A stretch of DNA of 39,881 nucleotides from Bacteroidota bacterium. Lineage in GTDB: Bacteria; Bacteroidota; Rhodothermia; Rhodothermales; JAHQVL01. A program made the position numbers and the translations under genes. Below the pieces are notes generated by a model. That model saw only the letters and a program-made list of their open reading frames with translations, ran no database searches and was not told where the DNA came from. Positions 1 through 39,881 of this stretch are shown here, one piece after another. How positions within the stretch are numbered: the first letter of the stretch is position 1; the number at the start of each line of letters is the position of its first letter. The DNA lies in the NCBI GenBank assembly GCA_039111535.1, contig JBCCIM010000033.1, positions 1-39,881 on the forward strand. The letters run 5' to 3'.

Positions 1-788
1 CGCTTCGCAGGCCAGAACGATCGGTAGCCTGGAACGCGATGGTGTTCACGCCGGGTGCATTGGAACTGGAAATTTGGACGGTGGCTGTAAATCGGCCGTC
101 GCCGGCAACTTCATCATCCCCTCCTGCGCCGTCGTCAAAAAGTCCAAATGTGGCCTGTGGGTTGATTACGTTCCAGGCAAGCACAGAAGCGACGTTTGCC
201 ACACCCTGCGGGTCTGAGACCGTAGCAATCAATTGGAACGCTGTTGTGCCTTCAGCAGGGCGCGTCACTGTAGCCGGCGCTTCGATAGCTTCAATCACCG
301 GCGGATCCTGGACATTCAGCAGGGTAAAGGTGCCCAAAACCCGGTTGCTGAGCGTGCCGGCATTATCAACCGCATAGAGCTCAAGGGTGTAATCACCCGT
401 CTCGCCTTCGTTAAGCTCCTGGGTATAGTTGAGTACGTAGGTGCCGTCTACTTGCGGCTCCATTTCAACATTGGTAAGCGGATCGCTGCCAACCGTCGGC
501 GGGCGCAATACAAAGCGAACGGATGAAACGGTACCATCGGGGTCTGCTGCCTCTGCTGAAATGCTGAAGTCAACCCTTGCCGTTCCGTTTACCACGGAGC
601 CAGCGGGTGCAGTACCAAGATCGAGTTGCCTCGGGGAATAAGAAAGGTTGGAGACTTCAGGGGGCCGGCTTAACGCATCGGTTTGCTCGGGAAGCGAATC
701 ACATCCCGCAGCAAAAACCAGAAGAAGGCCCAATACAAGCGGGGCGGACATCCCTTTGCCGCGTCGCTTGCCAGTATTGAAAAACATG
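1..788 (-). CDS. Surface lipoprotein with repeated Ig-like domains (3' end outside window)
   Basis: The reading frame starts at an ATG at 788 and stays open to base 1, so only the first 262 codons are present and the C-terminus is missing. The start region has a basic stretch (KRRGK), a hydrophobic run and a lipobox FAAGC with the modified Cys at residue 29; a second Met at residue 13 is an alternative start. The mature part looks like two or more beta-sandwich modules of about 100 residues, each reading like a discussion of a difference or change (for example a stretch with DDGAGGDDEVAGDGRF, typical of bacterial Ig-like or choice-of-anchor modules). It is probably an outer-membrane or periplasmic lipoprotein. 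No specific function can be assigned. No Shine-Dalgarno is visible. Confidence 0.75.
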
Positions 789-969
789 GGTAAACCTGTG
801 TTCACTACAACAAAAAAATCCTAATGTATAATCTCAAAACAGTAGCAAACTGCGGTCATACCGTGTCCATTTGTGAGAAGAAATCTGAAGCGCGATTGGT
901 TGCGAATTCATACGGCAGTTTCAAAAAGAAGATCCAGCACACATACGGCGCCAGTTGCCCGCAATCCCT
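789..969. other. Intergenic region between lipoprotein and M50 protease genes
   Basis: This 181-base gap follows the M50 gene and precedes the lipoprotein gene on the minus strand. On the minus strand TATACAT around 820-830 could be a -10 element for the lipoprotein gene, but no good -35 accompanies it. No hairpin followed by a T-tract was seen. Confidence 0.3.
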
Positions 970-2223
970 TTAAATCACGCGCAACGGTGCAAAACTAAAG
1001 CAAAGCAGGAAAATCACAATGCTAAGGATCGCCAAAGCTTTTCTGCCGGGTGTCAGGGTTTGTGGCTGAAGTACGGGAGGGTGCTCAACCTTGATCAGAT
1101 AAATAATTAGCAAGCACCATATAAACCAGCCGGCATATCCAAAGCTGCTGAACAATGCTTTGTCGTACTGCGCCCACACCGTTACAGAAATAATGCCAAG
1201 CAATAGCGGCGCGATAAGTCGATGATTACCCTTGAATACGCGGGAAAGGTAGAAATACAGGATACCAGAAAGAATAAACCACCCGAGCCGGCCGGCAACT
1301 TCGCTCATTGCAAACAACGAAGGGAAAAAGTCCTCAACAAACCCAATGGATCCCGAGACCAACAACAGCACGATAAACCCGCGGGCAAGCCTGGTATGCC
1401 ATTTATGTCCTACGAGGGAAAACAGGATATGTCCGCCATCGAGTTGTCCAACGGGCAACAGGTTCAGTGCGGTAAAGAACAGGCCCATCCACCCGGCAAA
1501 CAGGATCGGATAGTGGTACATTTCGTCCATTGGCGGCACATTGTCGAAAAGCTGTGTCAGCATCCAATAGAGGGGAGTCTGCCCTACCAAGATGGTAAAA
1601 CTGTTGCCATCCGGCGGTGTAAGGTCCATTGACCGCCGGGGATAGGTGCCAAATTGCTGCACGTAGTTTTTGAGTTCTTCGTGCCCATCCAGATCCATGA
1701 TATAACTGGGATCTGGCAATGTAGCCAGCGCATAGAGCAAGAGACCAAGCGCAACGACAAAGCCGGCAATGGGCCCCCCGACACCAATATCAAATAATTT
1801 GCGTGTGGTTGGAATGGGTTCGCGAATCCGAATAACGGCGCCCAAGGTCCCAAGCCCAAGTGTCAGCGTTGGGATATAGAAGGGTAAAGAGGTGCGGATG
1901 CCATGGTAGCGGGCAGCAAAGTAATGCCCAAATTCGTGTACCGTAAGAAACAGCAGCAGAGAGCCGCCAAAGCGAAAGCCATCCAGTAAAAAGGCCCGAT
2001 CGAGCAGAAGCGTCCATGGGCTTGTCGGATCTCCCGTTACGTAGAGCGCAGAGCGCCCAACCCACTGACCGCCAGCGATGACCGTAGAAACCAGCGTTAG
2101 TATAAACAACAACGCATGCAGCCAATAACGATCGCGAGGCTCTGCATCTGCAGATTTGCCGGACACGCTCCGGGCCGTACGCTCAGCTCGTACGGGATTC
2201 AGCGATGTTGGATTGGGTTCCAA
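970..2223 (-). CDS. Membrane-embedded M50 (site-2 protease family) metalloprotease
   Basis: Intramembrane zinc protease of the M50 family, which cleaves membrane-bound substrates such as anti-sigma factors or signal-peptide remnants. HEFGH at residues 96-100 supplies two zinc His and the catalytic Glu, and LDGGH at 261-265 supplies the zinc Asp. GPIAG near 150-154 is also a family hallmark. Numerous membrane segments surround these motifs, and about 120 residues of further membrane segments follow the core. There is no PDZ domain, so it resembles the plant EGY-type/compact group rather than RseP. The start is a TTG: no ATG is available before the first membrane segment, and AGCAGGA lies five bases upstream. 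Substrate unknown. It is the last gene of a minus-strand run but is separated from the preceding aminotransferase by a terminator. Confidence 0.88.
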   Translation of the reverse strand: MEPNPTSLNPVRAERTARSVSGKSADAEPRDRYWLHALLFILTLVSTVIAGGQWVGRSALYVTGDPTSPWTLLLDRAFLLDGFRFGGSLLLFLTVHEFGHYFAARYHGIRTSLPFYIPTLTLGLGTLGAVIRIREPIPTTRKLFDIGVGGPIAGFVVALGLLLYALATLPDPSYIMDLDGHEELKNYVQQFGTYPRRSMDLTPPDGNSFTILVGQTPLYWMLTQLFDNVPPMDEMYHYPILFAGWMGLFFTALNLLPVGQLDGGHILFSLVGHKWHTRLARGFIVLLLVSGSIGFVEDFFPSLFAMSEVAGRLGWFILSGILYFYLSRVFKGNHRLIAPLLLGIISVTVWAQYDKALFSSFGYAGWFIWCLLIIYLIKVEHPPVLQPQTLTPGRKALAILSIVIFLLCFSFAPLRVI

Positions 2224-2280
2224 GGGATTCCTGCTCTCCTGAATTCTGGGTTAACGCTTACAAACAAAGGCCGGCTTGCT

Positions 2281-2312
2281 AAAAACAGCAAACAGGGGCA
2301 TGCCCCTGCTGT
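2281..2312 (-). terminator. Intrinsic terminator after the aminotransferase gene
   Basis: Read on the minus strand: ACAGC-AGGGG-loop CATG-CCCCT-bulge GTTT-GCTGT followed directly by five T. The core CAGGGGCATGCCCCTG (2293-2308) is a perfect 16-base palindrome. It lies 40-70 bases past the aminotransferase stop and isolates the M50 gene from upstream transcription. Confidence 0.7.
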
Positions 2313-2351
2313 GTACTATTGGCTAAAAACATGTAAAGCCGGCTTCGCAAA

Positions 2352-3566
2352 TCACCGTAACGCTTCAAGACCTTTTTTGATGCGACGCATCGCTTCTTCA
2401 AGGTCGGCTTGCGCTGCAGCGTAAGAAATACGGAGGCCATTGGGAGCACCAAACGCATGCCCTGGCACCAGGGCGACGTTGTGTTCTTCGAGCAAATAGA
2501 AACACAAATCCTGACTAGATTCGATTTTCTTGCCTTCAGGTGTTGATTTGCCGTAATACGCGGATACTTCGGGGAAAAGGTAAAACGCGCCTTCTGGTTT
2601 CGGACAGCGAATACCCGGAATTTGTAGCAACGCGTCTAACATGAAATCGCGCCGGCTCCTGAACGCATCGACCATCGGCTTCAGCTTGCTTTTATCCATC
2701 TGCAAAGCGGCTACGCCTGCGCGCTGGGTGATGCTGCAGGGTGCAGACGTGAACTGTCCCTGAATTTTGGAAGCTGCTTTTACAATGGGTTTTGGGCCGG
2801 CCATGTAGCCCAGCCGCCACCCCGTCATCGCAAATCCCTTTGAAAAACCATTCACGGTGATGGTCCGCTCTTTCATACCCGGCAAAGCCGCAAACGAGGT
2901 ATGCCCGGCATCAAAAAGTACGTACTCATAAATCTCATCCGACAAAATGTAAACGTGCTCATGCCGGCGCATGACGTCTGCTATCGCCATCATTTCTTCG
3001 CGGCTATACACCGAACCCGTAGGATTTGAGGGCGAGCAAAGAATAAATATCCGCGTATTGGGCGTGATGGCAGCTTCGAGGGCGGCAGCGTCAACGCGGT
3101 AATCCTGGTCAACACCCGTAGGTAGCGCTACAGGCTTTGCGCCGGCAAAGCGCGTCATTTCGGGGTAACTTACCCAGTAAGGTGCAGGAATCAACACTTC
3201 ATCGCCGGGCCGGCACAGCACAGAGATGGCCAGTGCTACAGACTGCTTTGCACCATTTGAACAAAGAATCTGGTCGAGTCCGTAATCGAGCCCGTTATCC
3301 CGCTTCAGCTTTTTCTGGATTTCTTCCCGCAATTCGGGCATCCCCATATTTTGGGTATAATGGGTGAAGCCTTCTTCAATGGCCTGCTGGCCACCCTGAG
3401 AAATTTCTGCGGGCGTCGCAAAATCGGGCTCGCCAGCACTAAGGCTGATTACAGGTTTTCCCTGCCGGCGCAACTCCATGGCGCGGCCGGTCATCGCGAG
3501 GGTTGCAGAGGGCTGCATTGATGCAACGCGGGGATTCACTTCTACGGACAAAGTAGCTTCAGACAT
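2352..3566 (-). CDS. PLP-dependent aspartate-type aminotransferase (class I)
   Basis: Fold-type I aminotransferase, 404 residues, the usual length for the AspC/AspB Igamma subgroup that moves the amino group between aspartate and 2-oxoglutarate (some members also act on prephenate or aromatic substrates). Visible PLP residues are N181 in SPSNPTG, D210 and Y213 in SDEIYEY, and the Schiff-base Lys243 in GFSKGFAMTGWRLGY; the C-terminal substrate-carboxylate Arg is in GLRISYA near residue 379. ATG start at 3566, no Shine-Dalgarno. It runs in the same direction as coaD and rsmD but 115 bases separate it from coaD. Exact substrate range cannot be read from sequence. Confidence 0.93.
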   Translation of the reverse strand: MSEATLSVEVNPRVASMQPSATLAMTGRAMELRRQGKPVISLSAGEPDFATPAEISQGGQQAIEEGFTHYTQNMGMPELREEIQKKLKRDNGLDYGLDQILCSNGAKQSVALAISVLCRPGDEVLIPAPYWVSYPEMTRFAGAKPVALPTGVDQDYRVDAAALEAAITPNTRIFILCSPSNPTGSVYSREEMMAIADVMRRHEHVYILSDEIYEYVLFDAGHTSFAALPGMKERTITVNGFSKGFAMTGWRLGYMAGPKPIVKAASKIQGQFTSAPCSITQRAGVAALQMDKSKLKPMVDAFRSRRDFMLDALLQIPGIRCPKPEGAFYLFPEVSAYYGKSTPEGKKIESSQDLCFYLLEEHNVALVPGHAFGAPNGLRISYAAAQADLEEAMRRIKKGLEALR

Positions 3567-3681
3567 GCTAGAAACGGGTTTTAAGGTACAGTAACAAAAG
3601 CGGCTGGTCAGGCATGTGTAAATGCATCACCGTAAAATGCCCCAGCTTCGTCTCCTGAACTCAGTACTTGCGTTTTTGATC

Positions 3682-4155
3682 TCACATTTTTGAACGAAGC
3701 GCTTCCAAAATTGGCGGAGGCACAAATGAAGAAACATCCCCTCCCCAACGATGCACATCACGAACAATTGTTGAGCTGATCAATCCGTATTCCTGCGCCG
3801 GCAGCAAAAACACAGTCTCAAGCCCCGGATTTAGTTTTCGATTGGCATCAGCCATCGGCCGCTCGTACTCAAAATCACTCACCTGGCGCAATCCTCGTAG
3901 TAAGGCGACAGCATTCCGCTCGCGCGCATGATCCGCGATCAAGCCTTTAAAACTGTGTACCGAAACCCGATCCAGGTGTGCAACACAGGCCTCGATAAGC
4001 TGGCAGCGTTCCTCTGGATCAAAGAGTGCCTTTTTGGAGGAATTCACTGCAACCGTGACCTCAATTCGGTCGAAAATACTGAGGCCACGTTCGAGCAGAT
4101 CGAGGTGTCCGAGGGTGAAGGGATCAAAAGAACCAGGAAAAAGAGCTACACGCAT
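3682..4155 (-). CDS. coaD: Pantetheine-phosphate adenylyltransferase CoaD
   Basis: Fourth step of coenzyme A synthesis: 4'-phosphopantetheine plus ATP gives dephospho-CoA and pyrophosphate in the cytoplasm. The 157-residue length is typical. FPGSFDPFTLGH at the N-terminus is the nucleotidyltransferase TxGH motif (His18), and LISSTIVR near residue 127-134 is the second conserved motif. It lies 51 bases downstream of rsmD in the same direction, an arrangement (rsmD-coaD) that is widespread in bacteria, and a DUF3822-like gene precedes both as in many Bacteroidota. Confidence 0.96.
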   Translation of the reverse strand: MRVALFPGSFDPFTLGHLDLLERGLSIFDRIEVTVAVNSSKKALFDPEERCQLIEACVAHLDRVSVHSFKGLIADHARERNAVALLRGLRQVSDFEYERPMADANRKLNPGLETVFLLPAQEYGLISSTIVRDVHRWGGDVSSFVPPPILEALRSKM

Positions 4156-4206
4156 TGCTTCAGCTTGGTTGAGACTTGCGAGAAACGGGTCTGCGCAAAA
4201 GGGCTG

Positions 4207-4740
4207 TTACTTTTGAAAAATAGAGACAGTGGTCCGTCCGTACGACTTTACCCGCACTACCCGGTCATCGTCTTCAAAATTGTGTTGCTGATCGTGTTCG
4301 AGCGAAAACATGCCGCCCGGCTTGAGCAAAGGCCAAACACGATCGGGCAAACGCTCTATGCCGTCCAGCGCATACGGGGGATCGGCAAAAACAATATCAA
4401 ACGGCTCACCGTGGTAAGATCGCAAAAAACTGGCAACTTCCGTTTGGTAGAATACCGTGGCCTCGTCAACACCCAGGGTCGTAGCGTTTTCGCGGCATAT
4501 TTTCATCACCCGGCTGTTCGATTCGACAAAATAGACGAGATTTGCGCCCCTGCTAATGGCTTCGAGACCAAGCGAACCGGTGCCAGCAAATAAATCCAGG
4601 ATCTGGATATCTTCAAAATCTATTCGGCTGGTGAGCAGGTTGAAAAGCGATTCGCGCGTACGATCCGTTGTTGGTCGCGTCAGGTGCCCTTTGGGGGCTT
4701 TTAAGGTTCTGCTCCGTAACGAGCCGGCTATGATACGCAT
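4207..4740 (-). CDS. rsmD: 16S rRNA (guanine966-N2)-methyltransferase RsmD
   Basis: SAM-dependent methyltransferase that modifies G966 of 16S rRNA in the small subunit. From the chosen ATG (4740) the protein is 177 residues: the RsmD N-terminus MRIIAGSLRSRTLKAP, the SAM-binding LDLFAGTGSLGLEA at 48-61, and the catalytic DPPY at 120-123. The frame is open upstream to 4881 but that extension overlaps the end of the preceding gene and has no family similarity, so 4740 is preferred. It sits between the PilM-like gene (62 bases upstream) and coaD, probably one transcript. Confidence 0.94.
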   Translation of the reverse strand: MRIIAGSLRSRTLKAPKGHLTRPTTDRTRESLFNLLTSRIDFEDIQILDLFAGTGSLGLEAISRGANLVYFVESNSRVMKICRENATTLGVDEATVFYQTEVASFLRSYHGEPFDIVFADPPYALDGIERLPDRVWPLLKPGGMFSLEHDQQHNFEDDDRVVRVKSYGRTTVSIFQK

Positions 4741-4801
4741 AGGTGGTAAGCGATCAATCAGACAAGAGACAATGCGATGTAGTTGAGCGGCGGTCCCGCT
4801 G

Positions 4802-5725
4802 CTACATCGCGATCCCAATGCAGGGTGCGTACGCTTCTGCGGTAAAATGCATACCCGGACCTTTACGGTCGAGGGAGACAATTTCCATGGGATTCAGCAC
4901 TTCGGGTGTTTTTTTAAAGATCTCCTGCAATACTGAGAACACCTCAGCATCGATATCTTCGCCATAGATGTAAAGTTGCCCCACAGCGGCACGGTCGATA
5001 TTGAGCCGGCGCAACAGGGAAAGCGCGAAATAGACGCTATCTGTAGGCGTACTGGTATCGGTGTAGTGGCTGTAATTCCAGGCAAAGTCCTGACACAACA
5101 CGTACTCAATGTGGGTTTTATAGTAGCCAATGGCGAGGGCATAAGGTGCATCAGCCCCAGCAATCATGTTCTCATTGCGTGCCATGGCTTCAATCGCATT
5201 GGCGGTACCCCGCGTACTCAAATTGAACCGAAAATGGTCGTGCGGTAAGGCAGATAAAATATCGTTCAACTGACCATGGATGCGCTCGTGAACGCCAAGG
5301 ACATGAAACCACTCCACAACCCGACCATTGTCGAGTTTTTCCGTGCGCACAACATCTGCAGTCAGATGCAAGGGCAACGGAGGTGTGGTCGAGGTAAGCA
5401 AGGTGGCTTCTTCCTGGAGGCGCCATTTGCGCTCATCCTCGGTAAGGTCCACATAGAGCGGGGTAAAGAAAGAAAAGCAGTTGCTGGGGTGAAACACAAC
5501 GTTCAGTTCCGTAGCGACAGATTCCGAAAAAACGTCGTTTAGGGCTTCGGTGAGTGTTTCGAGTTGGGCTGGCTGCGCCCCCTCAGAGAGGGAACGCGCC
5601 ATATTAAAATCAAACTCGCAGCTACCCAGCTTCAACAATTTATAGTCAGAACCATTCCGTTCGACTTCAGCATAGCGCAGCGTCGACTCATACAGGTCAA
5701 CGCCGGCCCGCACAAAAGCTCCCAT
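4802..5725 (-). CDS. PilM-like actin-fold protein, DUF3822 family by context
   Basis: 307 residues. The first 40 residues (MGAFVRAGVDLYESTLRYAE, then a Y-x-L-L-x-L-G-S segment) read like the first phosphate-binding strand pair of PilM/FtsA-type actin-fold proteins. The middle (VVFHPSNCFSFFTPLYVDL, followed by an EEATLL helix) and the location directly upstream of rsmD-coaD match the DUF3822 family of Bacteroidota, whose members are uncharacterised. There is no signal peptide or membrane segment, so it is cytoplasmic. The gene upstream (5799-6254) encodes a single-span membrane protein and may be its partner, as PilN is for PilM. Whether it binds nucleotide is unknown; the phosphate loop DLYEST lacks the usual glycines. 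Confidence 0.62.
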   Translation of the reverse strand: MGAFVRAGVDLYESTLRYAEVERNGSDYKLLKLGSCEFDFNMARSLSEGAQPAQLETLTEALNDVFSESVATELNVVFHPSNCFSFFTPLYVDLTEDERKWRLQEEATLLTSTTPPLPLHLTADVVRTEKLDNGRVVEWFHVLGVHERIHGQLNDILSALPHDHFRFNLSTRGTANAIEAMARNENMIAGADAPYALAIGYYKTHIEYVLCQDFAWNYSHYTDTSTPTDSVYFALSLLRRLNIDRAAVGQLYIYGEDIDAEVFSVLQEIFKKTPEVLNPMEIVSLDRKGPGMHFTAEAYAPCIGIAM

Positions 5726-5798
5726 AGGGTATCCTCTGCTCCCTTCTTGTCACGTCCAGATTACTGACCCGGGAGCCACCTGAATGTACGAGGGATTA

Positions 5799-6254
5799 TT
5801 ATTCCCAACTGGCTGCATTGAGCAGCGTCACATCCGACAATAAAGTGCCAATTGAGTCGTCAGAATCCGGGTCTGCCAACAAATATGTTTTGACGCGGGA
5901 TGTGTCGTTCGTTGAGTATGTAAACATCTTGCCGGTACGCGGCGAGTAAATCAGCGAATCGAGATTGAGTTCCATACCGAGTACGCTATCTCGCTTCATG
6001 CTAAAGACGGAATCCATCTTGGCAAAAAGCGCCAGCGAGTCGATTGTTGAAGGAAAACGCTCGTATTGTGATTCATACTGAATAGCAACCTGGCGCACCT
6101 GGTCCATACGTGCGCGGGTCAGTTCAGTCAATTCTTGTTGCCGTTCAATTTCTTCATACGGCTCTGTAATAGAGAGGTACAAGAAATACGACAATGCTGC
6201 GATCAAGACCCATAAAAGAATCTGAAGGCCTGTACGAAGGCTACCTGAAGCCAT
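5799..6254 (-). CDS. Single-span membrane protein of unknown function
   Basis: 151 residues with an N-terminal membrane segment at about residues 9-27 (LQILLWVLIAALSYFLYLSI), then a charged, helix-rich stretch (about 30-60, EEIERQQELTELTRARMDQV) that may form a coiled coil, then a polar domain. The topology suggests a small cytoplasmic N-terminus and a periplasmic body. The repeated phrases DSLALFAKMDSVF and SLIYSPRTGKMFTYSTN resemble short beta-rich folds, as found in pilin-like or secretion-linked proteins, but I recognise no family. It precedes the PilM-like gene by 73 bases on the same strand. Confidence 0.6.
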   Translation of the reverse strand: MASGSLRTGLQILLWVLIAALSYFLYLSITEPYEEIERQQELTELTRARMDQVRQVAIQYESQYERFPSTIDSLALFAKMDSVFSMKRDSVLGMELNLDSLIYSPRTGKMFTYSTNDTSRVKTYLLADPDSDDSIGTLLSDVTLLNAASWE

Positions 6255-6552
6255 AATTCGATTTACTCCGGGTGGGTTTTGGTGGTACGGTAATTCGTTT
6301 TAACGCGTCGCGTGGGTGATAACGCCCCTGGTTGCGACGGATAATTGCATTTAAATGCTGGTGCGCACTCAAATGCATGTATTCTCGGGGTCCTACAAGA
6401 ATATGAGCGTTGAAAATACTGGCCCTTCCTTCTAAATGCAACTCCCCTCGCGTGGGATGCGCGGTTAATTGACAAAACAAAGGTGAACCATGTGAAGTTT
6501 GAGGCTCATACCTGCGTGTGGTATAAAAAAAGACCACTTAGCTTTAAGATAG
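6255..6552. promoter_or_regulatory. Divergent intergenic region (membrane protein / pdxJ)
   Basis: About 300 bases separate the divergent genes, so it should hold both promoters. An inverted repeat GTGGT...ACCAC (6518-6522 with 6533-6537) encloses TATAAAAAAA, about 30 bases before the pdxJ start; TATAAA could be a -10 element inside the hairpin. No coding capacity was convincing. Confidence 0.3.
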
Positions 6553-6567
6553 TTGCCCTGCCCGAAA

Positions 6568-7311
6568 ATGAACACATCCACCAAAAAAATCACCCGTTTA
6601 TTAATAAACATTGACCATGTGGCAACCTTGCGCAATGCACGCCGGGAGGCCTTTCCTGACCCGGTTCACGCTGCTGTACTCGCTGAAACGGCCGGCGCAG
6701 ACGGGATTGTTTTCCACCATCGCGTGGATGAGCGGCACATCAATGAACGCGATGTGCGAATACTCAAAGAGGTTGTCAAGACGAAACTGGATTTTGAACT
6801 CTCCATGAATGAGGGGATCATTGCGCTTTGCTGTGAGATCCAGCCCCCATTGGCGACACTTGTCCCTGAAAAAAGGGAAGAAGTGACCACTGAAAGCGGG
6901 TTAGACATTATTAAACACAAATCGCGGATCAAAGCGGTTACCGCACAGTTGTTCGACGCCGGCATAGAGGAAGTAGCCCTTTTTGTCGACCCTGACCCTG
7001 CACAAATCGAAGCGGTTGCGGCAACGGGGGCAAACTGTATTGAATTGCACACGGGTGAATACGCTGTAGCTGCCTCCCATGCAGAACGGATGCGCCAAAT
7101 CGAACGGTTGGCCGCTGCCGCAACGCAGGCGCATGCTATGGGCATTACCGTCCATGCCGGCCACGGACTCGATTACAGCAACTATGCCCTGTTCAAACAA
7201 CACGTACCGTACATCAGCGAAGTGTCGATTGGTTTTGCGGTTATTGCCCGTGCCATGTTTATTGGTTTCGAACAGGCCGTACGCGAAATGTTACAAATTG
7301 TTAAAAACTGA
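6568..7311 (+). CDS. pdxJ: Pyridoxine 5'-phosphate synthase PdxJ
   Basis: Last ring-closing step of DXP-dependent vitamin B6 synthesis: 1-deoxy-D-xylulose 5-phosphate plus 3-amino-1-hydroxyacetone 1-phosphate gives pyridoxine 5'-phosphate. It is a TIM barrel of 247 residues from the ATG at 6568; a TTG five codons upstream opens the frame but is less likely. LLINIDHVATLRNAR at the N-terminus is the family signature; the active-site segment reads HHRVDERHIN, close to the HPRPDERHI form seen in Bacteroidota. IELHTGEYA and HAGHGLDYSN carry phosphate-binding and catalytic His residues. era follows 30 bases later. pdxB, an earlier step of the same pathway, lies 1.5 kb away on the other strand. Confidence 0.95.
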   Translation: MNTSTKKITRLLINIDHVATLRNARREAFPDPVHAAVLAETAGADGIVFHHRVDERHINERDVRILKEVVKTKLDFELSMNEGIIALCCEIQPPLATLVPEKREEVTTESGLDIIKHKSRIKAVTAQLFDAGIEEVALFVDPDPAQIEAVAATGANCIELHTGEYAVAASHAERMRQIERLAAAATQAHAMGITVHAGHGLDYSNYALFKQHVPYISEVSIGFAVIARAMFIGFEQAVREMLQIVKN

Positions 7312-7341
7312 ATTTTTCAGGCGAATAAAATCAAACCCGTT

Positions 7342-8244
7342 TTGAGCAAGAATACCGAAATCCCCTCTCCCCACCGTAGCGGATATATCGCGCTGATCGG
7401 CAAACCCAATGTGGGTAAAAGCACGCTGATTAACGCATTGGTTGGGCAAAAAATGTCGATTGTTACCTCTAAACCGCAAACGACGCGGCACCGGGTACTC
7501 GGTATACATTCTACGGATGACTACCAGGCTATTTTCCTGGATACCCCCGGCGTATTGGAGCCCAAATACAAGCTGCACGCAGCCATGATGCGCAACGTCC
7601 ACAGCGCGGCTGATGATGCAGATGTCATCTTAATGATTGTCGATGTACGCGATGACCCTAAAGACGTTATGGACCTGGGTGTTCTCAAAGGTAAGCCCGT
7701 CTTTCTTGTCATCAACAAAATTGACCTGATTCCAGAGAAAGAGGCGCTGCCTCTGGCTGAAGCGTACGCCGAGATGTACAATTTTGAAGGAATTATCCCT
7801 ATTTCGGCGCTAAAAGGCGCCAACCTGGATCGGCTCAAATCACTCTTTCTCACCTACCTGCCGGCCGGCCCTCCCTTTTACCCCAAAGAAATGATCAGCG
7901 AGCACCCGGTGCGCTTCTTTGTTGCAGAAATTATCCGGGAGAAGATCTTTGAGTTTTACAGCAAAGAAATCCCTTATTCAACCCAGGTTAATATTACAGT
8001 ATACAAGGAGCGGGAAAAGAAAAAGGACCTGATCGACGCTGAAATTGTTGTCGAACGCAATTCACAAAAAGGCATCCTGATCGGCAAAGGCGGAAGTGCG
8101 CTGAAACGCGTTGGCTCTGCGGCGCGCAAAGACATCGAAGCCCTCATAGACCGGGAAATCTTTCTACAACTCCACGTGAAGGTCCGCGAAGGCTGGCGAA
8201 ATCATGACAATTTGCTCAAGTCTTTTGGGTACGGCAAACAATAG
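7342..8244 (+). CDS. era: GTPase Era, ribosome assembly factor
   Basis: Essential GTPase that binds the 3' end of 16S rRNA and assists 30S maturation. All G motifs are present: GKPNVGKS (G1), TTRHRVLG (G2), DTPG (G3), NKID (G4), SALKG (G5). A C-terminal KH domain has the loop IGKGGSALKR. 300 residues, normal length. The start is a TTG at 7342: the frame upstream runs straight back to the pdxJ stop and the next in-frame ATG is inside the G domain, so no ATG start is possible. The pdxJ stop and the TTG are in the same frame, 30 bases apart, consistent with cotranscription. Confidence 0.95.
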   Translation: MSKNTEIPSPHRSGYIALIGKPNVGKSTLINALVGQKMSIVTSKPQTTRHRVLGIHSTDDYQAIFLDTPGVLEPKYKLHAAMMRNVHSAADDADVILMIVDVRDDPKDVMDLGVLKGKPVFLVINKIDLIPEKEALPLAEAYAEMYNFEGIIPISALKGANLDRLKSLFLTYLPAGPPFYPKEMISEHPVRFFVAEIIREKIFEFYSKEIPYSTQVNITVYKEREKKKDLIDAEIVVERNSQKGILIGKGGSALKRVGSAARKDIEALIDREIFLQLHVKVREGWRNHDNLLKSFGYGKQ

Positions 8245-8268
8245 AACAGACCAAATCACACTGCTTTT

Positions 8269-8682
8269 ATGGCCATTTCTTTTGAAACTGAACAGGAGCG
8301 CGAGGTCTGGGGCGTAATCAACGCAATCAATGAAGCCTGGGTAAATGATCGGGCCGAGCAAGTTGCGTTGCACTTGCACCCTGATTGTGTAATGACGTCT
8401 CCAGACTTTGATCAATACCTGCGCGGCAAGCAAGCCGTGGTAGACAGCTACATCGCCTACACAAAAATGGCACGCACCCTCGCGTTTGGTATCGCCAACG
8501 CAAGCGTCGACATTTTTGGCGATATGGCCATGGTCAATACTACGTTTGTTATGACCTACCAACTCGAAGGGAAAACCTACCAGAGTTCCGGACGCGATAT
8601 CTGGACCCTGAAGCACGCAAACAACCGCTGGTACGGTATCTGGCGCTCACTGGCAGATATGCAGGAGGAGGCGTCCGGTTAA
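8269..8682 (+). CDS. SnoaL-like / DUF4440 NTF2-fold protein
   Basis: 137 residues with the NTF2-like pattern: an N-terminal helix pair (EREVWGVINAINEAWVN), a strand with HPDCVMTSPDF, then GKQAVVDSY and a C-terminal sheet ending W-x-x-x-H-x-N-x-x-W. Members of this fold are small ketosteroid-isomerase-like enzymes or ligand binders; nothing here fixes the substrate. ATG start 24 bases after era, so it is probably the third gene of the pdxJ-era transcript. It converges on pdxB with a 90-base gap in which no intrinsic terminator is evident. Confidence 0.72.
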   Translation: MAISFETEQEREVWGVINAINEAWVNDRAEQVALHLHPDCVMTSPDFDQYLRGKQAVVDSYIAYTKMARTLAFGIANASVDIFGDMAMVNTTFVMTYQLEGKTYQSSGRDIWTLKHANNRWYGIWRSLADMQEEASG

Positions 8683-8772
8683 GGCATCCTAAACCCTTCG
8701 ATGCGGACTTTCTATATCGAATTCACCTCTCTCAAGGGGCAAATTTGTGACGTCCTGTTACGATGTCGAGCG

Positions 8773-9945
8773 CTATGGTTGCATGTACAACCCCTTTTCC
8801 AACCTCCTGCGCGCCACCTCCGGCAACGCGGCTGATGCGTCAAAATGATGAAGCCGAAACGTACGCCGGCGTGGATACCCTTTGCGAGAAGCCAGAAAAA
8901 ACGCGCCCTGCTCCACTTTCGGCAAACTCAATAATGCCCGGAAAGCAGCATCATCAGCCCGGATATCGTACATCTGCCTGATCACATTCAGCATCCACGC
9001 TTCGTCGTCAACGGGCACGGCCGGCATCTCCAACAAGAGTTGATCTTCTGCTGTCGGCTGGAGGATACTGGCTGGCTCCCAGCCGCCATCAACCCCATAG
9101 TGCGCGGTAAACGCCTCGTAAATCTGAATGGTACCGTTGACCTTGCCCTCATAAGAATGTCCTGCGATGTGCGGCGTCCCGATATCGACCAGCGATAGCA
9201 ACTCCGTATCAATTTCGGGTTCGTATTCCCATACATCGAGAATAACTGCACCCAGGTGGCCGGCTTTAAGCACGGATTTCAACGCCTCATTGGATACGAT
9301 AGCACCCCGAGCTGCATTAACCAGCCAGGCATCGGGCTTCATTTGCAGCAAACGCGCTTTGTCTAACAAGTGATGCGTTGCGTGCGCGCCGGTTTTGGTA
9401 AGCGGTGTATGCGTGGTAACAATGTCTGATTGCGCAAGCAGGGTGTCGAGTGAAACCACGGGAAACGGGTGTGTATGGCCTGGTTTATTGCCAAACTGAG
9501 GGGGATCGTTCACCAGTATCTGCATCCCCAGTGCCGGCAGGCGTTTTGCCAGACGGCCACCGATGCTGCCGGCGCCAACAATGCCAACCGTTTTCCCTTT
9601 CAAGGTGGTCTTTTGGCGCGCAGCAACCTCGTAGAGGGCTGCCAACACGTATTCAACAACAGATTCTGCATTACACGCCGGCGCGTGGTAAAACGGTACG
9701 TTACGCGACACCAGATAGGCTTTGTCTACATGATCAGTGCCTACCGTGGCAGAAGCCACAAATTGCACAGGGGTACCGGCAAGTAACGCATGGTCGACCC
9801 GGGTACCACTGCGAATAAGCAAAATGTCTATATAGTTTAGATCCTTAGCGGTAAGTCGATTCCCTTTACATAACGTAATATTTCCAAGATTCCCGAAAGC
9901 ATCGGTTGCAAACAGAATCTTTTCTTCAGACAGGATATTAAACAT
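8773..9945 (-). CDS. pdxB: 4-phosphoerythronate dehydrogenase PdxB
   Basis: Second step of DXP-dependent pyridoxal phosphate synthesis: oxidises 4-phospho-D-erythronate with NAD. Of the D-2-hydroxyacid dehydrogenase family, 390 residues. The Rossmann loop is GIVGAGSIGGRLAKRL; catalytic Arg is in NAARGAIV and catalytic His in TPHIAGHSYEGK, a form typical of PdxB. NAESVVEYVLAAL is the usual helix before the NAD domain. The C-terminal extra domain (RQMYDIRADDAAFRALL) corresponds to the PdxB dimerisation domain (DUF3410), which separates it from SerA-type enzymes. ATG at 9945 within an AT-rich stretch. Together with pdxJ it shows that this organism makes B6 by the DXP route rather than PdxS/PdxT. 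Confidence 0.93.
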   Translation of the reverse strand: MFNILSEEKILFATDAFGNLGNITLCKGNRLTAKDLNYIDILLIRSGTRVDHALLAGTPVQFVASATVGTDHVDKAYLVSRNVPFYHAPACNAESVVEYVLAALYEVAARQKTTLKGKTVGIVGAGSIGGRLAKRLPALGMQILVNDPPQFGNKPGHTHPFPVVSLDTLLAQSDIVTTHTPLTKTGAHATHHLLDKARLLQMKPDAWLVNAARGAIVSNEALKSVLKAGHLGAVILDVWEYEPEIDTELLSLVDIGTPHIAGHSYEGKVNGTIQIYEAFTAHYGVDGGWEPASILQPTAEDQLLLEMPAVPVDDEAWMLNVIRQMYDIRADDAAFRALLSLPKVEQGAFFLASRKGYPRRRTFRLHHFDASAALPEVARRRLEKGLYMQP

Positions 9946-10270
9946 ATATATTACATATATTCATGTTAAGAATTGTTTTTGATTAGCAACTGGCCATTTA
10001 AGAATCCGAAATGGTTTGGCGATATCAAGCCTTTGTAAAAGCCCGCCTGTTCTTTGTTCAAAAGATATTCATTGAATTCGAAAGTAATTGACTTGACTCC
10101 CACCTTGAGACTCGGCTTGAGCCTCAAGCTAGTGAAACAAGCTCCCTAATCTTTCGTTAAGCAGGCTTTCTGAAAAATCGGCATGATATGTGCCATCAAA
10201 ACTGCTTCATCGCAAATTGTTTGCAAGACCTGTCAAAACGGCATAAAAGCGACAATTTCGATGACTGAAG
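9946..10270. promoter_or_regulatory. Divergent intergenic region (pdxB / SleB-like hydrolase)
   Basis: 325 bases without a gene. The pdxB side is very AT-rich (ATATATTACATATATTC at 9946-9962). A GCTTGAG-C-CTCAAGC palindrome lies at 10115-10129, preceded by another CTTGAG at 10104-10109; it could be an operator but is unsupported otherwise. TTGACTTGACT at 10088-10098 resembles a -35 but no -10 is at the right distance. Confidence 0.3.
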
Positions 10271-10999
10271 ATGCCCTCAGAAACTTCCCAGTGCAATACC
10301 TTGCGTAACCTAGAAATAGATAAAACGCGTACCATCATCTTCACTGCAACGCTTGCTTTGTTGGTGTTAGGCTCAACGGGTGCATTTACCCAATTGATGC
10401 CAGAAAATGCAGAGCCAATGTTTGCAACGTCTGTAGAAGGCGTCGCAACCGACTCCCTGACAGCACCTGCTGACTCTGTATTTCAGGTAACGTTTGCAAG
10501 TACAAAAGAAGAAATCCAGTTGCGGCCTTACCAGTTGCCGCTTATTCCGGCTTCTTCTATAGATTCAGAAACCCTTTGGCTCGCCCGCTGCATTTACTCT
10601 GAAACCAATCGCCCTGAAGAACAGGAGCTGATTGCATGGGTAGTGCGCAACCGCGTAGAATCTACGTACAGAGGCAAAACAACGTACCGCAGGGTTGTAC
10701 TCGACCCTTATCAGTTTAGCGCTTTTAACGCTGACTCGCCTAAATCGAGCTATTACCGTTCATTGATGCCATCACACAACCAGGATGGCTGGCAACGTGC
10801 GCTTACGATTGCCTACTATGTGCGTCTCGCACGGCCTGATTACCGGCCATTCTCTGCTGAGACCCTGCACTTTTACAGTGAACAGTCTATGGTTGGCCGC
10901 AAAAAACCCGCGTGGGCCTACGGCAGCCAACCAATTCAGACGCCTGAGCGTTACGCGCTCGACGAACGTCGCTTCCGGTTCTATGAGGGCATTTCCTAG
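10271..10999 (+). CDS. SleB-like cell wall hydrolase
   Basis: 242 residues. An N-terminal hydrophobic segment at about 21-40 acts as signal peptide or anchor. The domain from about 100 on matches the Hydrolase_2/SleB family: LWLARCIYSETNRPEEQELIAWVVRNRV contains the catalytic Glu in SETN, then YRRVVLDPYQFSAFN. In spore formers SleB is a lytic transglycosylase; in non-spore-forming Gram-negatives such proteins are presumed peptidoglycan hydrolases. No peptidoglycan-binding domain is attached; about 55 low-complexity residues link the anchor to the domain. Ends 40 bases before a strong terminator. Confidence 0.83.
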   Translation: MPSETSQCNTLRNLEIDKTRTIIFTATLALLVLGSTGAFTQLMPENAEPMFATSVEGVATDSLTAPADSVFQVTFASTKEEIQLRPYQLPLIPASSIDSETLWLARCIYSETNRPEEQELIAWVVRNRVESTYRGKTTYRRVVLDPYQFSAFNADSPKSSYYRSLMPSHNQDGWQRALTIAYYVRLARPDYRPFSAETLHFYSEQSMVGRKKPAWAYGSQPIQTPERYALDERRFRFYEGIS

Positions 11000-11038
11000 C
11001 AGATCACTTACACTGGTCTGAGGCAACCTCACAAAATC

Positions 11039-11074
11039 AAAACGGGTTTCAGGAGCTATCCTGAAACCCGTTTT
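11039..11074. terminator. Strong bidirectional intrinsic terminator
   Basis: A perfect 16-bp stem, AAAACGGGTTTCAGGA with TCCTGAAACCCGTTTT, around a GCTA loop. The stem ends supply T-tracts on both strands. It lies between the convergent SleB-like and beta-barrel genes. Confidence 0.95.
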
Positions 11075-11140
11075 CTATTTTGGTCTGCTACCAATCCGTA
11101 ATCAATGACGGACCCTGTAAGGCAGTACCTCGAACGTAAG

Positions 11141-11773
11141 CTACAACCCTACCCCGAGGCGTAACATCACGCCGTTCAGGAGTTGGGTATCAGTTGTTGA
11201 GAACGTACGGCCGGCTATCTGAAACTCACTGCCTGTAAACTCAGACAAACCAAATGTGTATTTCATTTCCGGGTAGAGCATAAACAAACCCATATCCAAC
11301 TCGATACCAAACCCAAAGCCCCCGGCTACACTTACATTGTTCATCCCCTCAATTTCGTCGCGCGACCCCGATGGAAAGCGCAGCACTGGCCCGACCGTTA
11401 TAAACGGGGTAAGAATCTCCATATTGAACCTGAAACGGAAATCAAGTGGGATTTCAAACAGGTTAATATTGAAGTTGTCGCGGAAGTTGGGATCTGCATC
11501 GTTGGCAAATTCAAAAATACTGCCGGCAGACATATAGCGCAGACCCGGCCGCAGGGCAAGTCCACCGATAGGCAGATCAAACCACAACTCAGCATGCCAA
11601 CCAGCGGCATTTTCAAAGCTGGAGAGTCCGCCTCCCAGATCTACATCTGTGAGTTTGTTGAAATTATATCCTGCAGAAAACCCGATCTGGGCTTGAGCGA
11701 TGGGCGTTGTGCAGAGGCCGAAGCCTACAAAAGCCAGTACGAGTACGGCTAATTTGCTGTGTTGCTTATTCAT
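11141..11773 (-). CDS. Outer-membrane beta-barrel protein (PorT/OMP_b-brl-like)
   Basis: 210 residues. A signal peptide (Lys-rich start, hydrophobic LAVLVLAFVGFGL, cleavage after AQA near residue 29) precedes alternating hydrophobic strands with aromatic girdles: GFSAGYNFNKL, WHAELWFDLPIGGLALRPGLRYM, FEIPLDFRFRF, TPFITVGPVLRFP, and a final strand ending LLNGVMLRLGVGL. This is the 8-strand barrel pattern of the PF13568-type family common in Bacteroidota. Ligand or role is unknown. Gene stands alone between a terminator and the bshA promoter region. Confidence 0.85.
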   Translation of the reverse strand: MNKQHSKLAVLVLAFVGFGLCTTPIAQAQIGFSAGYNFNKLTDVDLGGGLSSFENAAGWHAELWFDLPIGGLALRPGLRYMSAGSIFEFANDADPNFRDNFNINLFEIPLDFRFRFNMEILTPFITVGPVLRFPSGSRDEIEGMNNVSVAGGFGFGIELDMGLFMLYPEMKYTFGLSEFTGSEFQIAGRTFSTTDTQLLNGVMLRLGVGL

Positions 11774-12053
11774 ACGATATGCGGCCCGCGGGCCTTGTGT
11801 TAAGAAAAATACTGGGCAGGGAAGGTTGCAACCTGATTTTTACTGACGAGTTCTCACAGTGTTCACCCACCCAATTTATGGTTGACTATACAAGTTTGCG
11901 CATTGCAAGCTCGTTTGAAACCTCTCCAAAGAGGCAATTTCGCGCAAGTGTCCAGACTGCATAACGCAGGGTAGACCAGCTTTGTTACTGACAGCCAATC
12001 GGTTGCCAAGACCCGGCATAAGCCTGCTTCCACCTACATATTCTAACGACAAT
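11774..12053. promoter_or_regulatory. Divergent intergenic region (beta-barrel / bshA)
   Basis: 280 bases that must hold promoters for the divergent beta-barrel and bshA genes. No consensus promoter, strong inverted repeat or small gene stood out. Confidence 0.25.
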
Positions 12054-13238
12054 ATGAAAATCGGCATTACTTGTTACCCCGTGTACGGCGGTAGCGGTGT
12101 TGTAGCTACTGAACTGGGCATTGCGTTGGCAGCTCGAGGCCATGAAATCCATTTCATTTCTTATGCACTACCCTTCAGGCTAGGTAAGTTAACCCCTAAC
12201 ATTTTCTTCCACGAAGTAGCCGTTTCATCTTATCCATTATTTGAATATCCCCCGTATGCGCTCACACTAACGAGCAAAATGGCGGATATTGCAAAACACG
12301 AGCAACTGGACCTGCTCCACGTTCATTACGCAATTCCTCATGCAACCAGTGCCGTATTGGCGCGACAGATTCTCGCGGAACAGGGTATTAATATTCCTGT
12401 CGTCACAACCTTGCACGGTACTGATATAACCCTGGTTGGCAGAGACCCTTCTTTTGAACCTGTAGTAACTTATTCCATGAATCAATCGGACGGCATCACG
12501 GCTGTTTCTGATTATTTACGCCAGGAAACCATCAATCATTTTGATATCAAGCGGGATATTAAAGTCATTCCAAACTTTATTGATACAGAGCGATTCCAGC
12601 GGCTGGATACCTCGACACTCAAGCAAGAACTCTGCCCGAAATGCGAGAAAGTGCTGGTGCATGTATCAAACTTTCGACCCATCAAAAATACCCTGCACGT
12701 TGTGGAGATCTTCCACAAGCTGCGGCAAGCCGGATTGTCTCTGAAGCTGTTGCTTGTTGGCGATGGCCCCGACCGGATGCCGGCTGAACGATTGGCCCGC
12801 AAACTGGGGATCTACAATGAGATTCGGTTTATGGGAAAACAGGATGCGGTTGAGGAGATTCTGTCTATCGCCGACGTTTTCATCATCCCCAGTGGCTCTG
12901 AAACCTTTGGGCTCGCGGCCCTCGAAGCCATGGCTTGCGAAGTCCCCGTTGTTGCCAGCAATATTGGCGGCTTGCCTGAACTTGTTGAAGATGGCAAAAC
13001 TGGATTCTTATGCCCGGAAGGCGACATTGACGCCTTTGCAGAAAAAACAAGAATGCTGATTGAAAACGACGATTTGCACCATAAAATGGGCAAAGCAGCA
13101 CGCGAGGCTGCCGTTGAGAAGTTTGCGAATGAGCACATCATCCCGCAATATGAGCAATTCTATCAGCATGCCATAGCTCAAAAGCGCGGCACTCCTTCGA
13201 ATGGCAGGCTTACCGATTACATAAAAACTGAACAGTAG
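12054..13238 (+). CDS. bshA: N-acetyl-alpha-D-glucosaminyl L-malate synthase BshA
   Basis: First committed step of bacillithiol synthesis: UDP-GlcNAc plus L-malate gives GlcNAc-malate. GT4 glycosyltransferase, 394 residues from the ATG at 12054; the frame is open 24 codons further upstream but MKIGITCYPVYGGSGVVATE is the standard BshA N-terminus. The C-terminal GT4 motif SGSETFGLAALEAMACEVPVV carries the two donor-binding Glu, and LHGTD plus VSNFRPIKN are further family features. Bacillithiol is made by Firmicutes, Deinococcus and Bacteroidota/Rhodothermota. The later genes bshB and bshC are not in this window. Transcribed alone and closed by a terminator. Confidence 0.95.
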   Translation: MKIGITCYPVYGGSGVVATELGIALAARGHEIHFISYALPFRLGKLTPNIFFHEVAVSSYPLFEYPPYALTLTSKMADIAKHEQLDLLHVHYAIPHATSAVLARQILAEQGINIPVVTTLHGTDITLVGRDPSFEPVVTYSMNQSDGITAVSDYLRQETINHFDIKRDIKVIPNFIDTERFQRLDTSTLKQELCPKCEKVLVHVSNFRPIKNTLHVVEIFHKLRQAGLSLKLLLVGDGPDRMPAERLARKLGIYNEIRFMGKQDAVEEILSIADVFIIPSGSETFGLAALEAMACEVPVVASNIGGLPELVEDGKTGFLCPEGDIDAFAEKTRMLIENDDLHHKMGKAAREAAVEKFANEHIIPQYEQFYQHAIAQKRGTPSNGRLTDYIKTEQ

Positions 13239-13266
13239 TCCCCTTTTCATTAAAATGCACCAATAA

Positions 13267-13296
13267 AAAAGGCACAGCATATTTGCTGCGCCTTTT
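13267..13296. terminator. Bidirectional intrinsic terminator
   Basis: AAAAGGC-A-CAGCA, loop TATT, TGCTG-C-GCCTTTT: a 12-bp stem with one A.C mismatch and A/T tracts at both ends, placed between convergent bshA and the molybdenum hydroxylase gene. Confidence 0.88.
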
Positions 13297-13316
13297 ACTA
13301 CTGTATTGCGTTTCGT

Positions 13317-15533
13317 TTATCCGACCGGGTCTTTGATTTCAAAGTACTCACGCTGAACGTTGAAAAATGGCTGTTTGTAGAGCCGCTTACCTGTTGCTTT
13401 TGCCAGCGCATTCGCAAGCGCTGCAGCTACGGGAGGCAAGGAAGGCTCACCCAGCCCGGTTGGATCTATGCCGTTATCGACAAAGAACGTTTCAATCTCT
13501 TTCGGGGCCTGCGGATTTCTGATTAACTTGTAACGATTGAAGTTATTTTGATCAGGCGCACCATCTTCGAACGACATCGCGCTGTACATGGCGTGTCCGA
13601 TGCCATCCACAATGCCACCCTCGATCTGATTGAGCGCACTGCCGGGATTAATAACGATTCCGCAGTCGACAGCACACCAAACTTTGTGTACCTTCGGCAT
13701 GTTGTCTGCGATCACAACGTCGGCAATTTGCGCCACATACGAATTGTGACAAAAGTAAGCTGACACACCCCGATAAACACCAGGCGTATCAGCACCCCAG
13801 TTAGCTTTTTCCTTGATCAGGCGCAGCACACCGGCATACCGGGCCGCATCATAATCATTTCTCTCGCCAACAGGATTTGCAATGGCACGCTCAAAGAGGG
13901 CCAACCGGAAATCAATAGGATCTTTCCCAGCTGCTTCAGCAACTTCATCCAAGAACATCTGCTCAGCCCCTGCAATAAAGTTCGACCGCGGCGCACGCCA
14001 GGCGCCCGTTGAGACGTCAGATTCAAGCGTAAAATTCTCTGCCAGGTAGTTGTCAACTGTACCGGCAGGGAATCGGTTGGCAAACACAGGGCTTCCATGG
14101 ATGCCGGCGCCACGCACATGGAACCCAATCAATTTATTGTCTTCGTCGAGTGCCGCGCGGTACATAACCTGGTAAGCCGGCCGGTAGGTCCCCTGCGTCA
14201 TGTCGTCTTCGCGGGTGTACACAAGTTTGACCGGTACGCCGGCTTTCTGGGAGATCATTGCGGCCTCCAGGCCGAAATCTCCACCATACAGCCGACGGCC
14301 AAAACCACCGCCCATCCGGGTCATGCCAATGGTAATCTGCTCTTCAGACATTCCCAATAGTTTCGAAACCGAACTGCGGAGAAATTCTGGTGTCTGAATT
14401 GGCCCGTGTAGCGTTGCATGATCCGCCGTTACGTCGGCGAAGAAGTTCATGGGCTCCATCGTATTGTGGGCCAGGAACGGCGCTGCATACGTACGCTCAA
14501 CAATTTGTGCAGCATTTGCAAAAGCCGCCTCCGGATCACCATCACGTCGCGCCGGCTCGGTGGTGCCGTTTTGCAACAGATCTGTCAGGCCAGCTTCATG
14601 ATCAGCAGAGCTTTCCAACGCCCCGGTTGCCTCCCACACCACGTTCAGCGCTTTTTTCGCTTTCATCACTTCCCAGGTAGAATTACCCAGAATTACAATT
14701 TTCTCAGGAAAAGCGTTGATATCCGACCATTGCGGCTCAAACCCTTCAGGCGCTACGTTAATCGTAAAGATGTCATGGATACCGGGCATCGCACGGGCTT
14801 CCGCATCATCAAGGGATTTCATTTTCATCCCAAACGCCGGCGCATGCTCGATCATTGCAATCAGCATACCCTCAGCTTTGTAATCGATGCCATACAGCGG
14901 CTCACCCTTGATAATTTTGACCGCGTCAACGTTTTTCTGGCTCGTCCCGATGATTTTAAAGTCTTTCGGGTCTTTCAGCACAACTTCTTCAGGCACCGCC
15001 ATGCCGGCAGCAGCAGAAGCCACACTGCCATATCCAATGGTTCTACCACTGCCTTTGTGTGAGATCACCCCCGCCTCAGTGGTCAGCTCTGCAACAGGCA
15101 CATCCCAAGCCTTTGCCGCCGCGTCCAGTAGCATGCGGCGTGCTGAAGCGCCGGCCATACGCAGGCCCTTCCAGCCTTGACGGATTGACTGGCTTCCCCC
15201 GGCAAGCTGCCGACGAAACTTACCCGTATCCAATCCAGCCTGTTCAACCACCACATTTTTCCAATCCACATCCAGCTCTTCCGCCACAATCATTGGCATC
15301 GCGGTTTTTACATTCTGCCCAATTTCCGGATTCGGGGACATGATGGTAACGATGCCATCGTCACTAATTTTCAAGAAAGCATTTACGTTGTGCCATGCAG
15401 AAACGCCGCTTGCCTGTGCAGCAGCTGGCGTTGCAGACCAATTGAAGCCCAGCATCATGCCACCGCCTGCAAGGGCAGACGCTTTCAAAAATGATCGTCT
15501 GTTTACGGTTGTTTTTAGTACTGTTGAATTCAT
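13317..15533 (-). CDS. Molybdopterin-binding subunit of a xanthine oxidase-family hydroxylase (IorB type)
   Basis: Large subunit of a two-subunit aldehyde/N-heterocycle oxidoreductase like isoquinoline 1-oxidoreductase. 738 residues from ATG 15533 (a GTG three codons upstream is the alternative). Twin-arginine signal: NRRSFLK at 11-17, then a hydrophobic stretch and AAAQA, so it is exported folded with its cofactor. GGGFGRRLYGGDFGLEAA binds molybdopterin, and GLGEPSLPPVAAA near the C-terminus (Glu about 696) is the catalytic glutamate. The 2Fe-2S subunit is encoded 36 bases upstream in the same transcript. No FAD subunit is present, as expected for the IorAB type that passes electrons to a cytochrome. 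Substrate unknown. Confidence 0.9.
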   Translation of the reverse strand: MNSTVLKTTVNRRSFLKASALAGGGMMLGFNWSATPAAAQASGVSAWHNVNAFLKISDDGIVTIMSPNPEIGQNVKTAMPMIVAEELDVDWKNVVVEQAGLDTGKFRRQLAGGSQSIRQGWKGLRMAGASARRMLLDAAAKAWDVPVAELTTEAGVISHKGSGRTIGYGSVASAAAGMAVPEEVVLKDPKDFKIIGTSQKNVDAVKIIKGEPLYGIDYKAEGMLIAMIEHAPAFGMKMKSLDDAEARAMPGIHDIFTINVAPEGFEPQWSDINAFPEKIVILGNSTWEVMKAKKALNVVWEATGALESSADHEAGLTDLLQNGTTEPARRDGDPEAAFANAAQIVERTYAAPFLAHNTMEPMNFFADVTADHATLHGPIQTPEFLRSSVSKLLGMSEEQITIGMTRMGGGFGRRLYGGDFGLEAAMISQKAGVPVKLVYTREDDMTQGTYRPAYQVMYRAALDEDNKLIGFHVRGAGIHGSPVFANRFPAGTVDNYLAENFTLESDVSTGAWRAPRSNFIAGAEQMFLDEVAEAAGKDPIDFRLALFERAIANPVGERNDYDAARYAGVLRLIKEKANWGADTPGVYRGVSAYFCHNSYVAQIADVVIADNMPKVHKVWCAVDCGIVINPGSALNQIEGGIVDGIGHAMYSAMSFEDGAPDQNNFNRYKLIRNPQAPKEIETFFVDNGIDPTGLGEPSLPPVAAALANALAKATGKRLYKQPFFNVQREYFEIKDPVG

Positions 15534-15569
15534 TGTAGCCACGGTAGTGAATCTCTTTGCGTGATAAGA

Positions 15570-16031
15570 TTAGCCCATTTTTCCAGCTGCATCCTTGATA
15601 GCTGCCCGGATGCGGACGTAGGTACCGCAGCGACAAATGTTGCCGTTCATTGCGTTTTCGATCTCCTGATCGGTTGGTTTGGGGTTCCTTGCCAGAAAAG
15701 CGGCAGCGTTCATGATCTGGCCGGCCTGACAATAGCCACATTGAGGCACATCGTGTTCAACCCAGGCTTCCTGGAGCGGATGATCACCCGCTTCAGACAG
15801 GCCTTCAATGGTTGTGATCGGCTTTTCACCAACAGCCGAAACCGGCACGGAGCAAGACCGAACCGCTACACCGTCCAGATGTACGGTACACGCCCCACAT
15901 TGGGCAATTCCACACCCAAATTTGGTCCCCACCAAATCCAGATGGTCGCGCAAGACCCAGAGCATGGGCGTATCTGGCAAGACGTCAACCTGGAGGGTTT
16001 TGCCATTGACGTTGAGATTAAATGTAGCCAT
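15570..16031 (-). CDS. 2Fe-2S subunit of the molybdenum hydroxylase (IorA type)
   Basis: 153 residues with two [2Fe-2S] clusters: a plant-ferredoxin-type cluster with C40, C45, C48 and C60 ([12 protein letters not shown]) and a helical-domain cluster with C98, C101, C133 and C135 ([23 protein letters not shown]). It relays electrons from the molybdenum centre of the large subunit. It has no signal peptide of its own, so export must rely on the Tat signal of the large subunit. First gene of the pair. Confidence 0.94.
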
Positions 16032-16333
16032 AGTGATTGGATGTTATAAAAGCGTTGCTCGAAAAAGTTAGCACGGAGTTTATTAAGGTAGTAAAGGCGC
16101 AGGAAAGCGGCAATTACAAGACCGATGAATATTGGCGAGGTTGCCGCTTAAAACGGATATTTTGGCAATTTGTATCAAGCAAAGAGATGGCATTTTGTGG
16201 GAGATCAAAAAACGGCAACGCACGTGTTGCAAAGGCGCTACGTAAACCGGTAGGTATCCTTTATTTACAAAGCAACTGACAACCAGTACTTTGCGTGTAC
16301 GGAATCACAAAACATCCTGTACCTCCCCTGCCC
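16032..16333. promoter_or_regulatory. Divergent intergenic region (iorA-type gene / amidase)
   Basis: 302 bases between divergent starts. I find no conserved promoter pair, riboswitch-like fold or small gene. An in-frame GTG at 16295 extends the amidase frame but only by 13 residues before the lipoprotein signal. Confidence 0.25.
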
Positions 16334-17866
16334 ATGATCCGCATTATTCTTGTTGCTCTTGTCACCCTGGTCAGCGCTTGCCAACCGCGCCAGCATGCTG
16401 TTGAAATAGATCTGTCAGAGCTTACTGTAGCCGACATCCACAACGCGTACAATAATGGCGATTACACAGCAGAGCAACTTGTCGAAGCTTACATCGCGCG
16501 CATCCAGCAATTCGACCAGGCAACGGGCATGAATGCTATTGTGCTGATCAATCCAGATGCACGCGAAGATGCGCGTGCACTGGATATCGAACTGCAAAAC
16601 AACGGTACGCTGCGCCCGCTACACGGCATACCGATGATTGTGAAAGACAATTACAACACCATCGGACTGCAAACAGCGGCCGGCTCGGTGGCGCTCAAAG
16701 GATTCACGCCAGACACCGATGCCTTTCAGGTAAGCAAGCTAAAAGAGGCCGGCGCGATCATCATCGCCAAATCGAACATGGCAGAATGGGCCTTTAGCCC
16801 GCGTCACACAGAAAGCTCGCTTGCCGGCACAACCCGCAATCCGTACAACCTGGCCCATGTGCCGGCTGGCTCAAGTGGCGGGACGGGCGCCGGCGTAGCA
16901 TCAAACTTCGGCACCATCGGCCTCGGTACAGACACAGGCAATTCCATTCGCGGCCCCTCATCCCACAATGCACTTGTTGGCTTTCGCTCAACCCTCGGCC
17001 TTACCAGCCGCGAAGGCATCGTCCCGCTCTACCTGCGAAACGATGTTGGCGGCCCCATGTGCCGTACAGTTGAGGATGCTACCCGTGTGCTGGAAGTTAT
17101 CGCTGGACATGATCCAGCTGATCCCGTCACAAAATATAGTGAAGGCAAAATTCCAGAGAACTATATGCAGTTTCTGCAGCCAGATGGCTTACAAGGTGCG
17201 CGTATTGGCGTACTGCGGGCACTAAGTGACGACGACCCACACCCCGAAGTAAATGCCTTGTTTGAGCAGGCCATTGAAGATTTGCAGCACCTTGGGGCCG
17301 CGATAGTAGACCCTGTGCAAATCCCTGACTTTGCTTCGTTGCGACAAAATCAATGGTGCGCAGCGTTCAAAAATGACCTGGAAGAATACCTGGCCACATA
17401 CGTAAAGCGTGATTCCATCCAAACACTCGAGGATGTCATTGCCTATGGCGGCTACTCAGCGTTTGTAGGTGACGGACTCAATTATATGCTGGAAAATGAA
17501 GGGAGAAGTGAAGCACCCAACATTGCCTGTAAAGATCCTTTCACGGATGCGCTTCGCATCGCTTTCAGAGAGGCAATTGAAAATGAAATGGATCGATTAA
17601 ACCTGGACGCCATCGTATATCCGAGTTGGAATCATCCCCCTTCCCTGCTCGACGATTTTATGGAAGGCTACAAAGGCGACAATTCGCAGATTATCTCGCC
17701 GCATACCGGGCAACCCGCGTTTACGGTGCCGATGGGCTTCACGACAGGCAATCTGCCGGCTGGCCTGCAGTTCCTTGGTCGCATGTTCGACGAGCCGACG
17801 CTCATTAGACTCGCGTATGCCTATGAGCAAGGCACCCGCCACCGCAAACCGCCTGTATTGGAATAA
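16334..17866 (+). CDS. Lipoprotein amidase (amidase-signature family)
   Basis: Ser-cisSer-Lys hydrolase of the amidase-signature family; 510 residues from the ATG at 16334. The start gives a short lipoprotein signal with lipobox LVSAC (Cys16), so the enzyme is probably anchored in the periplasm. Catalytic Lys104 is in PMIVKDN, the cis-Ser in AGSSGGTGAG (178-187) and the nucleophile Ser204 in GTDTGNSIRGP; most family members have GGS where this one has GNS. Closest in style to the secreted amidases annotated as Asp-tRNA amidotransferase A-like, but no gatB or gatC is near and the export signal argues against tRNA work. Substrate amide unknown. Confidence 0.88.
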   Translation: MIRIILVALVTLVSACQPRQHAVEIDLSELTVADIHNAYNNGDYTAEQLVEAYIARIQQFDQATGMNAIVLINPDAREDARALDIELQNNGTLRPLHGIPMIVKDNYNTIGLQTAAGSVALKGFTPDTDAFQVSKLKEAGAIIIAKSNMAEWAFSPRHTESSLAGTTRNPYNLAHVPAGSSGGTGAGVASNFGTIGLGTDTGNSIRGPSSHNALVGFRSTLGLTSREGIVPLYLRNDVGGPMCRTVEDATRVLEVIAGHDPADPVTKYSEGKIPENYMQFLQPDGLQGARIGVLRALSDDDPHPEVNALFEQAIEDLQHLGAAIVDPVQIPDFASLRQNQWCAAFKNDLEEYLATYVKRDSIQTLEDVIAYGGYSAFVGDGLNYMLENEGRSEAPNIACKDPFTDALRIAFREAIENEMDRLNLDAIVYPSWNHPPSLLDDFMEGYKGDNSQIISPHTGQPAFTVPMGFTTGNLPAGLQFLGRMFDEPTLIRLAYAYEQGTRHRKPPVLE

Positions 17867-17875
17867 CTGTCCTGA

Positions 17876-19000
17876 TCAATCTGCCTTGCTCAAGAAAACA
17901 CGGGCTGCAGAGTGCTCACCGTCAGCTACAATAAAATCATCACGCCCGTCTCCGTTCAGATCGCCGGCAACCATCCCCCACGGGGTGCCGACGTCGTGCA
18001 ATGGCAACGCCTGTACGGGCCCCTTCCCGCCGAGCAGCATCAACACTTCCTGATTCCAGCAACCGATGAGGGCATCGTCATATCCGTCTGCGTTTAGATC
18101 ACCAACCACAATTTGTTTTGCCCCACCTGCCATATCGAAAGGAGAGAAAGCCGCTTCCACCAGGTGTCCTTCAGCAGATTGCAAAAATAGCTGAACAGAC
18201 TGCCGGCTGCCTGCTGAAGCCGCAACCATGTCGAGCCTGTCGTCGCCATTAAAATCAGCGAGATCAACCGCAAACGGCGAAGAAGATGCAAGAAAGACCG
18301 GTTGCTGAAAAGTCATTTCACCGTCCTGTGCCTGCAGGATCACCCCTATTTCCGACGGATTGGGTGTGACGATATCGGGCAGTTGATCGCCATTCACATC
18401 GCCTATCGCAAAGCCTCGGTACGGATCTCCACCTACATTGATTAAACGGCCTTCAGACGCAAACTGGCCGGCGCCCAATCCTGCTAACACCAGGATACCC
18501 GCGCCATTTCTGTGGTCAATCAAAATATCCGGGCGGCCATCCTGATTCATATCTTTGAGGCCGGCCATGTGCGGATGCGGCGCTACGGGCACCTGCAATG
18601 GCGAGTTTTCAGCTGCTGCAAAAGCGCCTGTACCATCACCATTTAAGAGGGTAAGATAAGTTGTCTCATGGTTGGCAATTACGAGATCATCATGGCCATC
18701 ACCACTCACATCGCCGGCCATAACACTTGTCGGATTTTCTCCTGCGTTTGTCCGCCCCATTCGGGTAAACGTCCCTTTGCCATCTCCAGCAAAGAGTACC
18801 AGTTCATCAAATGATTCGTTTACCACGGCCAAATCGAGATGGCCGTCGCCATTTGCATCGAGCAGTGTCATCGCCGACTGTCCTTCCGATAATTCGAGGC
18901 AAGCCCGGTCATAGGTTAGCGTGCCGATACGCACAACATCGGGCTCACAACCAGCGGATAGTGACAGTGCTGAAAAGATTAAGCTGCTCAATACGTGCAT
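17876..19000 (-). CDS. Seven-repeat FG-GAP/VCBS beta-propeller lipoprotein
   Basis: 374 residues from ATG 19000; the frame continues upstream to a TTG at 19063, which would add an arginine-rich segment. The chosen start gives a lipoprotein signal with lipobox LSAGC. Seven evenly spaced calcium-loop repeats follow: DANGDGHLDLAVVN, DVSGDGHDDLVIAN, DMNQDGRPDILIDH, DVNGDQLPDIVTPN, DFNGDDRLDMVAAS, DLNADGYDDALIGC, DLNGDGRDDFIVAD. Seven FG-GAP repeats predict one closed seven-bladed propeller as in integrin alpha heads. Likely periplasmic or surface binding protein; partner unknown. It converges on the amidase with only 9 bases between stops, so the two genes must share termination signals or overlap transcripts. 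Confidence 0.85.
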   Translation of the reverse strand: MHVLSSLIFSALSLSAGCEPDVVRIGTLTYDRACLELSEGQSAMTLLDANGDGHLDLAVVNESFDELVLFAGDGKGTFTRMGRTNAGENPTSVMAGDVSGDGHDDLVIANHETTYLTLLNGDGTGAFAAAENSPLQVPVAPHPHMAGLKDMNQDGRPDILIDHRNGAGILVLAGLGAGQFASEGRLINVGGDPYRGFAIGDVNGDQLPDIVTPNPSEIGVILQAQDGEMTFQQPVFLASSSPFAVDLADFNGDDRLDMVAASAGSRQSVQLFLQSAEGHLVEAAFSPFDMAGGAKQIVVGDLNADGYDDALIGCWNQEVLMLLGGKGPVQALPLHDVGTPWGMVAGDLNGDGRDDFIVADGEHSAARVFLSKAD

Positions 19001-19317
19001 GCGTCGTCGCCTTTTGAATGGTAAGGAGTCGTGGGTTCTTAACGATTCTATTAAAACAGACAACCCAACGCGGCTTTAGTTGGCATGCCGCTGGAAAAAA
19101 CTGCGTGCTCGACATGGTGTTGCTTCCAGCCCGTCACCTGGCGCCAGGGGGAAGCAGGGCCATGCTAACTGCCCGCCCAGATCCTTCGCGCTGCTCACGA
19201 TGACGTGGGGGAAAGCAGATCGCCTGTCCTTAATCTGTAAATCGCTATTGCACTATCTGCAAACCCGAGATCCTTCGTGAGCGCAGAACGAGAGGTGTAA
19301 AACGGACTCCTATCCCT

Positions 19318-19349
19318 CATTCGACAATCGGCATTCGACAATCGGCATT
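19318..19349. repeat. 14-bp tandem repeat, 2.3 copies
   Basis: CATTCGACAATCGG occurs twice head to tail (19318-19331, 19332-19345) and a third copy begins (CATT). The unit is perfect in both copies. It is non-coding and lies just past a terminator. Confidence 0.95.
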
Positions 19350-19353
19350 ACAC

Positions 19354-19394
19354 AAAAAGCAGCCGGCTCCCGCTGAATGAACAACGGGAGCCGG
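19354..19394 (-). terminator. Intrinsic terminator of the DUF5916 gene
   Basis: On the minus strand a perfect 10-bp stem CCGGCTCCCG/CGGGAGCCGG with a 12-base loop is followed by CTGC and five T (complement of 19354-19358). It begins about 50 bases past the stop codon of the DUF5916 gene. Confidence 0.88.
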
Positions 19395-19443
19395 ACCGCT
19401 CTTTCCTCTATATCACTTGCTTAACTGGAGGAAAAGTCGTGGA

Positions 19444-21801
19444 CTAGGTTCTGAACAGGTACTGGAATTTGAAGAAGAACTGCCGGCGTGACTCCTGCAA
19501 GAACCGCGAGGCGTCTTGTGTGCGGCCCGGGAATGTGTTGTAATCATGCGTTGAGCCAATGTAGAAGGCTGAGAACGGGTTGATACGGTACGTCAGCAGG
19601 GGATCTACCTCAAGACGCTCGGCAAAGTCGTTATACTGCACCACGGTGCGCAGGAAGAGCCGGCGAGAGAACTGGTAGTTCGTCCGTACACGCAAAATGT
19701 ATCCGCTGAAGAAGTTTTCTCCAGTGTCGCTGTCTTCTAGGCGAGAGTAGCTCAACGTTGGTTCGAAGCTTAGCCGGGAAGTAGGACGAATGGTCGCGAA
19801 TGCCGCATAGTTGAATGATTTACCCAGTTCAGGTGTATCCACATTGCGGGCGATAGCCTTACCTGTCTCCAGTTCGACACCAAGCTGGATAAACTCGCTG
19901 AAGTTGCTTGCTGCAAAAAAGTCCCACTCGTGGATGCCATCAAACTCGGTACCGCGGAATAGCTCACGCTCAGCGGAATAGCCAACAAAGGCGCGAGACT
20001 GGGCTTTCATCTGGACAAACATCCCGATGAATCCAAAATCTTCTTTTTGCAAGCCATCAAAATTCCACTCGCGGCCAAAACCGGCACGTGGACTGATGCG
20101 GTCGATGAAGTTGATCTTTTCAGGGTAAATATTGAACCCGTTGAAGAAGCCAAAGTCGCGGACATTGTTCTGGCGGATAAAGCCATTGTCAGCACGGAAT
20201 GTTGGGCTGAGTTGCTCATAACCAACTTCGAACCAGTAGTGCCGACCGTCACGCAGGAATTCGAACGTCATGGCGTGGCCATTATACGTTTCACCATCCA
20301 ATGCAGCCGTATGGTTGCCATTGTCGAAGGTCTCGTCATTAAATCCTTCACTCAGGGTGGGGTCATTGACTTCTTCCGTGCGGCTACCGACCCACTGCGC
20401 GTTGATCAGATACTGCGTAGCAATACGCCAGGTGGCATCCAGCGATACGGTTGTACCCCCTCCCCCTTCATCTTGCCGGCGATCTGTTACCAGGCCACCG
20501 ATATAGGAGTTGTTTTCAAAGTTGTGTTTAACGCGGACAATATTCGAGAAGCTCTTGCCGACGTTGACCAACTCACTGCTTTCCTCAAAAGGCATCAGCA
20601 ACGGCGAGGTATTGTCGCGTGCGCCGATGTATGCAACGTTGGTTTTTCCAAACCGGCCGGTCATTTTATTGGCGACAATCGGGTCGTTAATCGATCTGGT
20701 GTACACCGTTTGCACTTCGGTATCGAAAAGGTCGCTGCCTTCCTGGAAAAACGGCCGGCGTTCCGGGAAGAAGAGTGCAAAAGTAGAGTTGGCATCAATC
20801 TGGGCGACATCCGCTTCAATCTGGCTAAAGTCCGGGTTGATTGCGAGGTCAGCGGTCAGGTCAGAAGTAATACCATACTTCACGTTGAGTGAAGGGTCGG
20901 TATTAATACGATCACTGTCAAAACCAGAATCTGGATTGTCAAAATCATTGAGCTGGCTTGCCTGGGTGCCAGTGAAAGCCGGCAGAATTTCGAGGTTGCC
21001 GGCAGAACGCACGCCCTCAATCCCTTCAATAGAACCAAACTGACAGGCCCAGCAAGGATTGTCGCGGCTCATGGCTGCCCAGGAATACGTATTACGGCTA
21101 TCCCGAGGATGGGTGATCCACACCGTAGCGTTCCACGTCTGGATGTCGGTTTCGGGGAATCGAAGGCTCCGGAAAGGGATCTGCATTTCAACCTGGTACC
21201 CGCCTTCGTGTACGCGGCCTTCGGACTTGTACACCAGGTTGAAGCCAAGGTCTTCGTTGTTACGCGTTATCCGAGTATCACCCTGAATACCCAGCGGATT
21301 GGCAGCGATGAAATAGACTTCCTGTGCATCACCATTGGTGTCGATTGCGAGGCCAACGTAATCGTCTTGCCAGATCGCATCCCGGTCACTGTAATTCACC
21401 CGTATGTCTGCCGGATTGTCTTTGATATCAAATGCTACATACAGATTTTCATCATCGTAGGTAAAGAAGGCGGCAATATCGATGGGCGGCCGGGCCTGTT
21501 CTTCGGGGAAGGTTTCAGAAAAATTCTCAGCCCGGGCAGCAGCACGCCAGCCGGCTTCATCGATTACCCCGTCGATATTGATTTCTCCGGCACGTTTGGA
21601 AATGTAGAGGCTCGGCTTGAAAGCCGGCTCAAATGGGTCGTCTGTTTCAGGGACAACAATCGGATCTGAAGACGCCAATTGGCCCAATACAGTGGTTGGT
21701 GCAGCAGCAATCAGGAACAGGCTGCAGAAGAGCAGCAGAGAGCGGAGAGGTAATATCCGTCGAGTCATAGGTCTGGAAGTCTTGGCGAACGTTGCGTTCA
21801 T
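19444..21801 (-). CDS. DUF5916 outer-membrane protein with CBM9-like N-terminal domain
   Basis: 785 residues. A signal peptide (RRILPLRSLLLFCSLFLIAA, cleavage near VLGQ) precedes a carbohydrate-binding family 9-like domain at about 60-230 (KRAGEINIDGVIDEAGWRAA; YDDENLYVAFDIKDNPADI; DDYVGLAIDTNGD). The remainder is the DUF5916 domain: FFPERRPFFQEGSDLFDT followed by many amphipathic strands, ending in aromatic strand FFFKFQYLFRT, as expected of an outer-membrane beta-barrel. Such proteins are common in Bacteroidota and Rhodothermota; a role in binding or import of glycans or peptides is assumed but unproven. A WACQFGSIEGIEG segment has a C-x-x-C pair (NPCWACQFG), possibly a disulfide. Single gene with its own terminator. 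Confidence 0.88.
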   Translation of the reverse strand: MNATFAKTSRPMTRRILPLRSLLLFCSLFLIAAAPTTVLGQLASSDPIVVPETDDPFEPAFKPSLYISKRAGEINIDGVIDEAGWRAAARAENFSETFPEEQARPPIDIAAFFTYDDENLYVAFDIKDNPADIRVNYSDRDAIWQDDYVGLAIDTNGDAQEVYFIAANPLGIQGDTRITRNNEDLGFNLVYKSEGRVHEGGYQVEMQIPFRSLRFPETDIQTWNATVWITHPRDSRNTYSWAAMSRDNPCWACQFGSIEGIEGVRSAGNLEILPAFTGTQASQLNDFDNPDSGFDSDRINTDPSLNVKYGITSDLTADLAINPDFSQIEADVAQIDANSTFALFFPERRPFFQEGSDLFDTEVQTVYTRSINDPIVANKMTGRFGKTNVAYIGARDNTSPLLMPFEESSELVNVGKSFSNIVRVKHNFENNSYIGGLVTDRRQDEGGGGTTVSLDATWRIATQYLINAQWVGSRTEEVNDPTLSEGFNDETFDNGNHTAALDGETYNGHAMTFEFLRDGRHYWFEVGYEQLSPTFRADNGFIRQNNVRDFGFFNGFNIYPEKINFIDRISPRAGFGREWNFDGLQKEDFGFIGMFVQMKAQSRAFVGYSAERELFRGTEFDGIHEWDFFAASNFSEFIQLGVELETGKAIARNVDTPELGKSFNYAAFATIRPTSRLSFEPTLSYSRLEDSDTGENFFSGYILRVRTNYQFSRRLFLRTVVQYNDFAERLEVDPLLTYRINPFSAFYIGSTHDYNTFPGRTQDASRFLQESRRQFFFKFQYLFRT

Positions 21802-21824
21802 GCTGGGTGAATAGAATCAGCAAG

Positions 21825-21840
21825 TGCTAATATTTTAGCA
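21825..21840. promoter_or_regulatory. Inverted repeat ahead of the DUF5916 gene
   Basis: TGCTAA-TATT-TTAGCA lies 24 bases before the start codon of the DUF5916 gene. It could be an operator or a leader hairpin near the ribosome binding region. Evidence is only the symmetry and position. Confidence 0.35.
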
Positions 21841-21965
21841 GAGGCTACGGGGCCTTCTCTAGAATTGTTACAGCCTTTTCTCAGGGTATTTTCTTATGCC
21901 CTAAACCTTCATCCAAATGCTGCTTTTTTAGCACATATACAACGATTTGCTTCCAAACTAAAATT

Positions 21966-22214
21966 TTACTCCCCGCCGGCTTTTCCCGAATTACGAAAGA
22001 AAGACACCAGAGAAACGGCAGTCCATACGGCCTCGAGTACAACAAAAGGGTAATACGCAATCATCCAGGAGGCTAAACAAGCAAGGCCGGCGCCCATCAC
22101 ATTGAGGCCGGCGTACAGTTTCCCATTGTTAGGAATCTTCCCCGTTACATTGAGGGCATACGCCAGGAGCAAAATACCTACACCGATACTACCAATTAGC
22201 TGGTCTGCTGTCAT
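21966..22214 (-). CDS. CBU_0592-like small membrane protein
   Basis: 82 residues, three membrane segments (about 5-23, 32-52, 54-74). The pattern IGSIGVGILLLAYALN, an N-G-K-L-Y-x-x-L-N-x-x-G loop, and VVLEAVWTAVSLVSFF matches the CBU_0592 family of uncharacterised membrane proteins; the conserved Glu-x-x-W in the third helix is present. Function unknown. It is 40 bases downstream of the MBL hydrolase gene on the same strand, so probably cotranscribed. Confidence 0.72.
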   Translation of the reverse strand: MTADQLIGSIGVGILLLAYALNVTGKIPNNGKLYAGLNVMGAGLACLASWMIAYYPFVVLEAVWTAVSLVSFFRNSGKAGGE

Positions 22215-22254
22215 AAGCTGCTACGTACTACACTGATTTAAAAGACAGGTCGAT

Positions 22255-22911
22255 TTACTGCGCGCCGGCCCCGCCATATTCAATCAAAAAAGGATTTGAT
22301 ACCCGCTCCCGCCCTACTGTTGTGGACGGTCCGTGGCCCGGGAATATCTGCATGCTGTCTTCAAACGGCATGATTTTCTGAAAAATCGACTGCATCAGGG
22401 TCGGCAAAGAGCCTTGCCACAGATCTGTCCGGCCAATAGAGTCGTAAAACACAACATCACCGGCAATCATAAATCCGTGCGTTTTATCAACAAAGCAGAT
22501 CGACCCCGGTGAGTGGCCCGGCGTGTGTAAAATGGACCACTTTACACCACCAAAACTGATCAAATTGTCTTCTGTTAGAAAAGAAGCCGGCGCAGGCGGC
22601 TGTGGCATCGCTGTACCGAACATCTGGGCATGCATTGGTGCCTGCGCGAGTAGTGGTTCATCTGCTGCATGCATTTGAAAGCCCATCCCAAACGCATCAA
22701 CCATCGCCTGGCACCCGAAGATGTGATCGATATGGCCGTGGGTTAGCAACAGGTGTTTTACTTTGAGGCCCTGGAAAGAAATGTATTGCAAAACTTCCTG
22801 CACTTCAGTCTCTTCATAACACGAAGGGTCGATAATAACTGCTTCGCCATTGCTGTGGCATACAAAGCAGTTGGTTTGGAAAGGATTGAAGGTGAATGAT
22901 TTAATATTCAT
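22255..22911 (-). CDS. MBL-fold metallo-hydrolase (glyoxalase II-like)
   Basis: 218 residues, metallo-beta-lactamase fold with a dinuclear metal site. LLLTHGHIDHIFG supplies the H-x-H-x-D-H motif, HTPGHSPGSICF the third-motif His, AGDVVFYDSIGRTDLWQG the bridging Asp, and IFPGHGPSTTVGRER the last His. The arrangement and length are those of the YcbL/glyoxalase II-like group that hydrolyse thioesters such as S-lactoylglutathione; in a bacillithiol producer the thiol partner may differ. No signal peptide, cytoplasmic. Confidence 0.9.
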   Translation of the reverse strand: MNIKSFTFNPFQTNCFVCHSNGEAVIIDPSCYEETEVQEVLQYISFQGLKVKHLLLTHGHIDHIFGCQAMVDAFGMGFQMHAADEPLLAQAPMHAQMFGTAMPQPPAPASFLTEDNLISFGGVKWSILHTPGHSPGSICFVDKTHGFMIAGDVVFYDSIGRTDLWQGSLPTLMQSIFQKIMPFEDSMQIFPGHGPSTTVGRERVSNPFLIEYGGAGAQ

Positions 22912-23079
22912 GTTTTGCTAATACAAGCCAATTAATAAGATATGCCGGGTTGCGAAACTTGTAACTTACTGACGCAGAATTGGTCCGCCATACATTGAAT
23001 TGCTTGCGAGGAAAGACCTGTTAAATCCCTTTCCTGTTCCCTGCATGAACCTGTTGCCCTTCTGGTCGTAACTCTTCAG

Positions 23080-24348
23080 ATGGGAAATTTCGCGCTTATC
23101 TTTGGCCTGCTGGTTGCCGTGTTACTGGTGGTCGACTGGTATGTATACAAACACTGGAAAGCTTTTTTACAAACGGCTCCGCGGCTCCGCTGGACGCGGC
23201 CGTTTTACCTCGTCTTTATGTATCTGATGCCGGCAGCCTTGCCGGTCTATTTCTACTTTTCGCGTTGGTGGGAAGTTGAGCCCAAGCTGTTCCGCGCGCT
23301 CTTCATCGGCTTCTTTGCCCTCTATTACCTGCCTAAATTTGTGATCGCGATTGTCCTTGGCCTGAAAGATCTGGGCAGGCTGGTATTCTGGTTATTCCGG
23401 TGGTTTCAAGAGCAACTTGGGGTTACGAGCAACGAAAATCCTGCTGATGCTGAGCAGCTCGACCTGACCGACATGAAACGACTCAGCCGGCGGGAATTCC
23501 TGGGCAAAATTGGGTGGAGCGCCAGCACCGTACCGTATGTTGTAACCGGTTATGGCGTTTTTCGCACGTTATACGACTTCAATGTCCAGCGCATAGACAT
23601 CCCTTTGCCCAACCTGCCCAGCGCATTTGATGGCATACGGATAGTCCAGCTGTCAGACATCCACGCCGGCTCGTTTTTCAGCCAGCGCCCCATGCTTGAA
23701 GTGGCCGACATCATTGGCGGCATCAAGCCGGATGTAATCGCTATTACCGGCGACTTTGTAAACAACAACGATGAAGAGCTTATCAGAATCATGCCGGCGC
23801 TGAACGGCTTGGACGCCCCACTTGGCGTCTATGGCTGCCTTGGCAACCACGACCATTACGCAAACACACCCCTGGTTATTGATCGGCTCCGCAACAGCCC
23901 GATTAACCTGCTTGTCAATGCCCGCCAGACCATAGCACTCGATGGCGAGCGGCTGCACCTGCTGGGCACAGACAATACAGGTTTTAACCAGCAATACGCC
24001 GACCTGCCCTTGGCACTCGAAGGTATTGAAAACCCGGAGGACCTCCACATTTTACTGGCTCACGACCCCACGTTCTGGGACAACCATGTACGGCCCAATT
24101 TTCAGCAAATCGACCTCATGTTGTGCGGGCACACCCATGGCGGCCAGGTTGGTATCGAGGTTGGGCCACTCCGGTGGAGCCTTGCCCGGTTTATGTACAG
24201 CCGCTGGGCCGGCCTCTATACGGAGCCACGGGAGCCAACGGGGCAGCAGCAGTTTTTATACGTTAATCGTGGACTTGGTACTGTTGGCCCGCCACTTCGC
24301 TTTGGCATCCGCCCCGAAATCACAGAGCTCACCCTCCGCCGTGTTTGA
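23080..24348 (+). CDS. Membrane-anchored metallophosphoesterase (YkuE/YaeI-like)
   Basis: 422 residues. Three N-terminal membrane segments (about 4-24, 41-60, 70-105), then a linker containing SRREFLGKIGW at 126-136, then a calcineurin-like phosphoesterase domain: LSDIHAG (D193, H195), TGDFVNN (D225), LGNHDHY (N256, H257), LLAHDPTFWD and CGHTHGGQ. All metal-binding residues are present. Related YkuE/YaeI proteins act at the membrane and some hydrolyse UDP-2,3-diacylglucosamine or other phospholipid headgroups; substrate not determinable here. The RREFL segment resembles a Tat motif, which in YkuE is the export signal, but here it follows three membrane segments. LptF/G follows 80 bases on. 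Confidence 0.9.
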   Translation: MGNFALIFGLLVAVLLVVDWYVYKHWKAFLQTAPRLRWTRPFYLVFMYLMPAALPVYFYFSRWWEVEPKLFRALFIGFFALYYLPKFVIAIVLGLKDLGRLVFWLFRWFQEQLGVTSNENPADAEQLDLTDMKRLSRREFLGKIGWSASTVPYVVTGYGVFRTLYDFNVQRIDIPLPNLPSAFDGIRIVQLSDIHAGSFFSQRPMLEVADIIGGIKPDVIAITGDFVNNNDEELIRIMPALNGLDAPLGVYGCLGNHDHYANTPLVIDRLRNSPINLLVNARQTIALDGERLHLLGTDNTGFNQQYADLPLALEGIENPEDLHILLAHDPTFWDNHVRPNFQQIDLMLCGHTHGGQVGIEVGPLRWSLARFMYSRWAGLYTEPREPTGQQQFLYVNRGLGTVGPPLRFGIRPEITELTLRRV

Positions 24349-24428
24349 GCCGGCCCTGCTTGCAACAATGCACAAGTTGTTCGTGTTGATATAGTTTTAG
24401 TACAAGTCTCGCATCCCTGCTTCTAATC

Positions 24429-25958
24429 ATGGTAAAACAGATCCACAGACAAATCCTGCGTATGCTGCCCGGCCCATTTCTGGGATGGTTGGCAACGCTC
24501 ATTTTTCTGTTGATCATGCAGTTTCTGATCCGGTATTTGCCAGACCTCGTCGGACGTGGCCTGCCGGTGAAGGTCATTTTTGAGATTGTGATCTACAACC
24601 TAGCCTATATGGTGGTGCTCGCAGTCCCGATGTCGGTGCTCATTGCGACCCTGATGACGTTTGGTAAACTGGCAGAAGCCAACGTCTACACTGTTTTAAA
24701 GAGCGCCGGCGTGTCGTTGATGCAGTTGATGTGGCCGGTACTCATTGTGAGTACCCTCCTGGCTGCACTTATGTGGAATTTCAACAGCAATATTCTACCC
24801 GCTGCCAATTACCGGGCCAGTACCCTCTGGAAAGATATCCGCAAGAAAAAACCTGGCTTTGAGCTGTCACCGGGTGTTTTTTATAATGGCATCGACGACT
24901 ACAGCATTCTTGTCCAGGAGCTGCCAGCGGAATCCAATGAGATGATCGACGTGGTGATTTTCGATTACTCAGCCGGCAACCGCCAACAAGTCACCATTAA
25001 AGCTGAACGCGGTGAATTGCGTCCCCAGGAACACAACAACACCGTTGAATTGGTGTTGCATAACGGAGAAATGCACCGCATTATCCCAGCAAAAAGCCGT
25101 AAAGATGTACCGCGATATGAGCGCCTGAAATTCAAAGAGCATCACCTCAGCCTCGACCTGTCTGAACTCAGCTTCGAACGCAGCGATCCTGAAGATGGGT
25201 ACCGTTCCGATCGCACCATGCCGAGCCATCTGATGATCCGGTATGTGGATTCACTCAATACCAGCGTTGGCCTCCATCGGGAAAAAATCCAGCGTGCCGG
25301 CCTACGCTTTCTTGCAGATTCAACCTATGAGATCTCCAGCGATCAACCTGTACCGCTACCTGAAGCGGCAGACGGCACAGCAGCAGGCGAAGGTCGAACT
25401 GCAGCACAAATAGAAACCACAGGTGCAACAAACACAGCAGCATCCAATACAGCTCCGGCCTCACAACCGAACGCTCAAACCAGACGGGTTGCGTTGCGCG
25501 GTCTGACCCGCCCGCAACAGGTGGAAGTGTATGAGGCAGCTTTAAACAATGTCCGCGCAGCGCGCACGCACGTGGATAATGTAAAACGCAGCATTGAATG
25601 GGAGTCTGAGCGGGCGAATCGGTACCAGGTAGAGATTTACAAGAAATACTCTATTGCTGTCGCCTGTATCATTTTTGCGCTTATAGGCATCCCGTTGGGC
25701 TTGAGTATGCGACGAGGTGGCCTCGGCGCCGTGGGCGCAACAGCGCTGGGTATTTTCATGTTCTATTGGGTGACCCTCGTACAGGGTGAAAAACTTGCAG
25801 ATCGCGGCAAACTGGAACCATGGGTTGGCATGTGGGGCGCCAATATTGTAATGTTGGTCATCGCGAGTTTGTTGATAGCGTTTGTACTGCTGGACCTGCG
25901 TGCCCGCGCGTGGTTCAAAAAAAAGCCGGCAGCACCCACGCAGCTTGAAGAAGAATAA
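24429..25958 (+). CDS. LptF/LptG family lipopolysaccharide export permease
   Basis: 509 residues. The N-terminal three membrane segments (about 18-38, 48-85, 100-122) and C-terminal three (about 405-425, 430-450, 462-488) flank a periplasmic beta-jellyroll, the layout of the LptF/LptG half-transporters that hand LPS from the ABC pump LptB2 to LptC. GPFLGWLATLIFLLIMQFLI and KLAEANVYTVLKSAGVSLMQLMWPVL are strongly LptF/G-like. A long, Ala/Thr-rich insert (about 318-348) lies between the jellyroll and a charged helix before the last membrane group. It cannot be decided whether it is F or G, and the partner gene is absent, which is common in Bacteroidota. rsmI starts 5 bases after its stop. Confidence 0.88.
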   Translation: MVKQIHRQILRMLPGPFLGWLATLIFLLIMQFLIRYLPDLVGRGLPVKVIFEIVIYNLAYMVVLAVPMSVLIATLMTFGKLAEANVYTVLKSAGVSLMQLMWPVLIVSTLLAALMWNFNSNILPAANYRASTLWKDIRKKKPGFELSPGVFYNGIDDYSILVQELPAESNEMIDVVIFDYSAGNRQQVTIKAERGELRPQEHNNTVELVLHNGEMHRIIPAKSRKDVPRYERLKFKEHHLSLDLSELSFERSDPEDGYRSDRTMPSHLMIRYVDSLNTSVGLHREKIQRAGLRFLADSTYEISSDQPVPLPEAADGTAAGEGRTAAQIETTGATNTAASNTAPASQPNAQTRRVALRGLTRPQQVEVYEAALNNVRAARTHVDNVKRSIEWESERANRYQVEIYKKYSIAVACIIFALIGIPLGLSMRRGGLGAVGATALGIFMFYWVTLVQGEKLADRGKLEPWVGMWGANIVMLVIASLLIAFVLLDLRARAWFKKKPAAPTQLEEE

Positions 25959-25963
25959 AGTGC

Positions 25964-26632
25964 ATGCTTTACCTGGTCCCCACCCCCATAGGCAACCTGA
26001 AAGATATTACGGTCCGCGCACTGGACGTGTTAAACAGCGTTGACCTGATTGCCTGTGAAGACACGCGAACTTCTGCAAAGCTACTCGGCCACTACGACAT
26101 TCGCGTTCCCCGCACCAGCTACCACGACCACAATGAACGGGGGCGTGCACCACAACTCATCGAAAAAATGCAGGCCGGCCAGCGTGTTGCATTGATATCA
26201 GATGCTGGCTCACCCGGCATATCAGATCCTGGTTTTTATCTGGTGCGGGCGTGTATCGAAGCTGGCATCAAGGTAGAAGCCCTGCCTGGCCCAACAGCTA
26301 TTGTCCCCGCCCTGACCATTAGTGGGTTACCCTGCGAGCGGTTTGTGTATGAAGGATTTCTGCCGGTAAAAAAGGGCCGGCAGACCCGGCTAAAGCAGCT
26401 CGTTGAAGAGCAGCGCACCATGGTTTTCTACGAATCTCCGCACCGGATTCTGAAAACTTTGACTAACTTCGAGGCAACATTTGGCCCCGAGCGCCCTGCC
26501 GCCGTGGTCCGTGAAATATCCAAAACCTTTGAGGAAGTTCAACGTGGCTCCCTCGAAGCGTTAAAAAAATACTTCTCGGAGAAAAATAAGGTGAAGGGTG
26601 AGTTCGTTATCGTGGTGGGCGGCAAACGCTAA
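25964..26632 (+). CDS. rsmI: 16S rRNA (cytidine1402-2'-O)-methyltransferase RsmI
   Basis: Tetrapyrrole-methylase-fold enzyme that methylates the 2'-OH of C1402 in 16S rRNA. 222 residues; the N-terminus LYLVPTPIGNLKDITVRA, the central CEDTR, ALISDAGSPGISDPG and ALPGPTAIVPAL, then FYESPHR are all RsmI signatures. It lacks the extra C-terminal domain seen in longer homologues. The ATG is 5 bases past the LptF/G stop, so translation is probably coupled. Confidence 0.96.
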   Translation: MLYLVPTPIGNLKDITVRALDVLNSVDLIACEDTRTSAKLLGHYDIRVPRTSYHDHNERGRAPQLIEKMQAGQRVALISDAGSPGISDPGFYLVRACIEAGIKVEALPGPTAIVPALTISGLPCERFVYEGFLPVKKGRQTRLKQLVEEQRTMVFYESPHRILKTLTNFEATFGPERPAAVVREISKTFEEVQRGSLEALKKYFSEKNKVKGEFVIVVGGKR

Positions 26633-26646
26633 TTGCGCAACTATAG

Positions 26647-26679
26647 AAGCTGCAATGCGTTGCAACGCGAGCTTTTTTT
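26647..26679 (+). terminator. Probable intrinsic terminator of the lptF/G-rsmI transcript
   Basis: AAGCT...AGCTT enclosing GCAA/TTGC and GCGTTGCAACGC options, followed by seven T (26673-26679). The inner part can fold in two ways, so the exact stem is uncertain, but position 15-45 bases after the rsmI stop and the T-tract support termination. Confidence 0.6.
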
Positions 26680-26808
26680 GGCTTTTGGCCTTCTTTTTAG
26701 TTCGATCGACCCGTCTGTTTAGGCATTGGTCGTCGCCCGCAACAGGGTCCATTCCCTTGTCCCGGCATTAATCCAACAGTTCGTCCTGGTGTTGAACTGG
26801 TCAATTAA

Positions 26809-26824
26809 GTGGATATCGATCCAC
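26809..26824 (+). promoter_or_regulatory. Small leader hairpin before the DUF2723 gene
   Basis: GTGGAT-ATCG-ATCCAC ends 14 bases before the start codon at 26839, close to where a ribosome would bind. It could be an operator or translational control hairpin; nothing else supports it. Confidence 0.3.
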
Positions 26825-26838
26825 GTTCCTAAAGAACC

Positions 26839-29718
26839 ATGAATGTTAACTGGAAACTGACAGAGCGCATTGTAGCAACGGTCGTATTTGTTTGGGCCCT
26901 CGTGCTTTATCTCCTCACCGTTGCCCCAACTGCTTCTTTCTGGGACTCGGGTGAGTTTATTGCCATAGCCAACCGCCTCCAGGTATCACACCCCCCTGGT
27001 GCGCCGTTTTACATGCTCGTGGGCCGGTTCTTTTCGATGTTTGTGCCAACGGAGTACATCTCACTGGCTGTAAACCTTGTTTCCGTCTTTGCCAGCGCAT
27101 TTACAGTGCTCCTTACACACCTCATTATTGTACGCATTGCACGGGAGTGGGCCGGCAAAACGCCATCTTTCCACACCAAAATCACCATCCTCGCCGGCGG
27201 ATTTATTGGTGCCCTGACTTTTGCCGCTACGGATTCTTTCTGGTTCAACGCAGTTGAGGCCGAGGTTTACGCCCTTTCAATGTTCTTCACCGCCATTGTG
27301 GTCTGGCTCATTATGAAGTGGAGCGAATTGGCCCGGCAGGAAGAACAAATCACCTCAGGCAAACAACATCCCTTTGGCCTAAGTGCAAACCGTTATCTGG
27401 TATTGATTGCGTATCTCTTTGGCCTCGCCATCGGGGTTCACTTGTTGAACCTGCTCGCCATTTTCTTCATTGCGCTGATTTTCTACTTTACCGAGTTCTA
27501 CCGGGATGGAGTAGATCGGCAAACAATGATCCTGGGCATATTGCTCACCGGCGCTGTTTCAACCTTAAGCTTTCTCGCGATCTACCCGGGCATTATCACC
27601 TGGTTGCCCGGCTTTGTTGGCTCAAGCTTTTCGCCTACCCTGACCCTCGTATTCATTGTGGCTGCGATCGTTTTTGGCGTGTACTTCACCCATATGCGCA
27701 ACATGCAGGTTACCAACCTGGTCTTCCTCTGCATCGCGGTCGTGTTTATTGGCTACTCGAGCTACGCATTGATCTTTATTCGCAGCGCCTCCAATCCACC
27801 GATCGATGAAAACGATCCGGAAGATGCTGAGTCGATTGTATCCTATTTGAAACGCGAACAGTACGGTTCAACGCCATTGCTTACGGGTAATACGTTTGAC
27901 AACGCTACGCAGCAAATTGACCCGAACGAAGAAGTACTCTTCCCACGCCGGCATTCCCCAACACCGCTGCACATGCGGTACTATGCCCAGTTTGACTCAG
28001 ATTCAGAGTATTTCTGGAAGTACCAGGTAAACAACATGTACTTCCGGTATTTCCTGTGGAATTTTGTTGGCAGGGCCAGTGACATACAGGATGCGCCGGC
28101 CATAACGGGTATATCTTTTATAGATCCGCCTGAATATAGTGCTGATCGATATGTGCAATCCCCAAGCGAGAAGCATTCGCGCAACGTCTATTTTGCCCTG
28201 CCCTTGTTACTCGGACTATTTGGAGGGGTCTACCATTTCAGGCGGGACTGGAAACGTGCCTTCAGCGTTTTTGTCCTGTTCTTTGTCACAGGCATAGGGA
28301 TTATTCTATACCTGAACCAAACGCCCTATCAACCGCGCGAGCGCGACTATTCCTATGTGGCGAGCTTTTTTGCCTTTAGCATATGGGTTGGCATTGGGGC
28401 CACAGGCGTGCTACAACTTGCGCTAGAGGCACTAACCTCCAAAGAAGGCCGATCAAGCGGTATGATCAGCAATGCGCTCTACGGCATAGCTGCGCTGCTC
28501 TTCCTCTCAGTGCCCCTCTGGATGACCATTCAGAATTACAAAGACCACGATCGCTCAGGCCGATATGTTGCACCAGAATATGCGTACAACATGCTCATGA
28601 GTGTCGAAGATGACGCTATCCTGATAACCAATGGCGACAATGACACCTTCCCGCTGTGGTACTTACAGGAAGTTGAAGGTGAGCGCCAGGATGTACGCGT
28701 GGTAAATATCTCGCTGCTCAACACGCCATGGTACATCAAACAGTTGAAAAACCAGTACTCGCGGGACTCCGCACCGCTGCCTATTTCGATGTCTGATGAA
28801 CACATCGAAAACCTCGAAATCATGCCTTGGAAACCCGATCAGTTGAGTCTGCCAGTAGACATCGAGGGAATGTTAGGCGGTAACGAGGTGCCCATTGCCA
28901 TCGAAGACACAAGCCTGCTTGAGTCTCCGATGACGTGGCAGCTCAACGGCCGGCCTTACAGCGATCAGTTCAACCTGCTCTATATCTCCGACCAGGCACT
29001 GCTCGACATGCTGATCACCAATGCCAGAAATGGCTGGCAGCGCCCGTTCTACTATGCTGTAACGGTAAGCCAGGATGGTCAGCTGGACCTTGAGAATTAC
29101 TTCCAACTCGAAGGTCAGGCGTTTCGCGTTGTGCCGATCAAGCACAACGAACTGCTTGGCCGGGCCATCCCAAGCATCACAGCAGAAAATCTCAAGAAGT
29201 TCAAGCTTACCAACCTGAACAACCCGGATGTTTATTATGATGAGAACATCCGACGCATGGTTGACAACTACCGCAATGTGTTTGTCCAAACGGCGCAAAC
29301 CATGTTTATGCAAGGTGACCGCGCCGGCGCAGTTGAATTGCTCGACTTCCTGATGGAGAAGATTCCTTATGAAGTGATACCGGGTACGGAACGGTCGCAC
29401 CTGATTGTGGCCCGTGCTTTCCAGCTTGCAGGCGAGAAAGAGAAAGCGGTCGACATATGGCAGAAAGCAGAACCCCTCGTACTGGAAAACCTGACGCGCG
29501 CCCAGACGCAAACAACCCTCGACCAAACTGCCCGATTTATGCAGATGATGCAAATCGGTTATATGGAAGTAGGTGACTACGAAGCCGCTGCAGCTTTCAC
29601 CAACAAAATTGCAGAAGCAATTGGTGATGAATCGTATAGAAGAACGGCGGCCGAATTTGAGGCAGACAGCAAGCGGCTTTTCTCTGCCCCTGCCAGTGAT
29701 ACAGCAGCAGGCAACTAA
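26839..29718 (+). CDS. DUF2723 membrane glycosyltransferase (GT117/TMEM260-like)
   Basis: 959 residues. The N-terminal half has about a dozen membrane segments in the GT-C style. APTASFWDSGEFIAIA (30-45) carries the Asp and Glu expected of the first GT-C loop, and HPPGAPFYML (51-60) is a DUF2723 hallmark; TPYQPRERDYSY is another. From about 560 on is a large periplasmic domain (VEDDAILITNGDNDTFPLWYLQ, then YNLLYISDQALLD) and the C-terminus forms TPR-like helices (about 790-945). Human TMEM260, of the same family, is a protein O-mannosyltransferase, so bacterial members are thought to glycosylate exported proteins with lipid-linked sugars. Donor and acceptor here are unknown. Stands alone between terminators. 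Confidence 0.88.
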   Translation: MNVNWKLTERIVATVVFVWALVLYLLTVAPTASFWDSGEFIAIANRLQVSHPPGAPFYMLVGRFFSMFVPTEYISLAVNLVSVFASAFTVLLTHLIIVRIAREWAGKTPSFHTKITILAGGFIGALTFAATDSFWFNAVEAEVYALSMFFTAIVVWLIMKWSELARQEEQITSGKQHPFGLSANRYLVLIAYLFGLAIGVHLLNLLAIFFIALIFYFTEFYRDGVDRQTMILGILLTGAVSTLSFLAIYPGIITWLPGFVGSSFSPTLTLVFIVAAIVFGVYFTHMRNMQVTNLVFLCIAVVFIGYSSYALIFIRSASNPPIDENDPEDAESIVSYLKREQYGSTPLLTGNTFDNATQQIDPNEEVLFPRRHSPTPLHMRYYAQFDSDSEYFWKYQVNNMYFRYFLWNFVGRASDIQDAPAITGISFIDPPEYSADRYVQSPSEKHSRNVYFALPLLLGLFGGVYHFRRDWKRAFSVFVLFFVTGIGIILYLNQTPYQPRERDYSYVASFFAFSIWVGIGATGVLQLALEALTSKEGRSSGMISNALYGIAALLFLSVPLWMTIQNYKDHDRSGRYVAPEYAYNMLMSVEDDAILITNGDNDTFPLWYLQEVEGERQDVRVVNISLLNTPWYIKQLKNQYSRDSAPLPISMSDEHIENLEIMPWKPDQLSLPVDIEGMLGGNEVPIAIEDTSLLESPMTWQLNGRPYSDQFNLLYISDQALLDMLITNARNGWQRPFYYAVTVSQDGQLDLENYFQLEGQAFRVVPIKHNELLGRAIPSITAENLKKFKLTNLNNPDVYYDENIRRMVDNYRNVFVQTAQTMFMQGDRAGAVELLDFLMEKIPYEVIPGTERSHLIVARAFQLAGEKEKAVDIWQKAEPLVLENLTRAQTQTTLDQTARFMQMMQIGYMEVGDYEAAAAFTNKIAEAIGDESYRRTAAEFEADSKRLFSAPASDTAAGN

Positions 29719-29746
29719 CGCATAGCCTCTCCCTGCTTTCAAGCTT

Positions 29747-29784
29747 GCCGGCTCTGATCTGTCCAGATCGGGGCCGGCTTTTTT
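29747..29784 (+). terminator. Intrinsic terminator after the DUF2723 gene
   Basis: GCCGGC-TCT-GATCT, loop GTCC, AGATC-GGG-GCCGGC (14 pairs, two of them G.U) followed by six T then ATTTTA. Confidence 0.93.
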
Positions 29785-29885
29785 ATTTTACCCCTTTAAT
29801 GAAAAAATAAAAAGCCCTTTTTCAGCTTAAAACGGTCATTTTTCACACGAATTAAAATTAATTGTAAGAGAATGCTTCATTAAGG

Positions 29886-29914
29886 TTGACAGATTCACAC
29901 AATCTCAATATAAT
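29886..29914 (+). promoter_or_regulatory. Consensus sigma70-type promoter
   Basis: TTGACA at 29886-29891 and TATAAT at 29909-29914 with exactly 17 bases between: a perfect match to the E. coli housekeeping consensus. Unusual in this window, where other genes show no such promoter. Predicted start near 29921. Confidence 0.85.
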
Positions 29915-30031
29915 AGTACCTTGGCGGGATATTTCCTGTCGAGTTTTATAATTACCCTGAACTCTCACCCTTTCACCCGGGGCGTCCTGCAGTATTTGCT
30001 CTTCGGACAGGACGGACGGACACAATTTTTT

Positions 30032-30039
30032 AAAGGAGG
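30032..30039 (+). promoter_or_regulatory. Perfect Shine-Dalgarno of the cold-shock gene
   Basis: AAAGGAGG ends 8 bases before the ATG at 30048. Most genes in this window have no recognisable Shine-Dalgarno, so this marks high or specially controlled translation. Confidence 0.9.
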
Positions 30040-30047
30040 CACACCCT

Positions 30048-30317
30048 ATGTCTGCTTACAATGGTATCGTCAAATGGTTTGACGCTAAAAAAGGCTATGG
30101 TTTTATAGTACACCCGGAAGACGGGAGCGACATCTTCGTACACTACTCTCAGATTCATACGGAAAAACGCTTCAAGACACTTCGTACTGGCGAAACTGTG
30201 GATTTTGACCTTGTGCAGGGCCCTAAAGGCTTACACGCCCACAATGTAGCGCCGCAGGAGGACGAAGATGCTGAAGCGATTGAAGAACATGAAGTTGCTG
30301 TAATGTTATCGGAGTAA
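30048..30317 (+). CDS. Cold-shock protein (CspA family) with acidic tail
   Basis: 89 residues. The OB-fold cold-shock domain occupies 1-68 with RNP1 KGYGFI (15-20) and RNP2 DIFVHY (28-33), including the aromatic residues that stack on single-stranded RNA or DNA. It acts as an RNA chaperone or antiterminator. The last 20 residues (from QEDEDAEAIEE) are strongly acidic, an extension absent from E. coli CspA (70 residues) that could modulate nucleic-acid affinity. Expression features (consensus promoter, structured leader, perfect Shine-Dalgarno) point to strong regulated expression. Confidence 0.95.
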   Translation: MSAYNGIVKWFDAKKGYGFIVHPEDGSDIFVHYSQIHTEKRFKTLRTGETVDFDLVQGPKGLHAHNVAPQEDEDAEAIEEHEVAVMLSE

Positions 30318-30488
30318 CGCTCCCCTCCCACAGATTATCCTGTACCATCACCCTGCTCATTGTTTTTCCTGCATACAGCACCTATTTTCCGAGGTGGATG
30401 GGAGAAGTGCAACCTTTACATGCCAGATGCGTGTACTCAAACTTCCCTTCCATGGTGCTGAATCGTTGAATATTGCGGTAGAAAACCA

Positions 30489-30944
30489 ATGAGTTTTTCT
30501 TTTTCCGATGAAGAAATAGAGCGCATTGCAGCCGTCCTCGGGGTTGAACCCAAGCAGGACAATAAGCTGGTGCGTTTTGAATTATCTGATGAGGAAAGTG
30601 GACGTAAGATTTCGCTGGAAATCCTGACCGAGCTTGAAATGCCCGAGCAGCTTGCAGAAGGGCAGCCCAATAACCTCGTCTCTGTCATTACCCCAAATTC
30701 TTTCCTGCAATTGCAGGGATGTACAGGGTTTATTTCCAGCCAGGAATTGGGAGAAATCATTTTTGTTGCCCGGCATTCCGGCCGAACAAGTGGCCTGGTT
30801 GTAGAACGTGAAGCGTTCTCCTCACTCTACGCCCATGTTGACGAGCGCCTGTTGTCTACCGACTTCGAAAAGCTCCCCCCTGAAATGATTATGAGTAGCG
30901 TTGCCCTCTCCATGACAGAGACGCTGTTCCAGGATCTAAAGTAG
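30489..30944 (+). CDS. Hypothetical protein coupled to ybeY
   Basis: 151 residues, acidic, cytoplasmic (no signal or membrane segment). It begins SFSDEEIERIAAVLGVEP and has alternating strand-helix character with a central SVITPNSFLQLQGCTGFISS and a C-terminal helical PPEMIMSSVALSMTETLFQDL. I recognise no family. Its TAG stop shares its last base with the GTG start of ybeY (TAGTG at 30942-30946), which implies translational coupling and suggests a role tied to ribosome or RNA maturation, though that is only inference from location. Confidence 0.7.
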   Translation: MSFSFSDEEIERIAAVLGVEPKQDNKLVRFELSDEESGRKISLEILTELEMPEQLAEGQPNNLVSVITPNSFLQLQGCTGFISSQELGEIIFVARHSGRTSGLVVEREAFSSLYAHVDERLLSTDFEKLPPEMIMSSVALSMTETLFQDLK

Positions 30945-31393
30945 TGCCCCCCTCTGCTACCGACGCCCGGATTGTCGTATCCAATACGCATCCACAACGC
31001 CACCTGGAAGAAACCACCTTGCACAAGCTTGTAGCACTTGCGTGCACCGGCGAAAACTTCAGCCTTGAAGACCTCAGCATCGTACTGAGCGACCACGCTA
31101 CCGTGCGCGAGCTCAACGTCTCCTACCTGAACCACGACTACAATACGGACGTCCTTTCTTTCCCCCTCAACGATCCTGAGGTCTCTCAAACCGTAGACGG
31201 CGAGATCTATGTAGACCTGGATACTGCAGCAGAAAGATGCGCAGAATTTGGGGTTACTTTTGAAGAAGAAGCTTGCCGGTATGTTGTCCATGGCCTCCTC
31301 CATCTGATGGGATATCTGGATGATACAGCCGAAGGCAAAGCAACCATGCGATCGCGGGAAGATTTGTACCTGGCTATGTTGCGCAAATCGTAA
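30944..31393 (+). CDS. ybeY: Endoribonuclease YbeY (rRNA maturation)
   Basis: Zinc-dependent endoribonuclease for 16S rRNA 3'-end processing and ribosome quality control. 149 residues from a GTG start that overlaps the previous stop. The metal site is VVHGLLHLMGYLDD: His116 and His120 are present, but the third ligand position (126) is Asp rather than the His of the Proteobacterial HGxLHLxGYDH motif, as is usual for Bacteroidota. LNVSYLNHDYNTDVLSFPL is the second hallmark, again in the Bacteroidota form (L where E. coli has the functional Arg). Followed by the hpf leader. Confidence 0.93.
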   Translation: MPPSATDARIVVSNTHPQRHLEETTLHKLVALACTGENFSLEDLSIVLSDHATVRELNVSYLNHDYNTDVLSFPLNDPEVSQTVDGEIYVDLDTAAERCAEFGVTFEEEACRYVVHGLLHLMGYLDDTAEGKATMRSREDLYLAMLRKS

Positions 31394-31593
31394 CGAAATT
31401 GCAACATTACCTGAGCTATCACTTCAACAAATTTAACAAAATGACCCTAAAACAAGAAAAACAGGGCATTGCTGAGTACCCTAACTTTTTAAGGGCAAAT
31501 CCCCTCTTTTTTTCTTGATAACATTTTCTTATTGTGTCTTCACCTTGTCTTCAAAATTCCTTTTCACCACATCATGTCATAGGAGGATTGCTT
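31394..31593 (+). promoter_or_regulatory. hpf leader region with repeated CCCT/AGGG hairpins
   Basis: 200 bases. Two similar modules, ACCCTAA...AGGGCA at 31444-31468 and ACCCTAA...AGGGCA at 31478-31497, can each form a CCCT/AGGG stem; a third CCCT (31502-31505) followed by seven T competes for the last AGGG and would make a weak terminator (AGGG-CAAATC-CCCT-CTTTTTTT). The stems are only four or so pairs, so the structures need other support. TTGATA at 31517-31522 is a possible -35. Confidence 0.4.
31581..31586 (+). promoter_or_regulatory. Strong Shine-Dalgarno of hpf
   Basis: AGGAGG ends 7 bases before the ATG at 31594 and decides the start of hpf against the in-frame upstream start at 31534. 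Confidence 0.88.
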
Positions 31594-31887
31594 ATGGATA
31601 CTCGAATCACAGCGCGTCATTTCAGTGCCAGCGAGAAGCTCAAGACGTTTGTCAATAACCGGGTAGGCAAACTTGAACGCTTTTACGATGGCATTACCGA
31701 CGCACGTGTAATCCTGAGTAAACACAATGCCGCAGGCGGATCAAAAATCGCCGAAATCACAGTCAATGTTCGGCGTAACTCACTTGTAGCCCAGGAAGAG
31801 GCGGTTACATATGAAGAAGCGATAGATCGTTGCGTTCGCCGGCTTCGTAGACAGATATTGAAATACAAAGGAAAAAGAAGAGGCTGA
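31594..31887 (+). CDS. hpf: Short-form ribosome hibernation promoting factor (HPF/RaiA)
   Basis: 97 residues from ATG 31594, chosen because AGGAGG precedes it and MDTRITARHFSASEKLKTFV is the family N-terminus. beta-alpha-beta-beta-beta-alpha fold (S30AE family) that binds the 30S decoding region in stationary phase and silences ribosomes. The basic C-terminal helix (DRCVRRLRRQILKYKGKRRG) contacts rRNA. The C-terminal dimerisation domain of long HPF is absent, so a partner such as RMF is expected in Proteobacteria but not known in this group. Confidence 0.93.
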   Translation: MDTRITARHFSASEKLKTFVNNRVGKLERFYDGITDARVILSKHNAAGGSKIAEITVNVRRNSLVAQEEAVTYEEAIDRCVRRLRRQILKYKGKRRG

Positions 31888-31898
31888 TCAATCGTCAG

Positions 31899-31948
31899 GA
31901 AGAAAGTGGATCGGCCCCTTACCTCGAAGGAATCGGTCCACTTTCTTC
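31899..31948. terminator. Bidirectional hairpin between hpf and metF
   Basis: GAAGAAAGTGGATCGG (31899-31914) pairs with TCGGTCCACTTTCTTC (31933-31948): 16 pairs, two of them G.U, with an 18-base loop. It lies between convergent genes. There is no T-tract on either strand, so it may act as a transcript-end stabiliser or a factor-assisted terminator. Confidence 0.6.
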
Positions 31949-31980
31949 GCCCCTCTCGCACATCAAAGCGTTCCGGCCTT

Positions 31981-32949
31981 TTAGCCTTTTGCCAGTGTAG
32001 TCCCCTTCAGCTTGCTCACAACCCGTTTCACAGTATCCGCCTTCTGCAAAATATAGAAGTGCACACAAGGCAAATCTGCGTTTAACAACTCCTCAGCCTG
32101 CCGTAGCGCCCATTCCACGCCAATATCTACCACGTGCTTTGGGTCAGCCTCTTCAACCTCTGCAGCCAACGCCTCAGGAATCTCAAGAAAAAACCGTTTC
32201 GGCAACATTTGTAACTGCCGCTTACTCGTCATGATCTTGAGCCCCGGGATAATGGGCACTGTGATCCCTACCTCCCGGCAACGCTCCACAAAACTGAAGT
32301 AGTGATCGTTATTGAAAAACATCTGGGTGACCACATATTCTGCCCCAGCATCTACTTTTCGTTTCAGGTTTAGGATATCCCAGGTAAGGTTGGGCGCCTC
32401 AAAATGCTTCTCAGGATAGCCGGCAACGCCTACACAAAAATTGGTTGGCATACCGTCAATGATGTCTTCCAGGAAATGCCCCTGATTCATATCATCTACC
32501 TGAGCCACCAAATCGCCAGCGTAGTGATTAATCGATCGGCTTTTATCCACCCGCTTCTCCACTTGCATTTCATCCCCACGCAACGCCATAATATTCTGGA
32601 TCCCCAGATAATTCAATTCGATAAGCGCATCTTCCGTCTCTTCTCGAGTAAATCCATGACAAAGCAGGTGCGGGACGGGCTCAATATTAAACCGGTGTTT
32701 GATGGCTGCACAAAGCCCAAGGGTGCCCGGACGCTTCCTTTTGACATGTTTTTTCCATGTACCACCACCCATTTCTTCGTAATAAACCTGCGCAGAATGA
32801 CTGGTAACGTCAATAAAAGGCGGCTCAAACTCAACCAGATCCGATACAATTTTCATAATCTGATTGGCTGAGCTCCCCCGCTTGGGTGGGACAATTTCGT
32901 AAGAAATGAGTGGTTCGGTTGCCCGATCAAGTAGTTCTACAATTTTCAT
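31981..32949 (-). CDS. metF: Methylenetetrahydrofolate reductase MetF
   Basis: FAD enzyme that reduces 5,10-methylene-THF to 5-methyl-THF, the methyl donor for methionine synthase. 322 residues from the ATG at 32949 (MKIVELLDRATEPLISYEIV); the frame opens 7 codons upstream but without similarity. YEIVPPKRG carries the catalytic Glu, IDVTSHSAQ, NIMALRGD and the VTQMFFNNDHYFSFV motif are conserved in MetF. Basic insertion KKHVKRKRPGT is within normal family variation. Divergent from a nucleosidase-like gene, suggesting shared control of the methyl cycle. Confidence 0.94.
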   Translation of the reverse strand: MKIVELLDRATEPLISYEIVPPKRGSSANQIMKIVSDLVEFEPPFIDVTSHSAQVYYEEMGGGTWKKHVKRKRPGTLGLCAAIKHRFNIEPVPHLLCHGFTREETEDALIELNYLGIQNIMALRGDEMQVEKRVDKSRSINHYAGDLVAQVDDMNQGHFLEDIIDGMPTNFCVGVAGYPEKHFEAPNLTWDILNLKRKVDAGAEYVVTQMFFNNDHYFSFVERCREVGITVPIIPGLKIMTSKRQLQMLPKRFFLEIPEALAAEVEEADPKHVVDIGVEWALRQAEELLNADLPCVHFYILQKADTVKRVVSKLKGTTLAKG

Positions 32950-33145
32950 TCGGCTCACGTCAAAACACAAAAGACCACTGAAAAAAATTAAGCAGTTCTC
33001 GTATTAAGCGATTTAATTTTGTGTAACCTATCTTGCACCTCCTTACCTGCAGGACATTCCTTTAAAAAGTGTCTTACAGGAAACAGGACAAGACCGAAGG
33101 TCCCCTCGTTTATTTGATGTAACTCCAGCTAGATTTCTGTGTTCG
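32950..33145. promoter_or_regulatory. Divergent region between metF and the nucleosidase-like gene
   Basis: 196 bases holding both promoters. A short GACC-GAA-GGTC hairpin lies at about 33091-33101. I looked for SAM-I or SAM-II riboswitch features ahead of metF and saw none that hold up. Confidence 0.3.
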
Positions 33146-33757
33146 ATGATCGCATTTCTTTTTTCTACAGAACAGGAAGCCCGTCCTTTTCTAAAAAAAT
33201 ACGAAAGGGGCCGTTTTGACGGACTGCCTGAAGGTGAAATAGTCAGTGATGACCATATCCTGGTGACCATCATCGGCGTTGGAAAAATCAAGGCAGCGCT
33301 TCGGACGGAACGCCTCCTGCGCTCGGAGAAGAAAATCAAGCGCATCGTTCACCCTGGTACCTGTACGTCACTCAGCGATGAATTAAAATTGGGCACCCTC
33401 GTTGGTGCTTCTCAGGTATTTGAAGGTGACCGTATCGAACTATCAGCGCCTACGTACCCAAGAATGCCGCTCGAAATACCTTTCACGATGGAAAAGGGTA
33501 CGCTGGTTACGCAGGACCATACCCCGCAAGAAGAAACTGAACAGTCTTACTGGCAACGGATTGCAGACATGAGCGACATGACGGGCTATGCCGTTGCGTA
33601 CGTCGCGGCAACCTATGGCAAACCCTGCAATATCGTTAAAGTCGTAACCGGCTACATGTACAAAGAAGACGCCCAGTTACAACAGACGCTGGAAAATGCC
33701 CACGATGCACTTGCTGCCTTCCTCGTCAAAGAAATCCCTGCCCTGCTAGAAAAATAG
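33146..33757 (+). CDS. MTA/SAH nucleosidase-like protein with altered active site
   Basis: 203 residues, nucleoside phosphorylase fold by pattern: MIAFLFSTEQEARPFL matches the start of MTA/SAH nucleosidase, followed by VTIIGVGKIKAALRTERLL, HPGTCTSLSDELKLGTLV and GASQVFEGDRIE. The two most diagnostic positions are changed: the substrate-binding DMEGA motif reads DMTGY (Glu to Thr146) and the catalytic Asp of the RAISD motif appears to be Gly169 in KVVTGYM. It may therefore have a different substrate, a different catalytic residue or a binding role. The location beside metF suits the methyl cycle. ATG 33146, no Shine-Dalgarno. Confidence 0.6.
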   Translation: MIAFLFSTEQEARPFLKKYERGRFDGLPEGEIVSDDHILVTIIGVGKIKAALRTERLLRSEKKIKRIVHPGTCTSLSDELKLGTLVGASQVFEGDRIELSAPTYPRMPLEIPFTMEKGTLVTQDHTPQEETEQSYWQRIADMSDMTGYAVAYVAATYGKPCNIVKVVTGYMYKEDAQLQQTLENAHDALAAFLVKEIPALLEK

Positions 33758-33768
33758 TGCGTATCTGC

Positions 33769-33936
33769 CTGGGTCGTGTAGACAATTAGCAGGGAAAAGA
33801 GCATGCGATGACATTTTTGTTCAGATCAAAGCGCTTTTCGTGTTCGATGCAGCGCATCGGGCGCGAAAAGGAACGCAGATATGGACAAAAAAGGGCACGT
33901 TATGCATTTTACAAGCTGATTGTCTACACGACCTAG
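33769..33936. repeat. 168-bp foldback (MITE-like) element
   Basis: Outer arms 33769-33790 and 33915-33936 pair over 22 positions (20 Watson-Crick, 2 G.U; core GGTCGTGTAGACAAT). A second hairpin, 33834-33850 with 33854-33870 (17 pairs, 3 of them G.U, 3-base loop), sits in the middle. The right arm abuts and includes the stop codon of the DUF420 gene. There is no coding capacity, and no clear target-site duplication. It could be a small non-autonomous mobile element or a large two-level terminator for the convergent genes. Confidence 0.7.
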
Positions 33937-34466
33937 AGTACGTGCAGCATCAGATACACAACGACCCCGGTAACAGACACGTACAACCAGATAGGCAGCG
34001 TCCACCTGGCCAGTTTTCTGTGACTGGTAAAGCGTTCCTGTGAAGCATAGAACACAGTGATCAACGCCATGGGTAGCGAAAAGATGGACAGCACAATGTG
34101 GGTGATCAGGACAAAAAAGTAGACGGCCCGAATTCCACCGACACCTGTGTAGGGGGTATCACCTTGAAAATTGTGGTACGTGAGGTAACTGACCAGAAAC
34201 AACGCGGAGAATACAAGCGCTGCAACCATAAATCGCTGGTGTACTTTGTAATTCTTGCGCCTTACAAAGACATAGCCACAAACCAGACAGGCTGCACATA
34301 ACGCATTTAACGAAGCATTCACCGCCGGCAAATGTTTGACAAACGCCAGCGTCTGCGCAGAGGGCGTTTTGAAGTAAATCAGCCAGAACAAAAAGCCTAT
34401 CGCAACCATACTGATCGCAATAATGAGGCGGACGCCTTTTTTAGATTCTTGGGATACAGCTTCCAT
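33933..34466 (-). CDS. DUF420 family membrane protein (CtaM/YozB-like)
   Basis: 177 residues, about five membrane segments (15-33, 48-68, 78-98, 113-138, 153-174). NASLNALCAACLVCGYVFVRRKNYKVHQRFM, a conserved YLTYH and RAVYFFVLITHIVLS fit DUF420, with conserved His residues in membrane helices. The Staphylococcus homologue CtaM is needed for assembly of the aa3-type oxidase; this copy lies in the cytochrome oxidase region, downstream of a cytochrome c and ctaA, which supports that role. Its stop codon lies within the right arm of the foldback element. Confidence 0.86.
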   Translation of the reverse strand: MEAVSQESKKGVRLIIAISMVAIGFLFWLIYFKTPSAQTLAFVKHLPAVNASLNALCAACLVCGYVFVRRKNYKVHQRFMVAALVFSALFLVSYLTYHNFQGDTPYTGVGGIRAVYFFVLITHIVLSIFSLPMALITVFYASQERFTSHRKLARWTLPIWLYVSVTGVVVYLMLHVL

Positions 34467-34551
34467 AAAAGGTATCAGAAATTGGTAAACACTAAAAAGT
34501 AGAAAACAGGCGCGCCGCTCTCTCCTTCAACATCTCAAGCCAGACAGCTCT

Positions 34552-34962
34552 CTAGGAGTTACTGAGGCTCAATACATACGTTGCAACAGCACCCAACTGG
34601 TCGTCGGTGAGGTGCCCCATCGGCGGCATCATACCAGGATACTGCTTGGGCTTAGGAACGCCAACTTTGATCAGTGCTACCAATTTTTCGATATCTGCCG
34701 GCGGTTCGATATTCAACCACTCATCGTCTGTCAGGTTAGGTGCGAAATCAGAGCCTTCACCAGCAGCGCCGTGGCAGGTGTAACAAATAGCCGTTCCAGA
34801 AAACAGTGCTTTCCCTTCAGCGACGACCGGATCTTCATCCGATGTGGTTTCAGCTTCAGTTACCGGCGCAGATGCTTCGCTTGCAGCGGGCGCCCTGCTT
34901 TCTCCTGCACATCCCACAGAAATCAATGCGGCAATCACGAGGAGGCTCAACGTCTTTGCCAT
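34552..34962 (-). CDS. Lipoprotein monoheme cytochrome c
   Basis: 136 residues. Lipobox ISVGC (Cys18) anchors it in the membrane, then a 30-residue Ala/Ser/Thr/Glu-rich linker, then a class I cytochrome c fold with heme attachment CYTCH (60-64) and the axial Met in YPGMMPPMGHLTDDQ. The C-terminal helix (DQLGAVATYVLSL) is typical. A membrane-tethered cytochrome of this size can donate electrons to the neighbouring oxidase or accept them from the complex III equivalent. A weak Shine-Dalgarno-like AGAGG lies about 10 bases before the ATG. It follows ctaA by 61 bases. Confidence 0.9.
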   Translation of the reverse strand: MAKTLSLLVIAALISVGCAGESRAPAASEASAPVTEAETTSDEDPVVAEGKALFSGTAICYTCHGAAGEGSDFAPNLTDDEWLNIEPPADIEKLVALIKVGVPKPKQYPGMMPPMGHLTDDQLGAVATYVLSLSNS

Positions 34963-35023
34963 ATCAGTATTTCCTCTTTGATGGCTAGGGGATCAGGTTA
35001 CGCGAGGTAACGTGGATTTAAAG

Positions 35024-35974
35024 TCAGGCGGTTTCTTCTTTGGGGACCGCTTTCCTTGCAGCCAACAGAACGAGTCCGATTGTAGTTGCAAAGAAAAGCG
35101 CACCAACGACCATATGTGTGGTATTGAGCACAACCTGTAGCGTAGTGCGCATGCTATCAATGTCTTTCAAAATAATAAAATAAGCCGCAAAGCCGAGGAT
35201 TATTTGCAGGGTGAGGATGCCGGCAAGTCCGTGGGACAATTTGGATACAAGCGTCTTTTCGGGATCGGCCTGGCGCGCTGCTTTGATCGTCATGAATACC
35301 ATGGCAAAAACAACGGCAGCACCTAACATGTGGATGCCGGCCAACATGGGATCTACGCCATCTCCGCGATGCCGCAATAAAGCGCCCAGAATGATCTGTC
35401 CGTAGAGCAGTACTGCAGTGAGTACAGAAAGCCGGCGAAAGCGCGTTGCAGCCTCCCCCTCAATCAGCACACCTTCTGCCCGAAGCCATGAACCTGAGGT
35501 AAAAAAGGCCATCGACACCAACGTGGCAAAGAAGAGTTGTGCGGTACAGGCATGTACTACAGCAAGGTCAAGCGATATCCATACCACCCGCAATCCACCG
35601 AGTACGCCCTGCAAGATGACCAGTAGCAGTGCAAATAACCCAATCCGTTTCATCCAGGGACGCGGATCAGCAAAAAAGGTCCAGAAAGCGAGCAGCAAAG
35701 TCAGCGCGCCTACAATCATACCCATCAGGCGGTGCCCGTGCTCAGCAAGTACAGGGGGGATTTTGTACCAGTCGGGCGTTGGGTTGATGGGGTCAATGGA
35801 ATCAAACGTTGTAGGCCAATCGGGTACAGCGAGCCCAGCTTCAATGCTGGTGACAACGGCGCCCCAGCCAAGCAAAACTACGGTAAAGCCAAGGGCAACA
35901 AGCGTAAACACATGCCGGCGGCGCATGCTCGAAGTTTCAGGTAACGGAACTGCACGAAGAGCCGAACGCATCAT
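35024..35974 (-). CDS. ctaA: Heme A synthase (COX15/CtaA family)
   Basis: Oxidises the methyl group of heme O to heme A for aa3-type oxidases. 316 residues from the ATG at 35974; the frame is open 44 codons upstream to 36106 but that part is unrelated. Eight membrane helices in two four-helix bundles; each bundle has two heme-binding His: EHGHRLMG and VVHACTAQLFFA in the first, IHMLGAAVVFA and NTTHMVVGALFF in the second. DWPTTFDSIDP is the periplasmic loop of the first bundle, and RHRGDGVDPMLAG the start of the second. A Met-Met start and RRRH at about residues 18-20 give the N-in charge. Confidence 0.9.
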   Translation of the reverse strand: MMRSALRAVPLPETSSMRRRHVFTLVALGFTVVLLGWGAVVTSIEAGLAVPDWPTTFDSIDPINPTPDWYKIPPVLAEHGHRLMGMIVGALTLLLAFWTFFADPRPWMKRIGLFALLLVILQGVLGGLRVVWISLDLAVVHACTAQLFFATLVSMAFFTSGSWLRAEGVLIEGEAATRFRRLSVLTAVLLYGQIILGALLRHRGDGVDPMLAGIHMLGAAVVFAMVFMTIKAARQADPEKTLVSKLSHGLAGILTLQIILGFAAYFIILKDIDSMRTTLQVVLNTTHMVVGALFFATTIGLVLLAARKAVPKEETA

Positions 35975-36155
35975 ATCGCAATACAAAAAAAGCTTCAAAA
36001 GCAGGTTGAACAAAGAAAATGCTGCACTTTTCCGTGGCAACGAGGCAACCCTGACGCTGTTCCATTTGATCTGGATCTTCAACATTTCGTCATCCTGCAA
36101 CGTCACTTTCAGGATTTCCCCTACATCCTTTTAAGGGCGTCCGGTGCAGGCGCTT

Positions 36156-36839
36156 TTACAACAAAGACTCACCGTTCATATCTGTGGTAAGGTAGCCCGT
36201 CATCACCTCCAGGAAAGGAAGCATTTTGGAAAAGCCCATGGCAACCTGCTGCTCGAAGCCCTCAGCAAGCACATCACTATCTGTATAGGTGTGTTTGACG
36301 AGAAATTGTTTATGGTTGAGCAAGTCGATATCCGGGTGTGTTTTATCAAACCCTTTAGGAGCAGTTTTGAGTTTTTGCCCTTCCATTGACCCGAAAAATT
36401 TTTTAAACGCCTTGCCTTCCAACACGTCACGCAGCGGTTCTGCGTCTGCGGCTATTTGCCGGCGAAGGTGCAATAAGTCATCTTTATTGGGGCCCCAGAA
36501 GCCACCTCCGATGTAGGTGTTACCGGGCTCGATATGAAAAGCCATGCCTCCCCTGCGTGAAGCACCAGCGCGCTTGAATGAGCCTCCCCAATACACCTTG
36601 TAGGGCGTCTTGTCTTTCGAAAAGCGTATGTCGCGATAGATACGGTAAATCGTTTTACGGGGAGAACGGGGCTCCATCACGTCAAAAGCTGACAACGCTT
36701 GCATCACGGTCTCGGCAAAACAAAGGGCTTCTGCGTGCGATTGCTCGTATGTGCTGCGGTTTTCTTCAAACCATGCGCGGTCATTATTCCCTCGCAAGGC
36801 CAGTAAGAAGTCGAAGGAGTATTGTGTTATGCAGCCCAT
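36156..36839 (-). CDS. DUF2461 family protein
   Basis: 227 residues; the segment TIYRIYRDIRFSKDKTPYK followed by GGMAFHIEPGNTYIGGGFWGP and LKTAPKGFDKTHPDIDLL is the DUF2461 (TIGR02453) signature. No signal peptide or membrane segment. Function of the family is unknown in bacteria and fungi. Its ATG is 5 bases after the CusF-like stop, so the two are probably cotranscribed, but nothing links it to copper. Confidence 0.9.
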   Translation of the reverse strand: MGCITQYSFDFLLALRGNNDRAWFEENRSTYEQSHAEALCFAETVMQALSAFDVMEPRSPRKTIYRIYRDIRFSKDKTPYKVYWGGSFKRAGASRRGGMAFHIEPGNTYIGGGFWGPNKDDLLHLRRQIAADAEPLRDVLEGKAFKKFFGSMEGQKLKTAPKGFDKTHPDIDLLNHKQFLVKHTYTDSDVLAEGFEQQVAMGFSKMLPFLEVMTGYLTTDMNGESLL

Positions 36840-36844
36840 AGTGT

Positions 36845-37153
36845 CTACTCGATAACCTCTAATAAAACAATAGCCGGCTCCATGTCATCTATTGCAATGG
36901 TAAACTGAACGGAATCGCCCACGGCGATCCCATTGAGCACTGTTGAATCTTTCACCGCAAAAAACATGGCCATGGCATCCATATACCCTGGGATGTCTTC
37001 GTGGTCGATATTTACGTACGATTTTGAATCAGTAATCACTTTTACAATACCGCGAGCCTCAAACGTTTGGGGTTGCACAGTCGCTTCTTTTTTTGCACAC
37101 GCCGGCAACAGTGCCACAACAAGCACAACGATAGCAAAACTTACATACTTCAT
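36845..37153 (-). CDS. CusF-like periplasmic copper-binding lipoprotein
   Basis: 102 residues from ATG 37153 (an ATG eight codons upstream is also possible). Lipobox LLPAC with Cys19. The small OB-fold copper domain shows ARGIVKVI, VNIDHEDIPGYMDAMAMFFAV and GDSVQFTI. In CusF the copper ligands are His, Met, Met and a capping Trp; here His51, Met61 and Met63 fit and Met58 stands where the Trp would be. It could deliver copper to the nearby oxidase or protect against copper in the periplasm. Confidence 0.85.
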   Translation of the reverse strand: MKYVSFAIVVLVVALLPACAKKEATVQPQTFEARGIVKVITDSKSYVNIDHEDIPGYMDAMAMFFAVKDSTVLNGIAVGDSVQFTIAIDDMEPAIVLLEVIE

Positions 37154-37345
37154 GCTCTTGTAAAGGCTGGTGGTCATTCAGTCATGCAACTCACCCACAA
37201 CAGTAATGAGTTAGAAGTCTAAAAGTACAACCTTCTGGAAGGGAGAAATGCGAAGAATGCCTGAAAGAAAGGTACGTGCCTCAAAGTGGCTACTAGATGG
37301 GCGATGGGACTGGGCTTTCCCTGCAAGATAAAAAACACTGGAGAG

Positions 37346-37367
37346 ATCCTTAGCATTCGCTCAGGAT
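37346..37367. repeat. Copy of dispersed ATCCT...AGGAT repeat
   Basis: GAGATCCTTAGC, then ATTCGCTCAGGATACGG: ATCCT (37346-37350) and AGGAT (37363-37367) flank TAGCATTCGCTC. It resembles the two degenerate copies near 19.2 kb and sits in the gap between the 103-residue and CusF-like genes. Confidence 0.5.
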
Positions 37368-37369
37368 AC

Positions 37370-37410
37370 GGCTTTGTCTGTGCTTAATTTTGGTTTTTTC
37401 CGACAAAGCC
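37370..37410 (-). terminator. Hairpin at the stop of the 103-residue protein gene
   Basis: GGCTTTGTC (37370-37378) and GACAAAGCC (37402-37410) form a perfect 9-bp stem with a 23-base loop that starts at the stop codon of the gene. No T-tract follows on the minus strand, so it is at best a weak terminator or an mRNA end stabiliser. Confidence 0.45.
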
Positions 37411-37721
37411 TAGTTACGGCGGTCGTGTAAATCTTCGAACCAGGACAACGGGAGTCCTTCAGAATCGCCGTGGGCGTAAAAGTAGGAAGCGTCAGCGTGC
37501 TGTACAAACTGATGGCGCTGGTCCTCGCGGATTTCTCTGACGCCAACAGGAATGGTAATCCCTTTTTCTGTGGCTTCGCGGCGAAAGATGGTAGGATCGA
37601 GATCAAGGTCTGCAGTCTCCTCCGGGAAGAAAAGCCTGTACGCAGTAATCACCACCCACGTCAACATAAAGAAGAGGATAGGTACGGCAACAATCGTAAA
37701 TAAGGTAAAGAAAGTCAGCAT
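37410..37721 (-). CDS. Small membrane protein in the oxidase region
   Basis: 103 residues. One N-terminal membrane segment (about 2-28, LTFFTLFTIVAVPILFFML), then a soluble tail rich in charged residues with EETADLDLD and REIREDQRHQFVQHADASYFYAH. I recognise no family. Its position between the oxidase subunits and the CusF-like gene invites the idea of a small accessory subunit or assembly factor, comparable in size to CcoQ-like or CtaO-like proteins, but there is no sequence support for that. Confidence 0.62.
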   Translation of the reverse strand: MLTFFTLFTIVAVPILFFMLTWVVITAYRLFFPEETADLDLDPTIFRREATEKGITIPVGVREIREDQRHQFVQHADASYFYAHGDSEGLPLSWFEDLHDRRN

Positions 37722-38007
37722 TGTATTACGCTGCCCCCATTAACGGATGGCCTGTGAGATTAGTGCTTGATTAAATTGTAACAGGTAAATGTATTTGATG
37801 CAAGTTGTAAAGAGAAATTTAAACACCTTGTTACAAGTTGTGCCGGATTTCTCTGCTTCAGCGCATTCACCTGGTGTATAAGATGGGCCATGGTTTTATG
37901 ACCAATCTGCAAAGCCCAAGTTCCAAACAAAAAAGCAGCCCGGCAAACGTGTTGCGGGGCTGCTAATAAAACACATGACTGGCGCCAAACGCACAGCCTA
38001 AAAGAAC
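37722..38007. promoter_or_regulatory. Intergenic region with TTGTAACA inverted repeat and oxidase terminator
   Basis: 286 bases. TTGTAACA (37776-37783) and TGTTACAA (37829-37836) are a perfect 8-bp inverted repeat 45 bases apart, upstream of the 103-residue gene; spacing is long for a single operator. AAGTTGT recurs at 37802-37808 and 37835-37841. The terminator of the ctaDEF transcript (37929-37964) follows. Confidence 0.4.
37929..37964 (-). terminator. Intrinsic terminator of the ctaD-ctaE-ctaF transcript
   Basis: On the minus strand AGCAGCCC-(C.C)-GCAA, short loop, TTGC-GGGCTGCT followed by TTTTTT (complement of 37929-37934). Eight plus four pairs around one mismatch. Lies 44-80 bases past the ctaF stop. 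Confidence 0.9.
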
Positions 38008-38451
38008 TTAGTGATCAGAACCTGCTTCTTCGGTTGCTGTAGCCTCAGCCGGCGCTTCGATCACCTCGCCATTCAACACGCGCTCACGCATGAGCAATTC
38101 TTCTTCGGCGCGCTGCTCGTCCATAATGGTTTGGGTACCCACATTCCCTACGTCGCCGCGGAAGGCAGTATCGAACAGGGTAAATGAGAGGAATACGACA
38201 ACAAAGATACAGCCAAGCCCCAGAATGAGCGCGTTGACTTTGTTGTCCCATTTGAGGGCCATAAAGAAAGTAATTACCAGCGAAGCCTTCGTCAATGCGA
38301 TCGCCATAGCCAACGGGAAGTTGAGCGGACCGATATCAACATACTTAGCGGTAAGAACGGTAAAGATGGTAAGAAACACGAGTCCGCCAAAAACAGCCCA
38401 CAGGAGTTTCAGTGGGATGATATGATGGTCGTGATGTTCTGCGTGTGCCAT
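38008..38451 (-). CDS. ctaF: Cytochrome c oxidase subunit IV (CtaF family)
   Basis: 147 residues with three membrane helices (about 16-38, 46-67, 73-96) typical of bacterial subunit IV (COX4_pro). ALTKASLVITFFMALKWDNKVN is the core signature of the family. A His-rich N-terminus (MAHAEHHDHH) and an acidic C-terminal tail of about 50 residues (QRAEEELLMRERVLNGEV...) extend beyond the usual 110 residues. Subunit IV stabilises the oxidase. Last gene before the terminator, 56 bases downstream of ctaE. Confidence 0.9.
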   Translation of the reverse strand: MAHAEHHDHHIIPLKLLWAVFGGLVFLTIFTVLTAKYVDIGPLNFPLAMAIALTKASLVITFFMALKWDNKVNALILGLGCIFVVVFLSFTLFDTAFRGDVGNVGTQTIMDEQRAEEELLMRERVLNGEVIEAPAEATATEEAGSDH

Positions 38452-38507
38452 GGAGTTAGATCCAGATAAAAAGATTAATCAATTTCGAGTAGAGGTAGCC
38501 GGCAAGG

Positions 38508-39224
38508 CTAAATGAGGTACATCAGCGGGAAAAGGAAAATCCAGATGATATCCACGATATGCCAGTAGAGTCCGGTCAATTCCACCGGTGTGTACCACTG
38601 ACTCGAAAAATGGCCGAGCTTGGCTCGAATGGCAAGCCACGTCATCAGTCCCATGCCCACGAGCACGTGAAAGCCGTGAATGCCGGTCATGATAAAGTAG
38701 ATGCTAAAGAACTGCGGTGCATAAGGAATATCGTATGCTTCGTACCCAGCGCCATGTGGCTCAAAGCCGGCACCTGGGAAAATACCATGCTCAAACTTGG
38801 CCGAGTACTCGAAGAATTTGACCACCATAAATACCCCGGCGAAGGCGAGGGTGAGCATCAAATTCCAGAAGAGCCATTTTTGATTGCCTTTCTGAATACT
38901 ATGAATCGCAAGCGCAACAGTCAGCGATGACGCAAGCAGCACCAGCGTATTGAGGCCACCCATTTTCCAATCGAGCAATTCAGCCGAATGCGCAAATACT
39001 TCCGGATGCCAGACACGATACACCGTGTAGGCAACAAACATCCCACTAAAGAGAAGAATCTCCGTGATCAGGAATAGCCACATGCCCATTTTGGCAGCAT
39101 CAAATTGCTGCTCGGCAGACACGAAGTGGTGCTGCAGGTAATGTGGATGGTCGTGACCGTTATGGTGGTCAGCATCAGCGTGCGCGTCGGCTGCCCCTTC
39201 GGTTGCTACAGTAGTTGAAGCCAT
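38508..39224 (-). CDS. ctaE: Cytochrome c oxidase subunit III (CtaE)
   Basis: 238 residues. Five membrane helices; FLITEILLFSGMFVAYTVYR, HSIQKGNQKWLFWNLMLTLAFA, FFSIYFIMTGIHGFHVLVGM and YWHIVDIIWIFLFPLMYLI are family hallmarks. Subunit III has no redox centre and guides oxygen and proton uptake. The N-terminus carries 8 His between residues 15 and 33 (HADADHHNGHDHPHYLQHH), an unusual metal-binding-like extension. ctaD ends 22 bases before the start, so they are one operon. Confidence 0.93.
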   Translation of the reverse strand: MASTTVATEGAADAHADADHHNGHDHPHYLQHHFVSAEQQFDAAKMGMWLFLITEILLFSGMFVAYTVYRVWHPEVFAHSAELLDWKMGGLNTLVLLASSLTVALAIHSIQKGNQKWLFWNLMLTLAFAGVFMVVKFFEYSAKFEHGIFPGAGFEPHGAGYEAYDIPYAPQFFSIYFIMTGIHGFHVLVGMGLMTWLAIRAKLGHFSSQWYTPVELTGLYWHIVDIIWIFLFPLMYLI

Positions 39225-39246
39225 CAGAAACTAATTTATAATGCTG

Positions 39247-39881
39247 TTATGAAGAAGCCTGTCCTGAACTCGGCACAGGTGCGTCAGGGGTTGGCACGCC
39301 CGGGGCGCCGTCTCCAGCAGAGCCGTCACCGCCATCGCGGAAAATATCGTCAACTGCGTCGAAGTCGTAAGGGCCATGTGTAACCACTGGCGGGCTCACG
39401 AAGTTGTGCGGGTCAGGTGGCGACGTTGCATGTGTCCACTCTAACGTTGCAGCGCCCCAAGGATTTGAAGGAGCCGGCTTGCCTCTCATGAGCGAGTGGA
39501 TAAAGCATCCGAGCACGAGGAAAAGGCCAACGGCCAGCACCCAGGATCCATAAGTAGAAAGCTGGTGGAGGCTCTCAAATTCTTCGAGATAATCGTAGTA
39601 ACGCCGTGGCATGCCCTGGCTTCCCAGAATCAACTGTGGGAAGAAGGTCAGGTTAAACCCGAAGAAAATCAGGCCACAGGCAATACGTCCAACTGTTTCG
39701 CTGTACATCTTGCCTGTCATCTTTGGCCACCAGTAGTGCAATGCACCAATAGCAGCGATCACCGTACCACCCATCATCACATAGTGGAAGTGGCTTACAA
39801 CGAAGTAGGTATCGTGCAGGTGAATATCAATGGCCAGTACACCCAGCATGATGCCTGTCAGGCCACCAATGGTAAACAGGA
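39247..39881 (-). CDS. ctaD: Cytochrome c oxidase subunit I (CtaD), C-terminal part
   Basis: The catalytic subunit, cut by the window end: the frame is open to base 39881, so only about 211 codons of some 550-600 are present. The visible part starts [33 protein letters not shown], in which the two His of SHFHYV bind heme a3 and heme a. [21 protein letters not shown] is the usual C-terminal signature, followed by a Gly/Ala/Pro/Ser-rich tail of some 40 residues. CuB and proton-channel residues lie outside the window. Heads the ctaD-ctaE-ctaF unit as far as seen; ctaC should be upstream. Confidence 0.95.

Follow-up and report, generated by a model that had tools for sequence, protein, structure and literature searches.

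The closest described counterparts of the protein reported here are nucleosidases of the PNP/MTAN superfamily, whose members are usually given a nucleoside-cleaving role on the strength of their fold. In MTA/SAH nucleosidase (MTAN), a Glu holds the ribose hydroxyls, an Asp protonates the base and a Phe stacks on the adenine; in the E. coli enzyme, we take Glu174 to be the ribose-binding residue, Asp197 the catalytic residue and Glu12 the water-activating Glu. The futalosine hydrolase MqnB (TIGR03664) and the Klebsiella AMP nucleosidase Amn belong to the same superfamily; for Amn, M404, E405 and D428 are listed as core residues that should stabilise the base and the sugar (PMC9584410). Amn E405 and D428 presumably correspond to the two residues lost in the family described below. 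No description of this family was found in the portions of the literature that our searches covered.

The DNA analysed (the window) was a stretch of 39,881 nucleotides from a Bacteroidota bacterium (GenBank assembly GCA_039111535.1, contig JBCCIM010000033.1). An ORF of 203 aa with an ATG start was present on the plus strand at 33146–33757, as initially annotated, and the aligned ATG start was common to all 46 distinct family proteins first collected, the window's included. PF01048 (PNP/UDP phosphorylase superfamily) was the only Pfam model over its cut-off on the 203-aa protein (1.1e-13, 51.5 bits against a cut-off of 25.1) and matched 44/44 family members at E 0.01, one of which carried a weak PF05526 match (0.0066) alongside it. 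Searches of PHROGs and PADLOC for a phage or defence family returned zero matches at 0.1. An AlphaFold2 model of the window protein (44 family members in the alignment; pLDDT 92.3, pTM 0.90) was placed on MTANs by Foldseek and VIA-align 2, the best being 5cce, an H. pylori MTAN (Z 24.5, rmsd 2.6, 199 residues), and 50 of the 50 structure entries listed were nucleosidases of the PNP/MTAN superfamily. The model thus has the MTAN fold, although a common fold by itself shows no function.

The window protein resembles MTAN (TIGR01704, PRK05584) in its fold over the whole chain, in a GxGK stretch and, in most family members, in a counterpart of Glu12. It differs in lacking the ribose Glu and the catalytic Asp, in a shorter middle region and in scores far below the cut-offs (15.2 bits against 73.8 for TIGR01704; 37.5 against 169 for a second curated MTAN model). 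All ten NCBIfam models listed for it scored below their own cut-offs, including TIGR03664 (41.6 bits against 124.7) and TIGR03468, the HpnG hopanoid-associated phosphorylase (35.6 against 187.1). The best score was obtained with NF004168 (PRK05634), a short nucleosidase model of similar length (185 positions), at 46.7 bits against a cut-off of 129. Three related short proteins (L076–L078) also fall below the NF004168 cut-off and, unlike the window protein, keep DME and SD.

Residues at the nucleosidase active-site positions

The initial annotation had proposed that both key active-site residues are replaced, and the alignments agreed with it. In alignments to H. pylori MTAN chains, the query letters d-m-t-g lie under e-m-e-g, so that Thr146 (codon ACG, 33581–33583), within D144-M-T146-G-Y148 (33575–33589), stands at the position of the ribose-binding Glu. 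Further along, v-t-g-y lies under i-s-n-n in 4oy3, which is titled as the D198N mutant, and under i-s-d-n in 5jpc; because 4oy3 has Asn and 5jpc has Asp at this point, Gly169 (codon GGC, 33650–33652) occupies the catalytic Asp site. MTAN-like proteins from related genomes aligned in the same register for both T146 and G169. Glu11 (33176–33178) is the counterpart of E. coli MTAN Glu12.

To the 46 distinct proteins first collected, 13 were added in a search for restored residues, giving 59. Position 146 reads T in 37 rows, S in 14, A in 3, E in 3, and I and V in one each; position 169 reads G in 46, S in 5, A in 3, and T, D and H in one each, two of the 59 rows being cut off before it. Homologues restored to both residues, named initially as counter-evidence, were not found: Glu146 and Asp169 occurred together in 0 of the 57 rows with letters at both positions, and the proposal of a new subgroup stands, with the classical residues replaced in nearly all members. 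The DMTGY motif expected of homologues is common (24/46) and is not fixed; DMSGY accounts for 9/46 and nine other forms for the remaining 13, and exceptions to the replacement occur singly, with Glu146 in one clade (L026–L028), whose members also have Gly169-Glu170, and Asp169 in the single row L154. In the tree, the placement of the Glu146 clade is unsure because the forks near the base are open, and its Glu may be either ancestral or a later reversion. Glu11 is acidic in 58/59 proteins (E 51, D 7), with Ser in L155. These natural variants (L026–L028, L154 and L155) would be useful for assays. At position 126, which aligns with the adenine-stacking Phe, no Phe occurs in any of 46 rows. Position 174, five residues after G169, is E or D in 49/57 rows; judged from sequence, such a shifted acid could possibly replace the lost Asp.

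A polar signature of the family's own is conserved in their stead. Over the 59 rows, 22 positions are invariant, among them H69, G71, E93, G94, D95, R96, P102, Y104, P105, H125, W136 (33551–33553), D144, Y148 and C161; E61 was left out of the count because no other row of the 46-row alignment has a letter in that column. Two stretches serve as family signatures, E93-G-D-R96 (33422–33433), invariant in 59/59, and Y104-P105-R106 (33455–33463), in which Y and P are found in 59/59 and R in 57/59. At the G-D-x-F stretch of MTAN the family has Q123-D124-H125 (33512–33520; Q in 58, D in 53 with E in 6, and H in 59, of 59). R106, Q123, R23, E29 and E98 were invariant in the first 46 rows and vary in one to five of the 59, which, together with the Ser at position 11 in L155, weakens the case for a fixed catalytic set. 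When a set of 33 invariant positions was compared with loops following strands, hand-chosen from the DSSP string, 19 fell in such loops against 13 expected (P 0.017), a modest enrichment that points weakly to the pocket.

Classical MTA/SAH cleavage is unlikely because the ribose-holding Glu and the base-protonating Asp are absent. Classical binding would likewise have been lost, the residues contacting ribose, adenine N7 and (by alignment) the adenine ring face having all been replaced. We somewhat favour, at a little better than an even chance, the reading of these proteins as an order-specific PNP/MTAN subfamily in which MTA/SAH hydrolysis was given up and the pocket rebuilt for another ligand. 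To call these proteins nucleosidases on the basis of their fold would probably be a mistake. That the family is still an enzyme, with H125, D144, H69, the E-G-D-R stretch and, in most members, Glu11 acting on a different small molecule, falls just short of an even prospect, and it would be more likely than a purely ligand-binding or regulatory protein, which we regard as a credible minority reading.

The metF neighbourhood and a possible sensor

The gene lies beside metF, encoding methylenetetrahydrofolate reductase, on the minus strand at 31981–32949 (PF02219, 8.8e-62; TIGR00676, 306.7 bits); as metF start we used the ATG from which the majority of homologue matches extend, codon 8 of an ORF that runs to 32970. 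The divergent arrangement described initially was thus borne out, and of the shared promoter region the divergent gap is real (32950–33145, 196 bases), the promoter itself being putative. No riboswitch was found, Rfam giving zero matches at gathering score in the window, this gap included. Among 46 distinct intergenic regions, 18 (the window's not among them) carry AAGAAACGAA some 15 bases ahead of metF, and 24, the window's included, have GTTC[AG] immediately preceding the ATG of the gene; no other long shared words were seen. Between the gene and DUF420, a 168-bp element (33769–33936) has terminal inverted repeats of 30 nt that match imperfectly (83 percent). The same genome has near full-length copies of 72–84 percent identity on contigs C192, C32, C75 and C255, as well as partial copies; it is likely a miniature inverted-repeat element.

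A metF match was present in 56/56 loci first collected (in L021 only the metF start, at the contig end), and metF was divergent beside the gene in 46/46 distinct first loci and in 20/20 loci fetched later, which added 13 new proteins, for 59/59 distinct loci in all. Linkage to metF therefore held in every case, but large parts of the block are static where the gene is missing, too. The block runs from the cox cluster through the gene and metF to ybeY. Beyond metF, 24/27 loci retain ybeY together with a small gene; in the window this small ORF (30489–30941) has no Pfam match. On the other side, a cytochrome oxidase cluster convergent to the gene (COX3, COX4_pro, COX15-CtaA and cytochrome c by Pfam in the window) has homologous ORFs in 16–18 of 28 loci, some loci ending too early, and a small ORF without a Pfam match at the cluster end (37413–37721) resembles, by eye, a cluster found in 17/28 loci. 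No operon partner was identified: a same-strand downstream neighbour family occurs in at most 6/28 loci and resembles the antisense of a cox ORF.

In three gene-less loci (L103, L109 and L123), metF has cox-type ORFs immediately upstream, COX3 being confirmed by Pfam for L103 and the cox identity read by eye in the other two. Across gene-less metF loci, ybeY was found within 1.5 kb of metF in 8/14, the exceptions being L123 and five family f15 loci with a different type of metF; the gene-less genome G054 still has ybeY near metF. The metF genes of these f15 loci (L108, L111, L114, L115 and L118) are 26–28 percent identical to that of the window and share contigs with split metH pieces, in genomes that lack the gene described here. 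Of the 31 gene-less relatives, 30 still have a TIGR00676 match. Since large parts of the block are static whether or not the gene is present, adjacency to metF says little about a functional tie. Gene and metF distances are correlated (r 0.83, 41 rows, 0/999 permutations as high), as expected from common descent.

The best-surviving rival to a rebuilt pocket is a non-catalytic MTAN-fold protein that senses a metabolite, either nucleoside-like or from the methyl cycle, and influences MetF directly or through metF expression. It would account for the absence of the classical residues in nearly all members, for the loss of Glu11 in one and for the divergent metF at every distinct locus, and we consider it a tentative but serious possibility. 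The constant position has a simpler cause in the conserved block, some relatives, G040 and G054 among them, have metF but not the gene, and no DNA-binding or output domain over cut-off was found by Pfam in the 203 aa, all of which count against a sensor. Returning to the favoured reading of pocket re-use, a more specific form of it, in which a new MTAN-fold activity on a substrate other than a classical purine or pyrimidine riboside, effected through H69, E-G-D-R, Y-P, H125, W136, D144 and Y148, would work alongside MetF in the one-carbon or methionine metabolism of Rhodothermales, is unlikely. Any link with methyl metabolism is conjecture based on gene position, and the methyl-cycle role suggested by the initial annotation gained no support beyond that position, given the cox/ybeY block, the near-universal SahH described below and the retention of metF in gene-less relatives.

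Methyl-cycle and futalosine genes in related genomes

Sixty related genomes were surveyed, 29 of which carry the gene. SahH was present in 58/60, the two misses (G021 and G055) being 83 and 87 percent complete. MTAN, by TIGR01704, was over cut-off in 5/60; four of these (G014, G024, G033 and G047) also hold the gene, only G054 among the 31 gene-less relatives has MTAN over cut-off, and 30/60 have neither. The genome of the window (G000) gave no TIGR01704 match, its other PF01048 proteins being two purine nucleoside phosphorylases and one uridine-phosphorylase-like protein below the cut-off of its model.

These counts bear on a second rival, that of an active MTA/SAH/5'-deoxyadenosine nucleosidase with a rearranged site, filling the gap left by a missing MTAN. 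In its favour are the lack of a TIGR01704 match in the window's genome, where the remaining PF01048 proteins are of phosphorylase types, and the acidic residue kept at position 11 in nearly every member. It is quite improbable: the ribose Glu and base Asp are absent, SAH is covered by SahH in almost every relative, and the gene and MTAN show no complementarity, being found together in four genomes and both missing from half. With TIGR01704 as the only model used, the distribution does not support replacement of MTAN by the gene.

A futalosine hydrolase was ruled out, because MqnC, which belongs to the pathway of MqnB, was over cut-off in 0/60 relatives and not found in the genome of the window; weak MqnC matches were seen in seven relatives, all without the gene. 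A link to MetH was likewise rejected, since the four genomes holding both the gene and MTAN gave only weak partial metH matches, none over cut-off. As far as these models show, the presence of the gene does not follow the absence of an SAH, MTA or futalosine step.

Distribution and purifying selection

The gene was found in 27 loci of a GTDB contig collection, a search that reaches close relatives only; the titles of these loci read Rhodothermales, Rhodothermia, Rhodothermaceae, Bacteroidetes or Bacteroidota bacterium, or plain bacterium. A survey of the phylum gave matches in 22/394 genomes at 1e-8, and a survey of the class gave 59/244 at 1e-20, spanning nine families. All matches in the 60 relatives and in the phylum and class surveys fell in the order of the window or nearer, and the family was separated from five MTAN-like outgroup rows at 99/97 support. 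The best reading of these results is a subfamily specific to one order, probably Rhodothermales, as proteins of several genomes of that order are identical to ones on contigs titled Rhodothermales or Rhodothermia.

Among 46 pairs of more than 80 percent identity, 10 were usable (dS between 0 and 2) and gave dN/dS values of 0.017–0.134, showing that the family is under strong purifying selection. Maintained by strong selection in nine families of the order although the ribose Glu and base Asp are lost, the family offers a defined and testable case of pocket re-use. A decaying, functionless paralogue carried along by a stable chromosomal block, which could explain the absence of the gene from G040 and G054 when other members of family f13 hold it (and when G054 keeps ybeY near metF), is refuted as a general account by these dN/dS values and the 22 invariant positions, and is given almost no weight. 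Frames were full-length save for three (L014, L048 and L053), each cut by a contig end, and the single stops flagged in G020 and G002 are located where the profile overruns the genes' own ends.
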